From assembly GCA_902771735.1 (NCBI GenBank), contig CACXXO010000015.1, forward strand, positions 1 to 54,535: DNA of 54,535 nucleotides, in the 5' to 3' direction. The position numbers and the translations under genes were made by a program. Positions 1-54,535 of the stretch are shown piece by piece. A model generated the notes under the pieces. The model searched no databases, was not told where the DNA came from, and was given only the letters and a program-made list of their open reading frames with translations. Each line of letters starts with the position of its first letter. Position 1 is the first letter of the stretch. This DNA is from an uncultured Bacteroidota bacterium. Lineage in GTDB: Bacteria > Bacteroidota > Bacteroidia > Bacteroidales > P3.

Positions 1-137
1 TTCATCCGTCGCAACAGTTCACGCACGGCAGCTTGTTCTGCCTGGTTGTCGTATTGTCGCCAGCAGTCTTGTATCGTCATACGCTCACAACCATAGTCGC
101 AGGTGCTCGTGGTCACCTTATACTTCAAGTTGTACAT
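1..137 (-). CDS. Hypothetical protein, 3' end beyond window
   Basis: Open frame from an ATG at 137-135 to the left edge, 45 codons visible and still open. The peptide starts MYNLKYKVTT and contains Cys13, Cys17 and Cys25 with a Gln/Arg-rich second half. It begins 2 bp after the stop codon of the flavodoxin-type gene, so the two are probably co-transcribed. I do not recognise the family, and the visible part is too short to assign a function. It is called because of the tight spacing and absence of stops; a chance open frame of this length is possible. Confidence 0.5.
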   Translation of the reverse strand, partial: MYNLKYKVTTSTCDYGCERMTIQDCWRQYDNQAEQAAVRELLRRM

Positions 138-139
138 AC

Positions 140-802
140 TTACTCCTGTTTTGCATCTGTCGCCAGCCGCTTGCCGAGCTCATAGGCCTTCTGCAGGTTC
201 TGTGGGAACTGCGTCTCACGCACACGGGCTTTGCGCTCCTCGGGGAGCATGGCGGCGTCGTAGCGGCTGTAGTCGTTGAACTGGTAAGTGTCGAAACTGT
301 AGAACACTTCCGTGGGGCCGAACATGCCCAGTTGGCGGGCGCTGGTGTCCATCAGGATGTGGTAGTTGTTGGCACGGTACACCTCCTCGTCAGGGCAGTT
401 CATGGTGAAGATGGTGGCCGAGCGCTTCGGCTTGTTGACTACGGGGTGGCTGAAGTCGGAGTAGTTGACCGCCGGGAAGATGAGCCGCTCCATGAAGGCG
501 CGAAGCCCCGCCGTGGGGTAGCCGCAGTAGACGGGCGAGCCGCACACCAGCACATCGGCTTCGACGGCGCGTTCCATGACGGATTTCAGGTCGTCGGGGA
601 AAGAGCATACACCTTTCCTGCCGCCCTTCACCTTGCAGGCGAAGCAGCTCATGCAGCCTTTGTAGTTCATGTTGCGGTCGTAGAGGTTAACCATCTCCAC
701 CTCGGCACCAGCCTCGCTGGCACCCTCCATGGCGCGCTGCAGCAGCTGCGCCGTGTTGAAGTTCTTACGGGGACTCCCGTTGATGAATAATGCTTTTACC
801 AT
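140..802 (-). CDS. Flavodoxin-fold NAD(P)H:FMN reductase-like protein
   Basis: A 220-residue protein of the flavodoxin/NADPH-dependent FMN reductase superfamily, expected to be cytosolic and to bind FMN. The N-terminal strand and phosphate-binding loop (INGSPRKNFNT, residues 7-17) is the family signature. Cys50, Cys53, Cys56 and Cys66 form a CX2CX2CX9C cluster resembling the iron-sulfur flavoprotein motif, which could hold a [4Fe-4S] cluster; the last spacing is longer than the usual 4-7, so this is uncertain. The segment VCGSPVYCGYPTAG is the typical second flavin-binding loop. Physiological substrate cannot be read from the sequence. It is followed 2 bp later by the partial gene at the left edge. 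Confidence 0.85.
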   Translation of the reverse strand: MVKALFINGSPRKNFNTAQLLQRAMEGASEAGAEVEMVNLYDRNMNYKGCMSCFACKVKGGRKGVCSFPDDLKSVMERAVEADVLVCGSPVYCGYPTAGLRAFMERLIFPAVNYSDFSHPVVNKPKRSATIFTMNCPDEEVYRANNYHILMDTSARQLGMFGPTEVFYSFDTYQFNDYSRYDAAMLPEERKARVRETQFPQNLQKAYELGKRLATDAKQE

Positions 803-890
803 AACATAACTATTAACGACAGAAAGCCGGAATTATTGCATTGCTTGCCGTGATACAGCGTAAGCCGCAATGTGAGAAGACCCAACACCA

Positions 891-924
891 TAAAAAAGGA
901 CTACCCGGAGAAACCGGGCAGTCC
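891..924 (-). terminator. Rho-independent terminator of rpsO
   Basis: Inverted repeat 898-908 / 914-924 (GGACT and CCCGG arms, one mismatch) followed on the minus strand by a run of six T (897-892). It lies about 65 nt after the rpsO stop codon. Confidence 0.85.
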
Positions 925-987
925 CAACCATAACCAAATAAATATGAAAAACTATTTTTTCGTGTGTAAGAACAACTTGCAGCGCGG

Positions 988-1257
988 TTATTTACGCAGG
1001 CCAAGCTGTTTGACGATGGCGCGGTAGCGCTCGATGTCGGTCTCTTTCAAATAGTCGAGCATCTTGCGGCGCTTGCCGACGAGGCCGACGAGGGCGCGCT
1101 CGGAAACCTGGTCCTTCTTGTGCTGCTTCATGAGCTCGGTGAGGTGCTGGATGCGATAGGTGAAAAGGGCGATCTGTCCTTCGGCGCTACCGGTATCTTT
1201 TGCTGATTTGCCATACTGGGCAAAGATTTCTTCTTTCTTCTCTTTTGTCAGATACAT
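988..1257 (-). CDS. rpsO: 30S ribosomal protein S15 (bacterial uS15)
   Basis: 89 residues, the normal length for S15, starting MYLTKEKKEEIFAQYG and including the conserved DTGSAEGQIALFTYRI segment (about residues 20-36) and the C-terminal GLVGKRRKMLDYL block (about 58-70). It binds the central domain of 16S rRNA early in small-subunit assembly. It is a single-gene unit here: a full promoter lies at 1306-1337 and a terminator follows at 891-924. Autoregulation by S15 binding to its leader is known in other bacteria, but I see no clear leader structure here. Confidence 0.98.
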   Translation of the reverse strand: MYLTKEKKEEIFAQYGKSAKDTGSAEGQIALFTYRIQHLTELMKQHKKDQVSERALVGLVGKRRKMLDYLKETDIERYRAIVKQLGLRK

Positions 1258-1305
1258 AACGTGTTACGTTTATTTTTTTCTATTATTTATGTTCTTATTT
1301 CGGAT

Positions 1306-1337
1306 GCAAAGATACAACTATTCTACAAACTGACAAA
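1306..1337 (-). promoter_or_regulatory. Promoter of rpsO
   Basis: Bacteroidota-type promoter on the minus strand: -7 box TATCTTTG (reverse complement of 1307-1314) and -33 box TTTG (reverse complement of 1334-1337) with 19 nt between. It leaves a leader of roughly 45 nt before the rpsO ATG. Confidence 0.8.
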
Positions 1338-1455
1338 ATATTTCTGAAAGAAATAGCATGTTTAACGTTTATTAAGAAAGTTCACGCCCCGCAAAACAAA
1401 GTTTAGAGAAATGGAAAAACAGTCCAAAACGGCAAATACCGGGTAAGTACTAACT

Positions 1456-1545
1456 ACCTATAAACCACCTATCAACTCCCTACCAACTCCTACCATGGTA
1501 GGAGTTGGTAGGGAGTTGATAGGGCGATGATTGGTAGATGATGTT
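1456..1545. repeat. 11-nt phased palindromic element A
   Basis: Contains a perfect 56-bp palindrome with no loop (1468-1523, centred between 1495 and 1496). CTCC boxes in the left arm (TCC starting at 77/88 of the 1400s) and GGAG boxes in the right arm (1501, 1512) are spaced exactly 11 nt. It lies between the HIT terminator and the rpsO promoter, apparently outside both transcripts. Related elements occur at 20895, 34395, 38880 and 48398. Confidence 0.85.
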
Positions 1546-1597
1546 TAGGGGGTGCAAACGTGGGGTTTCATCTTTTTTCGAGGGAGGAGAGCGAGGT

Positions 1598-1630
1598 AAA
1601 AAAAAAAACGCCCTGCAGGATGCAGGACGT
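1598..1630 (-). terminator. Rho-independent terminator of greA-HIT
   Basis: Stem 1608-1617 / 1621-1630 (10 bp, one G-U pair, 3-nt loop GGA/TCC) followed on the minus strand by a run of about 11 T (1608-1598). It starts 27 nt after the HIT gene stop. Confidence 0.9.
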
Positions 1631-1657
1631 ATATAAAGTGAACAAAACGATCACCCC

Positions 1658-2050
1658 CTACTCGATGGCAGCGGCGATTTCGGCGGCCAAGGCCTTAAGC
1701 TCGTCGGCCGACATTTCGACATGGTGACCGAAATTGAGGTCGCCGGGGCGATTCAAGGGCATGAGGTGGATGTGGACGTGGGGAACATCGATACCGACTA
1801 CGGCTTCGCCGATTTTTATGCAGGGGCATACTTTCTTCAAGCCTTTGGCAACACGCTTGGCGAAAAGGTGAAGCTCGGTGAAGAGTTCATCGTCGAGGTC
1901 GAAGATATAATCGACTTCACGTTTGGGGATGCAGAGCACATGGCCACGAACCACGGGGTTGATGTCGAGGAAGGCGAAGCAGTGTTCGGTTTCGGCCACT
2001 TTGTAGCAGGGGATTTCACCTGCCACTATTTTGCTGAAAATGGTTGCCAT
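1658..2050 (-). CDS. HIT family hydrolase (HINT-like)
   Basis: 130 residues, standard for the HIT family of nucleotide-binding hydrolases. The histidine triad is visible as HVHIHLMPL at residues 91-99 (His91, His93, His95), and the N-terminal IFSKIVAGEIPCYKV segment is the usual HINT start. Members hydrolyse nucleoside phosphoramidates or related dinucleotides; the exact substrate cannot be assigned. The start codon is 2 bp after the greA stop, so the two form an operon read from right to left, ended by the terminator at 1598-1630. Confidence 0.93.
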   Translation of the reverse strand: MATIFSKIVAGEIPCYKVAETEHCFAFLDINPVVRGHVLCIPKREVDYIFDLDDELFTELHLFAKRVAKGLKKVCPCIKIGEAVVGIDVPHVHIHLMPLNRPGDLNFGHHVEMSADELKALAAEIAAAIE

Positions 2051-2052
2051 AA

Positions 2053-2526
2053 TTATCGTTCAATCTTGATCAGTTCGAAATTCATTTTGCCTGCAGGTAC
2101 ATTGACTTCAACGACATCGCCCACTTTGTGGCCGAGGAAGGCCGAGGCAAAGGGAGAGGTGATGGAAATCTTGCCCTGTTTGAGATTAGCCTCGCTCTCG
2201 GGGACAATGGTGTAGGTCTGCTGCATCTTGTTTTTGACGTTGCGGATGGTGATGATGGAGAGGAGGAGGACCTTGGAGGTGTCGATTTTGGACTCGTCGA
2301 GAAGGCGGGCATTGGCCACGAGATCCTGCAGTTTGGAGATACGTGCCTCGAGGTGGCCTTGAGCCTCCTTGGCAGCATCGTATTCGGCGTTCTCGCTGAG
2401 ATCGCCCTTGTCGCGTGCTTCGGCAATGGCGGCCGAGGCTGCGGGGCGCTCGACAGCAATGAGGTGGTGGAGTTCGTCTTTGAGCTTCTGCAAGCCTTCT
2501 TCACTGTAATATTTGATTTCTGACAT
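2053..2526 (-). CDS. greA: Transcription elongation factor GreA
   Basis: 157 residues, typical length. The N-terminal coiled-coil domain (about 1-75, with LKDELHHLIAVERP and the conserved acidic tip region ARDKGDLSENAEYDAAKEAQ) and the C-terminal FKBP-like domain (about 80-157, ending FASAFLGHKVGDVVEVNVPAGKM) are both intact. GreA enters the secondary channel of backtracked RNA polymerase and stimulates transcript cleavage. It is the first gene of a greA-HIT operon. Between it and the upstream terminator at 2553-2582 only about 25 bp remain, so its promoter is either within that hairpin region or it depends on read-through; I did not find a convincing -7 box. Confidence 0.97.
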   Translation of the reverse strand: MSEIKYYSEEGLQKLKDELHHLIAVERPAASAAIAEARDKGDLSENAEYDAAKEAQGHLEARISKLQDLVANARLLDESKIDTSKVLLLSIITIRNVKNKMQQTYTIVPESEANLKQGKISITSPFASAFLGHKVGDVVEVNVPAGKMNFELIKIER

Positions 2527-2542
2527 GTCGGTTTTTATTGGG

Positions 2543-2582
2543 TTTTAAAAAGTGGGAAAGGCTTGTTTCGAAGCCTTTCCCA
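2543..2582 (-). terminator. Rho-independent terminator after PorV-like gene
   Basis: Perfect 12-bp stem 2553-2564 / 2571-2582 with a 6-nt loop, followed on the minus strand by CTTTTTAAAA-type sequence. It closes the secDF-to-PorV operon 28 nt after the last stop codon. Confidence 0.85.
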
Positions 2583-2610
2583 ACAAGGATTATGTGTGTT
2601 CGTTCAGCTC

Positions 2611-3684
2611 TTAGAAACGGAAGCTGGCTCCAATCGAGTGGGTGCCCTTGAGAGGCGTGGCCGACTGATAGGAGTAGTTGACGGTGATACCAGTATTGTT
2701 ACCTTCTTTCTTGGACAGGGGGATGTCGACCGAGGCACCGGCGCAGATGCCGTTGACGGCGGTGGCCCTGTCGCTGTCGCTGAACATACCAGGCTGGAAG
2801 ATGTAACCGGCACGGAGCTGGAACATCTTGAGCAGGCTATACTCGAAACCGAGGGTATAGTTGTCGCGCAGGAAGGCGTTGGATGTGAAGGAGGCCGCCA
2901 CGGTGAGGCACTGGTCCCACTTCTCGAAGAGGAAGTCGTAGGAGAGACCAATGTTGAGGCAAGTGGGAAGCTCCATCTCGGCCGAACGGGTCTCAACGGT
3001 GAAGTTGTTGCCGGCGGTGTTGATCATCTGCAGGGAGAGACCTGTTCCGCCATAGCTCATCGAGGGACCCCAGTTCTTGAGGGAGATACCGAACTTGAGC
3101 TGGTCAAATTCACCGGTGACATACTGGATACCGGCATCGATGCCGAAACCGGAAGCCGAGACGTTGTCGGTGCTCTCAGTGACGAGTTTGATGACGGCGC
3201 CGCCATGGATGCTACGGGTGAAACTGTGGGCATAGGCCACGTTGATGTTCATGTAGCTGGGCGAGAAGGTACCGTTGGTGATTTCGGGATTCTCGTACTT
3301 GGTGACATCAATGTCGCCGAAGCCCATAGACATCACATAGGCACCCAGAACTCCGGCATCGAAGACACGGATACCGATACCAAAGGTATTGATGGTAGCA
3401 CCGCTGGTGAGGCCGCTACGGCCACCATAAAGCATGGTGTTGGCATAGGCCACCTCGACATTGCCCACGAAGGCAAGACCGGCGGCGTTGTTGAACATAG
3501 CCTCGAGGCCACGAACATTGGCGATGTTGACACCACCCCAACCGGTGCTGCGGGTCCAAGGATTGACGAGCAACTCGGAGGCACCCGCTGTTCCACGACG
3601 TTCATCGTTGCCGGCTTGGGCCGACGGAGCGGAAAGCGCCGTGAGAATCACTACTACAGCAAATATTCTTAATATTCTTTTCAT
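2611..3684 (-). CDS. PorV/PorQ family outer-membrane barrel protein
   Basis: 357 residues with a signal peptide (MKRILRIFAVVVILTALSAP..., cleavage near AQA at about residue 24) and a mature part rich in alternating beta-strand sequence that ends in Phe (GASFRF), as outer-membrane barrels do. The segment GTAGASELLVNP...GWGGVNIANVRGLEAMFNNAAGLAF (about 32-75) matches the N-terminal hatch region of PorV/PorQ proteins of the FadL superfamily. PorV shuttles T9SS cargo from the translocon to the attachment complex. As the last gene of an operon with a TonB receptor and a large surface protein, this is more likely a cargo-specific relative than the main PorV. Assignment to the family is firm; the partner is inferred from position. 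Confidence 0.85.
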   Translation of the reverse strand: MKRILRIFAVVVILTALSAPSAQAGNDERRGTAGASELLVNPWTRSTGWGGVNIANVRGLEAMFNNAAGLAFVGNVEVAYANTMLYGGRSGLTSGATINTFGIGIRVFDAGVLGAYVMSMGFGDIDVTKYENPEITNGTFSPSYMNINVAYAHSFTRSIHGGAVIKLVTESTDNVSASGFGIDAGIQYVTGEFDQLKFGISLKNWGPSMSYGGTGLSLQMINTAGNNFTVETRSAEMELPTCLNIGLSYDFLFEKWDQCLTVAASFTSNAFLRDNYTLGFEYSLLKMFQLRAGYIFQPGMFSDSDRATAVNGICAGASVDIPLSKKEGNNTGITVNYSYQSATPLKGTHSIGASFRF

Positions 3685-3716
3685 TTCTGTATTAATTTAG
3701 GTGTTATCAAACTGTA

Positions 3717-6700
3717 TTAGAAACCGAAAGAGTTGAGGTCGACGGGACGCATGGTGCCGAACCATTTGATGACTCGTTCACCGATGCCAGGAACTGTAAC
3801 GTGGATCAGATACATACCACCAGCGATGGGAATACCCGTCTGGTTGTGAAGATCCCAATCAACAGTGGTGTTCTCTGCGCCGATGCTTGCATCGCGAGTG
3901 ATTGCCGTAGGACCGAGGGTACGGACAAGGGTGCCGTCAACAGTGTAGATGCGGATGGTACAACCTTGTTTGACACCGTTCTCGACGCCGGTCGGCAGGT
4001 TGACGATGCGAACCTTGGTTTCGAGCTGGCTCGCGGTCTCATAAGAAGAATAACTGTAATAGGGGTTCGGCACCACATTGATGGCTCCGAGGATGGAATC
4101 GATGTATTCCTGACGTGCGTTGCTACGAGTGGCAAGGTTCTCGAGGACGGCATCCTCGGGGCCAAGCACGAACTGGTAGGCAGGCATCTCATGATTCTCG
4201 AGGGCGGCGCCGGCGCTAACGGTCGATGTGTGGTTGGCGCTCATGAAGGAACCATAAGGATTGCGGACGTTGATGTCGACAGTGACATCGCAAGGAATAT
4301 CCATGGGGTTGGTGAACTGATAACGCTGATTGACGAGAGGCATGTTGACCCAGGCAACAGAAGCGTAGAGCAGCGAGATGGAGTCACGCACCGGGATACG
4401 ACGGTCGTTGTACTTGGAGGTGAGACCATTTTTCAGCGTGGTGATACCGCCATCGGTGACAGTGGTCTGCATCATGCGTTCGAGCGACGAGAGCATCGTC
4501 ATAGCCCAACGACCAGCATCGTAGGACGGGGTGTAGTAATAAGTCATGTCGTTGGTACGGGTCTGCATGTTGTAGAAGGGCAGACGGGTGGCATTCATGA
4601 CATAGATGTAGTGGCGACCACCAATGACGTAGTTCTGAGTTCCTTCAATCATGGCGCCGTCGGGGTTCCAAATCATATCAGCACCGTTGTGCTGGATGTA
4701 ACGGGAATCCTCTCCGAACATGATGTTGAGGCGTTCGCCAGTGGTGATGTTGATGGCATAGCCCGGGAACCAACCCATACCGTTCTCGCAAATGTAAGCG
4801 GGGTTGTTGGGATCGGTAGTATCGGCGGGCACACCAAGCTGGGCGCAAGTCTTGCCTTCCTTGTTGACGGAAGCATGGCGACGGGCGCTGAATCGGCGGG
4901 CATTGCCCTCAGACTGGGTGAAGTCGTCGCATTGTTCGATGACCGGGCAGCGTGTCCACTTGGAAGTGTCGGCGGTGAAGACAACTCTTACGCTGGGCAC
5001 GTTGGCCAACGCGCTGAAGTGGATGGCCTTGCTATAAGTGTTGACCATGAGCTCACGCTCAAGTTTGTTTTTGTTCTTGCCCAACTCAGCGAGGGTGGCA
5101 TCATCGGCCATATAATAGGAATAGTTGAATCCGGGGTGGAAGGGCTGTGTGGAAACCAAGCCATAGGGGCTCCAGAATCCATAAACAACATCCTCAAACT
5201 GTTGCTCTTTATCGAGAGCCTCCGTGACGATACGGGCCTCGGTTCCATTACCAGACACCCAGAAGTGGAAGTAGTCCTCATCGAGGTAGGTCTCGGCAAC
5301 ATTGTACTTGGTGGTGAGGCTTTGGAAATCGACATAGGTGTTCTCTGCAAACTGAGCGCCGGAACGAATCCAGTTGTAGACGAAGTATGAGTCGTTATCG
5401 GCCACACCATAGAGCCACTGAGTGTTGTCGTTGCCATAGGTCATGCTGGAGGAAAGCAGGGCTCCGCGAGAGGCGCCACCCATCTTGAAGTTACCATTGG
5501 ACTCAAAGACAACATCGGAGGCAATGGGTTTGGGATTGACCAAGGTGACAGCAAGACCAAGGTCGAGGAAGAGCTGTTCGTTGAAACGACCAATGGAGAA
5601 GTCGGACCAAATGGTGTCGCGATAGTTCCAATGGCCATCGACATAAGACGAGTCGACATGACCGCCACCATCGCGAACGATGCACCAGCGAGTGGACTCC
5701 AGAATGGAGGTGGTGTCATTATCAGTGTTGACGAAGAGAATATTGAAACGGCCTTCGTGAATCTTCAACGGGTCGATGACGCGAACGTTGACAGGACCCT
5801 GATTCTCTTCATACATAGGATTGGCAATGATGCAGGGGTTGGTCATGTGGTGACGGTCGTCGCCAGAGGTATTGACACGTCCATCGAAACGACCGGGAGC
5901 CTTGGGCAGAAGGCCTTGAGTGGGATCGCCCATGAGGGTATCGATAGAGGCCTGGGAGAGGGCAAGGGTGAAACCACCGTTACCGTAGCCGCCGAGACGG
6001 ATGATACGAGGGCTCATGCCAAAGGCAGCCTGAGCCTGCTTACCGCCATCTTCGAAAACGGGGCTATGGGGAATAACAGTGATGGGCATGATACTACCGC
6101 CCTTCTCGTTCTTACGACCAGCGAGGTAAGGCTCTTTCTGACCATCGATGAAAGCAGCGTCGGTCTGGGAGAACTCTTTGTAACGGTTGTGGGCATAAGC
6201 GATGGCGACAAAATAGTATTCACGGTTGTTGACCAAGTTGGTGTTAACACCTGTGGCAAACTGGTCTTTGGTGATGCGGAACACATGCTGGATACCAGTG
6301 TTGGAACCCGGAACCTTGACAGTGCCGGAAAGGATACCGGTACGGGTGTCGGTGGTGTAGTTGATGAGGGTTCCAATACCCAACGACGGGCTGGGGTTGG
6401 TCTCACCGTTGATGACCGAGTCGTAGTAGTTCTCGATGTCGCACTGGGCAACGAGAGCGGCCTTGGTGGGATCGTCGATATCGGCGACCGAGCAGGAGGC
6501 ATCCTTCAACTGGTAAATCTGATAACCCTCAAAGCGGTAGTATATATCGTAGGGGTGGATGTTACCCTCTTCATCGGTATAAGAACTGGGGATGGAAGGA
6601 GAGGTCTCCATGTAGGACTCGCCATAGTTGTTGGAGGTGGGGTTCTCATAGGAGAGGTAAAGGATAACCTCGTTCTCAAGCTCCTGAGCGGAGAGCGTGG

Positions 6701-8618
6701 GAGCATCGGGACCGTCGAGGACCTTGAAGCAGTTTTCGAAGAGGCGCTGGCAAACGTCGTCAATCTGACGGAGCAGGGAGACGGAAGCCCAGTTGTCACC
6801 CGAGGTGGCCTGAGCAAAGGGGATACCCACCGTGATGTAGTTAAGAGCGCCAGGCTTCAGGGTGAAGGGGCCGGCCGACTGCATGAAACGGCGGTCACCA
6901 GGCTGGTTACCTGCATTGATTTCAGTCCAATCGTCGGCATGCTCGGACGGGATCTGACCATCGGTACCCCAATGCCAGGGGTCACTGTCATCGGGGAACA
7001 TGAAGTCGCACGAGAGACCACCGGCAGTGATACCATTGCCGCCATAGGTCATACGCTGACCGTTATTCCAAAAACCACGGAGGAGGTAGTAGTAGTCACT
7101 GGCCTTACTGGGCTCGGCATTGATACCGTTGACACTATTATTGTGGTACACAAAGCGGCGCATACCAAAACGCTCGTCGTCGGTGATATTGTTACCGAAG
7201 TTGACACCATTGATAGCGCAGTTGCCAATGGCATCGCCAGGAACAAAATACCAGCTATTGGGATCGAGGGCGAAGAAATCGTCGGCGTGATAGGAAATAT
7301 CGATGGTGTCGTAGACGATACGGCCTTTCGAGTCGAGAGAGTCAACATTGGTGCCGTTCTTCTTCAATTTATAACTGGCAAGAAGATTTCTGAGGGGTTC
7401 GGAACCGTTGCTCAAGATCCAAGGAATATTAATTTTAGGATTATCCTTTCCATCGGGATCCATGTAAGGACCCTGGAAGAAGTCGATACCGACTGCCGGA
7501 GGAATACCGGAATAGCTTCCGGAACCGGGGCCGTCACTACCATCACCATTGTAGCAGTAGCCGAGACCACGGCGGACATCGCATCCCACATAGTCGTCCC
7601 AAGCATAACCAAGGTCGGCGTCAACCCACTGGCTGAAGTAGGTGTCGCGGAGTTCATAAGTGGAACGGTTGATAATTTCGTAGGAATAGAAGGTCATGTC
7701 ATTGATACGGTCGTTGGTGGAGAAGGCAAAAGCCTGAGCACGAATTTCAAGACCAATGGGCTGGCCCTGGGTCTCAGTATGAGTGTTACCCATATCATTG
7801 AAGACCCACCAGATGGTTTGGTCGCCTTTCAGCACCTGGTCGGAAAGGATACCACCAGTGACGATATTCTGCTCGGTTTCCATAGTGGGGATGGAAACAG
7901 CTGCCAGTTCAGGATGACGCTGTTTGATGGTACGGGGGCAGAGGTCATTATTAAAGTCATAGTAGGGGTAGTCTCCATTGTGGGGATTATAGATACCATC
8001 ATTGTCGGCATCGAAGAAAGGAGCGAGATAGTTGGTGAGGTCGTCACCACCGTCACCGCTGGCCGGCCAGTTGAGAATGACCTCGGTGAGGTCATCGCCC
8101 GGATCAGACTTCTGGGTAACAGTGGAACCCGTGTAATCAAAGTGATCCATGAAGGCCAAAACTTCAGCCTTAGTGATGATGTAATGTTTGTCGTAATAGT
8201 TACAGACAGGGAGGTCAATGGAGGCGGTACCATTGATTTTCAGAGGACCGGGCCAATAGTCGTCACCCTCAGAGCCGAAACGGAGAGCGGCAATACGGAG
8301 CTGGTCGTTAACATCGGTACCACCAATCCACAGAGCTGCACAGAACAACGGACAGGTGTTGGAGTTCTTGGGCAGATGGTACTGGGCAATGCTGCCGTCG
8401 TACCACATGTTGCCATAGCCATTGATCAAAGCACGGACATTGTTAATGTTCAGCTCGGCCGTACTCTGAGCGCGCTTACAGGCTGCGGCCTTGGCTTTGA
8501 CAGCAGTGTTCTTCGCGTTGGAATTCTTGCTCCCGATATACTCGCGGGCCGATACCGACGGCGCAAAGGTAACCAGCAGCAAGGAGACCAATACTAATTT
8601 GCTATATATACTTTTCAT
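3717..8618 (-). CDS. Large secreted surface protein with T9SS-type C-terminal domain
   Basis: 1633 residues with a signal peptide (about 1-24). The region from about 55 to 110 (NNVRALINGYGNMWYDG ... ALWIGGTDVNDQLR) is shared, as I recall it, by a recurrent group of very large Bacteroidota surface proteins. A calcium-loop-like DADNDGIYNPHNGDYP follows near residue 205. The C-terminal part (about 1535-1633) has VVPNPYYSYSSYE, then a FlgD/T9SS-sorting-like fold (IRIYTVDGTLVRTL, GIPIAGGMYLIHV), but ends in an extra FGTMRPVDLNSFGF tail rather than the usual sorting-domain end. Enzymatic motifs were not recognised. It sits 26 bp after a TonB receptor and 32 bp before the PorV-type barrel, suggesting a surface complex. 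Confidence 0.85.
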   Translation of the reverse strand: MKSIYSKLVLVSLLLVTFAPSVSAREYIGSKNSNAKNTAVKAKAAACKRAQSTAELNINNVRALINGYGNMWYDGSIAQYHLPKNSNTCPLFCAALWIGGTDVNDQLRIAALRFGSEGDDYWPGPLKINGTASIDLPVCNYYDKHYIITKAEVLAFMDHFDYTGSTVTQKSDPGDDLTEVILNWPASGDGGDDLTNYLAPFFDADNDGIYNPHNGDYPYYDFNNDLCPRTIKQRHPELAAVSIPTMETEQNIVTGGILSDQVLKGDQTIWWVFNDMGNTHTETQGQPIGLEIRAQAFAFSTNDRINDMTFYSYEIINRSTYELRDTYFSQWVDADLGYAWDDYVGCDVRRGLGYCYNGDGSDGPGSGSYSGIPPAVGIDFFQGPYMDPDGKDNPKINIPWILSNGSEPLRNLLASYKLKKNGTNVDSLDSKGRIVYDTIDISYHADDFFALDPNSWYFVPGDAIGNCAINGVNFGNNITDDERFGMRRFVYHNNSVNGINAEPSKASDYYYLLRGFWNNGQRMTYGGNGITAGGLSCDFMFPDDSDPWHWGTDGQIPSEHADDWTEINAGNQPGDRRFMQSAGPFTLKPGALNYITVGIPFAQATSGDNWASVSLLRQIDDVCQRLFENCFKVLDGPDAPTLSAQELENEVILYLSYENPTSNNYGESYMETSPSIPSSYTDEEGNIHPYDIYYRFEGYQIYQLKDASCSVADIDDPTKAALVAQCDIENYYDSVINGETNPSPSLGIGTLINYTTDTRTGILSGTVKVPGSNTGIQHVFRITKDQFATGVNTNLVNNREYYFVAIAYAHNRYKEFSQTDAAFIDGQKEPYLAGRKNEKGGSIMPITVIPHSPVFEDGGKQAQAAFGMSPRIIRLGGYGNGGFTLALSQASIDTLMGDPTQGLLPKAPGRFDGRVNTSGDDRHHMTNPCIIANPMYEENQGPVNVRVIDPLKIHEGRFNILFVNTDNDTTSILESTRWCIVRDGGGHVDSSYVDGHWNYRDTIWSDFSIGRFNEQLFLDLGLAVTLVNPKPIASDVVFESNGNFKMGGASRGALLSSSMTYGNDNTQWLYGVADNDSYFVYNWIRSGAQFAENTYVDFQSLTTKYNVAETYLDEDYFHFWVSGNGTEARIVTEALDKEQQFEDVVYGFWSPYGLVSTQPFHPGFNYSYYMADDATLAELGKNKNKLERELMVNTYSKAIHFSALANVPSVRVVFTADTSKWTRCPVIEQCDDFTQSEGNARRFSARRHASVNKEGKTCAQLGVPADTTDPNNPAYICENGMGWFPGYAINITTGERLNIMFGEDSRYIQHNGADMIWNPDGAMIEGTQNYVIGGRHYIYVMNATRLPFYNMQTRTNDMTYYYTPSYDAGRWAMTMLSSLERMMQTTVTDGGITTLKNGLTSKYNDRRIPVRDSISLLYASVAWVNMPLVNQRYQFTNPMDIPCDVTVDINVRNPYGSFMSANHTSTVSAGAALENHEMPAYQFVLGPEDAVLENLATRSNARQEYIDSILGAINVVPNPYYSYSSYETASQLETKVRIVNLPTGVENGVKQGCTIRIYTVDGTLVRTLGPTAITRDASIGAENTTVDWDLHNQTGIPIAGGMYLIHVTVPGIGERVIKWFGTMRPVDLNSFGF

Positions 8619-8644
8619 CTTTATAATATTTTATCGCGTTAGGA

Positions 8645-11600
8645 TTAGAAATTATAAGAAACAGAAACTCGGATGGTACGAGGGCTGGAATAGTTCCAGG
8701 TGCCGTTCTTTTGGACGATAGTATAGATGTCGCGGTAGGCCTGAGGATCGAGCTGAGCATTGATAACCTGTTGCATCTCGGGGTCGGTCAGGTAACCATT
8801 ATCCTCGGGGTTGCCAGTGACAGCAAAGACACCGAGAACATTGCGGATATTGAAGAGGTTATTGACGGTGATGTCGGCCTTGATGAAGGTCTGACGATTG
8901 CCAACCTGAATGGGCCATACTTTGTCAACAACAATATTGAAGTAGAAACCCCAAGGCAGACGGGCACCGCGGTAACCACCAACGATGGTGCTCTGCGCAT
9001 TGGAGAAAGCCTTGGTGTAAGGACGGCCCGACTGGGCAACGGCCATAAAGTTAACACCAAAATTCTCAAGAATCTTAATTTCTTTCTTACGTTTCTCACC
9101 AGTTTCCTTATCAACAACCGTGCGAGTGATAACAGGACCATTGTACTGGGCACCCGAACCGTAGCGGAAGTCGACATTGGCCTTAAACTCATGACGACGG
9201 TCATCGGCGATGGGGTTGAGCATCTTAAGGGTAGTGTAGCCTTCCTTGATGAGCTCGGTCATGGTAGTACCGGAAAGGCCTGTACCTTCAGCATACTGGA
9301 GGGTGTAGTTGGCATTGATACGGATGTTCTTGGTCTGACGGAGGTCATAGGCCAAGGTGACACCCTTGATGGTACGGAAGTCCTTGTTGTCGTAGCTATA
9401 GTAGTTGGGGTTGGGATCGGCACCGGCATACTGGACAAGCTGAATCAGGTCGCGGGTCTCTTTATAGTAGGCCGAAGCGCTGATGGCAGAGTTGTCATTG
9501 AGAGCCTGCTGGAAGCCAAGTTCGTAGTTGGTGATACGCTCGGGTTTCAAATTAGGATTGTTAATGCTGGAAATCTGCGACATGAAGAGATACTTAGTAT
9601 ACTCGGCCGACCAACCACTGGAAGGACGACGGGCAATAATGTCGTAACTGGCCTTGAACTGCGATTTCTCACCGATGGGGAAGGAGAAAGCAATACGGGG
9701 CATAGCCACAATCTGAGGAGTATAACGCTCGAATGCCTCAGTACCGACAGTACGGTTGGCTATGGCAGAGAGACCTCTCTCAGTATAATAAGGAGTCGGT
9801 TTACCGGAGTTACCATTAATTGCAGAGGTGTTAATCTGCTCAATACCGTCGGCATTGTACCACTTGCCAGACTGGTCACGGTAACCCTTGATGATAGGTT
9901 TGCCAGCACCTTCTGCAGAGGAGACCTGGTCGACATAAGGCACCCAATCATCGCCGGCATTATTAAGATACTGACCACCGCCGCCAATCAGGCTGGGATT
10001 ATTGCGGATATCAGCAACCGTGTAAGACTCATAAAGCAGATAAGGGTCTTTCATGACATACTGGTTTCCATTGAAATAGTCGACACGGACACCGACGTTA
10101 AAGATAAGATCCTGGAAATAGAACTTATCCTGGATATAACCGGCAGCATAGATGGGGGAGAAGGAAGGAAGGTAACGATATTTGCCATCACTGGGATTGA
10201 AGAATTTGTCAAGGCTCCAGTTAGAACCATTATACTTGACACCAGTATGATCGTAACCGTAGTAGGAGACAATAGCGTTACCGCTGTTGAAAAGTTCATC
10301 GGAAGAGAACATATCCAAACCACCAGCATTGACGAAATCTTCGGGCATGTAACGGTCAATGTCAATCCAAGTATAATCATCAATGGCACTATTATCCAGA
10401 TTAGTGAAACCGTTATTGATAAGATAGCTACGGAAGGCCTTGTCAAACGAAGTCTGCTGGGCGGCATCAAGTTTACGGTTGTAGTCTACATAAAGCTGTG
10501 AACCACGGGTCTCATAAATGGGGTTATCCAGATCCAACTGCTGAATGTGGACATTGGCGTTGTTACGCATGAGAGTCCAAAGGCTGTATGCACTCAAGCC
10601 ATAGTAGGAATTCCACATCTGGTCATACTGGAAACCGATTTCAATTTCGTGGCCATAAACATCAGCTGATGCTTTTGCGGAAAGATAGAGGTAATCATCC
10701 TGACTCAGGGCATAGCTGCCGCTCTGTGTTCCAACATTGGAGAGGAGACCATAAATAGGGTTCGGGGAATCACCATTGAACAAGCCCTTATACATACGGA
10801 TGTAATCCATCTGGAACAAATTGGGGCGAATGCTTTCAAACTCAGAACTATTGAAAAGCTGTTCGTTATAGTTAGCCAGAATGGGGTTGTAAATACCGCT
10901 ACCCGACACATAGGTCACATTATCACGCCAAGCATTCTGAACTTTGGCCCAACGCTGAGTGCCATAGTAGTCAATGAGCTTGTCTTCGTAACTGCGGGTC
11001 TTTTCCGTGATGAACTTGCCGATGTAACCATACTTGAACACATCATCAATCTCAGAGCCGAAGTTTTCGTTATAAGATTTTGCAGTGGAGCGGTTGACCA
11101 TGGCAGTGATATTGTACATCACATTCTTGATGGCGGAAGGAGCTTCGTCTTCGCTTGAAGCCGGGGCATCCTTGAAACGCTGAGTAAAGTCAACCGTCAA
11201 CACCATATTCTTCGACTCGCTGACACCAGCACCGACAAGGGGCATTGTCAACGGAGAGATGCCACCACCGGGAGCATGGACAGCGCTGAACTCACCCGTG
11301 ACAACAAGACTCGTATACTCGGAAAAACGGAAGTCGAGAGCGCCTTCCATGGCGACCGAATAATACTGAAGGTCAGGAACACGGTTTGAGGAGGTAAAGT
11401 CGCTCGAGGTGAGACGAGTAATCTCATGGAACGAATTGCGATGGATCATCGTCTCTGCGGTATAGTTGGTACTACCGGTCAAGGGGTCATAAGACAGAGG
11501 ATTGTTCTCAATATAGCGAACAATATCATCGTCTACAATTTGGAACTCATAACCACGTGCACGATAGTAGGGCCAGTTACGATAGTTGGCCTGACCTGTG

Positions 11601-12433
11601 AAACGGAAACCCACGAGGGTGCGATCACCGGTGACACTACCATTTTCATCCTTGATAGGAATCTTGTACACGGGACCAGTCAAGTAAACGACCAATGAGT
11701 TGAGCAGACGGTAATCCAAATACCCTTCCCAACGGACCAAACCTTGGAATTTGCTGGTAGGCGGCTTGAGGGTAATAATCTGTGTACCGCCGATAGCTTC
11801 ACCGATGCTCGCCGGGGTACCGCCAAGGATAACCTGAATTTCAGCGATAGCGTCCTTGGGGACATTGATGCCCGTACGTTTACGGACACCGCCTTGCATG
11901 GTCACCATGCCTCCCTCACCACGGGCAGAACTCGTACCACCATCGTTAAATCCCATACCGCCGACAGCGGCAACGATAGCATCGACCGAGTTACCGGGCA
12001 TGTGCTGGATGTCCTCTGCACTCATGCGCTGGCCGGATTCCGGAGAACCCACCTCAATGATGGGCACCCTGTCGGCCTCAATCTCGATTACATCAAGGTT
12101 GGTGGCGCTGGAAGTGAGCTGGATGTCAACGACAGTAAAACCCGATGCCTTCACTTGAATACCGGTACGCTGATAACGATTGTATCCCACCGAAGAGACT
12201 TCAATGTCATACGTACCCACAGCGAGAGGCTTGATGGTGAATACACCATCGAAGTCGGTAGTACCGCCATGCACTTGTTTGCCATCTTGCTTGACGATAA
12301 CGTTGACAAAGGGCATAGGCTCGTTTGTCTTCTTGTCGGTAATGGTACCCTTCATAGTGCCTTGAGCGAAGGCGACCATTTCCGCCATCAGCAAGAGTCC
12401 GAATGTCAATAGTACTTTTCTAAACATTCTCAT
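8645..12433 (-). CDS. TonB-dependent receptor with carboxypeptidase-like domain
   Basis: 1262 residues. A signal peptide (about 1-24, ending AFAQG), a carboxypeptidase regulatory-like beta-sandwich (about 27-110, GTITDKKTNEPMPFVNVIV ... VGYNRYQ), a plug domain (about 120-235, with IPKD/VPKDAIAEIQVILGGTPASIGEAIGG) and a long 22-strand-type barrel ending VSVSYNF. Such receptors move large ligands across the outer membrane using TonB energy. No SusD-like lipoprotein neighbours it, so it is not a standard SusCD pair; its partners here are the 1633-residue surface protein and the PorV-type barrel. Substrate unknown. Upstream neighbour is the 118-residue membrane protein, 25 bp away. Confidence 0.92.
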   Translation of the reverse strand: MRMFRKVLLTFGLLLMAEMVAFAQGTMKGTITDKKTNEPMPFVNVIVKQDGKQVHGGTTDFDGVFTIKPLAVGTYDIEVSSVGYNRYQRTGIQVKASGFTVVDIQLTSSATNLDVIEIEADRVPIIEVGSPESGQRMSAEDIQHMPGNSVDAIVAAVGGMGFNDGGTSSARGEGGMVTMQGGVRKRTGINVPKDAIAEIQVILGGTPASIGEAIGGTQIITLKPPTSKFQGLVRWEGYLDYRLLNSLVVYLTGPVYKIPIKDENGSVTGDRTLVGFRFTGQANYRNWPYYRARGYEFQIVDDDIVRYIENNPLSYDPLTGSTNYTAETMIHRNSFHEITRLTSSDFTSSNRVPDLQYYSVAMEGALDFRFSEYTSLVVTGEFSAVHAPGGGISPLTMPLVGAGVSESKNMVLTVDFTQRFKDAPASSEDEAPSAIKNVMYNITAMVNRSTAKSYNENFGSEIDDVFKYGYIGKFITEKTRSYEDKLIDYYGTQRWAKVQNAWRDNVTYVSGSGIYNPILANYNEQLFNSSEFESIRPNLFQMDYIRMYKGLFNGDSPNPIYGLLSNVGTQSGSYALSQDDYLYLSAKASADVYGHEIEIGFQYDQMWNSYYGLSAYSLWTLMRNNANVHIQQLDLDNPIYETRGSQLYVDYNRKLDAAQQTSFDKAFRSYLINNGFTNLDNSAIDDYTWIDIDRYMPEDFVNAGGLDMFSSDELFNSGNAIVSYYGYDHTGVKYNGSNWSLDKFFNPSDGKYRYLPSFSPIYAAGYIQDKFYFQDLIFNVGVRVDYFNGNQYVMKDPYLLYESYTVADIRNNPSLIGGGGQYLNNAGDDWVPYVDQVSSAEGAGKPIIKGYRDQSGKWYNADGIEQINTSAINGNSGKPTPYYTERGLSAIANRTVGTEAFERYTPQIVAMPRIAFSFPIGEKSQFKASYDIIARRPSSGWSAEYTKYLFMSQISSINNPNLKPERITNYELGFQQALNDNSAISASAYYKETRDLIQLVQYAGADPNPNYYSYDNKDFRTIKGVTLAYDLRQTKNIRINANYTLQYAEGTGLSGTTMTELIKEGYTTLKMLNPIADDRRHEFKANVDFRYGSGAQYNGPVITRTVVDKETGEKRKKEIKILENFGVNFMAVAQSGRPYTKAFSNAQSTIVGGYRGARLPWGFYFNIVVDKVWPIQVGNRQTFIKADITVNNLFNIRNVLGVFAVTGNPEDNGYLTDPEMQQVINAQLDPQAYRDIYTIVQKNGTWNYSSPRTIRVSVSYNF

Positions 12434-12458
12434 TGCGTTTACATGTTAAGTTATTATT

Positions 12459-12815
12459 TTATTGATTTATTTCATTTATATAATTATTGGTCAATATCAC
12501 CTGACCGATTACTGCCTGTCGCAAATCGAACTGCGAACGGGAGGATTCTTCGGCAACTGGAACAAAGGCCGGACGGGGTTTTGCCTTCGATACTGTTTTA
12601 TGGACAGGAACCTCGACAGCCTCTGTTTCATAAGTAAAGTACGGCGGTTCCTGAGAAGCGGGAACTTCATCAGAGAAATACTCATCGGCAACATCCGGCT
12701 CCTCGTCGGCAGGAACGTCCGACAGGACGTCCTGCGCAACGAATGTCTTCTTCGTCTTGGAATACATCGTTATTCCAAGGAACAAGAGAAGCAGTATAAT
12801 GGTGCCGAAGCTCAT
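12459..12815 (-). CDS. Small single-pass membrane protein, conserved in Bacteroidales
   Basis: 118 residues. An N-terminal hydrophobic helix (about 3-17, FGTIILLLLFLGITM) is followed by an acidic, Pro/Glu-rich linker (about 30-90) and a conserved-looking C-terminal motif FDLRQAVIGQVILTNNY (about 96-112). From memory, similar short proteins ending in an FDLRKAVI-type motif are common in Bacteroidales, but I know no function. It lies in the 40-bp to 25-bp gaps between secDF and the TonB receptor gene on the same strand, so it is probably co-transcribed; a link to SecDF or to envelope export is a guess from position. Confidence 0.75.
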   Translation of the reverse strand: MSFGTIILLLLFLGITMYSKTKKTFVAQDVLSDVPADEEPDVADEYFSDEVPASQEPPYFTYETEAVEVPVHKTVSKAKPRPAFVPVAEESSRSQFDLRQAVIGQVILTNNYINEINQ

Positions 12816-12855
12816 TGCAATCTTTACTTATTATTATATTGTATTCAATAATATA

Positions 12856-15800
12856 TTATTTCTCAGCCAAAACCTTGGTTTTCTCTTTGCCAGAGATCTC
12901 GTAAACCACAGCGCAGGCGATGCACAGCGACGAGAACACACCAACAAGGACACCAACAAGGAGGGCGAAGATGAATCCACGAATCACTTCACCACCAAAG
13001 ATGAACATCATCAACAGGGTGACAAAAGTGGTTCCAGAGGTGTTGACCGTACGAGCCAAGGTGGAGTTGATAGCGTCGTTCATGTGGGTCATGAGAGTAC
13101 GCTTCGGGTAGAGTTTGCGATACTCACGCACACGGTCGAAGATAACCACAGTAGCATTGATAGAGTAACCGATGACCGTAAGCACTGCCGAGATGAAATA
13201 CTGGTCAACCTCGAGATTAAAGGGCAGCAAGCCATAGAGCAGTGAGAAAACTCCGATTACCAACAATGTATCATGGGCCAAAGCGGTGACCGAGCCGATA
13301 CCGAAGCGCCAGCTACGGAAACGGACACCGATATAGACGAACATCACAAGCAGACCGCCGATAACAGCCCAAATCGAGTGGACCAAATTGTCATGGGCGA
13401 CACCCTTACCGAACTGGTCGGCCTGAATAATACCCAGCGGGTTGGTCTCAGTGGACTTGAATTCCTCGAGGGTGATGGGCTTGGCAAAATACTTGCCGGC
13501 AGCAGCATAGAGTTTCTCGACTATCTCGTCTTTCACCTCATCTCCATCTTGATCAATCTTGTATTTGGTGGTAATCTTCAGCTGGTTGCTTGGACCATAC
13601 GTCTTTACCTCGGGAGCCTCTTCGAACTGCTTGGCGAGATCGGCACGGACATCAAGCATGTCAACCGACTGGTCGAAGCGAACCACATAGGTACGGCCAC
13701 CGGTGAAGTCGATTCCAAAACTCATGCCACGGACAGCGAGACTGGCCACACAGATGACAATGGCAATGGCAGCCACAATGTAGAACATCTTGCGACGACC
13801 AAGGAAGTCGAAGTGGACATTACGCAGGAAATTCTCCGAGAAGGAGAAAGAGAAATTCATCTTGCGCTTATGCGTAAGACTCGAATCGATAAACAGGCGG
13901 GTGATGAAGATGGACGTAAACAAGGAAGTGACAATACCGATACAGAGAGTCACAGCAAAGCCTTGAACAGCACCGGAGCCAAACATAATCAGCACGATAC
14001 CCAGCAGGAAAGTAGTCACCTGACCGTCGATGATGGCGGAATAAGCATTCTTGAAACCATTTTCGACAGCATTCGAAAGGCTCGAACCTGCACGGAGCTC
14101 TTCCTTGATACGTTCATAGATAATAACGTTACCGTCGACGGCCATAGCCATCGTCAATACAATACCCGCGATACCGGGGAGGGTAAGCACCGAGCCGATG
14201 GAGGCGAGGACGCCGATAAGGAGGAACACATTAATGATCAGTGCAAACACCGAGACCCAACCGGCTCGATTGTAGAAGAACACCATGTAGATAAGCACAA
14301 TGACAAAAGCCAGGATGAACGACCACAAGCCGTTGCGGATGGACTCCTGTCCAAGGGAAGGACCGACCACAGCCTCCGACACAATGTTGGCCGGGGCGGG
14401 AAGTTTACCACTTTTCAGAATGTTGGCAAGGTCTTTGGCCTCGTCGAGAGTGAAATCACCGGTGATTTCAGAACGGCCGCCAGCGATTTCGGTATTAACC
14501 ACGGGAGCTGAATAGACCAGGTCGTCAAGAACGATGGCGATACACTTGCCGATGTTCTCTCCAGTGATACGCTTCCAATCGCGCGCGCCCGCGCTATTCA
14601 TTGTCATTGATACATTGCTCTTGCCATTGGAGGAGAAATCCTGACGAGCATCAGAAATGCAGCTACCATCCAGCAGGGCGACACCGTCACGGGTAGTAAT
14701 CTTGATGGCATAAAGAGTGAATATGTCACCACCGGTGAAATGCTCATCGGCCTTGTTCGACCAGAGGAACTTCACGGAACGGGGGTCATACACTTTCCTC
14801 TCGGCAGCCTGAGACAACATCTTGTCGATGGCGGCACGGTCTTTGTCATGGGCAATACCGACAATGGGGCCGGGAATAGGTTGGTTGGTGTTTGTGACAT
14901 AGGGCATCAACAAAGCAAACAGAGGATGCTCCTTCTCAAGATTCTCATTGGTTACAGCGTTGGTGTTGCTGGCGTTGTCGATAGCCAACTGGTCGACCAA
15001 ATTGGTGGTGTCTGCAACCTCGGCGGTGGCGACAGTGTCTTCTTCAACAGTTTTTTCTCCAGCGGCAACGGAGGCAAGGAACTTGTCAGCCGCCTCAAGG
15101 AAACGGACAGCTTCAGCATTGTCATAGGTCTGCCAGAACTCCAACTGGGCGGTACCCTTGAGGAGCTTGCGGACACGTTCGGGTTCCTTGACACCAGGCA
15201 ACTCAACAAGGATACGCTCCGAAGCACTCAACTTCTGGATGGTGGGCTGAGCCACACCGAACTTGTCGATACGCTTGCTGATAATCTGGTAGGTGCGGTC
15301 ATAGGCGTCAGAGGCTTCGGCACGAACGGCCTTTATCACGTCGTCATTATTGTCACCCATCTTGATTTTGTCGCGGAGGTCACCGCTACTGAAGATGGAG
15401 GCGAGGGAGACATTGGGATCCAAGGCAACAATCTCCTCATAGAACAGGGAGACAAAGTCACGATTGGTGGTCACCTTCTGTTTGGCCAATGCATTGTCAA
15501 TTGCTTTGGCGAAAGTGGGATCCTCGGCGTTAGTGGTGGCTAAGGCACGCACAACGTCGACGGTGGAGACCTCGAGCATCACGTTCATACCGCCCTTGAG
15601 GTCAAGACCGAGGTTGATTTCGCGACCTTGACATTCGCGGTAGGTGTAGCCGAGATAAACTTTCTCAGTGGCCATGGAGTCAAGGTAGTGAGCCTCGCGG
15701 GCATTGAAGATGGAGTCCGCGATCATCTGGGCCTGATACTGATCAGAGGTTCTGTCGGCGATCAATTTCTGTACCGGCTCACTGTTAACGTAGTTTTTTG

Positions 15801-15915
15801 CATCAGTTTTGGCTTTGCTCTGAACAACGCTTGTCGCAACCGTAAACGACAATTGGAACAAACAGACCAGCGCAAAAGCCCACGCTAAAAATTTGATAAG
15901 TCCTTTATTCTGCAT
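12856..15915 (-). CDS. secDF: Protein translocase subunit SecDF (fused)
   Basis: 1019 residues, the fused SecD-SecF form usual in Bacteroidota. An N-terminal membrane helix (about 7-27), the periplasmic P1 domain starting with the D1 motif GLDLKGGMNVMLEV (about 103-116), a long P1 head, then the SecD transmembrane bundle (about 530-715) and the SecF half with its own signature GIDFTGGRTYVVRF (about 732-745) and final bundle (about 845-1010, TVIGYSINATVVIFDRVRE). It uses the proton gradient to complete protein export through SecYEG. It heads a probable operon with the TonB receptor, large surface protein and PorV-type barrel, an unusual arrangement that couples export capacity with surface cargo. 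Confidence 0.97.
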   Translation of the reverse strand: MQNKGLIKFLAWAFALVCLFQLSFTVATSVVQSKAKTDAKNYVNSEPVQKLIADRTSDQYQAQMIADSIFNAREAHYLDSMATEKVYLGYTYRECQGREINLGLDLKGGMNVMLEVSTVDVVRALATTNAEDPTFAKAIDNALAKQKVTTNRDFVSLFYEEIVALDPNVSLASIFSSGDLRDKIKMGDNNDDVIKAVRAEASDAYDRTYQIISKRIDKFGVAQPTIQKLSASERILVELPGVKEPERVRKLLKGTAQLEFWQTYDNAEAVRFLEAADKFLASVAAGEKTVEEDTVATAEVADTTNLVDQLAIDNASNTNAVTNENLEKEHPLFALLMPYVTNTNQPIPGPIVGIAHDKDRAAIDKMLSQAAERKVYDPRSVKFLWSNKADEHFTGGDIFTLYAIKITTRDGVALLDGSCISDARQDFSSNGKSNVSMTMNSAGARDWKRITGENIGKCIAIVLDDLVYSAPVVNTEIAGGRSEITGDFTLDEAKDLANILKSGKLPAPANIVSEAVVGPSLGQESIRNGLWSFILAFVIVLIYMVFFYNRAGWVSVFALIINVFLLIGVLASIGSVLTLPGIAGIVLTMAMAVDGNVIIYERIKEELRAGSSLSNAVENGFKNAYSAIIDGQVTTFLLGIVLIMFGSGAVQGFAVTLCIGIVTSLFTSIFITRLFIDSSLTHKRKMNFSFSFSENFLRNVHFDFLGRRKMFYIVAAIAIVICVASLAVRGMSFGIDFTGGRTYVVRFDQSVDMLDVRADLAKQFEEAPEVKTYGPSNQLKITTKYKIDQDGDEVKDEIVEKLYAAAGKYFAKPITLEEFKSTETNPLGIIQADQFGKGVAHDNLVHSIWAVIGGLLVMFVYIGVRFRSWRFGIGSVTALAHDTLLVIGVFSLLYGLLPFNLEVDQYFISAVLTVIGYSINATVVIFDRVREYRKLYPKRTLMTHMNDAINSTLARTVNTSGTTFVTLLMMFIFGGEVIRGFIFALLVGVLVGVFSSLCIACAVVYEISGKEKTKVLAEK

Positions 15916-15961
15916 ACTTTATCTATAAATTTATGTTTTTTATTATATTCACTTTGAATGT

Positions 15962-15970
15962 GCAAAAATA
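15962..15970 (-). promoter_or_regulatory. -7 box of the secDF promoter
   Basis: Reverse complement reads TATTTTTGC, matching TAnnTTTG. A TTG at 15992-15990 lies 19 nt upstream. The leader would be about 40 nt. The divergent radC promoter is 45 bp away. Confidence 0.6.
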
Positions 15971-16013
15971 AGAAAAAATATTGACATAGCAAGCAAATTC
16001 CAAAAAAAACATG

Positions 16014-16022
16014 TATCTTTGC
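16014..16022 (+). promoter_or_regulatory. -7 box of the radC promoter
   Basis: TATCTTTGC, a perfect TAnnTTTG box, 27 nt before the radC ATG. No good -33 TTTG was found at the expected distance. Confidence 0.65.
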
Positions 16023-16049
16023 ACAAAAATTGTAGAATAACAGCAAGAT

Positions 16050-16763
16050 ATGAATGAAAATTTTTCTCTATCACTCAAGGAGTGGGCCGACGAAGACAAA
16101 CCCCGCGAGAAGATGCTCGCCAAAGGCAAAAAGGAGCTCACCAATGCCGAATTGATTGCCATCCTCCTGCGTAGCGGCTTGCGCGGAAAAAGCGTCGTCG
16201 AAGTGGCCAAGGAGGTCCTCACCCGTTCGGGCAACAGCCTGACGACTCTTTCTCAAATGGAATTCAAGCAGTTGAGCGCTGTCAAAGGACTGGGGGCGGC
16301 CAAAGCCACCACCCTCATGGCGGCCCTCGAACTGGGATGGCGCATGCACGGTGAAATCAGAAACGGGAAAGAACTGATTATCAACAATAGCGAAAATCTG
16401 TTCAACTACATGTCCCCCCTCCTGGCCGATATCGACCACGAAGAGTTCTGGGCCATTTTCCTCAGCAATCGGGGCAAGGTCCTCGGAAGGCAACGCATCT
16501 CCATGGGAGGCCTCACTGCCACACCCGTCGACCTCCGCATCCTCTTCCGCTATGCATTCGAATACAAAGCCGTGAGCCTCATGGTGGCGCACAACCATCC
16601 ATCGGGCTCACTAAAAGCCAGTCAAGAGGACAAAACCCTCACACGTCAAATATCAGAGGCCGGGAGAATCTTGGAAATCAGACTCCTCGACCACATCGTC
16701 ATCGCCATCGGTCCCAATGGCAAAGCCGACTACTACAGCTTCCACGACAACGGACTGCTATAA
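16050..16763 (+). CDS. radC: RadC family JAB-domain protein
   Basis: 237 residues. An N-terminal helix-hairpin-helix region (about 10-75, including KELTNAELIAILLRSG and LSAVKGLGAAKATTL) precedes the JAB1/MPN-type metal domain, whose ligands are His181, His183 and Asp194 in HNHPSGSLKASQED. The family was named as a DNA-repair protein, but its biochemical role is not settled. The gene has its own promoter, divergent from secDF, and its stop overlaps the convergent folB stop by 6 bp, leaving no room for a terminator between them. Confidence 0.93.
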   Translation: MNENFSLSLKEWADEDKPREKMLAKGKKELTNAELIAILLRSGLRGKSVVEVAKEVLTRSGNSLTTLSQMEFKQLSAVKGLGAAKATTLMAALELGWRMHGEIRNGKELIINNSENLFNYMSPLLADIDHEEFWAIFLSNRGKVLGRQRISMGGLTATPVDLRILFRYAFEYKAVSLMVAHNHPSGSLKASQEDKTLTRQISEAGRILEIRLLDHIVIAIGPNGKADYYSFHDNGLL

Positions 16764-17108
16764 TGCCACTTCCACACTCACCGACTCCATCTGTCCGCCA
16801 AGGGGCGGATTAAGCTTGCTAACCTTCACTCTCACAGACACCACAGTCGGGAATTCCCTTTTCACGCTCTCCCCCACCCTACGAGCCACATGTTCCAGCA
16901 GATGGGACGAAATTTCCATCTCGCGCTTGACCACCTGGTAGACGTCCAGATAACTTACCGTATCGGCAATGTTATCAGACACTTCCGCACGGCTTGTATC
17001 CGTTTCGAACACCATGTCCACGCGGAAATGGGTGCCAATTTTACGCTCCTCCTCAAAGCATCCGTGATGCGCATAAAAGCGCATATCATTTATCGCAATA
17101 GTAGCCAT
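16758..17108 (-). CDS. folB: Dihydroneopterin aldolase
   Basis: 116 residues, typical for FolB. It begins MATIAINDMRFYAHHGCFEEE, with the conserved YAHHGCFEEE segment (Glu residues 19-21 region contacts the pterin) and ends with the family motif VRVKVSKLNPPLGGQMESVSV. It splits dihydroneopterin to 6-hydroxymethyl-dihydropterin in folate synthesis. The start overlaps the pheS stop (TGATG), so translation is probably coupled; folate genes other than this one are absent from the window. Confidence 0.95.
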   Translation of the reverse strand: MATIAINDMRFYAHHGCFEEERKIGTHFRVDMVFETDTSRAEVSDNIADTVSYLDVYQVVKREMEISSHLLEHVARRVGESVKREFPTVVSVRVKVSKLNPPLGGQMESVSVEVAL

Positions 17109-18151
17109 CAGAGAATGTTGTCAAACTGGTGCAGGAAGCGGAGGTCATTCTCGAAATAGAGGCGCAGGTCGCGAATCTGGTATTTCAACATCGCCATACG
17201 CTCCACACCCATGCCAAGGGCGAAACCGCTATACTCCTTGCTGTCAATGCCACAGGCCTCCAGCACATTGGGGTCCACCATGCCGCAACCGAGAATCTCA
17301 AGCCAGCCGGTACCCTTGCAGATATTACACCCCTTGCCACCGCAGATATTGCACGAGATATCCATCTCGGCACTGGGCTCCGTGAAGGGGAAGTAACTGG
17401 GGCGCAGGCGAATCTGAGTCTGCTCACCGAACATCTCCTTGGCAAAATAGAGCAGCGTCTGCTTCAAATCGGCGAAGGTAACCTTTTTGTCGACATAAAG
17501 TGCTTCCACCTGATGGAAGATGCAATGTGCGCGGGCGCTAATAGCCTCATTTCTAAACACTCTACCCGGAGCAATAATACGAATGGGAGGCTTGTGGGTC
17601 TCCATCACACGTACCTGGACGGAAGAGGTGTGCGTACGAAGGGCTATTTCCTGCTTACCTTCCTCTTTTTCAACAAAGAAAGTATCCTGCATGTCGCGGG
17701 CGGGATGGTCGGGAGGGAAGTTGAGGGCCGAAAAAAGATGCCAGTCGTCCTCAATTTCCACACTCTCCTCGACGGTAAATCCAATACGGGCAAAAATCTC
17801 GGCTATCTCGTTCATTGTCACCGACAAGACATGACGCGAACCACGCTGGGCAAAATCGGCAGGCAACGTCAAGTCATGGCGGTCCTCGGCTTCCATCTTC
17901 TCTTCAACGTAGTTCTTGAACTCTTCAACCTTGGCCAAAGCAGCGTTTTTCAGTTCGTTAAGAGCTATACCCATCTCTTTTTTCTGGTCGCCCGGCAAAG
18001 CCTTGAACTGCTCAAAGAGCTCGTTCATCACACCCTTGCGACCCAGAAAACGGACACGGAATTTTTCAACCTCGGCAGCGCGGTCTTCGAATTTCTCGAT
18101 ATTCGCCGCGCGAATTTCCTCAATGTACTGTGAAATAAGATCTTTCAACAT
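17108..18151 (-). CDS. pheS: Phenylalanine--tRNA ligase alpha subunit
   Basis: 347 residues, standard length. N-terminal coiled coil (about 1-85), then the class II catalytic core with motif 2 (PGRVFRNEAISARAHCIFHQ, about 201-220) and motif 3 (FALGMGVERMAMLKY, near 315-330). A Cys-rich insertion CNICGGKGCNICKGTG near residue 277 is seen in many Bacteroidota PheS proteins and could bind a metal. With PheT (not in this window) it charges tRNA-Phe. The cyclophilin gene ends... upstream 7 bp away on the same strand, so cyclophilin-pheS-folB forms one operon. Confidence 0.97.
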   Translation of the reverse strand: MLKDLISQYIEEIRAANIEKFEDRAAEVEKFRVRFLGRKGVMNELFEQFKALPGDQKKEMGIALNELKNAALAKVEEFKNYVEEKMEAEDRHDLTLPADFAQRGSRHVLSVTMNEIAEIFARIGFTVEESVEIEDDWHLFSALNFPPDHPARDMQDTFFVEKEEGKQEIALRTHTSSVQVRVMETHKPPIRIIAPGRVFRNEAISARAHCIFHQVEALYVDKKVTFADLKQTLLYFAKEMFGEQTQIRLRPSYFPFTEPSAEMDISCNICGGKGCNICKGTGWLEILGCGMVDPNVLEACGIDSKEYSGFALGMGVERMAMLKYQIRDLRLYFENDLRFLHQFDNIL

Positions 18152-18158
18152 CTTTTTA

Positions 18159-18845
18159 TTACTTTTTTATCACTTTGATTTCTTCAATACGGATATCCTC
18201 TATCGGACGATCAAAACGGTCGCATTTTGCGGCGGCAATCTTGTCCACAACATCCATACCCTCAATCACTTCACCAAACACAGTATAGCTACCGTCCAAG
18301 TGAGGCGTCCCTCCTTCGGTGGTGTAGACTTTACGCTGTTCGCTGGTAAAGGACAGACCCATCTGCTGCGACATACGGTCGAGGTCGCCATCCGACCACA
18401 CACGCCCCTGAACGATATAGAATTGCGACGACGACGATTCCTTGTTAGGATTCACCTCGTCGCCCTCGCGTGCAGCAGCGAGGGCACCGCGCTTGTGGAA
18501 ACGATTGGTCCGGAATTCGGCCGGAATTTTATACCCCAAATCGCCTTCCCCCAGCATCTTGCCGGGTTCGGCCTGCCTCGAATCGGGGTCTCCGCCTTGT
18601 ATCATGAACTTCTCAATGACACGGTGAAAAAGAAGACCTTCATAGGTGCCATCGGAGACCAATTTTATGAAATTGTCGCGGTGCAAAGGGGTGTCATTGT
18701 ACAATTTGAGCACTATTTTACCATAGTTGGTGGCCATCTCGACCAGGACATCTTTCTCCATCATTCCATTCTGTTTATCAGTAGATTGTGAAAACCCACA
18801 GAAAGTCGCAAACAAAAAAATTGTCAAAAAATATAATTTTTTCAT
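18159..18845 (-). CDS. Secreted cyclophilin-type peptidyl-prolyl isomerase
   Basis: 228 residues from the ATG at 18845 (a TTG one codon upstream is less likely). A signal peptide (MKKLYFLTIFLFATFCGFSQ) is followed by a complete cyclophilin domain with VEMATNYGKIVLKLYNDTPLHRDNF, LLFHRVIEKFMIQGGDP and GSYTVFGEVIEGMDVVDKIAAA, including the FHRV...QGGD catalytic block. An expansion (about 100-170) around SSSSQFYIVQGRVWSDGD is typical of longer bacterial forms. It should act on periplasmic or outer-membrane protein folding. It heads the cyclophilin-pheS-folB operon and its promoter overlaps that of the divergent lipoprotein gene. Confidence 0.93.
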   Translation of the reverse strand: MKKLYFLTIFLFATFCGFSQSTDKQNGMMEKDVLVEMATNYGKIVLKLYNDTPLHRDNFIKLVSDGTYEGLLFHRVIEKFMIQGGDPDSRQAEPGKMLGEGDLGYKIPAEFRTNRFHKRGALAAAREGDEVNPNKESSSSQFYIVQGRVWSDGDLDRMSQQMGLSFTSEQRKVYTTEGGTPHLDGSYTVFGEVIEGMDVVDKIAAAKCDRFDRPIEDIRIEEIKVIKK

Positions 18846-18866
18846 CAATCTATAGAATTATTTTAC

Positions 18867-18886
18867 TAATTTTGCATGCAAAAATA
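18867..18886. promoter_or_regulatory. Overlapping face-to-face -7 boxes
   Basis: Plus-strand TAATTTTGC (18867-18875) serves the lipoprotein gene; minus-strand TATTTTTGC (18886-18878) serves the cyclophilin operon. The two boxes are 2 bp apart and point toward each other across the GCATGC centre, so the two RNA polymerases could not bind at once. Confidence 0.6.
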
Positions 18887-18926
18887 AGAATAAAAATAGA
18901 AACAACGAGCAAAAAATCATAGTTTT

Positions 18927-19310
18927 ATGAAGAAAAAAAATCTCATCCTCTCCGTCATGCTGTTTTTCAGCATCTTACCAATGGCGCTTTTTACCGGTTG
19001 CGACAAAGATACCAACTGCTATTTGGAGGTGAAAGTGCTTAACGAAAGCACCGTCGACCCAAATTCTGGGCTCATCATCCCCGGTAATCCCATGCCGGGA
19101 ACCGAAGTGGAAGTGTTTCAGGATGGTGGCACCGTTTATGCCAAGGGCATCACCGATGGTGACGGAATATACAAGACCCACTTCAGCGCCCCTGCCATCG
19201 TGAAAATCAAAGCCCGAATCGACACCGGTCTCAGCATTCTCCACGGCGAATCGTCGGTGCGCCTCATCCAGGGCGAAACTGTCCCCGCTGTCATCAACCT
19301 CACCCGCTAA
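18927..19310 (+). CDS. Putative lipoprotein with Ig-like fold
   Basis: 127 residues with a lipoprotein signal peptide: hydrophobic 6-22 and lipobox FTGC with Cys25, followed by the acidic/polar DKDTN that could act as a surface-export signal. The mature part resembles a small carboxypeptidase-regulatory/Ig-type beta sandwich (PMPGTEVEVFQDGGTVYAKGITDGDGIYKTHF, about 57-90). No catalytic motif. It is followed 24 bp later by the DUF4301 gene on the same strand, and both may share the promoter at 18867. Function unknown. Confidence 0.75.
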   Translation: MKKKNLILSVMLFFSILPMALFTGCDKDTNCYLEVKVLNESTVDPNSGLIIPGNPMPGTEVEVFQDGGTVYAKGITDGDGIYKTHFSAPAIVKIKARIDTGLSILHGESSVRLIQGETVPAVINLTR

Positions 19311-19334
19311 CATCCCACTCAACCATCATAGAAC

Positions 19335-20861
19335 ATGATATTTAAACCCACCAAGCAGGACCTCGAACAGCTCACCCAGATGGGTCTCACCGTCGAGTCA
19401 GTGCAGCAACAGATAAACAACTTCAAGGCCGGCTTCCCCAAAAGTCACCTCGACGATGCCGCCACACCAACCAATCACGGCATCCTATGCCTGAACGAGA
19501 AAGAAATCGCCCGCTACGAAAAACAATATCGTACACTCGCACGCGGGAAGAAAATCCTCAAGTTCGTCCCCGCCTCCGGAGCTGCAACGCGCATGTTCAA
19601 AGACCTTTACAGCTTCACCGCCACCTACTTTGGCGTGGCGACAAACTTCGAGAAAGAGTTTCCCGAAGTAAAAAAATTCCTTGAGCACCTTCGCTCCTTT
19701 GCTTTCTATAACGACCTGAAGTCCTGCATGCAACGCGCCGACCTCGACATCGACGAATACATGCGTCGCGGCGACTACAGCACCGTCATCAACTTCCTCC
19801 TCAAAGAGCAGTACCTCGGCTACGGCAACCTGCCCAAGGCCCTGTTGAAATTCCACCGCTACGGCGAGGTGCAGCGCACCCCCCTCGAGGAACACATCGT
19901 TGAAGGAGCGCTCTATGCCCGCAACACCGACGGCACTGTCAACCTGCACTTTACCATCTCGCCCGAACATCGCGCCGCCTTCCGGCGCAAGATTGCCGAA
20001 GTGAAGCAATACTACGAAAGCACCTTCGGCATCAAACTGAAGATAACCTTCTCGGAACAAAAACATTACACCGACACCATAGCCGTCGACGAACAGAACA
20101 ACCCTGTGCGCGACGACAACGGACGCCTGATGTTCCGTCCCGGTGGACACGGTGCCCTGATAGAAAACCTCAACGAGCAGCGCGCCGACCTCATCTTTAT
20201 CAAGAACATCGACAACGTGGTGCCCGACTGGATGAAGCACACCACCGTGATTTACAAACAGGTACTCGCCGGAATGCTCCTTGAACTGCGAGAGAAGACC
20301 TTCGACGCCCTCCGCGCCCTCAACGGCAAGCCCGACAAGCGCACCCTCAACAAGTTCATCCGCTTCGCAAAAGAGGAGCTTAACATCATGGTACCAGAAG
20401 GTTGCGATGCCAAGACCCTGCACGACCTTCTCAACCGCCCCATGCGCATCTGTGGCATGGTGAAAAACCTCGGAGAACCCGGAGGCGGCCCCTTCTACAC
20501 TATTGATTCCAAGGGACGTAGAAGCCTTCAGGTGGTCGAATCCGCCCAAGTCAACCACAACGACCCGCAGCAGGAAAATATTTTCCAGGCCTCGACCCAT
20601 TTCAACCCCGTCGACCTCGTCTGCAGCACCAAGAACTACCGCGGCCGCTATTTCGACCTCCGTCAGTATGTCGACCCGCAGACCGGCTTCATCAGCAAGA
20701 AGACCAAAGGCGCCCTCACAGTCAAGTCGCAGGAACTCCCCGGCCTCTGGAACGGCGCCATGGCCAACTGGATCACCCTCTTTGTCGAGGTTCCCGTAGC
20801 CACCTTCAACCCTGTCAAGACCGTCAACGACCTACTTCGCAAAGAGCACCTCGAAGGCTAA
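19335..20861 (+). CDS. DUF4301 family protein
   Basis: 508 residues without a signal peptide, matching as I recall it the Bacteroidota-specific DUF4301 family in length and in the conserved segment KILKFVPASGAATRMFKDLYSF (about 73-94). Other well-kept blocks are FRPGGHGALIENLNEQRADLIFIKNIDNVVPD (about 258-290) and LGEPGGGPFYT. The GGHGALIENL and PASGAATR segments look like a nucleotide-sugar or nucleotidyl-transferase type fold, but no activity is established to my knowledge. Located 24 bp downstream of the lipoprotein gene. Confidence 0.85.
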   Translation: MIFKPTKQDLEQLTQMGLTVESVQQQINNFKAGFPKSHLDDAATPTNHGILCLNEKEIARYEKQYRTLARGKKILKFVPASGAATRMFKDLYSFTATYFGVATNFEKEFPEVKKFLEHLRSFAFYNDLKSCMQRADLDIDEYMRRGDYSTVINFLLKEQYLGYGNLPKALLKFHRYGEVQRTPLEEHIVEGALYARNTDGTVNLHFTISPEHRAAFRRKIAEVKQYYESTFGIKLKITFSEQKHYTDTIAVDEQNNPVRDDNGRLMFRPGGHGALIENLNEQRADLIFIKNIDNVVPDWMKHTTVIYKQVLAGMLLELREKTFDALRALNGKPDKRTLNKFIRFAKEELNIMVPEGCDAKTLHDLLNRPMRICGMVKNLGEPGGGPFYTIDSKGRRSLQVVESAQVNHNDPQQENIFQASTHFNPVDLVCSTKNYRGRYFDLRQYVDPQTGFISKKTKGALTVKSQELPGLWNGAMANWITLFVEVPVATFNPVKTVNDLLRKEHLEG

Positions 20862-20894
20862 TTGTTAACAACTCTTAAACAACAACGCCCTTAC

Positions 20895-20960
20895 ACCACC
20901 CTATCAACACCCACCATGGTAGGAGTTGGTTAGGAGTTGGTAAGGAGATGGTAGGTAGTT
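20895..20960. repeat. 11-nt phased element B
   Basis: Same family as element A: a CCATGG-centred imperfect dyad (20914-20919) whose right side carries GGAG boxes at 20922, 20933 and 20944 and a GGTAG at about 20954, each 11 nt apart. It lies 34 nt after the DUF4301 stop; no separate terminator was seen before it, so unlike the others it may be transcribed. Confidence 0.75.
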
Positions 20961-21137
20961 CATACCTATCAGGTACAAAGGATTATGCACTGGAAAAGGA
21001 ATCTGTTTTGGCGACAGGTGCCTTTTGGTGTTTTTCGGTCATAAAATTAACTTAACAAATGTTAATTCTTGTTCAATAAATGTACCGACACAATAAGAGA
21101 AAAGAAATTGCGTTATAATAAGAAACATTTTTGCAAA

Positions 21138-21737
21138 ATGAAGAAATCAACCATTACGATTATCGCAATTGTCGGTGTCCTGGCCGTCATCGTGCTGTGG
21201 GGCATCGGAGTGAACAACAAACTCGTCACCCAAGAGGAGAATGTCTCCAAGGCTTGGAGCAATGTGGAGAACGTATACAAGCGCCGCATGGACCTCATCC
21301 CGCAGCTGGTGAACACCGTGCAGGGAGCCGCCAACTATGAGAAGAGCGTGCTGACCGAGGTGACCAATGCCCGCGCCGGCGTGCAGCAGACCCAGGTGGA
21401 CCCCTCGCAACTCAGCGAGCAGCAAATCGCTGCCTACCAGAAGGCACAGGACAACCTCACCAAGGCTTTGGCCAACACCATCAAAGTGACCGTGGAGCGC
21501 TATCCCGAACTCACTGCCACCCAGGGATTCCGCGACCTGCAGACGCAACTTGAGGGCACTGAGAACCGCATCGCCGTGGAGCGCGGCAAGTTCAACGAAG
21601 CCGTGCAGGCCTACAACACCAAGCTGCGCCGCTTCCCCACCAGCCTCATCGCCGGCATGCTGGGATTCGAGAAGAAGGGCTACTTCACCGCCCCCGAAGA
21701 GGCCGCAGAGCCTGTGAACGTGGAGTTCAATTTCTAA
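21138..21737 (+). CDS. lemA: LemA family protein
   Basis: 199 residues from the ATG at 21138; the frame is open further upstream but the protein proper begins MKKSTITIIAIVGVLAVIVLWGIG, a single N-terminal membrane helix. The LemA core follows: LVTQEENVSKAWSNVENVYKRRMDLIPQLVNTV (about 27-60) and the conserved FNEAVQAYNTKLRRFPTSLIAGMLGF close to the C-terminus. Proteins of this family are membrane-anchored helical bundles of uncertain role. It is followed by a TPM-domain gene, a pairing that recurs in many bacteria, so a joint envelope function is likely. A small dyad (21045-21051 / 21061-21067) lies in the upstream region. Confidence 0.93.
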   Translation: MKKSTITIIAIVGVLAVIVLWGIGVNNKLVTQEENVSKAWSNVENVYKRRMDLIPQLVNTVQGAANYEKSVLTEVTNARAGVQQTQVDPSQLSEQQIAAYQKAQDNLTKALANTIKVTVERYPELTATQGFRDLQTQLEGTENRIAVERGKFNEAVQAYNTKLRRFPTSLIAGMLGFEKKGYFTAPEEAAEPVNVEFNF

Positions 21738-21850
21738 ATTGAAAAGTTGAAAATTGAAAATTGATAATTAAGATTATGATACATCGTCTTTTGCGACTTG
21801 TCCTCTGCGCAAGCATAATTCTCAATTCTCAATTCTCAGTTCTCAATTCC
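21737..21850. repeat. AATTGAAA/AATTCTC heptad repeats around TPM gene start
   Basis: Left block 21737-21770 repeats AATTGAAA-type heptads before the start codon; right block 21817-21850 repeats ATTCTCA heptads inside the coding sequence, and the two are roughly inverted copies. A related AT-rich block lies at 22607-22700 after the gene. Confidence 0.7.
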
Positions 21851-22600
21851 GTTCAGGCGCAGACGGGATGGCTGCCGGAGAAGACCAACCGGCTGGTGAA
21901 CGACTACTCGGGCATCCTGTCGGAGGCTCAGCGCAACACACTGGAGCAAAGGCTTGTAGCCTTCAACGATTCAACATCGAACCAGATTCTCGTCGTCATC
22001 ACCCCCACCCTCGGAGGTGACGAAGAGAACCATGTGGCGCAGCAGATTGGCCAGACATGGGGAGTAGGCCAGAAGGCGTTCGACAACGGCTTGGTCATCC
22101 TCCTAAAAAGTAAGACAAGCGAAGAGAATTTCGGTGCCGTGGCCATTGCCACAGGCTATGGGCTCGAAGGGGTCCTCCCCGACATAGCCTGCAAGCATAT
22201 CATTGACAACGAGATGATTCCCGAACTCAGGGAAGGCAATTACTACGAGGCCGTTGTGGCGGCTCTCGACATCATCGAGCCCTTGGTGAGGGGTGAATAC
22301 TCCTACGCCGAATATCGCGCCAAAGAGCGCCGCAGCGCCCTCATAGGCCTCGGCATTTTAGTCGGCTTCATAGCCTTGGTAAGCGGCCTGCTGTTCTATT
22401 ATGCCAAGAAACATCCCGACCAATGGAAAGGCGGCGGCAACAGCGGCAGCGGGACTGGCGGAGGAGTGTTCTTCGGAGGCTTCCCCACCGGTTTCGGCGG
22501 TGGCCGCAGCAGCGGTTGGGGCGGCGGCTTCGGCGGAGGCGGCTTCGGCGGCTTCGGAGGAGGCAGTTTCGGAGGAGGAGGAGCCTCGGGAAGGTTCTGA
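21776..22600 (+). CDS. TPM-domain (YgcG-type) membrane protein
   Basis: 274 residues from the ATG at 21776. A signal peptide (MIHRLLRLVLCASIIL...) ends near VQAQ; its last third is encoded by a heptad DNA repeat. The TPM domain (about 30-175) includes WLPEKTNRLVNDYSGILSEAQRNTLEQ and AIATGYGLEGVLPD. A membrane helix (about 190-212, LIGLGILVGFIALVSGLLFYYA) precedes a Gly-rich tail (about 220-274) built of GGG/GFGG runs. TPM domains face the periplasm; some have been reported as acid phosphatases. Pairs with lemA just upstream. Confidence 0.9.
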   Translation: MIHRLLRLVLCASIILNSQFSVLNSVQAQTGWLPEKTNRLVNDYSGILSEAQRNTLEQRLVAFNDSTSNQILVVITPTLGGDEENHVAQQIGQTWGVGQKAFDNGLVILLKSKTSEENFGAVAIATGYGLEGVLPDIACKHIIDNEMIPELREGNYYEAVVAALDIIEPLVRGEYSYAEYRAKERRSALIGLGILVGFIALVSGLLFYYAKKHPDQWKGGGNSGSGTGGGVFFGGFPTGFGGGRSSGWGGGFGGGGFGGFGGGSFGGGGASGRF

Positions 22601-22703
22601 GAACCAAGAATTAAAAATCATGAATCAAGAATGAGGGCATTCGCTGCAATTAAAAAATATTGTTAATTTTTCAATTTTCGATTACCAATTTTCAATTTTT
22701 TCG

Positions 22704-22712
22704 TATCTTTGC
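22704..22712 (+). promoter_or_regulatory. -7 box for the 45-residue protein gene
   Basis: TATCTTTGC, perfect TAnnTTTG match, 74 nt before the ATG at 22787. The -33 region is AT-rich without a clear TTTG. Confidence 0.6.
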
Positions 22713-22786
22713 AGCACGTTTGTTTTGGGGGAAAACTCAATTACAAACTGACAATCAAGTATATAAACAAATAAAAATTATACACC

Positions 22787-22924
22787 ATGGGTATCAATGC
22801 TAACAAAAAAGTGAAGAGAAGAAAAGTCCGCATCAACGGCAACAAGAACTCCACCAACAACTGGGGTATCACCGCCGCTGGCTGGAATGCTGTGCACAAA
22901 GCCATCATCAACGCCGAAGACTAA
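22787..22924 (+). CDS. Small basic protein, 45 residues
   Basis: ATG at 22787, TAA at 22922-22924. The N-terminal third is strongly basic (NKKVKRRKVRINGNK, residues 6-20), followed by NSTNNWGITAAGWNAVHKA and an acidic AED end. It is a monocistronic unit with its own -7 box at 22704 and a strong terminator at 22951, and its codons look like those of a well expressed gene. The composition suggests nucleic-acid or ribosome binding, but it does not match any ribosomal protein I know. Easily missed because of its length. Real gene status rests on the promoter-ORF-terminator unit; function is unknown. Confidence 0.65.
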   Translation: MGINANKKVKRRKVRINGNKNSTNNWGITAAGWNAVHKAIINAED

Positions 22925-22950
22925 TTCTTTCACACCAGAATCAATGAGAA

Positions 22951-22974
22951 GAGCCCGATGAATCGGGCTTTTTT
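22951..22974 (+). terminator. Rho-independent terminator
   Basis: Stem 22952-22958 / 22963-22969 (AGCCCGA with TCGGGCT, 4-nt loop) followed by TTTTT. It ends the 45-residue gene unit and stands only a few nt before the Nudix start codon. Confidence 0.9.
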
Positions 22975-22981
22975 AGTATTT

Positions 22982-23455
22982 ATGAAACAGACGACCCTTT
23001 GCTATATTGACAACGGTGACAGCTACCTGATGCTGCACCGCGTGAAGAAGGAGAACGACGCCAGCCACGGCAAGTGGATAGGCGTGGGCGGCAAGTGCGA
23101 TGCCGACGAGAGCCCCGACGAGTGCATGCTGCGCGAAGTGAAAGAGGAGACTGGCTTGGAAATCACCCAGTGGCACTATCGCGGCATCGTCACCTTCATC
23201 TCCGACACCTGGCCCAACGAGTACATGCACCTCTTCACCGCCACTGCCTGGCGCGGCGAGCCCGACATGAGCATCGACGCCGAAGGCGAGCTGGCATGGA
23301 TACGCAAGGCCGACCTGATGGGGCTGAACCTTTGGGAGGGCGACAAGATATTCCTGCGCCTGCTGTTGGATGAGCAACAGCCGTTCTTCTCCCTCAAGCT
23401 CGTCTACGAGCAGGATGAAATGATAAGCGCCACCCTCAATGGAAAGACATTATAA
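22982..23455 (+). CDS. Nudix hydrolase (8-oxo-dGTP diphosphatase-like)
   Basis: 157 residues from the ATG at 22982; an in-frame ATG at 22958 lies inside the terminator hairpin and is unlikely. The Nudix box is complete: GKCDADESPDECMLREVKEETGLEI (about residues 40-64, written here only as its pattern GX5EX7REX2EEXG). The start MKQTTLCYIDNGDSYLMLHR is typical of MutT-like 8-oxo-(d)GTP diphosphatases that sanitise the nucleotide pool, but the substrate is not proved by sequence. The start lies just 8 nt after the T-run of the upstream terminator, so it probably has a promoter overlapping the preceding gene or depends on read-through. Confidence 0.88.
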   Translation: MKQTTLCYIDNGDSYLMLHRVKKENDASHGKWIGVGGKCDADESPDECMLREVKEETGLEITQWHYRGIVTFISDTWPNEYMHLFTATAWRGEPDMSIDAEGELAWIRKADLMGLNLWEGDKIFLRLLLDEQQPFFSLKLVYEQDEMISATLNGKTL

Positions 23456-23518
23456 TCAAATAATATTCTAAACATACACTTATTCTGCTGGCATCGGCAA
23501 AATTTTTTCTGCCCCTGG

Positions 23519-25303
23519 TCAATAGCCGACAATAGTGAAGCGGTTCCAGACGGGGTCGCTGCGATAGGCGTTGACGGAGGCCTTGGGGACGCGGAGTCGC
23601 ACGCCGTCGGGCATGCCGTCGAAGGAGGTTACCACCACTTGGGGCGGTAGGGAGGCTTGGACGGTGACTTCCTCGAGCTCATAGCAGTCGGCGAAGGCAT
23701 AGGTACCCACGAAGCTGACAGCAGGACCGAGTGCGATGCGGCGCACGTGGTTGTTGTAGGCGAAGGCATAGGTGCCGACGACCTGCAGAGAGTCGGGGAG
23801 CACGATCTCGCGCAGGTCGCACTCGTAGAAGGCAGCGTGCTCGATGACACGCAGCGACGAGGGCCAGCGCACAGCGGAAAGGCTGCTATCCATAGCAAAG
23901 GCATCGCGGCCGATGGTGACAACGCCGTCGGCGAAGTACACAGACTCCAGCACGCGGATATTGTTGAACGTCCTCGTTGCTGCCACCGAGACGCCGGGGC
24001 CGATGACGACCTTACGTAAGGAGAGGCAGCGATAGAAGCATTGCTTAGCCTCATTTGAGACGTTGCAGCTGTCGGCCAGCCAACGTACGGCGGGGATGCC
24101 GCTGCAGTCGGTGAAGGCGTCGTCGCCAATCAGACGCAGCGAGCTTGGGATGACGAGGGTATCCTTCATGGCCGGGCAGCCGGCGAAGGCGCCGGCGCCG
24201 ATGCGCAGCAGTCCTTCGGGGAGGGTCACGCCGGTGATGAAGCTCTGGTTATGGAAAGAGTGCTCGCCGATTGAGACGAGGTCATAATCCAAACCCAGAT
24301 GGCGTATGGTGGGCGGAATGTCGAGGTGGCCCTGCAGCCTCTCGAGGTCGCCCGGCCACTCCTGATCATCGGTGCCAGCATATACCAAAGCCACCTGCCG
24401 ATGCGGCACATGCTGCAGAACACGATAGTAGACCGTCTGGCCGGAGGGCAGGACGAGGCTGTGGACGATGGGCAGCGGGAAGAGCACGGGGTAGACCGCC
24501 GCTGCCAGCAACAGGAGCACCAGTAGCGATATCCACCATCGCGGGTGCATCATACGGCGCAACGCGGCCACCGACTGGGGCCGCTTTTGCGGGTCCTCGC
24601 GCATGGCGCAACGCGCCGCATGGCGGTAGCGGCGGCCCATGAGGGACTTCAGGATGCATCCCAGGGCGTAGATGTCGGCGCGGTGGTCGGCTGTGGTGCC
24701 GGCCTTCTGTTCGGGAGCGGCGAAGCCGTCGCTGCCGGCGCTGTGCTTGAAGGCGGCGTACTGGGGGCCGTCGCTGAGGCCGAAATCGATGAGTTTCAGG
24801 CGGCCGTCGTGGGCGATGATGATATTGGAAGGCTTGATGTCGTGATGGTAGATGCCGTGGTGGTGGAGATAATCGACGGCATCGAGCAACTGGGAGAACA
24901 TCGCGCGGACGTCGGCGGCAGACTTACCCTGCCTCCATTGGTCGAGGGTTTGGCCCTCCACCCACTCCATCACGATACATCGGCCCACCACGTTGTCGTC
25001 CTCGAGGCTTTCCACGCGGACGATGGCGGGATGGTCGAGAGAGACCCCCACGCTGTATTCCTTGTAGAGCCACTCGTCGTAGAGGGGGTTGGAGCGCAGC
25101 TCGTCGCGTATGCCCTTGAGCACATACCAGCGGCCGTAGCGGCGGGCGCGGAAGAGCACGTGCGTGGAGCCGCGGGCGATTTCCTCATAGTTGGAGAAGA
25201 AAGGCTCGGTGATGCCGCTGCCGCCGGAGACGAGACCCGACGGGCCATCGACGAGCGACGAGGGGTGATTGGCAGTATTGGCAGTATTTGAGTTGATATT
25301 CAT
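23519..25303 (-). CDS. Ser/Thr kinase fused to leucine-rich repeats across the membrane
   Basis: 594 residues from the ATG at 25303. An eukaryotic-type kinase domain (about 38-255) with Lys63 (VLKG), catalytic loop HHDIKPSN (Asp155, Asn160; HHD instead of HRD) and DFG at 173-175; then a membrane helix (about 256-276) and an external region with BspA-like LRR_5 repeats (about 320-590, e.g. IPSSLRLIGDDAFTDCSGI, LPDSLQVVGTYAFAYNN). It looks like a sensor with an outside recognition domain. A GTG start at 25339 would add 12 residues with a CPCPKC motif, but would leave almost no leader after the -7 box at 25351; I prefer the ATG. It is convergent with Nudix and divergent from the putative regulator. 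Confidence 0.88.
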   Translation of the reverse strand: MNINSNTANTANHPSSLVDGPSGLVSGGSGITEPFFSNYEEIARGSTHVLFRARRYGRWYVLKGIRDELRSNPLYDEWLYKEYSVGVSLDHPAIVRVESLEDDNVVGRCIVMEWVEGQTLDQWRQGKSAADVRAMFSQLLDAVDYLHHHGIYHHDIKPSNIIIAHDGRLKLIDFGLSDGPQYAAFKHSAGSDGFAAPEQKAGTTADHRADIYALGCILKSLMGRRYRHAARCAMREDPQKRPQSVAALRRMMHPRWWISLLVLLLLAAAVYPVLFPLPIVHSLVLPSGQTVYYRVLQHVPHRQVALVYAGTDDQEWPGDLERLQGHLDIPPTIRHLGLDYDLVSIGEHSFHNQSFITGVTLPEGLLRIGAGAFAGCPAMKDTLVIPSSLRLIGDDAFTDCSGIPAVRWLADSCNVSNEAKQCFYRCLSLRKVVIGPGVSVAATRTFNNIRVLESVYFADGVVTIGRDAFAMDSSLSAVRWPSSLRVIEHAAFYECDLREIVLPDSLQVVGTYAFAYNNHVRRIALGPAVSFVGTYAFADCYELEEVTVQASLPPQVVVTSFDGMPDGVRLRVPKASVNAYRSDPVWNRFTIVGY

Positions 25304-25350
25304 TGCACTACACTTCGGACAAGGGCATTGTGAGGTCACTTATTGAGGAT

Positions 25351-25359
25351 GCAAAGATA
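25351..25359 (-). promoter_or_regulatory. -7 box of the kinase gene
   Basis: Reverse complement reads TATCTTTGC. A TTG at 25379-25377 lies 17 nt upstream. It is 35 bp from the shared 16-bp site at 25394. Confidence 0.55.
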
Positions 25360-25393
25360 CGAAAAAAAAGCAAGAGCAAGGGTAAAAAACAAT

Positions 25394-25409
25394 ACGGACC
25401 AAAACGGAT
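25394..25409 (+). promoter_or_regulatory. Shared 16-bp direct-repeat site, copy 1
   Basis: ACGGACCAAAACGGAT, containing ACGGA twice with starts 10 bp apart. It ends 1 bp before the -33 TTG of the promoter that drives the 25454 gene. The identical 16 bp stand at the same place upstream of the radical SAM gene (26163-26178). Probable transcription-factor site. Confidence 0.7.
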
Positions 25410-25410
25410 A

Positions 25411-25442
25411 TTGCACGATTGAAGAAAAAAGTGTAATTTTGC
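25411..25442 (+). promoter_or_regulatory. Promoter of the putative regulator gene
   Basis: -33 TTG (25411-25413), 20-nt spacer, -7 TAATTTTG (25434-25441). Leader of only about 5-10 nt before the ATG at 25454. Confidence 0.7.
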
Positions 25443-25453
25443 AGCCGAAAAAT

Positions 25454-26035
25454 ATGGACAACAACGACACTCATCTGGACACCCTGCGCCGCCTTGTCTG
25501 CGAGGCGGCGGGTTGCGAAGCGCGCACGCCTGGCGACTTCTATACCCTGACGGCATTCGTAGAAGGGCGCACACGCGAGCCGATTGGACTCACTACGGTG
25601 AAGCGCTTTTGGCAGTATGGCGGCATGAGCTCCGTCCCGCGCCGGGGGACGCTGAACCTGCTGGCGCGTTCGATAGGTTACCGCAACTATGACGACTTCT
25701 GCGAGCACCACGGCGACAACACGCCTTCGAGCGACCCCGTTCTTGGGCAGGGCGTCAAAGTGGCCGACCTGCTGCCGGGCGAGTACCTGCAGCTTCGTTG
25801 GAACCCCGGACGCGAGGTGGTGGTGGAATATCTGGGCAACAGCACCTTCAGGGTCGTTATGAGTGAGGGCAGCAAGCTACAAGCCGACGATACCTTCCAG
25901 GCGGCATTCTTCGCCCTGGGGCACCCTGCGATGCTGGCCAACGTGATCCATGGAGATTCCAGCTGGCCGCTGTACGAGATAGGGCAGCTGGGAGGGCTGA
26001 CCATGGTGCGCCAGTTGCCGTCTCAAGGTGAGTGA
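25454..26035 (+). CDS. Putative DNA-binding regulator, Bacteroidota-type
   Basis: 193 residues from the ATG at 25454. The N-terminal part (about 5-85) has a helical pattern GLTTVKRFWQYG...PRRGTLNLLARSIGYRNYDDF that recurs, as I recall, at the start of many uncharacterised Bacteroidota proteins and looks like a helix-turn-helix unit (TLNLLARSIGYRNY as recognition part). The C-terminal part (about 98-190) is a beta-rich domain with VADLLPGEYLQLRWNPGREVVVEYLGNSTFRVV. No Pfam name is known to me. Its promoter carries the 16-bp site also present at the radical SAM gene, which suggests it regulates itself and that gene. It has its own terminator at 26109. Confidence 0.75.
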   Translation: MDNNDTHLDTLRRLVCEAAGCEARTPGDFYTLTAFVEGRTREPIGLTTVKRFWQYGGMSSVPRRGTLNLLARSIGYRNYDDFCEHHGDNTPSSDPVLGQGVKVADLLPGEYLQLRWNPGREVVVEYLGNSTFRVVMSEGSKLQADDTFQAAFFALGHPAMLANVIHGDSSWPLYEIGQLGGLTMVRQLPSQGE

Positions 26036-26108
26036 TTATCTCGCACAAAAAGGCATAGGCTGACTCCAAAAATATGTAAACGGCGACCTTTCTGACACAT
26101 ATCCATTG

Positions 26109-26134
26109 GGCTTCCCGGCAGGAAGTCTTTTTTT
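26109..26134 (+). terminator. Rho-independent terminator of the regulator gene
   Basis: Stem 26109-26115 / 26121-26127 (GGCTTCC with GGAAGTC, one G-U pair, 5-nt loop) followed by seven T. It isolates the regulator from the radical SAM gene. Confidence 0.75.
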
Positions 26135-26162
26135 ATTGTGTTAAGTTATAACATATTACAAA

Positions 26163-26178
26163 ACGGACCAAAACGGAT
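26163..26178 (+). promoter_or_regulatory. Shared 16-bp direct-repeat site, copy 2
   Basis: ACGGACCAAAACGGAT again, identical to 25394-25409, and directly followed by the -33 TTG (26179-26181) of the radical SAM gene promoter. Confidence 0.7.
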
Positions 26179-26210
26179 TTGGATTACTGCACTATACTTC
26201 CGAACTTTGC
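26179..26210 (+). promoter_or_regulatory. Promoter of the radical SAM gene
   Basis: -33 TTG (26179-26181, within TTTGG), 20-nt spacer, -7 GAACTTTG (26202-26209), one base off TAnnTTTG. The geometry equals that of the regulator promoter. A strong GGGAGG ribosome-binding site, rare in this window, follows at 26225-26231. Confidence 0.7.
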
Positions 26211-26238
26211 ATTGCAATTTATAAAGGGAGGAAAACCA

Positions 26239-27798
26239 ATGAGCAACAAGATATTCTTCCGTCCGCCATGGACCTGCGGCAAATACAACGCCGAAAAACA
26301 TGTGGCCATCATGTTCAACCTGCTGTCGAGAATGAATTACTTTTTCGAGGAGGAGAGCGCTGATGTGGTGGGCATGGTGTTGGCTGCCGGGCGTGGTGGC
26401 AAGGTGAGTATTGACGAGGTGTCGGACAAACTGATGATTGCCGACACATCAATCAAACCCTTCTTTGAGCAGCTCTGCTCGCTGCGACTGCTTTCAGAAA
26501 GGGAGATAACCGACGAGGTTGTTGCCGAATACCGAAAGGAGTGTCTCGGGCTCCCCGCGCCTCCAGCAGCAAAGGCGTATACTGAACGGCTGAAAGAAGA
26601 AGGGGTGTTGTCGGCCAGCCAAGCCTACGCAGATGTGGTATGTGAACGTGGTGTGGTTTATGATGTGGCGTTTGAGTTGACTTACAGATGTTTTGAACAG
26701 TGTATTCACTGCTACAACCCCGGAGCCTCACGCAATGAAACCGAACGTAACGGTCGAGGGGACACTAAAGAATTGTCTCTGGAGGATTACAAGAATATCA
26801 TTGACGACCTCTGTGACCATGGACTCGTTGCTGCATCTCTCACTGGCGGAGACCCCTTCATGCACCCATTTGTGTGGCAAATCATAGACTATCTCTATCA
26901 AAAGGACATTGTCATCACAATATTGACCAATGGAATCGGATTATTGGGGAAAGAACAACGTTTGGCAAATTACTTTCCCTATCATGTACAGTGTTCTCTC
27001 TATAGTGGCGAAGCCCAAATACACGATAGTATCACACGAACACATGGCTCATGGCAACGTACTGTGTCTGTAATGGACAAGTTGCATGAATTAGGGGTCC
27101 CTATCGATATTGCATGTCCACTAATGCAAAACAATCTTAAGAGCTATCATTCCGTAAAATCCTATATTAAAAAATACGGTTCGTCAAATGCGTTTGATGT
27201 GATGCTCACCGACTCTCTTGACGGCGATAAGTGCGTGTCACATCATCTCCGCCTCACCCCGGAACAACTCGAAGTTGTACTGATGGACGAAGATGTCATA
27301 CAACACATCAACATTAGTAGTACAGCTGACGATAATTACACTGACAAAGGCATTACCGATGGTGCACCTTGCGGGGCATGCAAAAACTCACTCTGCATTA
27401 ATCCAAACGGCGACGTAACTCCTTGCGTGGCATTTAACAAAGTGCTTGGAAACGTACTTGAAAAAAAAGTGAGTGAGATTGCGATGACCAATCTTTTTAT
27501 CGAGCAATGGCTTCAAACAAAAGCCGATGATTATAAAGAATGTTTTACGCATAAATACTGTGACTATTGCATACCATTTTGCCCTGGCAACAACTACAAT
27601 GACCGAGGTGAACCCTTGAATGGGGGAGAGAACAATTGCTACCTTGCAAAGATTCGTTATAATACAAGGATGAAGATATTGGCGGGTGAAGATGTATTAC
27701 ATGGCAAAACGATTGAAGAACGTATCAATGAGTTGTCGGTAACGGACGACAAACTGCAACATGAATACATAGAAAAGGGCAAGTTGGAGACCCTGTAA
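26239..27798 (+). CDS. Radical SAM/SPASM peptide maturase with N-terminal RRE-like domain
   Basis: 519 residues from the ATG at 26239, chosen for the GGGAGG just upstream. Residues about 30-88 read like a PqqD-type RiPP recognition element (YFFEEESADVVGMVL...KVSIDEVSDKL...LCSLRLLSE). The radical SAM core has Cys151, Cys155, Cys158 (CX3CX2C) and GGDP at 203-206. The SPASM part has nine Cys (378, 381, 386, 396, 435, 441, 444, 448, 467), enough for two auxiliary Fe-S clusters. Such enzymes make thioether or carbon-carbon crosslinks in ribosomal peptides. A 41-residue Cys peptide gene follows after 29 bp. Codon use from about 26640 on is AT-richer than in the neighbours, a sign of transfer. Product class is unknown. 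Confidence 0.88.
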   Translation: MSNKIFFRPPWTCGKYNAEKHVAIMFNLLSRMNYFFEEESADVVGMVLAAGRGGKVSIDEVSDKLMIADTSIKPFFEQLCSLRLLSEREITDEVVAEYRKECLGLPAPPAAKAYTERLKEEGVLSASQAYADVVCERGVVYDVAFELTYRCFEQCIHCYNPGASRNETERNGRGDTKELSLEDYKNIIDDLCDHGLVAASLTGGDPFMHPFVWQIIDYLYQKDIVITILTNGIGLLGKEQRLANYFPYHVQCSLYSGEAQIHDSITRTHGSWQRTVSVMDKLHELGVPIDIACPLMQNNLKSYHSVKSYIKKYGSSNAFDVMLTDSLDGDKCVSHHLRLTPEQLEVVLMDEDVIQHINISSTADDNYTDKGITDGAPCGACKNSLCINPNGDVTPCVAFNKVLGNVLEKKVSEIAMTNLFIEQWLQTKADDYKECFTHKYCDYCIPFCPGNNYNDRGEPLNGGENNCYLAKIRYNTRMKILAGEDVLHGKTIEERINELSVTDDKLQHEYIEKGKLETL

Positions 27799-27827
27799 TT
27801 CTCCAGCGTTATTAAAACTTTAATAAT

Positions 27828-27953
27828 ATGAAAAAGCAGGAAGTTCTACTGAAAATCAGCATGGAAAGTTGCTATGCACAAGGTGTAAAATGCTTGAAAA
27901 AACCATCGACACCTAAGAATCACTCAGCATGCGGCCATCCTAAGGGAGCCTAA
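27828..27953 (+). CDS. Candidate RiPP precursor peptide, 41 residues
   Basis: ATG at 27828, TAA at 27951-27953. It starts MKKQEVLLKISMES, a short amphipathic leader-like helix, followed by a polar core with Cys15, Cys22 and Cys35 and the end SACGHPKGA. Spacings are CX6C and CX12C. It lies 29 bp behind the radical SAM/SPASM gene, on the same strand, with a strong terminator 14 bp after its stop. Size, position, Cys content and leader-like start fit a substrate of that enzyme. There is no GG or other obvious cleavage motif between leader and core, and no protease or exporter gene is adjacent. I know of no named family for it. Confidence 0.7.
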   Translation: MKKQEVLLKISMESCYAQGVKCLKKPSTPKNHSACGHPKGA

Positions 27954-27967
27954 CCTGTCGCCGTATG

Positions 27968-28000
27968 AAAGGAGGCTGCTGTTATTGCAGCCTCCTTTTA
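27968..28000 (+). terminator. Rho-independent terminator of the RiPP unit
   Basis: Perfect 12-bp stem 27968-27979 / 27987-27998 (AAAGGAGGCTGC with GCAGCCTCCTTT), 7-nt loop, the T-run being part of the arm (27996-27999). Confidence 0.85.
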
Positions 28001-28037
28001 AAATCAAAAACAATCAAACATCAAGATACACAGAAAA

Positions 28038-28652
28038 ATGAAAAAGATACTGCAAGAAGTAATCGACAAGGCCTATTCGAAGTGGCAACAGGGCATCGTG
28101 GCGGACGAAATCCCCACCACCAACGAGCGCACCATACAGGTCTACCTCGCCTACTACATCCTGCAACAGGGAAAGCCGCTGGAAGAGAACGGCGAGTATA
28201 AGCTCACGGTGCTGCTCGAAGAGAACATGGGAGAAATACACACCTGCAAGACCAATGGCATCGGTCGTTGCGACATTGTGGTGGAACTCGCCAGCAAAGG
28301 CAAGTCGGTACGTGCCGCCATCGAGATGAAACGTCCCGAGACAAAGGCCAATGCCATGAATGCCGCCACGACGGATGCCCGTTTTGCAGTATTGGCCGAC
28401 ATTGAGAACCTGGAACATTACGACGCCGACCTCAAATACGAGATTGCATATACCGATTATCATATTTTCCCGCACTCGAGAGAGGACATCAAATACAATA
28501 TCAGCGACGGGAAAAGCACGGTGAAGCACTACGAATACAAGAAGAAAGCCAAGACGGATATAATCGACCTAAAGGGCATATATACATTCAGCTGGGACGA
28601 CCTGCCACACGACAAGCCCGAACACTATTTCCTGAAACTGAGATTGAAATAA
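28038..28652 (+). CDS. PD-(D/E)XK nuclease-like protein
   Basis: 204 residues, no signal peptide. Glu30 in an N-terminal helix (NERTIQVYLAYYIL), Asp79 in GRCDIVVELA and Glu96-Met-Lys98 in AAIEMKRP give the E...D...EXK order of the PD-(D/E)XK fold, which includes restriction enzymes and many defence effectors. The rest is unlike any named family I know. It heads a four-gene operon (next start 3 bp after its stop) with a three-helix membrane protein and two small helical proteins. DNA or RNA cleavage is inferred from the motif only. Confidence 0.7.
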   Translation: MKKILQEVIDKAYSKWQQGIVADEIPTTNERTIQVYLAYYILQQGKPLEENGEYKLTVLLEENMGEIHTCKTNGIGRCDIVVELASKGKSVRAAIEMKRPETKANAMNAATTDARFAVLADIENLEHYDADLKYEIAYTDYHIFPHSREDIKYNISDGKSTVKHYEYKKKAKTDIIDLKGIYTFSWDDLPHDKPEHYFLKLRLK

Positions 28653-28655
28653 ACG

Positions 28656-28949
28656 ATGGCAATATTTCTCTGGTTATTCCAATTCATCAGTCCAATAACA
28701 TTTATCCTCGGAGGATTATATCTGCTCGAAGACCCCGATCCGTTGGCGCTCATCCTTGGTTGCATCGCCGCTGTCCTCGGCCTTGTGGTGGGCATAGTAG
28801 GCTGGGCAGACACGGTACCGCCGCGCTGGTTCTGGATCAAGAGCAGCATGAACCTCGCCGGCAGCCGCTTCATGACGGCCATCGGCTACGCCATCCAGTT
28901 CTTCTTCATCCCCGCAGCCGTAATTGGCATAATTGGATACTTCGGTTAG
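28656..28949 (+). CDS. Small membrane protein, three predicted helices
   Basis: 97 residues. Hydrophobic segments at about 5-24, 29-50 and 73-95, with short polar links (LEDPDP, ADTVPPRWFWIKSSMN). Unrecognised. It starts 3 bp after the nuclease-like gene and is followed 14 bp later by a helical repeat protein. As part of this operon it may be a membrane partner or effector, but nothing in the sequence shows which. Confidence 0.7.
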   Translation: MAIFLWLFQFISPITFILGGLYLLEDPDPLALILGCIAAVLGLVVGIVGWADTVPPRWFWIKSSMNLAGSRFMTAIGYAIQFFFIPAAVIGIIGYFG

Positions 28950-28963
28950 GTAATAATCGTTTT

Positions 28964-29272
28964 ATGGCACTCATTAACATCAACAAACTGAAAGAAAGCA
29001 CAGGCAAAGCCCTCAAGGACGCCTCGGAATGGACCACACAAGCCGCCAAAGACGCTTCCGAATGGACTTCGCATACTGCCAAGGAAGTGTCGTCTCAGAC
29101 ATCGAAACTAAGCTCCCAGGCCATCCGCGCCATGCTGAAAGGCGTAGACCTCGACGGGCTACTGGTTCGCATAGACGAATACCAGCAGAAAACAGGGAAG
29201 GATGCCTCCAAGCTCATCGAGTTCATCGGAAACCTCAAACAGCTGCAACAAGATGGAGCAAGAGAAGAATGA
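28964..29272 (+). CDS. Small helical protein with AKDASEWT repeats
   Basis: 102 residues from the ATG at 28964. Two near-identical repeats KDASEWT occur at about residues 18-24 and 29-35 in a stretch (10-55) rich in Ala, Ser, Thr and Lys with an 11-residue-like amphipathic pattern, then a second helical part (58-98, LVRIDEYQQKTGKDASKLIEFIGNLKQL). The pattern recalls LEA-like or membrane-surface helices. No family recognised. Its last 20 nt overlap the start of the next gene, so translation is coupled. Confidence 0.65.
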   Translation: MALININKLKESTGKALKDASEWTTQAAKDASEWTSHTAKEVSSQTSKLSSQAIRAMLKGVDLDGLLVRIDEYQQKTGKDASKLIEFIGNLKQLQQDGAREE

Positions 29273-29423
29273 CAAGATGACCGTACAGAAGCTGGCACAG
29301 AGTGTCCCGTTAGCCGATGTGCTCGACATCGCAGAAGATGTGGCCAAATATGTTCCAGCCGCCGGCGGGGTGATTCAAATAGTTATCAAGATATTGCGCT
29401 TGCTTCTAAAGATTAAGAAATGA
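29253..29423 (+). CDS. Small amphipathic-tail peptide, 56 residues
   Basis: 56 residues from the ATG at 29253, overlapping the previous gene by 20 nt. A charged start (MEQEKNDKM) precedes a helical middle and a strongly hydrophobic, Lys-ended tail VIQIVIKILRLLLKIKK after PAAGG (about 36-40). The tail looks like a membrane-active helix, as in small toxins or pore formers. It ends the operon at the terminator 29436. Unrecognised family. Confidence 0.6.
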   Translation: MEQEKNDKMTVQKLAQSVPLADVLDIAEDVAKYVPAAGGVIQIVIKILRLLLKIKK

Positions 29424-29435
29424 TGTGTATCTTTC

Positions 29436-29465
29436 GCCGGGCGTTTTTAGCGTCCGGCTTTTTTT
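29436..29465 (+). terminator. Rho-independent terminator
   Basis: Stem 29436-29443 / 29451-29458 (GCCGGGCG with CGTCCGGC, one G-U pair), 7-nt loop, then seven T. Closes the four-gene operon. Confidence 0.9.
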
Positions 29466-29575
29466 GCATATTTTTTGCCAGTTGTGACATTTTATTACTT
29501 TTGCAATTATTATAAAAGTAATAATTATAATTCAATATTTTTTACTTTCAGACGCTTTGTTTTCAAAAAAAGTTG

Positions 29576-29584
29576 TATCTTTGC
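29576..29584 (+). promoter_or_regulatory. -7 box of the helicase gene
   Basis: TATCTTTGC, 43 nt before the ATG. A TTTG at 29556-29559 is only 16 nt upstream, shorter than usual. Confidence 0.6.
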
Positions 29585-29627
29585 ATTACGGAATTTACGT
29601 AATGACTTAAATGACTCTAAAAAGAAC

Positions 29628-32234
29628 ATGATGCAGGAACGAACCTTCGACCCTTGGCAGCAGGAGGCCATCGCCATCAGCGGTGGGCGGCACCTGGTGC
29701 TGGCGCCTCCGGGATGCGGGAAGACAGACATCCTGACGGAACGTGTAGTGCACGCGCACGAAAACGGCGTGGAATACCGAGACATGCTGTGTCTCACCTT
29801 CACCAACCGTGCCGCCAAGGGCATGGCCCAGCGCATTGCCGACCGTACAGGGAATCCCGTGCCGGACGACCTCTTCGTGGGCAACATCCACCGCTACTGC
29901 TCCCAAATGCTTTTCAACCAAGGCATTGTCAACCACAACAGCGCCATCATTGACGAAGGCGACGTGGAGAACATCGTGCAGGAGGAGCTCTGCAAAAAGA
30001 TGCATATTGAGAGCCACACCACGGAGCTGATGCGCTTCCAGCACGGTTTGCAGCAAATGACGCTTGGTATGCGCGGCGATCTGGTGCTGCACAACGAACT
30101 GTTTCACGCCGGAGGCGTGTCGAAACTCTGCGACGTGCTCGGCCGTCCATTCGACGAGGACAACATCGTGTCCATCTATGCCGACATCGACAACCTGATG
30201 CAGCGCTACAGTGTCCTCGAGGAGCTGGCGGCCGCCAACCTCATGCGTCTGGCCAAAGCCTACGAACGTTACAAAGAGGAGAACGACCTGCTGGACTATG
30301 ACGACCTGCTGATATTGGCCTACAGACATTTAACCGCAGCGCCAGCCGACATCCGGCGCTATCGATGGATTGAAATCGACGAAGTGCAGGACCTCAATGC
30401 CCTGCAATTCGCCCTGATCGACCTCTTTGCAGCACCCGACGCCACCATCGTATACCTCGGCGACGAGCAGCAGGCCATTTTCTCCTTCATCGGCGCCAAA
30501 CTCGAGACACTCGAAGCCCTCAAACAGCGCTGCTCCGGGCATATCCACCACTTGCACACTAACTATCGCTCTCCGAAATATCTCCTCGACCTGCAGAACG
30601 ATTTCGCCGTGCGCAACTTGGGCATCCGACGCGAGATGCTCCCCTCCACAGACCTCAACCCACCCCATGCCCACGAAGACCTCTGTCTGTTGAACGTCGG
30701 CGACGCACAAATGGAAAGCTACTATGCCGCCCGTTTCGCCAAACGCTATGGCGACCTTGACCCAGAAGGGAAAGTGGCCATCCTCGTGAGCACCAACCGC
30801 GAAGCCGACGACATCGGCGAGGTGATGGGCGGCATGGGAATCAGTCACTTCAAAATCAGCGGCACCGACCTTTTCTCGTTGCCCGCCATGCGACTGCTGA
30901 TAGCCCATCTCAGCGTGTTGACCGACGAGATGGTCTTCATTGCCTGGGCCCGGCTGCTCTGGGGCCTACATATACTGCCCACCTACACCGCAGCGCGAAA
31001 CTTCATGCGCGATATGCGGCGCGTGGCGCTGCTTCCCACCGACTTCCTTTTATACCCTGATTCCTCCTATTTACAAGAATTTGTCCATTCCTACGACGAA
31101 GAGGAACTTGTCATCTTCGACACCGAGACCACCGGTCTCGATGTCTACCACGACGACATCATCCAGATTGCCGCCGTCAAAGTGCGGCGAGGCAAGGTGG
31201 TGGGGGAACCTTTCAATATAATATTAGAGACCGACAAGGAACTACCCGAGACTGTGGGCGGCCACCCCAATCCCATGCTGGAGGTCTACCGCAACAGCAA
31301 ACGCCATTCCCGCACTGAAGGATTGCAAATGTTCATGGACTACTGCAAAGGCAAGGTGCTGGTAGGCCATAATGTGGAGTATGACTATCAAATCTTGCTT
31401 CACAATCTCAAAAACGACTGTCCCGATATCAATCTCACGCAAACCAATCCCCGCTATTTCGACACCCTGAAATATATCCGTCTTGTGCGTCCGCGGCTGC
31501 GACAGTACAAGTTAGTCCATCTCCTTGAAGTCCTTCACCTCGAAGGGCAGAACAGCCATCGTGCCGACGACGACATCCTTGCTACACTCTCTCTTCTCAA
31601 CTTCTGCCACCTCAACGCCATCCAGTTGGTCGCCGAGCAACGCCTTTTCATTGCCGACCATCAAAAACAAGTCGACCGGTTTCACGAACGATACTCCAAA
31701 CTGTATCTCTATCCGAACAAAAAGCAGGGCATCGTTGCAGAGCTACACCGTGCCTACAACCATTTCCTCGAGGCGCAACTCATCGACCCCATCGACAAGT
31801 GGCACCACCTCGTCCATTACCTCGAGAAAGACCTCATCCGTGCCGACCTCTACCCCACCCTGCAGCAACAATTGGAGCGCTACATCACCGACCTCAACAC
31901 CAGCAAGGAGGCCGACCTCTGCGGCGGCTCATTGGAGGAACGCTACATCATCTCCACCGTCCACAAAGCCAAGGGGCTGGAGTTTGACACCGTCATCGTC
32001 TACCGAGCCATCGACGGCAGCTACCCCGGCTCGCGCAGCTGGACCGAAAAACAGATACAGGAAGACGCGCGCCGTCTCTTCGTAGCCCTCTCGCGCTCGA
32101 AGAAACGACTCTGTATTATATATGACGAATATTACGGGCGTTCCACCCACGCCCTCAGCCCGTTCTTGGAGAAGGTCAAGGAGCATTTCACCGTCTACCG
32201 CCGGTTGCCAGACGGCAAGATTAGGCAGATTTAA
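29628..32234 (+). CDS. UvrD-type helicase with inserted DnaQ-like exonuclease
   Basis: 868 residues from the ATG at 29628. Superfamily 1 helicase motifs: Walker A APPGCGKT (26-33), motif Ia [20 protein letters not shown]-type IDEVQDL (about 250), [22 protein letters not shown]; then a DEDDh exonuclease domain (about 493-660: FDTETTGLD near 497, VGHNVEYD near 579, HRADDD near 644); then the last helicase motifs [16 protein letters not shown] (about 774) and [14 protein letters not shown] (about 815). The exonuclease is thus inserted between helicase halves. DNA unwinding with 3'-5' degradation in repair or defence is likely. It stops in a 3-bp overlap with the convergent queF. Confidence 0.9.
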
Positions 32235-32689
32235 AGCTTGTAATTCCGCAGACGGTGTTCGGCGAGAGCCTCATATTGGGTGCCAGGACGGCCGTAGTTG
32301 GCGTAGGGGTGGATGCTGATGCCTCCACGCGGAACAAATAAACCAAGAACCTCGATGTAGCGCGGCTGCATGAGTTTCACCAAGTCGTCGAGGATGATAT
32401 TGACACAGTCCTCATGAAAATCGCCGTGGTTGCGGAAGGAGAAGAGGTATAGCTTGAGGCTCTTGCTCTCCACCATGTGTTTATCGGGGATGTAAAGGAT
32501 GCGCACCTCGGCAAAGTCTGGCTGTCCAGTGATGGGGCACAGCGAGGTGAACTCAGGGCAAAGGAACTCTACCCAGTAATCGCGCTCGGGGTGGCGATTT
32601 TCAAAAGCTTCAAGCACTTGTGGTGCATATGTCTCGGGAATGTCGGCCTTGTGGCCAAGCGACTGCAAATGGTCTTGTTCGCGGTTCAT
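32231..32689 (-). CDS. queF: NADPH-dependent 7-cyano-7-deazaguanine reductase
   Basis: 152 residues, the short single-domain QueF type. The nucleophile Cys51 lies in [15 protein letters not shown] with Asp58 as acid, and the NADPH/substrate segment [20 protein letters not shown] follows. It reduces preQ0 to preQ1, the last step before tRNA insertion in queuosine synthesis. Last gene of queC-queD-queE-queF, 3 bp after queE. Presence of QueF makes this the complete queuosine branch rather than archaeosine or 7-deazaguanine DNA modification. Confidence 0.96.
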
Positions 32690-32692
32690 GGG

Positions 32693-33277
32693 TTATCTGA
32701 TATTTAGTATTTTGTGAATCTGGAGTGAAAGTTTCCAACGTGGATCTTTCTTGATGTATTCGATGGCGGCATTGACAATCTCGGCGTTGCGTACCGGATC
32801 GCCGGTGTCGCACGGCTGCAGGAAGCGGGCATGGGTGCACATGATGCCGGGATACATCGACGGTTCGTGCTCGCCATCAAAAACCACCTTGATTTCGTCG
32901 ACATAGTTAAGCACAGGCTTGGCCTTGTCGCCAAGGTAGGCATCCTTGGGCGAGAGGGTAATCCAGTCCACATTGCCCGGCAGTCTGCGTGTGCCGTTGG
33001 TCTCCACAGCCACCATCTTGTCAACGTCGTGGAGGGCATTGACGAAACCTCGGGTGAGCTGCAGCGACGGCTCACCGCCGGTGACCACCACCAGCCGCGC
33101 AGGATACTTTGCTACCTCGGCCACTATTTCATCTTCGGTCATTTCGCTACCGCTCTCATGCTGCGTATCGCAGAAAGGACACTGCAGGTTGCAGCCGCTC
33201 AGCCGCACAAAGACAGCGGCCGTGCCTGCATGATATCCCTCTCCCTGCAGACTGTAGAAAATCTCGTTTACTTTCAT
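32693..33277 (-). CDS. queE: 7-carboxy-7-deazaguanine synthase
   Basis: 194 residues. A radical SAM enzyme with Cys29, Cys33 and Cys36 (CNLQCPFC) and the start MKVNEIFYSLQGEGYHAGTAAVFVRL typical of QueE, plus VVTGGEPSLQ. It turns 6-carboxytetrahydropterin into 7-carboxy-7-deazaguanine. The start overlaps the queD stop by 4 bp. Confidence 0.96.
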   Translation of the reverse strand: MKVNEIFYSLQGEGYHAGTAAVFVRLSGCNLQCPFCDTQHESGSEMTEDEIVAEVAKYPARLVVVTGGEPSLQLTRGFVNALHDVDKMVAVETNGTRRLPGNVDWITLSPKDAYLGDKAKPVLNYVDEIKVVFDGEHEPSMYPGIMCTHARFLQPCDTGDPVRNAEIVNAAIEYIKKDPRWKLSLQIHKILNIR

Positions 33278-33612
33278 GGCTCGTCAATTTCATATGTTGC
33301 CGTGTTGCCGGTGGTCTCCTGAACATCGACACGATAGCAGTTGGGCACCTGCTGCTGGCACCAGCGGGCGATGTTCTCTGCCGTGGGGTTGCAACCGATA
33401 ACGTCGTTGACAACCTTGTGGTCCAGCTTGTCAGTGATGCTGCTTTTTATCCTTGAAAAATCAACAACCATGCCATTGCGGTCCAGTTCGCGGGCTTTGC
33501 AATAGATGGTGATTTGCCAATTGTGGCCGTGCAATTCGGTGCATTTGCTCGGGTAGTCGAGTTCAAGGCGGTGTGCGCCGGATACTTCAATATGCTTGGT
33601 AACGTAATACAT
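33274..33612 (-). CDS. queD: 6-carboxytetrahydropterin synthase
   Basis: 112 residues from the ATG at 33612; the frame is open further upstream into queC but that part is not QueD-like. Zinc ligands His14, His28 and His30, and Cys24 in KCTELHGHNW are visible, as is KLDHKVVND. It converts dihydroneopterin triphosphate to 6-carboxytetrahydropterin. The start lies 5 bp after the queC stop. Confidence 0.95.
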   Translation of the reverse strand: MYYVTKHIEVSGAHRLELDYPSKCTELHGHNWQITIYCKARELDRNGMVVDFSRIKSSITDKLDHKVVNDVIGCNPTAENIARWCQQQVPNCYRVDVQETTGNTATYEIDEP

Positions 33613-33617
33613 ACAAC

Positions 33618-34292
33618 TTATTTTTCGTAAATGGTGGGGTCTTCGACGGCAGCCGCGATGAAAGCCGCCTTGCGTTCGGTGCAGGTACCGCAGGTGCCGC
33701 AATGGTGCTCGCCTCCACGGTAGCACGAATAGGTATGTCCATAGTCAACACCCATCTGTGCGCCACGCCGCACAAGGTCGGCCTTGGTGAGGTTGGTGTA
33801 GGGCGCCGCCAACTGCACACCGTCGTAGGTGCCGGCCTGCATGGCGCCATCCATGGCCTTGACGAACTCCGGCCGGCAGTCGGGATAGATGGCGTGGTCA
33901 CCACCGTGGTTGGCTATAAGCACACGTTTCAGACCTCGACTCTCGGCCAGCCCGCAGGCAATGCTAAGCATGATGCCGTTGCGGAACGGCACCACTGTAC
34001 TCTTCATGTTCACCTCGTCGTAGTCGCCGCTCGGGATAGCATCAGCGCCGCCGAGGAGCGACGAGTTGAAATAACGGCTCATGAAACCCAACTCTATGAC
34101 AATGTGTTCGATATCCAATTGCTTGCAATGATATTTTGCACAGGCTATCTCCTTCTCTGCATGGTTGCTGCCATAGTCGAAAGTGACAGCCAATGCGATA
34201 CGTCGTTGCTCTTCATAGAGCAGCGTGGTAGAATCCAATCCGCCGGAATAAATAATCACCGAATCGCGTGCCGGTGTGTCGTTTGTTGCCAT
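33618..34292 (-). CDS. queC: 7-cyano-7-deazaguanine synthase
   Basis: 224 residues. PP-loop SGGLDS at 16-21 and the zinc-binding C-terminal cluster Cys190, Cys198, Cys201, Cys204 (SCYRGGEHHCGTCGTC). It makes preQ0 from 7-carboxy-7-deazaguanine with ATP and ammonia. First gene of the queuosine operon; its start codon is 5 nt after a preQ1-I riboswitch, so the operon is probably shut when preQ1 is plentiful. Confidence 0.96.
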   Translation of the reverse strand: MATNDTPARDSVIIYSGGLDSTTLLYEEQRRIALAVTFDYGSNHAEKEIACAKYHCKQLDIEHIVIELGFMSRYFNSSLLGGADAIPSGDYDEVNMKSTVVPFRNGIMLSIACGLAESRGLKRVLIANHGGDHAIYPDCRPEFVKAMDGAMQAGTYDGVQLAAPYTNLTKADLVRRGAQMGVDYGHTYSCYRGGEHHCGTCGTCTERKAAFIAAAVEDPTIYEK

Positions 34293-34297
34293 TGTAT

Positions 34298-34332
34298 CTT
34301 GTTTTGTTAAAGGGGGTTATCAAGCACCCCTG
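34298..34332 (-). promoter_or_regulatory. preQ1-I riboswitch upstream of queC
   Basis: Minus-strand RNA: stem GGGGT/ACCCC, loop with CTTG (34324-34321), then an A-rich tail TTTAACAAAACAAG that closely matches the tail of the Thermoanaerobacter tengcongensis preQ1-I riboswitch. Loop CTTG and tail CAAG (34301-34298) can pair to form the required pseudoknot. The tail ends 5 nt before the queC ATG, so control is likely at translation. Confidence 0.85.
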
Positions 34333-34348
34333 CCGTTAAACTGCGACG

Positions 34349-34380
34349 GCAAAAATACAACATTTTCCCGACATGGCAAA
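34349..34380 (-). promoter_or_regulatory. Promoter of the queuosine operon
   Basis: -33 TTTG (34380-34377), exactly 19 nt, -7 TATTTTTG (34357-34350) on the minus strand; a textbook Bacteroidota promoter. Start point about 10 nt before the riboswitch. Confidence 0.85.
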
Positions 34381-34394
34381 ACATTTTCCAAAAT

Positions 34395-34456
34395 ACTTCT
34401 CCGAATCATATCCGACTCATCTCCGTAACAACTCCGACGGAGGTCGGACATGACTC
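34395..34456. repeat. 11-nt phased element D
   Basis: TCCG boxes start at 34400, 34411, 34422 and 34433, each exactly 11 nt apart, followed by a short dyad CTCCG-A-CGGAG (34432-34442) and inverted GGTCGGA. It lies between the SIMPL gene terminator and the queC promoter. Confidence 0.8.
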
Positions 34457-34458
34457 GC

Positions 34459-34497
34459 AAAAAAAAGGGTTCCCAAATGCATTCGGGAACCCTTTTT
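34459..34497 (-). terminator. Rho-independent terminator of the SIMPL gene
   Basis: Stem 34467-34474 / 34485-34492 (GGGTTCCC with GGGAACCC) extended by A/T pairs, with a minus-strand T-run 34466-34459. Confidence 0.9.
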
Positions 34498-34519
34498 CAG
34501 ATTGATTTTTATAGTTCGA

Positions 34520-35227
34520 TTATTTGAGATAGTACTCGACGGTGGTGACGACGCGGACCTTCTTCACCTGCGGGGTATTCTCATCGAGGTCCTCGACCTC
34601 AAAATAGCCCTGCGAGGCGGTGCGCATCTTGCCAATACGGCTGTGACTATTGTTGGCAAACTCGTCGGCAGCCACGCGGGCGTTCTCCAAACTTTCGCGA
34701 ATCATCTCGGGCTTGATGTCGTTGAGGCCCAGATACTGGTAGTCGGCCCAAGTGTTGGCCAGGATATTTTGGTTGACGAGGTCGGTCTCGAGGGTCTGCT
34801 GCAACTTGCGCACCAGTTCGAGGTTCTTGGTGAAGACGGTGACGGTCTGGTTGGCATTGTAGCGGAAGGGAATCTGGTTGGGGTTGTTGGCCCACGAGTA
34901 GCGGTCCTCATAGCTGGCGTTGCCCACTTTGATTTCTTCGTCCGAGAAACCGGCTTCGCGCAGGTGCTTGACAATAATATCGTTGTTCTTGCGTATGGTG
35001 TTGCGGAGGTCAGCGAGGTCATTGGCTTTCTCGCCATAGCTGATGCGCCACACCACGCGGTCGGCAGGCACCTCCTTCTCGCAGAGGCCACGTACCTTGA
35101 CGGTGTCGTCGTAAGATTTCAAAGTCTTCACGGTGAAGACCATAAAGAGGCCGAGCACAGCGGCTGCCAACACTATGGCGCCTCCCTGGATCATGTTTTT
35201 CTTGAACGGGATGGAACTTCCTTTCAT
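34520..35227 (-). CDS. SIMPL domain (DUF541) protein
   Basis: 235 residues from the ATG at 35227. A basic start and one membrane helix (about 12-34, MIQGGAIVLAAAVLGLFMVFTVK) anchor an external SIMPL domain (about 45-235), with VRGLCEKEVPADRVVWRI at its start and VKKVRVVTTVEYYLK at its end. Function of the family is unclear; some members affect stress signalling or form oligomeric rings. A single-gene unit with its own terminator. Confidence 0.88.
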   Translation of the reverse strand: MKGSSIPFKKNMIQGGAIVLAAAVLGLFMVFTVKTLKSYDDTVKVRGLCEKEVPADRVVWRISYGEKANDLADLRNTIRKNNDIIVKHLREAGFSDEEIKVGNASYEDRYSWANNPNQIPFRYNANQTVTVFTKNLELVRKLQQTLETDLVNQNILANTWADYQYLGLNDIKPEMIRESLENARVAADEFANNSHSRIGKMRTASQGYFEVEDLDENTPQVKKVRVVTTVEYYLK

Positions 35228-35359
35228 AATCGATAATGTTTTTATTGTTCTTGAATAATTAGTACATAACAAACGGCATTTCTTGTATTTTATTGCACAG
35301 GACGTTGTTTTTCGTTTCTGTTCGCATCTTCTCCTGTATGGGCTCTACCTCAAAAAAAA

Positions 35360-35392
35360 TTTGGCCATATCGCCCAACTTTCGTAACTTTGC
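35360..35392 (+). promoter_or_regulatory. Promoter of sstT
   Basis: -33 TTTG (35360-35363), 20-nt spacer, -7 TAACTTTG (35384-35391), about 30 nt before the ATG. Confidence 0.8.
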
Positions 35393-35420
35393 ATTTTGTT
35401 TAAACCCAATCTCGACCGCC

Positions 35421-36677
35421 ATGAACATTGCAACCACCCTCTTGAAAAAATACACCAGCATCAGCCTGATGTTGAGGATTTTCATAGGTTTGATGATAGG
35501 TGCCGCTCTCGGCCTGCTGCTGCCTCAGTGGACAGGCGTCGCCATTCTGGGAAAGATATTTGTCAGTGCGCTTAAAGGTATCGCGCCAGTGCTGGTGGCG
35601 GTGCTGGTGATGTCGTCGGTAGCCAAAGCCGGCGCAGGCATGGGTCGGAGGTTCACAGCACTGATTGCCATCTATTTACTTTCCACATTCATCGCTGCCG
35701 TGTGTGCCGTGGTGGGCAGTTTCCTGTTTCCTGTGACATTGGAATTGGGCGAAGCCGCACAAGTCGACTCCGACGCCGGCACCTTGGCCGACGTCTTTGC
35801 CAACCTGCTCACATCCATGGTGGCCAATCCCATTGCGGCACTATCCAACGCCAACTACATTGCAATCCTTTTCTGGTCGGTCGTCATCGGTTTCTCACTG
35901 AAAACCATGGCATCGAAAGCCACCGTTAACGTGGTACACGATCTTTCAGGGGTAGTGACGCGCGTGGTAAAGTGGGTCATCCAATTCGCCCCTTTCGGTA
36001 TTTTGGGCCTAGTCTTTTCCACCGTCAGCGAGAGCGGTCTCTCGGTCTTCACCACCTACGGCCACCTGCTCCTGCTGCTGGTAGGCTGCATGCTGGCCAA
36101 CGCCTTCATATTCAACCCCCTCATCTCGTTCTTCCTGATGCGTAAGAACCCCTACCCGCTCCTCTTCACCTGTCTCAAAGAGAGCGGGCTTCAGGCCTTT
36201 TTCACCCGCTCGTCGGCCGCCAATATCCCCATCAACATGGCGCTCTGCAAGAAGTTGGAATTGGACGAAGACTTTTATTCCGTCAGTATTCCTCTGGGTG
36301 CCACTATCAACATGGACGGCGCGGCAGTGACCATCACGGTCTTCTCCTTAGCGGTGGCCAACACCGTGGGCGTGGATGTAAGTTTCGCCTCGGCTTTGTT
36401 CCTTGGCATCATTGCCACCCTCGGCGCCTGTGGTGCTTCGGGCGTGGCCGGCGGAAGCCTGCTCCTTATCCCTATGGCCTGTTCCTTCTTCGGCATCCCC
36501 AACGACGTGGCCATGCAAGCCGTGGCCATAGGCTTTATCGTCGGTGTGGTGCAGGACAGCGTCGAGACAGCCCTCAACTCCAGCGGCGACGCCTTCTTCA
36601 CTGCCACCGCCGAATACCACGACCGACAGAAACGAGGCCTAACATCGCAACTCAAAAATAATAATGTAGAAGAATAA
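35421..36677 (+). CDS. sstT: Serine/threonine:sodium symporter
   Basis: 418 residues from the ATG at 35421. Dicarboxylate/amino acid:cation symporter family (glutamate-transporter fold), with SstT-like length and the conserved hairpin RSSAANIPINMALCKKL (about 276-292), SIPLGATINMDGAAVTI (about 298-314) carrying the NMDG sodium/substrate motif, and the late SGVAGGSLLLIPMA. It imports serine and threonine with sodium. Single-gene unit with its own promoter, ended by a shared terminator with hutU. Confidence 0.94.
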   Translation: MNIATTLLKKYTSISLMLRIFIGLMIGAALGLLLPQWTGVAILGKIFVSALKGIAPVLVAVLVMSSVAKAGAGMGRRFTALIAIYLLSTFIAAVCAVVGSFLFPVTLELGEAAQVDSDAGTLADVFANLLTSMVANPIAALSNANYIAILFWSVVIGFSLKTMASKATVNVVHDLSGVVTRVVKWVIQFAPFGILGLVFSTVSESGLSVFTTYGHLLLLLVGCMLANAFIFNPLISFFLMRKNPYPLLFTCLKESGLQAFFTRSSAANIPINMALCKKLELDEDFYSVSIPLGATINMDGAAVTITVFSLAVANTVGVDVSFASALFLGIIATLGACGASGVAGGSLLLIPMACSFFGIPNDVAMQAVAIGFIVGVVQDSVETALNSSGDAFFTATAEYHDRQKRGLTSQLKNNNVEE

Positions 36678-36686
36678 TAATACACA

Positions 36687-36723
36687 GGGGGCGGCGAGAC
36701 CAATAATCTCGCCGCCCCCTTTC
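36687..36723. terminator. Bidirectional terminator between sstT and hutU
   Basis: Perfect 13-bp GC-rich stem 36687-36699 / 36707-36719 with a 7-nt loop; T-rich on the plus side (TTTCGTTTTG). It serves the convergent sstT and probably hutU. Confidence 0.85.
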
Positions 36724-36737
36724 GTTTTGTATCTTGT

Positions 36738-38738
36738 TTAGAACAGGTCTTCGAGGACGCTGTCGTCGACGAGGTTGGGCATAGTGACCTTGAGTTCGGG
36801 GCAGATATCCATGGCGCGCTTGATGGCGAACATGGCACCCTCGTTGCGGGCCCAGCTGCGGCGGCTGATGCCGTTGTTGACGTCCCAATGGAGCATCATG
36901 CGGAGACGGCGGTCGCAAGCCTCGGAGCCGTCGAGAACCATGCCGAAGCCACCGTTTATCACCTCACCCCAGCCTACGCCACCGCCGTTGTGGATAGAAA
37001 CCCACGTGGCACCGCGGAAGGAGTCGCCGATGACGTTCTGCACGGCCATATCCGCGCAACGGTTCGAGCCGTCGTAGATGTTCGAAGTTTCACGGAAGGG
37101 GCTGTCGGTACCGCTGACGTCGTGGTGGTCGCGGCCAAGGACGATAGGTGCACTGATCTCACCCTTCTTGATGGCCTCGTTGAAGCGGGCGGCAATCTTG
37201 GTGCGGCCTTCGCAGTCGGCATAGAGGATACGGGCCTGGCTGCCCACCACGAGGTGATTCTCCTTGGCACCTTTGATCCACTGGATATTGTCGTGCATCT
37301 GCTGCTGAATCTCGGCGGGAGCCGTGGCGGCAATCTCTCCCAGCACCTCCATGGCGATATGGTCGCTCTTGTCGAGGTCCTCGGGCTTGCCGCTGGTGCA
37401 GACCCAGCGGAAGGGGCCAAAGCCGTAGTCAAAGCACATGGGACCCATGATGTCCTGCACATAGCTCGGGTAGCGGAAGGCGGTGTGGTCGGCATTCCAG
37501 ATGTCGGCGCCGGCGCGCGAGCTCTCCAGCAGGAAGGCGTTGCCATAGTCGAAGAAGTACATACCCTTGGCGGTGAGCTTGTTGACGGCAGCCACATGGC
37601 GACGCAACGACTCCTGCACTTTCTCCTTGAAGAGTTCGGGTTTCTCGGCCATCATCACTTTGGCGTCTTCAAACGTGACTCCCACGGGGTAGTAGCCACC
37701 GGCCCAGGGGTTGTGCAGCGAGGTCTGGTCGCTGCCGAGGTCCACCTTGATGCCTTTCTCAGCGCAGTATTCCCAGAGGTCGACGACGTTGCCCTGATAG
37801 GCGTAACTCTTGGCCTCCTTGGCGGCGATAGACTTGTTGACGGCCACAAAGAGCTCGTCGAGGTCGGCATGCACTTCGTCAACCCAACCTTGGTCGAAAC
37901 GCTTCTGCGTGGCGGCGGGATTGATTTCGGCGGTGATAGAGACCACCCCGGCGATGTCGCCAGCCTTGGGCTGGGCACCGCTCATGCCACCGAGGCCGGC
38001 GGTGATGAATAGCTTGCCGGCAGTGCCGCCACCGAGTTTACGTGCTGCATTCAAGACGGTGATTGTAGTACCGTGGACGATGCCCTGCGGGCCGATGTAC
38101 ATGTAGGAGCCGGCGGTCATCTGACCGTACTGTGTAACACCGAGGGCGTTATAACGCTCCCAATCGTCAGGCTTGCTATAGTTGGGAATCATCATGCCGT
38201 TGGTGACCACCACACGCGGAGCATCTTTGTGGCTGGGATAGAGTCCCATCGGGTGACCGCTATACATCACGAGAGTCTGCTCGTCGGTCATCTCGCTCAG
38301 GTATTTCATCACCAGGCGGTACTGGGCCCAGTTCTGGAACACGGCGCCGTTGCCACCATAGGTGATAAGCTCGTGAGGATGCTGAGCCACAGCGGGGTCG
38401 AGGTTGTTCTGTATCATCAGCATGATGGCGGCAGCCTGACGGCATTTGGCCGGATACTCCTCGATTGGGCGGGCATACATCTTGTAGGTGGGACGCAGAC
38501 GATACATGTAGATGCGACCGTATTTCTGCAACTCTTCTGCAAACTCCTTGGCCAGCATCTTGTGATGCTTGGCGGGGAAATAGCGGAGGGCGTTACGGAT
38601 GGCCAGCTTTTTCTCGGCAGGCGTCAGGATATCCTTGCGCTTGGGGGCATGGTTCACCGTGGGGTCATAGGGTTGGGGTTCGGGCAGCGGGTCGGGAATA
38701 CCGAGACGCAATTCATTCTGGAATTCTTCTAAAGTCAT
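36738..38738 (-). CDS. hutU: Urocanate hydratase
   Basis: 666 residues, the long form of urocanase seen in Bacteroidota rather than the ~555-residue form. The NAD-binding segment and conserved blocks are present: YGGNGAVFQNWAQYRLVMKYL (about 142-162 region), GTTITVLNAARKLGG, FITAGLGGMSGAQPKAG, GRDHHDVSGTDSPFRETSNI near the C-terminal half and NGGGVGWGEVINGG. It converts urocanate to imidazolonepropionate in histidine breakdown. No other hut gene is in the window, so the pathway is split or continues elsewhere. Confidence 0.96.
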   Translation of the reverse strand: MTLEEFQNELRLGIPDPLPEPQPYDPTVNHAPKRKDILTPAEKKLAIRNALRYFPAKHHKMLAKEFAEELQKYGRIYMYRLRPTYKMYARPIEEYPAKCRQAAAIMLMIQNNLDPAVAQHPHELITYGGNGAVFQNWAQYRLVMKYLSEMTDEQTLVMYSGHPMGLYPSHKDAPRVVVTNGMMIPNYSKPDDWERYNALGVTQYGQMTAGSYMYIGPQGIVHGTTITVLNAARKLGGGTAGKLFITAGLGGMSGAQPKAGDIAGVVSITAEINPAATQKRFDQGWVDEVHADLDELFVAVNKSIAAKEAKSYAYQGNVVDLWEYCAEKGIKVDLGSDQTSLHNPWAGGYYPVGVTFEDAKVMMAEKPELFKEKVQESLRRHVAAVNKLTAKGMYFFDYGNAFLLESSRAGADIWNADHTAFRYPSYVQDIMGPMCFDYGFGPFRWVCTSGKPEDLDKSDHIAMEVLGEIAATAPAEIQQQMHDNIQWIKGAKENHLVVGSQARILYADCEGRTKIAARFNEAIKKGEISAPIVLGRDHHDVSGTDSPFRETSNIYDGSNRCADMAVQNVIGDSFRGATWVSIHNGGGVGWGEVINGGFGMVLDGSEACDRRLRMMLHWDVNNGISRRSWARNEGAMFAIKRAMDICPELKVTMPNLVDDSVLEDLF

Positions 38739-38808
38739 AGTATTATATTTTTATTTATCAATCACTTAGAGGTACGCATCACCCTCATGGCACAACACGT
38801 ACAACGTT

Positions 38809-38817
38809 GCAAAGATA
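38809..38817 (-). promoter_or_regulatory. -7 box of hutU
   Basis: Reverse complement reads TATCTTTGC, about 70 nt before the ATG; -33 box unclear. Confidence 0.6.
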
Positions 38818-38879
38818 CAAAAAAAATCCGACTCGGAAAGGCCAATTTTTACATGATTTGTAACTAACTGATACTTAAT

Positions 38880-38950
38880 ACCAACTCCATATCAAGTCCG
38901 ACTCAACTCCGACCAAACTCCGATCACCGTCGGTGATGGTTCGGAGTAGG
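38880..38950. repeat. 11-nt phased element E
   Basis: TCC boxes start at 38886, 38897, 38908 and 38919, each 11 nt apart, then a dyad ATCACCG-T-CGGTGAT (38923-38937) and an inverted TCGGAGT. It lies between the subtilase-gene terminator and the hutU promoter. Confidence 0.8.
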
Positions 38951-38956
38951 TACGCT

Positions 38957-38990
38957 AAAAAGGGGGTGACGGTCCCATGCCGTCACCCCT
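38957..38990 (-). terminator. Rho-independent terminator of the 39-48 kb operon
   Basis: Perfect 10-bp stem 38964-38973 / 38981-38990 (GGGGTGACGG with CCGTCACCCC), 7-nt loop, T-run on the minus strand (38962-38957 region). Confidence 0.85.
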
Positions 38991-39010
38991 GATATCAATC
39001 AATGCATTCT

Positions 39011-41338
39011 TTAGAAGGTTAGCAGGAAACCGACGGTGAATCGGGGGAGAAGAACTTTACCGGCAGCGGGGTCGGAGCCGATGTTGTTGAGGCGGTAGCG
39101 AACGTAGAGGCCATACCAGTCGTTGACCAGACGGGTGACAACACCGAAGTTCCAGCGATAGGCACCGAGGGGTTCGAGATTATTCCACTCGGCAGTGGTT
39201 TCCTTGGCGACATCGCCGTCGGGCATCTTGCCCGAGAGGGTGTAGGAGGTGGAGCCGATGCTGCCGTAGACACCAAGGTCCCAATGGAGGCCATTGCCAC
39301 AAATGCCACCGGGCAATAGACGCACGCGCTGGAAGAGTTCAAGACCCACCTCGCTGACAATGGCGCTACGAGTGTTGACAGACTTATAGGTGGCATCCAT
39401 GTAGGCTTGGGAGATGCCGAGCAATCCCTCGAGGTCATTGACGGAGGCATCGTTGAAGCGGTAGTGGGAGACGTTGAAGTCGAGGCTCATACCAAGGCAG
39501 TAGGCCTTGCTAAAGGCGCGGAGGACACGTCCACCGAAGTTCCATGAAGGCGACCAGAAGTTGGTGTTCATCTCAGCATCTTCGAACTTGACGGGCAAGC
39601 CAAGTCCGAAGTAGAGATTGTAGCGCCAGGTGTTGTTGCTGCCCCACTTGGAGGTGGAGAGGTTGGTCTCAGGGGTACGGAACTCGTACTCGCCTTCGAT
39701 GCTGGGATTGTCGGAGGAGGTATAGCCGAAAGAGTATTGTTCAGTGGCCTTTTGGCCCGTATAGGTGGCAGTGTAGCCATCGAGGTTGACCACAAGAGTG
39801 CGATTAGGCTGGACACCGAAGTGGAAAGCGCCGGTGGTATCGAGGAAAACAATGCTCTGTTTGGCGTAGCGGTAGATTTGGCCGTCGCCCGACTGCTCTT
39901 TGTAGAAGATGTGTTTATTCATGAGGGGTTGAAGGGGACGCACAAGGACCTCACCATCTTTCTCCTCGAAGCGGAAAGTAGGAGCAGACGGCTTGGCCGT
40001 CTGGGTAAAGAAATCGGCCTGAGGGACGCCATAGCCGAAGGAATAGTCGTAGTAGGGGTAGAGGTCGGCGCTCTGTTCAATCATATGGAAGAGTTCCATA
40101 GCGGTCTTGCCCTTGGAAGCTTGCCAGGCACAGGCAGCGAAACCGGCCACGAGGGGACATGAGAAGGAGGTGCCGTGGACGTAATGGTAAGCATTGTTCT
40201 TGCCCACGTTGGCGGTACGTGCATAGCCGAAGGCGCATACATTGGGCTTGAGTCGGCCATCGGCACTGGGGCCGAAAGAGGAGAACGAGATGCGGTTGTA
40301 GCCGATGAGGCTGTTCTCGATACCACCCACGCACATCACGCTATCGGCATCGGCCGGCGTGATAATGGTTTTCCACTGGGAGTCGTCGCCCTCGTTGCCT
40401 GCCGAGTTGCAGACAAGCATACCCTTGCGTGCTGCGAGGTTGCCGGCCTTGGCCACGTAGGAGGTACCGTCCATGTCCTTGGTGTAATGGCGCTCTTTGC
40501 CATAGCCAAGGGAGGAGGAGATGATGTTGGCGCCGTTCTTGTCGGCCCATTCGACAGCCATCTGCCACCAGATTTCCTCCTTGAAAGGTTCCGACTCGAT
40601 TTCGGTACGGGCCAAGAGGAACTCGGCGCCAGTGGCGAGGCCAAGGTCCTTGTCGCCCGCACGACCAGCGATACACGAGAGCGTCATGGTGCCATGGGAG
40701 TTCCATCCATAAACATTCTCCTTTTTGTTGGGGAAGTTCCAAGTCTTGAGAATCTGCTGGTTGTCGCGAAGATGCTTGAAGGCATCGTGAGTGTTGACCT
40801 GCGGGAATCCTCCGTCGAACACGGCAATGCGAATGCCCTTGCCATCGATACCCTTGTCGCGGAAAGCTTTGCCGCCCATACGGACAAGTTGCGCCTCGAG
40901 GGGTCCGTCGACGGTGGCATAGTCCATGAGGCCAGGGATGGACGGGTCGACATATTCAGAATAATCGGAATACTCCGATATTGCCATTCCGTTACCCTCT
41001 ATCATCTGCACGCGAAGGACATAGGGCAAAGTTTCAATGGCGGCAATCTGTTCAGCCGTGGCCATAACACCAATGGCATTCATCCAACGGCTGGCGCCGA
41101 CTTCCTCGGTGGCGAGAGCGGATACGCTCTGCTCGTAGGCTGCGCTGACTGGATAGTTGGAGATGTCGTAGAGGTCGGCGCCGCACTGGCTGTAGCGCTC
41201 GATGGCCTTGGCATCGAAATAGCTGTAGGGATCGAAGGTCGAGCCCTGCTTGTCGGTCAGAAAGACCCAATAGGCCTGCTGAGCCTGCACTCCACACAGC
41301 ATCAGTATAAAGGCCACAATTGTCAATGACTTTTTCAT
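39011..41338 (-). CDS. Subtilisin-family protease with C-terminal outer-membrane barrel
   Basis: 775 residues. Signal peptide (1-20), an inhibitor-like prodomain (about 21-145), an S8 peptidase domain (about 150-445) with Asp175 (AVFDGGF), His215 (NSHGTMT), oxyanion Asn315 (NSAGNEG) and Ser391 (HGTSFSCP), a beta-rich linker, then about 220 residues of alternating beta strands ending VGFLLTF, which looks like a small outer-membrane barrel. No T9SS sorting domain is seen. The barrel may hold the protease at the outer membrane, in the manner of an autotransporter. Last gene of the operon that carries mreC/mreD/porZ/recO, 8 bp after recO. Confidence 0.9.
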   Translation of the reverse strand: MKKSLTIVAFILMLCGVQAQQAYWVFLTDKQGSTFDPYSYFDAKAIERYSQCGADLYDISNYPVSAAYEQSVSALATEEVGASRWMNAIGVMATAEQIAAIETLPYVLRVQMIEGNGMAISEYSDYSEYVDPSIPGLMDYATVDGPLEAQLVRMGGKAFRDKGIDGKGIRIAVFDGGFPQVNTHDAFKHLRDNQQILKTWNFPNKKENVYGWNSHGTMTLSCIAGRAGDKDLGLATGAEFLLARTEIESEPFKEEIWWQMAVEWADKNGANIISSSLGYGKERHYTKDMDGTSYVAKAGNLAARKGMLVCNSAGNEGDDSQWKTIITPADADSVMCVGGIENSLIGYNRISFSSFGPSADGRLKPNVCAFGYARTANVGKNNAYHYVHGTSFSCPLVAGFAACAWQASKGKTAMELFHMIEQSADLYPYYDYSFGYGVPQADFFTQTAKPSAPTFRFEEKDGEVLVRPLQPLMNKHIFYKEQSGDGQIYRYAKQSIVFLDTTGAFHFGVQPNRTLVVNLDGYTATYTGQKATEQYSFGYTSSDNPSIEGEYEFRTPETNLSTSKWGSNNTWRYNLYFGLGLPVKFEDAEMNTNFWSPSWNFGGRVLRAFSKAYCLGMSLDFNVSHYRFNDASVNDLEGLLGISQAYMDATYKSVNTRSAIVSEVGLELFQRVRLLPGGICGNGLHWDLGVYGSIGSTSYTLSGKMPDGDVAKETTAEWNNLEPLGAYRWNFGVVTRLVNDWYGLYVRYRLNNIGSDPAAGKVLLPRFTVGFLLTF

Positions 41339-41346
41339 AATGTATC

Positions 41347-42051
41347 CTATTTTAATATTGTATGTAGAATCTCGTGACTATGGAAACGGGAGAAACCGCT
41401 GAGGTGTAGGTGATAGTAGGAGATGAGAGCGTCAATCAAATCGCGACGCGATTGAAGAGAAAGCGAGACTGGGCAAGTGAACGACTGAATGCCGGACAGA
41501 TATTCGTGGAGCACTGCCGAGAGATTTGGAGAAAGGGAAGTCTCATTGGGAGCGGCGACGAAGCGGCCTTCCTCGAGACAGAAATAAGGCTCACGCGCAC
41601 TATAATTGTCCAATGGCTCGATGCCAAGATGGTGCGCGACGGTGAGGAGGAAGGAGATGGGAAGGTGTGCAGCATGAGTCGAAAGGTGAGAGGAGGCATT
41701 TTCGACATAATCGTAGAGTGCAGGCATCGGCTCGGACTCGCGCAGAGCCTTGTATAAAAGCTCTGTCATGAAAAAACGGAGCGAATTGGCCACGGGATTG
41801 GCCTCTGTCGATGGAAAGCGTGCCGAGAGTTCCTTGACATAGTTGAGGTCGGTCTTGTCGTTATCGTAGACCACCATGTCGAGGCTTGAAAGGGGCTGCA
41901 GTAGATTTTGCTTGACGCGGCCACGAGGGCCTCGCACGCCTTTGATAATATAGGAACGCAGGCCCAGTTGGCGTGTAAACACCTTGACCACCACAGACGA
42001 TTCGGAATAGGGCGAGGTATGGAGGACGAGACCTGGCGTTGAAAGCATCAT
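41347..42051 (-). CDS. recO: DNA repair protein RecO
   Basis: 234 residues from the ATG at 42051, which overlaps the porZ stop (ATGA). Starts MMLSTPGLVLHTSPYSESSVVVKVFTRQLG, the OB-fold of RecO (about 1-80), then the helical domain; the four-Cys zinc site of some RecO proteins is absent. It loads RecA with RecF and RecR on SSB-coated DNA. The frame is open upstream of this ATG, but that part lies inside porZ. Confidence 0.93.
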   Translation of the reverse strand: MMLSTPGLVLHTSPYSESSVVVKVFTRQLGLRSYIIKGVRGPRGRVKQNLLQPLSSLDMVVYDNDKTDLNYVKELSARFPSTEANPVANSLRFFMTELLYKALRESEPMPALYDYVENASSHLSTHAAHLPISFLLTVAHHLGIEPLDNYSAREPYFCLEEGRFVAAPNETSLSPNLSAVLHEYLSGIQSFTCPVSLSLQSRRDLIDALISYYHLHLSGFSRFHSHEILHTILK

Positions 42052-44348
42052 CTTATTATCAATATTTTGGCAACAGCACGGTTCTCTCCCTGCTTGTCGG
42101 AGGCGAAAACATAGTAAACGCCGCTGGCCACCTTGTCTCCCTGCAATGTACGACCGTTCCATATGGCCTGGCCGCCGTTGGCGGTGGTGGTGTATACGGT
42201 ATGCCCCGAAGCATCGGTAATGTGGACAATGCCGTTGCGAGTGAAGCCCTTGATGGCTATGGGACCGTCGTAGTCGGGCTTGACGGGATTTGGGAATGCG
42301 TAGACCTCCTCAAGGGGTGTGCTGACGGCGTAGGTAGCCGTGCCACGGTAGACTTGCACCCCCCGGTCGGTGCCAATATAGACCTCGCCGGTGCGCTCAT
42401 TGATGCCAAGGGCAATGATTTTGTCGGAGAAGAGTGGACTGTTGGCCATAGTGAAATGCTCAAGCTGATCCATGCCGTTGGCCGAAAGGAGGTAGAGTCC
42501 CCCGTTGGTGGTGCCCACCCACTTGCGGTTGGCGCCATCGACAGCAATGGCGGTAATACCCTCGTAGGCCATCAGGTATTCCGAGAACTCGCCATTGGTA
42601 ATGGTGATATTGCTGCAATTGACAGGCGCCACCTCGCCATTCCCGCCACCATTGAAAGCCTTGGAACCATCGTAGATAACCTTGAGGCCCTTGTTGGTGC
42701 CAAGCCACAAGGTACCATTCTGGTCCTGAACCAAGGCGGTGACGGCCGACGTTTCCAACTTGCTTCCAGCATTTGGGTTAACACGCGCCACCTTGTTGTT
42801 ACCGTCGTGGACATAGATAATATTCTTGCGGCCAAGGAACCACTTGTAACCTGTAAGGCTGTCAATAATCAGTTTGTCCACCTCGAGATTGTTTCCCAGC
42901 GCCATGGTTGAGAGGTTTTTCCAAGTGCCGTTGCGCTGACGCATGGCAAGCGCATGGGTGCTGTGTGAGTTGAGCACCCAAAGGTTACCCTGTCGGTCGA
43001 AAGCCACAGCGCCGGTGTTGAGGCGCGAATAGGAGCCCATGGTGTAAGGCACCAGGGCACCGTTGGTGTTGCTGGTGTCGTAGAATGTCCTCACCTTGTT
43101 GTCACGGATCGAGGCCACACCCCATCCCCACAAGGCCACCACCGTTTCGTTGGTATCGAGGGGGTTGACGGCGGCGTCAATCACATCTGCTTTGCCGTCG
43201 AAGAGACCGCTACTTCGATCCACCATGGCCCATTGGCGTCCCGTGGCGGTATATAGGTTGGGAGAAAGACCGGCACTGGCATATGTGACTGTATGTCCTC
43301 CCGGACAGAGCATCATACGGTAATTGAAAGGAACCAAACGGTAGACATTGTCGCCCGAGGCCGGACCGTCGGGCTTGTGATATTCCTCGGTGCCGTCGCG
43401 GTGGAGGCCGATGATTCCTTCCCACGGATGCGCCACCCACAGGGTGCCGTTCTTGTCATAGACGGCATCGTTGGGGTCCAGATTGCCCCATTGATAGGTA
43501 GTGTGCTCGCCATAGTAGGCACAGGCCGTATCGTAGGTCACAACCTTCCCGTCGACACTGACAGCCAACCGGTTGGCACACACATGCAGCGAACGGATTT
43601 CGCCTGTAAGCATCTCGTCGAAACCGGCAGCGGTCTTACGATAGAGGATATTGCTGTCGGGATTGCCTGTGTAGACCACTGCCAGAAGATGACTGCCCAC
43701 CACCGCCATTTGGAGGACGGAAGAACCGTCGATCCGATGGTCGGTCTCCCAGCGGTCGCTGATGGAGGGATGGCGTTCGCCGCGAGCCAGGCGCTTCATT
43801 CCCTCGCCGGTGGCAGCGAAGATGCTGTCCGTCATGAATGCCATGTCATAGACTGGGGTATACAAGCCACCAGCGCCCAGATACCAGGTCTCCTTGATTT
43901 CCATGCGCTGCAGGTCGACCACCACAACCCCGAAGCCGGTAGCGAGGTAGGCATTACCGCCATCAAAGCGCACATGGTAGATATTTTTGTCGCCGACAAT
44001 TTCGCTACGCTTGATGTCGGAAAGGTTATAGGTACGATTGTCACAAAGGATGTCAACATTGGAGTTGTTGTAGGCCACCACCAGACAGTTTGTGGCAACG
44101 TCATAGTTAAGTGTGGCGATACCTACGTCGTTCAATCCGTCGCCCTTGCTCAAGGCCTTGAGAGTGTAGTCCTCCAAGTCGTAGACGAACACGCCGCCGT
44201 TGGCTCCGGCATAAATCCGGTCGCCGGCGCAGGCCACATGCTTCGCCGCCGAATAGTCGAGACACGAACGCCATTTCCCGACAGCCGTCTGCGCGCTGAC
44301 AGCAGTGATGCACAAACAGGCGATTACAACAACAGCCAATTTTCTCAT
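42048..44348 (-). CDS. porZ: T9SS surface component PorZ
   Basis: 766 residues, close to the size I recall for Porphyromonas gingivalis PorZ. Signal peptide (1-19), then two seven-bladed propellers (about 25-330 and 330-670) of the two-component-regulator-propeller type, with the PorZ-like start GKWRSCLDYSAAKHVACAGDRIYAGANGGVFVYDLED, and a T9SS C-terminal domain (about 675-766) with VYAFPNPVKPDYDGPI and ASGVYYVFA...VAKILII. PorZ delivers anionic lipopolysaccharide to the sortase PorU so that T9SS cargo is anchored. It lies between mreD and recO, each overlapping by 4 bp. Confidence 0.9.
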   Translation of the reverse strand: MRKLAVVVIACLCITAVSAQTAVGKWRSCLDYSAAKHVACAGDRIYAGANGGVFVYDLEDYTLKALSKGDGLNDVGIATLNYDVATNCLVVAYNNSNVDILCDNRTYNLSDIKRSEIVGDKNIYHVRFDGGNAYLATGFGVVVVDLQRMEIKETWYLGAGGLYTPVYDMAFMTDSIFAATGEGMKRLARGERHPSISDRWETDHRIDGSSVLQMAVVGSHLLAVVYTGNPDSNILYRKTAAGFDEMLTGEIRSLHVCANRLAVSVDGKVVTYDTACAYYGEHTTYQWGNLDPNDAVYDKNGTLWVAHPWEGIIGLHRDGTEEYHKPDGPASGDNVYRLVPFNYRMMLCPGGHTVTYASAGLSPNLYTATGRQWAMVDRSSGLFDGKADVIDAAVNPLDTNETVVALWGWGVASIRDNKVRTFYDTSNTNGALVPYTMGSYSRLNTGAVAFDRQGNLWVLNSHSTHALAMRQRNGTWKNLSTMALGNNLEVDKLIIDSLTGYKWFLGRKNIIYVHDGNNKVARVNPNAGSKLETSAVTALVQDQNGTLWLGTNKGLKVIYDGSKAFNGGGNGEVAPVNCSNITITNGEFSEYLMAYEGITAIAVDGANRKWVGTTNGGLYLLSANGMDQLEHFTMANSPLFSDKIIALGINERTGEVYIGTDRGVQVYRGTATYAVSTPLEEVYAFPNPVKPDYDGPIAIKGFTRNGIVHITDASGHTVYTTTANGGQAIWNGRTLQGDKVASGVYYVFASDKQGENRAVAKILIIR

Positions 44349-44860
44349 ATCGTCTCCTTCTTTAAGAAAATGTATTGGTAGAGCGCTGCCAAAAGGGTGG
44401 TGACGAGAGTGCTTGCCACCGTGGACAGCAGCACACTGCCGAAACTGCGGAATCCAAACAGTTCCACAGTATAAAACACCAGATAGAAAGCCCCAAGCAT
44501 CAACACCAAGTAGCTGAAGAAATATTGCGGGGTGACACTATAGATACTGGGCTTCTCAATGGTCACAGGCTCGCCGCGCGTGAGGATACGATCGGCAAAG
44601 AGTATGCGCAGCATGGCCACCACCGTGCAGGCCAAGGCATGGAATCCCAGCATATTGTTCATCACATCCACCAATAGACCCGTGCCGAATGCTATGAGCA
44701 GCATCGGGATGCGTCCCGTGTCGGTAGGCAACATCAGGATGAAAAGCACATACAGCATCGGCATCACATAGCCACCGAGGTATACATGGTTGAGCACCAG
44801 CAACTGTAGCGCCATCAGCAGGACGAAACGCCCGACAATTCTCCAAATTCTCTTGCTCAT
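44345..44860 (-). CDS. mreD: Rod shape-determining protein MreD
   Basis: 171 residues with five or six membrane helices (e.g. about 8-28, 30-46, 50-68, 74-92, 112-136, 142-162). Family blocks are visible in LLIAFGTGLLVDVMNNMLGFHALACTVVAMLR. It works with MreB and MreC in the wall-elongation complex. It overlaps porZ and the TraB gene by 4 bp each. mreB, pbp2 and rodA are not in the window. Confidence 0.9.
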   Translation of the reverse strand: MSKRIWRIVGRFVLLMALQLLVLNHVYLGGYVMPMLYVLFILMLPTDTGRIPMLLIAFGTGLLVDVMNNMLGFHALACTVVAMLRILFADRILTRGEPVTIEKPSIYSVTPQYFFSYLVLMLGAFYLVFYTVELFGFRSFGSVLLSTVASTLVTTLLAALYQYIFLKKETI

Positions 44861-45762
44861 TTCTTTACAGCTTCAATCTTGTATCCTTCGGCCTCGAGCA
44901 TCTTCAGCACGCCGCGCTCGCCACAGAGGTGGAAGGCGCCCACAGCAAAAAAAGTAGCCTTTTCTTTCATGATGCCGGGCATAGCTTTCACCCAGTTGGC
45001 ATTGCGGCCATAGAGGAGTTTCTCATTGTCCTCGGGATTGGAGGCACAGGCTCCTTCCTGTTCTTCAAGATTCAACTCCTCGAGTTGCTCCAAATCCTGG
45101 GCGAAGTAGGCGGCAGTAATGAAATCTGCCATTTCAACAGCCTCCTGATAATGGTCCACGAAGCACATCAGTCCCTTCACCTGTTCTTCCAGCGGAGCGC
45201 CATAAAGGATTTCCATCTGAAAGTCCGATGTCTCAAATCCCTTGATGGCTTTGCCTGTCTTGGTGGCTTCGCGTTGGAAATAGGTATCTATCAAGTCGTA
45301 GGGATTGAGTCCTTCAATATTTTTCATGTATACCAGCAGCGTGAGTTGGGTCTCAAGCACCATGGGTGCCAACTGGTCCAGCTGCTTGGCAAGGGCCTCG
45401 TTGTTCATGTCCATGCCCATCAACTCGCGCAAGAGCGCATTGAGACGTTCCATCTGGTTCTTGTCCAGCAGCGACGAGATGGTCTTTCCTTCCGGGAGCA
45501 CCATGGATTCCTGCATCTTGGCCGAGTTTTCGGGCTTGAGGGTCTCCAGCATGTCCACTTCGCCACATACTTGTTCCGTGGCGTCGAAAGCAGCACGCAG
45601 ACCAGGAATACTGTCGGCAAATGAGGCCGGGGCCAGGTGGTAGGTACCCACAATGTAGCTGGGCTTCGTCAGGCCATTGCCCGAGATTTTGTACAGCAAC
45701 TGGGCTTGGGCGCCCATCGTGCCCACCAAGGCCATCAATCCCAATAAAACAATCTTTCTCAT
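44857..45762 (-). CDS. TraB/GumN family protein
   Basis: 301 residues from the ATG at 45762; three codons upstream is a TTG start that is less likely. Signal peptide (MRKIVLLGLMALVGTMGAQAQ), then the TraB/GumN fold with the motif GTYHLAP near residue 40 and VGAFHLCGERGVL near 280, the paired GXXH segments thought to form the active site of this putative metalloprotease family. No substrate known. Its place between mreC and mreD is unusual and suggests work on the envelope. Confidence 0.85.
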   Translation of the reverse strand: MRKIVLLGLMALVGTMGAQAQLLYKISGNGLTKPSYIVGTYHLAPASFADSIPGLRAAFDATEQVCGEVDMLETLKPENSAKMQESMVLPEGKTISSLLDKNQMERLNALLRELMGMDMNNEALAKQLDQLAPMVLETQLTLLVYMKNIEGLNPYDLIDTYFQREATKTGKAIKGFETSDFQMEILYGAPLEEQVKGLMCFVDHYQEAVEMADFITAAYFAQDLEQLEELNLEEQEGACASNPEDNEKLLYGRNANWVKAMPGIMKEKATFFAVGAFHLCGERGVLKMLEAEGYKIEAVKK

Positions 45763-45777
45763 ATCATCCAATCTTTT

Positions 45778-46620
45778 TTAATTCTCAATATTCAGCGTCT
45801 TCTCCATCAGCCGTTCCTGCTCTTCACGGAAGCGGTTGTTGATGACATACACATGGTCGAGTTTGTTGAAGTCGGTGGCCAAGCGTATCTTCACCTTGTA
45901 GAATCCGCTGCCCGACAGCGGAATGGCCTCTTCCACATATCCCACCGGAACCCCTTCGGGGAAGTCGTTGGCGAGGCCTGTCGTGACTATGGTGTCTCCT
46001 TGGTCGAACTGGTAGGCCACCGGCATGTCTTCCACCTGCGCATAGCGATAGTCCTTGCCGTCCCACACCAGATGGCCACTGATACCCGTGCGCATGGCTT
46101 TCACACTGTTGCGGCTTTCTCCGTGCAGCACCGGCATAATAGTGGCGAAATTCTTCGACACCGACATCACCACGCCCACAATACCCTCGGGCGAGATGAC
46201 GGCCTGGTCGGGCTTGATGCCGTGCAGGCTGCCCTTGTTGATCATGATGTAGTTGTTCTGCTGGCTCCACGAGTTCTTGATGACCCTCGCCTCGGTATAG
46301 CTGTAGCGCTGGTGATAGGTGGTGTCGTTCACAGTGAACACGCTGTCGGTATAGCTGATATAGGACGAGGCCAGCTGTGCCTTGAGCAGCGCGTTCTCAG
46401 TCGCCAAACGGTCGTTCTCGCCCTTGAGGTCGAAATAACCGCCCACGCTGTGCACCCCCTGATACCAACCGCCGGCCACCGAGTTGGCCCACGAGATGAT
46501 GCGCGAACTCTGGTAGTAGCTTGTGCGCGACATCAGCACCGCGCTCAGCGCCACCAACAGCACGAAGACCACCACGTAGTCGTACTTCTTCAGCAGGTTT
46601 ATCAGTCGGTTCCTATTCAT
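45778..46620 (-). CDS. mreC: Rod shape-determining protein MreC
   Basis: 280 residues. Cytosolic start and one membrane helix (about 14-33, YDYVVVFVLLVALSAVLM), a coiled coil (about 63-85, DLKGENDRLATENALLKAQLA) and the two-barrel periplasmic MreC domain (about 105-270, with VIKNSWSQQNNYIMINKGSLHGIKPDQAVISPEGIVGVV). It scaffolds wall-elongation enzymes. It overlaps gmk by 8 bp. Confidence 0.93.
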   Translation of the reverse strand: MNRNRLINLLKKYDYVVVFVLLVALSAVLMSRTSYYQSSRIISWANSVAGGWYQGVHSVGGYFDLKGENDRLATENALLKAQLASSYISYTDSVFTVNDTTYHQRYSYTEARVIKNSWSQQNNYIMINKGSLHGIKPDQAVISPEGIVGVVMSVSKNFATIMPVLHGESRNSVKAMRTGISGHLVWDGKDYRYAQVEDMPVAYQFDQGDTIVTTGLANDFPEGVPVGYVEEAIPLSGSGFYKVKIRLATDFNKLDHVYVINNRFREEQERLMEKTLNIEN

Positions 46621-47197
46621 TCAAAAACTTTTCTATCACATTGCGGGTTTCATCGACAGCGCGCTGCAGGTCATCGTTGACGATGGTGACGTCGAACTGC
46701 GGAGCCTGCTTCAGTTCCTCGGCACTGCGAGCCAGGCGCTTCACGATGGCCTCCTCGCTGTCGGTGCCACGGCTGCGCAGGCGCTGCTCAAGCACCTCGA
46801 CACTCGGCGGCATCACAAAAATCGACAGCGCGTCGCCGCCGAAATATTTCTTGATATTGCGGCCGCCGTTGACATCCACATCGAACACTATCACCTTCCC
46901 GGCATCCCAGATGCGCTGAATCTCACTCTTCAAGGTTCCGTAGCAAGTGCCGCTGTAGACCTCCTCCCACTCCAGAAACTCGTCCTTCGCCACCCGGGAC
47001 ATAAATTCGTCGCGGCTCAGGAAATAGTAGTCTTTGCCGTGCTGCTCCTCGCCACGCGGCGCACGCGACGTGGCACTGATGCTGAACGACAGGTTGGCCG
47101 GATTGAAATGCCCCGCGGGGGCTCCTGACATCAACTCCTTGATGATGGTCGTCTTGCCGCACCCTGAAGGCGCCGAGAACAATATCGCTTTTCCCAT
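46613..47197 (-). CDS. gmk: Guanylate kinase
   Basis: 194 residues, usual length. P-loop SAPSGCGKTTI at about 8-18, the GMP-binding SISATSRAPRGEEQHGKDYYFLS region (about 40-62) and the VIVFDVDVNGGRNIKKYF segment. It phosphorylates GMP to GDP. It lies between a Bacteroidales-type hypothetical gene (8 bp upstream) and mreC. Confidence 0.96.
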   Translation of the reverse strand: MGKAILFSAPSGCGKTTIIKELMSGAPAGHFNPANLSFSISATSRAPRGEEQHGKDYYFLSRDEFMSRVAKDEFLEWEEVYSGTCYGTLKSEIQRIWDAGKVIVFDVDVNGGRNIKKYFGGDALSIFVMPPSVEVLEQRLRSRGTDSEEAIVKRLARSAEELKQAPQFDVTIVNDDLQRAVDETRNVIEKFLNE

Positions 47198-47205
47198 AAC
47201 CTTTT

Positions 47206-48156
47206 TTAGAACTTCTTGTCAAACACTTTGTAGAACGACTGCACAGCCATCGACGCCTCGTCCCACTTGTACTGGGCCGACACCTCGTTGACACACATCA
47301 GAGCCTCGTCACGCGTGTCGATAGCATTGAGTCTCAGGATGAAGTCATTGTAGGCCTTCATGTTATTGTGGAACAGCTCGCTCATGAAACTGAACTTGTC
47401 ATTGATGTTGATTACCGTACGCAAATCGCTGACTTTCTTGCTATTCAACTGCTCACTCAGGTTCGTCGAGGGAGCACCCGTTCCGGCTGTAGCATTGCGG
47501 CCTGCAGCCTCTCCACGCTCACCAAGCTTCTCGCCGAGAGTCTTCACCACGGGCTTCTCCTCGGCCGGCCGCTTCAGGTAGTCGAGCAGCGACGCCTGCG
47601 TCCCCGCGGTCGCATGATGCTCGGGCTCCGGTGCGGGCACAGGCTCGGGCTCCACCGACGTTTCCACTACTTCCTGGGGCTCAACAGCCTCAGGCTCCTG
47701 TGGTTCGGGGGCCGAGGTCTCTTCAATAATCACCTCGTCAAACAAGAGGCTATTGCCGTTGTCCTCGATGTCCTCCATGGCCGGCTGCTCCACGGGTTCG
47801 GGTTCAGGGGCTTCCGTAATCTCCTGAGCAGCAGGAGCCGCTGGAGATTCCGGCTCCTTGGTCTCCACAGGCTTCTCCTCGGCGGGAGCCGGAGCCATGG
47901 CGGCCATGGTGGCCATTACCGTCGACGACAGAATCTCCTCGTCAACAACACTCTCCTTGGCCATAGGGGCACGCTCCGGCTCCTCGACCGCAGCACCCTC
48001 GTCCAGGCGCAACGCCACGTCGTACAGCCGACGCAGGTCGTCGAGCAGCAAATCGCGCTCGATGCGGCTCACCTCTCCGTCATGGGCAACAATCTTGTTG
48101 GCAATGGCACACAGCCGCTGCATGCCTTCGGTCAGTTCCTTGACACTGTTTTTCAT
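47206..48156 (-). CDS. Hypothetical protein with acidic Pro-rich linker
   Basis: 316 residues, no signal peptide. A helical N-terminus (about 1-55, MKNSVKELTEGMQRLCAIANKIVAHDGEVSRIERDLLLDDLR) and a conserved-looking C-terminal domain (about 230-316, KVSDLRTVININDKFSFMSELFHNNMKAYNDFILRL) are joined by an acidic Pro/Glu/Ala-rich low-complexity linker (about 60-220). The domain plan fits a cytosolic scaffold. I recall similar genes next to gmk and mre genes in Bacteroidales but know no function. First gene of the operon. Confidence 0.8.
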   Translation of the reverse strand: MKNSVKELTEGMQRLCAIANKIVAHDGEVSRIERDLLLDDLRRLYDVALRLDEGAAVEEPERAPMAKESVVDEEILSSTVMATMAAMAPAPAEEKPVETKEPESPAAPAAQEITEAPEPEPVEQPAMEDIEDNGNSLLFDEVIIEETSAPEPQEPEAVEPQEVVETSVEPEPVPAPEPEHHATAGTQASLLDYLKRPAEEKPVVKTLGEKLGERGEAAGRNATAGTGAPSTNLSEQLNSKKVSDLRTVININDKFSFMSELFHNNMKAYNDFILRLNAIDTRDEALMCVNEVSAQYKWDEASMAVQSFYKVFDKKF

Positions 48157-48397
48157 ATCTTGACAATTCTTTATCTTTAATTCTTACTGATTGAATATCA
48201 AAACCATGCGCCATTTTAGGGGCACACTTTTCCAATTGTAAAAATACTACATTTTTTACTTCCGCCGACCCCTCGGCAGAAAAAGTTATCAAACACCCCC
48301 GTTAATAACTTTACAATTGTTAATTTTAAGTTAATTTTAATTAAATGTCCACTTCGTGAGCACCAAAAACCGACATAACGCTAACTTCGTGACAATC

Positions 48398-48482
48398 AGT
48401 TACCAACCCCCTACCAACTCCTAACCAACTCCTACCACGGTAGGAGATGATAGGGAGTTGGTAGGAGGTTGGTAGGGGGATC
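48398..48482. repeat. 11-nt phased element C
   Basis: TCC boxes at 48408 (CCC), 48419 and 48430, then a CCTACC-AC-GGTAGG centre and GGAG boxes at 48443, 48454, 48464 and GGGG at 48475; spacing 11 nt except one of 10. Same family as element A. Confidence 0.8.
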
Positions 48483-48575
48483 CTGCCTGATTGTATCCAA
48501 CCCTTCAGGTGGGCGTTTTGGGGCAAGAAGGGAAAGGCGAAAAATAAAAAATTTTTCATATTTAAAAAAAAACGT

Positions 48576-48584
48576 ATATTTGCA
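48576..48584 (+). promoter_or_regulatory. -7 box of the giant surface protein gene
   Basis: TATATTTGC, a TAnnTTTG match; a TTTC at 48555-48558 may be the -33 box (17-nt spacer). Confidence 0.55.
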
Positions 48585-48717
48585 TTTAATACCCGAAGCA
48601 AACACATCGCCATATCCCCCTATGGGTCAGTTTATTGGTGGTGGCGGAGGGAGAGTTCTTTCATGATGTATATAATTAATGTAACCAAAATAATTTATTA
48701 ACCAAAACACTTTTATT

Positions 48718-51700
48718 ATGTTAAAAAAATGTTTACGGTTTGTGCTTCTCGCGGCACTAATGGTACCGCTCGGAGCCAAGGCCCAAAGTGGCTGCGCTGT
48801 TGTCGAGGTGACATCGACACAGGCTTTCGTCGAGAATTTCGACGGCACAGCCCTGCCTGCCTGTTGGACAGTCTCCGGTCCCGGCACCTGGAGCGTCGGC
48901 GTAGGTGACTACTCAAGCTCCACCGGCAGCCATTCCGGAACAGGCAATGCGCTCATCACCCATGGCACAACGGGAAATGTCACCATGCTGATTTCGCCTG
49001 TGCTCGACCTCAGCAGCCTGACGAGTGCTTCTCTCTCGTTCTGGTACGTCAACCGTTCCTGGGCCGGCGATATCGACGGATTGACTGTGTCCTACCGCAC
49101 AGACACCACTACCGACAACTGGACCTTGCTCGACAGCTACACTGCCGGCACCTCGGAATGGACAGAAGCTTCATTCAACCTGACTACATTAAGCGCCACC
49201 TTCCAGCTGGCTTTCAGTTACACCGACAGCTATGGCTACGGTGTAGGCCTTGACGAGATACGCCTCGGCGCACCCCCCACTTGCTTCCGCGTGCAGAGCA
49301 TCACCGCAACCAACGTCACTGCCGAAAGCATGACCATCACCTGGGTTGACACCCTCAACACCAGCACCTACACCCTCTCCTACTGGCCCAACAACGCTGC
49401 CGAAGGCGACACCGTTGAGGTCTTCGGCATTTCGGGCAACAGCTACGCCCTGAGTGGACTGAACGCACAAACCAACTATTACTTCTCCATTGTCCCCGAT
49501 TGCTCCACCGGCGACGTGCAGACACGCATGGGCAGTGCCATGACCGATTGCGAAGGTGGCGGATGCGACATCACCGTCAATGCCATTGACAGCTATGGCG
49601 ACGGCTGGAACGGCAACGCCATCAACGTCATGCAGGGCGGAACTCTTATAGGCAGCGCCACCATCGCCACCGGCAACAGCGCCATCGTAACAATCCACGT
49701 CTGCTCCGGTGCACCCGTCACCCTCACCTACACTTCGGGCAATTATGCCAGCGAAATGGGTGGTACTGTCACCGACGGTGGCGGCAACACCATCTTCACC
49801 ATCGAGAATATGGGCTCCCATGTCAATGGTGAAACACTGATCACTGTGGCCGACGCCTGCCCCAACTGTATCGCCCCGACGAATCTCACCGACAGCATCA
49901 CCGATGACGGCAACGTGATACTCAGCTGGACGAGCGACAACAGCCAGTTCGTCGTCTACAATGGCGACATTATGGTTGCCGACGACGTCACCGACACCTT
50001 CTATACCTTCGTTGGTCTTGCCGCCAGCAGTATCCACAATCTGGGCGTAGCCTCGATTTGTGACAATGGCGACACCAGTGGCATTCGCTACCATTCTGTG
50101 GCCACCCCGTGCGGTGCTATCGATGCAATGCCCTATACGGCAGGTTTCGAGAACGATGTCACCGACATGCCGCCCATGTGCTGGAGTGTGCTGCGCAGCG
50201 TCACAAGCTATAGCACCACCTACCCGACCGTGTATGGCTACACCCGCCATACGGGCACCAACAGCGTGGCTCTCTACACCGAATATGACGACGACACCTG
50301 CATGATTGTTTCTAGCCCCATCACCTACAATCCCGGCAACCTGCACGTGAAGTTCTGGGCCTACCTGAGCTTCTACTCTGGCAGTACCTTCCAGGCCGGT
50401 ATCATGACCGACACCAACGACATGTCCAGCTTCGTTGCCATGAAGAGCATCAACAACAACAGCCCCGATTATAACGAGTACACCTGGACATTCTATGAAT
50501 TCTTCACCGACGAACTTGGGCTCGAAGAGGGCGACACCGCCTATCTTGCCTTCCGCATGGTGGGCCCCGACGGATACGGCTATGGCGACAACGCCTATAT
50601 CGACGACATCTATATCCGCAACATTCCCGACTGCCGCATGCCCTTGGCCGGTAGCGGAATCATTGACAGCATTAGCCATGAAAGCGCCTACTTTGCATGG
50701 GAAGGCACCTCGACCGACGGTTATCAACTCCGTCTTGAGCGCTATATCCTCGACAACAACGGCACGCCCGTCGACACCATTGTCAGCAACATCTTCTGCG
50801 ACTCCACCTTCATCACCATCGACACCCTGATGGCCAACAGCTGGTACAAAGCCAGCGTTTCCACCATTTGCGATGACGGCGGCGAAACCATCATCACCGA
50901 GCCTCTCGTCCTCGGTCTCTTCCAGACCCAAATGCGCTGCTACCCGGTCTATCAAGCCAAACTCGATGTCGTCACCAATTCGGCTGCCGTCATCAGCTGG
51001 AACTATCGCGAGAACATGGGTATTGCCGGCACCGGCGCCATCGTCACCCTCAACGACCTGAGCGCCCCCACCGCCACACCGACCACGCAGACCGTCAATG
51101 GCGCGACCAACGTGGCATTCAATGGTCTCACCCCTGGCCACACCTATAGTGCGACTATTACCAGCCTCTGCGGTGCACAGGATACCGCCGAGATGCAGAC
51201 CATCTACTTCACCACACACACTCCCGAATGCTCGCAGGCCTTCTCGGATGCCCAGATAGGCTCCTACGATTATTCCACCAGCACCCCGATTTACACCTTC
51301 AATGAATATGGCTATTCGCAGACCATTTACAAAGACACCGTCCTTGCCGGCATCGACACCCTTACCGGTGTGGCCTACAATGCCTACTTCTCCAACAACG
51401 ATTATGTCGGAGTGAACAATTTCGAGATTGACATGTACGTCGGCATGGTCGACACCTCCGACCTCACCCGTTACAACAATGAATACTATCTGAACAGCAG
51501 CATTCCTGTCAGCCCGACCAACGTCAACATGACCAAGGTTGCCACCGCTGCCAAACTGAGCGTCACCAACAACGGATGGTACTACATCCACTTCGACACC
51601 CCCTACATTGTGCCCGCCCAGAACAATGGCAAACGACTCCTTGTCACCGTTGTCAACCATACCCTCAGCACTGAAAACAACGGCAACTACTGGCGTGCAT

Positions 51701-54535
51701 TCTACAACAGTGTCTACGACGCTAACTACAACAGCTACTATCAAGCCCGCTACGCTTACGGGGACTCTCCCATTGATGCCGCCACCACCAGCAGCTATGG
51801 TTCCTCCTATGTGCCCAACATCCAGTTCTTCGGCAACTGCGATGGCGGCTGCCTGGCTCCCATGGCCAGCATCGTCGGCACCACCACCAACAGCATCAGC
51901 GTACAGTGGCTCGCCAATGGCAGCGAGACAAGCTGGCAGGTAGAGTACAAGCCCCTGTCGAGCGACACATGGACCACCGCCACCACCGCCACCACCAATT
52001 CCTACACCATCACCGGCCTCAGCGCCGCCACGGGCTACAATATTCGTATCGGCGCCATCTGTGGCGACACCATGGTCTACAGCGCAGCCGTCACCGGGTT
52101 CACCAGCTGCTCCGGCATCATGCCTCCCTACAGTGCTGTGTTCACCAACGACAATCCCTGCTGGACCAGCAATCTCTACACCACCAGTTCGGACAATGGC
52201 GTCAATATCTACAGCGACTACTACATGATTTCGCCTGAGATGGGCGCTCCGCTTGACACCCTCTCCCTCACCTTCACCGACCGTTGCTATGGCACCAGCA
52301 GCACCAACCAACGCTACGCCGTGTCGGCCTGCGACGCTGACGGCAACAACAAGGTACTCCTGGCCACCATAACGGCAACCGAAGGCAGTTCGTTCGGCAC
52401 CCACACCGTCTACCTGGCCAACTACACCGGTACCCAGAACCACCTCATCATCGAGTCTGACGGCGGCGATGTCTATATCAAGCAAATTGACATCAACTAC
52501 CTGCCCGCCTGTATGCCCGCCATCAATGTGGTTGAGGACACCGCCACCGCAACCAGCATAACCCTCAGCTGGACTGTGGCCAGCAGCAACGCCGGCTTCA
52601 CCGTCAACTACCGCCCCTATGGCAGCATCGACAGTTGGAGCAGCGCCACCACAATGACCAACGCTATTACCCTCACTGGCCTTACCGCCTCCACAAACTA
52701 TGAAGTGCAGGTCATCACTAACTGCACCGACGGCAGCACCATGACTACCGCTGAGATGGTCTTTGCCACCGAATGTGTGCCCGTGAACACCCCCTACACC
52801 ATGTCGACCTTCTACACCATGCCTGCCTGCTGGTATGCCTATAACACCGGCCATCCCAACATGACCTGGGCTTCCAGTATCGCAAGCGGCTATGGCTATG
52901 TCGAATCGTATGCCGGCGGAAGCTCCACTCCCATCAACGACTGGTTTATCACTCCGGCCATCATCATCCCGACGACAGCCTCCGATGACTCTATCATGGT
53001 GGTCTATCAGATTGCCGGCCAGTCCGACAGCTACAGCTCTTCCAGCGTGGCCCGCTACGAGCTGCTTGTGTCCACCAATGGAGGCACCGCAGTGAGCGAC
53101 TTCACCGACACCCTGATTGTCGACACTGTGAACAGCACCACTTTCTCCTACCGCCGCTTCTCGATGTCGCAGTATGCCGGCGACACTGTCATCTTCGCCT
53201 TCCACAGCACCTGCGCCAGCTATGGCATGGTGGGCATGTATGACTTCGGCGTGCGCAGCGTCCTCGAGCCGCTGTACTACATTGACGGTAACGGTACCGT
53301 GTTCACCCGCGACACCAACACTTACAGTGCCGTCTACGTTGAAGGCGATTCCAACAGCGTGACCTTCAGCTGGACCTCCACCATGGCAGCTGCCGGAAAT
53401 GCAATTATGCAGGATTCCACCAGCGCCGAGATGAGCATCGTCTACACCGTTGGTGGCTTCGACACCATCGTCATGATTGCCACCAATGCCTATGGCGCCG
53501 ACACCAACCGCGGCGTGGTTCAAATCTTCAACTGTGACATCATCAACGCCTTCCCCTTCACCGAAGGCTTCGAGAGTGACAACCCCTGCTGGGCCAAGGT
53601 CTATGCCGACGGCAATACCGCTGTCAACACCATGGGTGTCGTCAACGAGTTTGGCACTGGCATGACTGCTCACGAAGGCAGCAAGGCCTTCCGTTTCAGC
53701 TCCTATAGCAGCTCCTCCGACTATAACCAGTATCTCATCTCGCCCGAACTCAATGGTACCAATATGGTGCTGAGTTTCTGGTACTCCAAGTACAACACCA
53801 ACATATCTGAGCGCTTCCGCGTGGGCCACTCTTCCACCAACAACGACACCGCCAGCTTCATTTGGAATGAGTGGGTCGACAGCAACCAAATTTCCAACAC
53901 CAGCTGGAACCAGTATGTTGACACTCTTCCCAACGGCACCAAATATGTGGCCATCCAGTATTGGGGCAACTATGCCTACTATGTCTACATCGACGACCTG
54001 ACCATCACCGGTCTGAGTGCCGCTTGCGAAATTCCCACCATCGACTCTGTCCTGGCCACCGAGACCGAGATCTTCATGAACTTCTCCGGCGATGCCAACA
54101 ACTATGAGGTGGCCATCGTCAACGGCACATGGGACGGCACCACGGCTGTGACCCCCGTCGCAGTGACCGCCAACACCTTCACATTCACCGGCCTCACCGC
54201 CGAGACTCAGTACAGCGTCGGTGTCCGCGCCGTCTGTGCCGAAAACTACTATAGCGACTGGGCCATCACGACGGTCACCACCGCCGTCCACCCCTGTGCC
54301 GTGCCCACCGGCCTCAACGCCACCGATGTCACCTACACCGGCGCCACCCTCACCTGGAGCGAGGGCGAGGAAGGCCAGAGCGCATGGCAGGTCGCCATCA
54401 ACGGAGCCAACTTCAACGACACCGTTGACGTCGCCACCACCACCTACACCGTCACCGGCCTGAGCAATGGCACCGATTACACCTTCTCGGTCCGTGCCGT
54501 CTGCAGCGCCACCAACATGAGCCCCTGGAGCGCTC
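48718..54535 (+). CDS. Giant secreted surface protein with anchor-J and Fn3-type repeats, 3' end beyond window
   Basis: Open from the ATG at 48718 to the right edge, 1939 codons, no stop. Signal peptide (MLKKCLRFVLLAALMVPLGAKAQ). Then repeated pairs of a MAM-like choice-of-anchor J module (e.g. residues about 38-180, starting FDGTALPACWTV and including LISPVLDLSS...LSFWYV; others start near 480, 1365 and 1615) and fibronectin type III-like modules with SITLSWT and Y.I.GLSAATGY.IRI.AIC patterns. The sequence is very rich in Thr, Ser, Asp and Asn and has scattered Cys pairs. Such proteins are usual T9SS cargo or adhesins; the sorting domain would lie beyond the edge. Length so far is a minimum. 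Confidence 0.9.
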   Translation, partial: MLKKCLRFVLLAALMVPLGAKAQSGCAVVEVTSTQAFVENFDGTALPACWTVSGPGTWSVGVGDYSSSTGSHSGTGNALITHGTTGNVTMLISPVLDLSSLTSASLSFWYVNRSWAGDIDGLTVSYRTDTTTDNWTLLDSYTAGTSEWTEASFNLTTLSATFQLAFSYTDSYGYGVGLDEIRLGAPPTCFRVQSITATNVTAESMTITWVDTLNTSTYTLSYWPNNAAEGDTVEVFGISGNSYALSGLNAQTNYYFSIVPDCSTGDVQTRMGSAMTDCEGGGCDITVNAIDSYGDGWNGNAINVMQGGTLIGSATIATGNSAIVTIHVCSGAPVTLTYTSGNYASEMGGTVTDGGGNTIFTIENMGSHVNGETLITVADACPNCIAPTNLTDSITDDGNVILSWTSDNSQFVVYNGDIMVADDVTDTFYTFVGLAASSIHNLGVASICDNGDTSGIRYHSVATPCGAIDAMPYTAGFENDVTDMPPMCWSVLRSVTSYSTTYPTVYGYTRHTGTNSVALYTEYDDDTCMIVSSPITYNPGNLHVKFWAYLSFYSGSTFQAGIMTDTNDMSSFVAMKSINNNSPDYNEYTWTFYEFFTDELGLEEGDTAYLAFRMVGPDGYGYGDNAYIDDIYIRNIPDCRMPLAGSGIIDSISHESAYFAWEGTSTDGYQLRLERYILDNNGTPVDTIVSNIFCDSTFITIDTLMANSWYKASVSTICDDGGETIITEPLVLGLFQTQMRCYPVYQAKLDVVTNSAAVISWNYRENMGIAGTGAIVTLNDLSAPTATPTTQTVNGATNVAFNGLTPGHTYSATITSLCGAQDTAEMQTIYFTTHTPECSQAFSDAQIGSYDYSTSTPIYTFNEYGYSQTIYKDTVLAGIDTLTGVAYNAYFSNNDYVGVNNFEIDMYVGMVDTSDLTRYNNEYYLNSSIPVSPTNVNMTKVATAAKLSVTNNGWYYIHFDTPYIVPAQNNGKRLLVTVVNHTLSTENNGNYWRAFYNSVYDANYNSYYQARYAYGDSPIDAATTSSYGSSYVPNIQFFGNCDGGCLAPMASIVGTTTNSISVQWLANGSETSWQVEYKPLSSDTWTTATTATTNSYTITGLSAATGYNIRIGAICGDTMVYSAAVTGFTSCSGIMPPYSAVFTNDNPCWTSNLYTTSSDNGVNIYSDYYMISPEMGAPLDTLSLTFTDRCYGTSSTNQRYAVSACDADGNNKVLLATITATEGSSFGTHTVYLANYTGTQNHLIIESDGGDVYIKQIDINYLPACMPAINVVEDTATATSITLSWTVASSNAGFTVNYRPYGSIDSWSSATTMTNAITLTGLTASTNYEVQVITNCTDGSTMTTAEMVFATECVPVNTPYTMSTFYTMPACWYAYNTGHPNMTWASSIASGYGYVESYAGGSSTPINDWFITPAIIIPTTASDDSIMVVYQIAGQSDSYSSSSVARYELLVSTNGGTAVSDFTDTLIVDTVNSTTFSYRRFSMSQYAGDTVIFAFHSTCASYGMVGMYDFGVRSVLEPLYYIDGNGTVFTRDTNTYSAVYVEGDSNSVTFSWTSTMAAAGNAIMQDSTSAEMSIVYTVGGFDTIVMIATNAYGADTNRGVVQIFNCDIINAFPFTEGFESDNPCWAKVYADGNTAVNTMGVVNEFGTGMTAHEGSKAFRFSSYSSSSDYNQYLISPELNGTNMVLSFWYSKYNTNISERFRVGHSSTNNDTASFIWNEWVDSNQISNTSWNQYVDTLPNGTKYVAIQYWGNYAYYVYIDDLTITGLSAACEIPTIDSVLATETEIFMNFSGDANNYEVAIVNGTWDGTTAVTPVAVTANTFTFTGLTAETQYSVGVRAVCAENYYSDWAITTVTTAVHPCAVPTGLNATDVTYTGATLTWSEGEEGQSAWQVAINGANFNDTVDVATTTYTVTGLSNGTDYTFSVRAVCSATNMSPWSA

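Follow-up and report, generated by a model that had tools for sequence, protein, structure and literature searches.

A probable two-gene RiPP cassette of an unnamed radical SAM family in an uncultured Bacteroidales bacterium

The locus

Here, we describe two adjoining genes in a 54,535-nucleotide stretch of DNA from an uncultured Bacteroidales bacterium (contig CACXXO010000015.1 of assembly GCA_902771735.1), which we analysed at its full length and refer to as the window (Table 1). The first gene encodes a radical SAM enzyme and the second, after a spacer of 29 nt, a small peptide with three cysteines; the gap, the 41 codons and the cysteine positions are confirmed as an earlier note, made from the sequence of the window, had given them. 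The strong terminator that the same note placed behind the peptide gene is also real (a hairpin of 14 pairs within 27955-28010, at -24.7 kcal/mol and z -6.5, with 0 of 200 shuffled sequences equally stable). On the other side of the pair, the terminator-like site at 26108-26128 may close the upstream transcription unit, in a window where a scan gave no more such sites than did shuffled sequences. The G+C content is 45.6% in the enzyme gene, 42.1% in the peptide gene, and 53.2% in the window as a whole, and the window has no match in Rfam at gathering scores.

Table 1. Features of the locus, with positions in the window (for the enzyme domains, residue numbers)
Feature	Position	Strand	Remarks
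Ser/Thr protein kinase with C-terminal BspA-type leucine-rich repeats (KIN)	23519..25339	-	Neighbour of the slot
Second copy of the 16-base element ACGGACCAAAACGGAT	25394..25409	+	Upstream of the kinase-partner gene
Kinase-partner protein (KINp)	25454..26035	+	Often adjoins the kinase in relatives
16-base element ACGGACCAAAACGGAT	26163..26178	+	Promoter region of the enzyme-peptide operon
RRE-radical SAM-SPASM enzyme	26239..27798	+	519 aa; stop TAA
Enzyme domains	RRE (predicted) ~12-81; radical SAM core from ~140; SPASM ~378-470		
Putative precursor peptide gene	27828..27953	+	41 aa; leader-like MKKQEVLLKIS, then core with Cys15, Cys22, Cys35
Intrinsic terminator	27966..28000	+	3' of the peptide gene
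PD-(D/E)XK nuclease-like protein	28038..28652	+	204 aa; motif D79...E96-M-K98
97-aa hydrophobic protein	28656..28949	+	Right-hand border of the slot; also the border in L129 and L130

The enzyme

The 519 residues of the enzyme, its CX3CX2C motif (C151/C155/C158) and nine cysteines in its SPASM region (378, 381, 386, 396, 435, 441, 444, 448, and 467) had all been read correctly from the sequence, and Pfam agrees (Radical_SAM, E 4.7e-17; SPASM, E 5.8e-07). The three cysteines of the motif are invariant across 62 aligned enzyme sequences, which places the enzyme in the radical SAM superfamily, and a SPASM match in 62 of the 62 homologues (E ≤ 1) places it in the SPASM subfamily. Within the SPASM region C378, C396, C435, C441, C444, and C448 are invariant in the same alignment and C467 is nearly so.

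The earlier note had further proposed a PqqD-like RRE at residues 30-88. As a predicted fold this stands, while its position shifts to about 12-81 and a Pfam match to PqqD (PF05402) is lacking, both in the window enzyme at E ≤ 1 and among the 25 of 55 Pfam families listed for the 62 homologues. An RRE is defined as a βββ-ααα winged-helix domain, and RREs of divergent sequence can escape a PqqD match (PMC12710340). At the sequence level the searches give only weak winged-helix matches, against the PDB as well. In the high-confidence structural model the region has strands at 12-17, 22-27, and 32-37, followed by helices at 38-49, 58-65, and 69-81, so that residues 12-81 are predicted, with high confidence, to adopt the βββ-ααα topology of an RRE. 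The top structural matches of the model are the RiPP maturases SkfB, ChlB, CteB, and SuiB, with anSME tying, and the alignments start at residue 5 with SuiB, 12 with SkfB, and 136 with CteB.

With a threshold of E ≤ 1e-50, 12 of 190 genomes of the family and 7 of 393 of the order have a homologue of the enzyme (P0001), and with E ≤ 1e-20 so do 11 of 120 genomes of the genus. Each count includes the enzyme's own genome. Searching genome contigs with an alignment gave at least 112 relatives, of which 80 were kept; these, the window and two further loci make up the set of 83 loci used below. Single-sequence patterns returned no homologue from genome contigs, nor did the enzyme protein and alignment from viral contigs, nor did a search of plasmids at E ≤ 1e-30.

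The peptide family

Of these 83 loci, a script chose a precursor in 73 and we added four by eye (L092, L094, L106, and L118); the six without one are L067, L100, L116, and L122, together with L102 and L121, which end at contig ends. Behind 69 of 78 enzyme ORFs (>300 aa) lies an ORF with the leader and two cysteines, which is found behind just 4 of the 592 other genes of these loci (≥150 aa), and the leader alone is found behind 70 of the 78 as against 12 of the 592; the patterns were devised after the family had been seen, so this control measures specificity. Conservation of the small ORF beside enzyme homologues, which the earlier note had put forward as a check, is therefore found. The pooled dN/dS of the peptide is 0.22 (over 30 close pairs, which are non-independent and include one window-type pair, L046/L047). 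The small ORF evolves as a protein under purifying selection, mainly in the main branch of the family.

Peptides of the main type have the consensus MKVELxISKxSxVVxMSxCPKxxExxCGIxYR. At least two cysteines follow the leader in 58 of the 61 picked peptides outside the window type, and the tail CG[IVT]x[YW][RQ] is present in 52 of the 61, a count made with a picker that favoured such motifs. In a table of 51 peptides chosen by motif, conservation of the CG/YR tail is partly by construction, and it is the 52 of 61 that is unfiltered. The main type extends to an Ignavibacteria MAG (L119), the family being otherwise one of Bacteroidales. In the 13 loci of the window type the leader is retained, but the core is variable, rich in Cys and Lys and often with CSxQGVKCKK. 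A profile of ten window-type peptides, made without the window copy and run against 318 small ORFs of the window, finds the window peptide at E 1.3e-7, with the next match at E 0.93; the main-type profile gives it E 2.3, which is no detection.

The window peptide has three cysteines rather than the six of the SCIFF pattern, and neither it nor eight related peptides match any NCBIfam model at E ≤ 1; the earlier description of the locus as unnamed is borne out as far as tested. Within the open-licence PMC literature, a search in which subscription papers could be missed, we found no description of the family, and it appears, as far as tested, to be undescribed and unnamed.

Beside this family, we observed a more distant radical SAM homologue (L026, G079:C24:24020-25009). 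Behind it come a 71-aa protein and a Cys peptide of 52 aa (MKNYKKVEMVAKN...), the latter with no NCBIfam match. This is perhaps another RiPP locus.

Partner genes beside the pair

Downstream of the terminator lies a gene for a PD-(D/E)XK nuclease-like protein. Its Pfam match (PDDEXK_9, E 0.0025) is below the cut-off of that model and a PDB sequence search returned nothing relevant; the motif residues are invariant in 4 homologues that are 31-99% identical to the window copy. Such a gene, upstream or downstream of the pair, is present in 10 of the 13 window-type loci and in 0 of the 70 others, in two versions without detectable mutual similarity that each carry a D...ExK motif. The version in the window is found in 5 of 119 genomes of the genus, four of them with the enzyme, and in the fifth (G105) the nuclease-like gene is followed by an enzyme remnant (the first ~20 profile residues, E 9.5e-7).

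Elsewhere the cassette is followed by a protein of ~280 residues in about 42 of the 83 loci (for example L111:8795-9628) or by an M42 aminopeptidase in 12 (one member Pfam-checked, E 4.2e-81). One or the other is present in 53 loci, where 79 have at least 1.4 kb of right flank, and in none of the 13 window-type loci. The ~280-aa family has no match in Pfam (two members) or NCBIfam (one member), and its structural model (pLDDT 92.5) best matches SelO/YdiU (E 1e-8 to 7e-7, TM by query 0.51-0.60).

Pfam scans of neighbours at 22958-29272 showed no recognisable exporter or protease, as the earlier note had it, and the neighbour clusters common to at least 4 of the 83 loci (judged by translations, with Pfam for some) likewise showed no recognisable exporter. 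One such cluster, present at 5 loci, has the look of an ABC-F ATPase without a membrane part. In four loci (L058, L059, L065, and L070) a small HExxH protein, SprT-like by its translation, lies ~4.4 kb past the enzyme start. When screened with PADLOC (PADLOC-DB 2023), the enzyme scores 39.9-44.5 bits against viperin models, as expected of any radical SAM protein, and the other five proteins tested have no match at E ≤ 1.

An exchangeable slot and a shared promoter element

To the left of the pair are the kinase (Pkinase, E 1.3e-32; LRR_5, E 5.1e-35), whose kinase domain matches nothing else in the assembly at E ≤ 0.001, and its partner KINp, which has no second match in the assembly (E ≤ 0.001) and no match in Pfam or NCBIfam at E ≤ 0.1. 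This kinase pair, along with a helicase, is conserved in the sister species G088, G043, and G068, and the 97-aa gene in the last two; among the 83 loci this gene occurs in 10, all of the window type. Homology of the three to the window stops at about 26181 (the last piece in G088 and G043 being 26-30 bases) and picks up again at 28656 in G043 and G068 and at 29469 in G088. Between these points lie other genes, including nuclease-like, OmpA-type, and ion-channel-like proteins (from translations), and two of the nuclease-like proteins have no clear Pfam match. Alternative cargo at L129:1350-6270 and L130:1659-6814 consists of several related small proteins along with OmpA-type, ion-channel-like, and nuclease-like ones. 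Our reading is that the cassette sits in a swappable slot of which the kinase pair is the host.

The slot of the sister species G013 is laid out as in the window. To the left of the enzyme, identity is 93-99% over 25000-25999 and 52-75% over 26000-26199; it is 95% over 26200-26299, drops to 43-71% at roughly enzyme codon 45, stays in that range through the peptide gene, and is 94-100% over 28000-28699, with blastn homology resuming at 27970, inside the terminator. The enzyme body and the peptide differ from those of the window as one block, most simply by exchange.

The kinase as a fixed part of the system was considered and is weakened as an idea: 32 of the 83 loci have kinase-cluster genes no more than 5.5 kb away, and in only 12 do these end upstream, on the same strand, at a distance of at most 1.2 kb. 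The kinase partner is found in 40 of 119 genomes of the genus, and 4 of these 40 are among the 11 that bear the enzyme. That the same kinase pair flanks other cargo in G088, G043, and G068 also argues against a fixed linkage.

The 16-base element before the enzyme and its copy before KINp are, at 0-1 mismatch, the only two sites in the 2.29 Mb assembly. Both sites (≤1 mismatch) recur in G013, with similar cargo, and in G088, G043, and G068, with other cargo; with ≤2 mismatches the element was not found in the examined stretches of G070, G090, and G014, all of the window type. As a family-wide operator it is not supported, since there is no convincing case among 21 other kinase-partner loci: a test for shared elements over wide stretches recovered the window 16-mer, and only L053 of the 21 beat all shuffles, by 11 to 10. 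Our guess is that KINp is a DNA-binding regulator of the slot.

Two further observations concern the right flank. A 919-aa protein (29475-32234) has, from its translation, the look of a UvrD-type helicase in the middle of which sits a DnaQ-like exonuclease segment, and a small protein with a KDASEWT-type repeat lies at 28961-29272 and at L043:9781 onward, the number of repeat copies varying widely between relatives.

Discussion

We propose, with a probability of roughly 0.8, that the two genes form a RiPP cassette of an unnamed family in which the enzyme modifies the neighbouring peptide. In this gut or rumen bacterium the enzyme very probably modifies the peptide, because in relatives the two genes remain linked and vary in concert. 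The evidence that bears on this supports the earlier suggestion that the peptide is the substrate: the predicted fold of the enzyme with its RRE, the recurrence of the peptide, its protein-like evolution (mainly in the main branch), and the block change in the sister species G013. The N-terminal RRE would bind the peptide leader through a VEL/VLLKIS-type strand, and the radical SAM/SPASM core would then join cysteines in the core peptide to further residues, most likely through thioether bonds, with Cys15, Cys22, and Cys35 as the candidate reacting residues.

What might the product be? One option, which we consider rather unlikely, is that the product is secreted as an antimicrobial or a signal, a bacteriocin-like RiPP, with general machinery encoded elsewhere in the genome for its export and trimming. 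The highly variable cores of the window type would fit, as would a block that differs between sister species with near-identical flanks, which is expected of competing types. Against it, no exporter was recognised in the shared neighbour clusters, the window peptide has no GG site, and no peptidase-containing transporter was recognised, unlike most of the nine Bacteroidales clusters of PMC10352776. The tail found in 52 of 61 peptides outside the window type (a motif that the picker favoured) also looks more like the mark of a fixed function than of an arms race.

Another option, improbable in our view, is that the peptide is a scaffold for a cofactor-like product, comparable to PQQ or mycofactocin, with the enzyme modifying the tail and a peptidase (M42) freeing the product. 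It draws on the M42 gene downstream in 12 loci, on the mycofactocin maturase being the second-best NCBIfam model for the enzyme, and on the conserved tail CG-I-x-Y-R, which resembles the CGVY end of MftA; against it, the window type lacks both the tail and the M42 gene, and the nine family peptides tested match no NCBIfam precursor model. That the peptide is no substrate at all, the small ORF having arisen by chance or serving as a regulatory leader ahead of the terminator, is highly improbable: the Cys spacing of the window peptide is unlike that of the main branch, whose profile misses it, but the purifying selection (mainly in the main branch), the recurrence, the window-type profile, the predicted RRE fold, and the change in one block with the enzyme all weigh against it.

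Returning to the two-gene RiPP cassette, we put it at about even odds that the product acts inside the cell with a neighbouring gene, the PD-(D/E)XK-like gene here and the SelO-fold or M42 gene elsewhere, because no exporter was recognised nearby; the role of the partner is suggested by gene order only. A further elaboration, which we regard as unlikely, is that the modified peptide could stay in the cell as a ligand or guard and control how active a partner effector is, namely the PD-(D/E)XK-like nuclease here and the small SelO-fold, AMPylase-like protein in the main branch. The enzyme and peptide would then be a swappable specificity unit, and the slot, whose promoter shares its element with the neighbouring kinase-linked gene, might be switched with the kinase module through that element. 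If this were true, the RiPP would serve a defence or kin-recognition system as its sensor or safety catch and would not be a secreted product.

What our analysis adds to the earlier note is that the family is spread through Bacteroidales, that it comes with partner genes, and that enzyme and peptide change together as one block. To the Bacteroidales, in which ribosomal peptides are little known, it adds an apparently undescribed radical SAM RiPP family with a clear precursor consensus. The missing recognised export genes and the tight link to partner genes suggest an intracellular role for radical SAM-modified peptides. The block change between near-identical flanks is natural evidence of enzyme-substrate specificity.

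Comparison with known systems

The nine best PDB matches of the ~280-aa partner, a protein that is not in the window, are eight SelO/YdiU chains and one uncharacterised protein; it differs from SelO/YdiU in length (~280 residues as against 460-480), and identity is 13-16%.

Among the 25 NCBIfam models listed for the enzyme, it stays far below the curated cut-offs. The top model is AlbA, at 97.6 bits against a cut-off of 850, the SkfB equivalog scores 45.9 bits against 300, and the second-best model is the mycofactocin enzyme MftC, at 82.6 bits against 265. In mycofactocin the precursor MftA ends in CGVY and the RRE is a separate protein, MftB. The main-branch tail CG-I-x-Y resembles that end, whereas the window peptide has no such tail and the RRE of the present enzyme is fused to it.

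SuiB, the streptide maturase, aligns over its residues 1-439 with residues 5-471 of our enzyme model, the RRE end included. SuiB links Lys to Trp, a chemistry for which the window peptide, being without Trp, offers no counterpart.

Nine RiPP clusters of Bacteroidales use radical SAM/SPASM enzymes, and most of their precursors have GG-type features and 7 of the 9 have a peptidase-containing transporter (PMC10352776); unlike these, the present locus has neither that we could see. With the SkfB, AlbA, and CteB systems, maturases of sactipeptides and ranthipeptides, in which a thioether joins Cys to an alpha, beta or gamma carbon, it shares the architecture of RRE, radical SAM, and SPASM domains and a Cys-containing precursor next door, and it departs from them in its partners, which in place of any recognised exporter or immunity gene are nuclease-like, SelO-fold, or M42 proteins.
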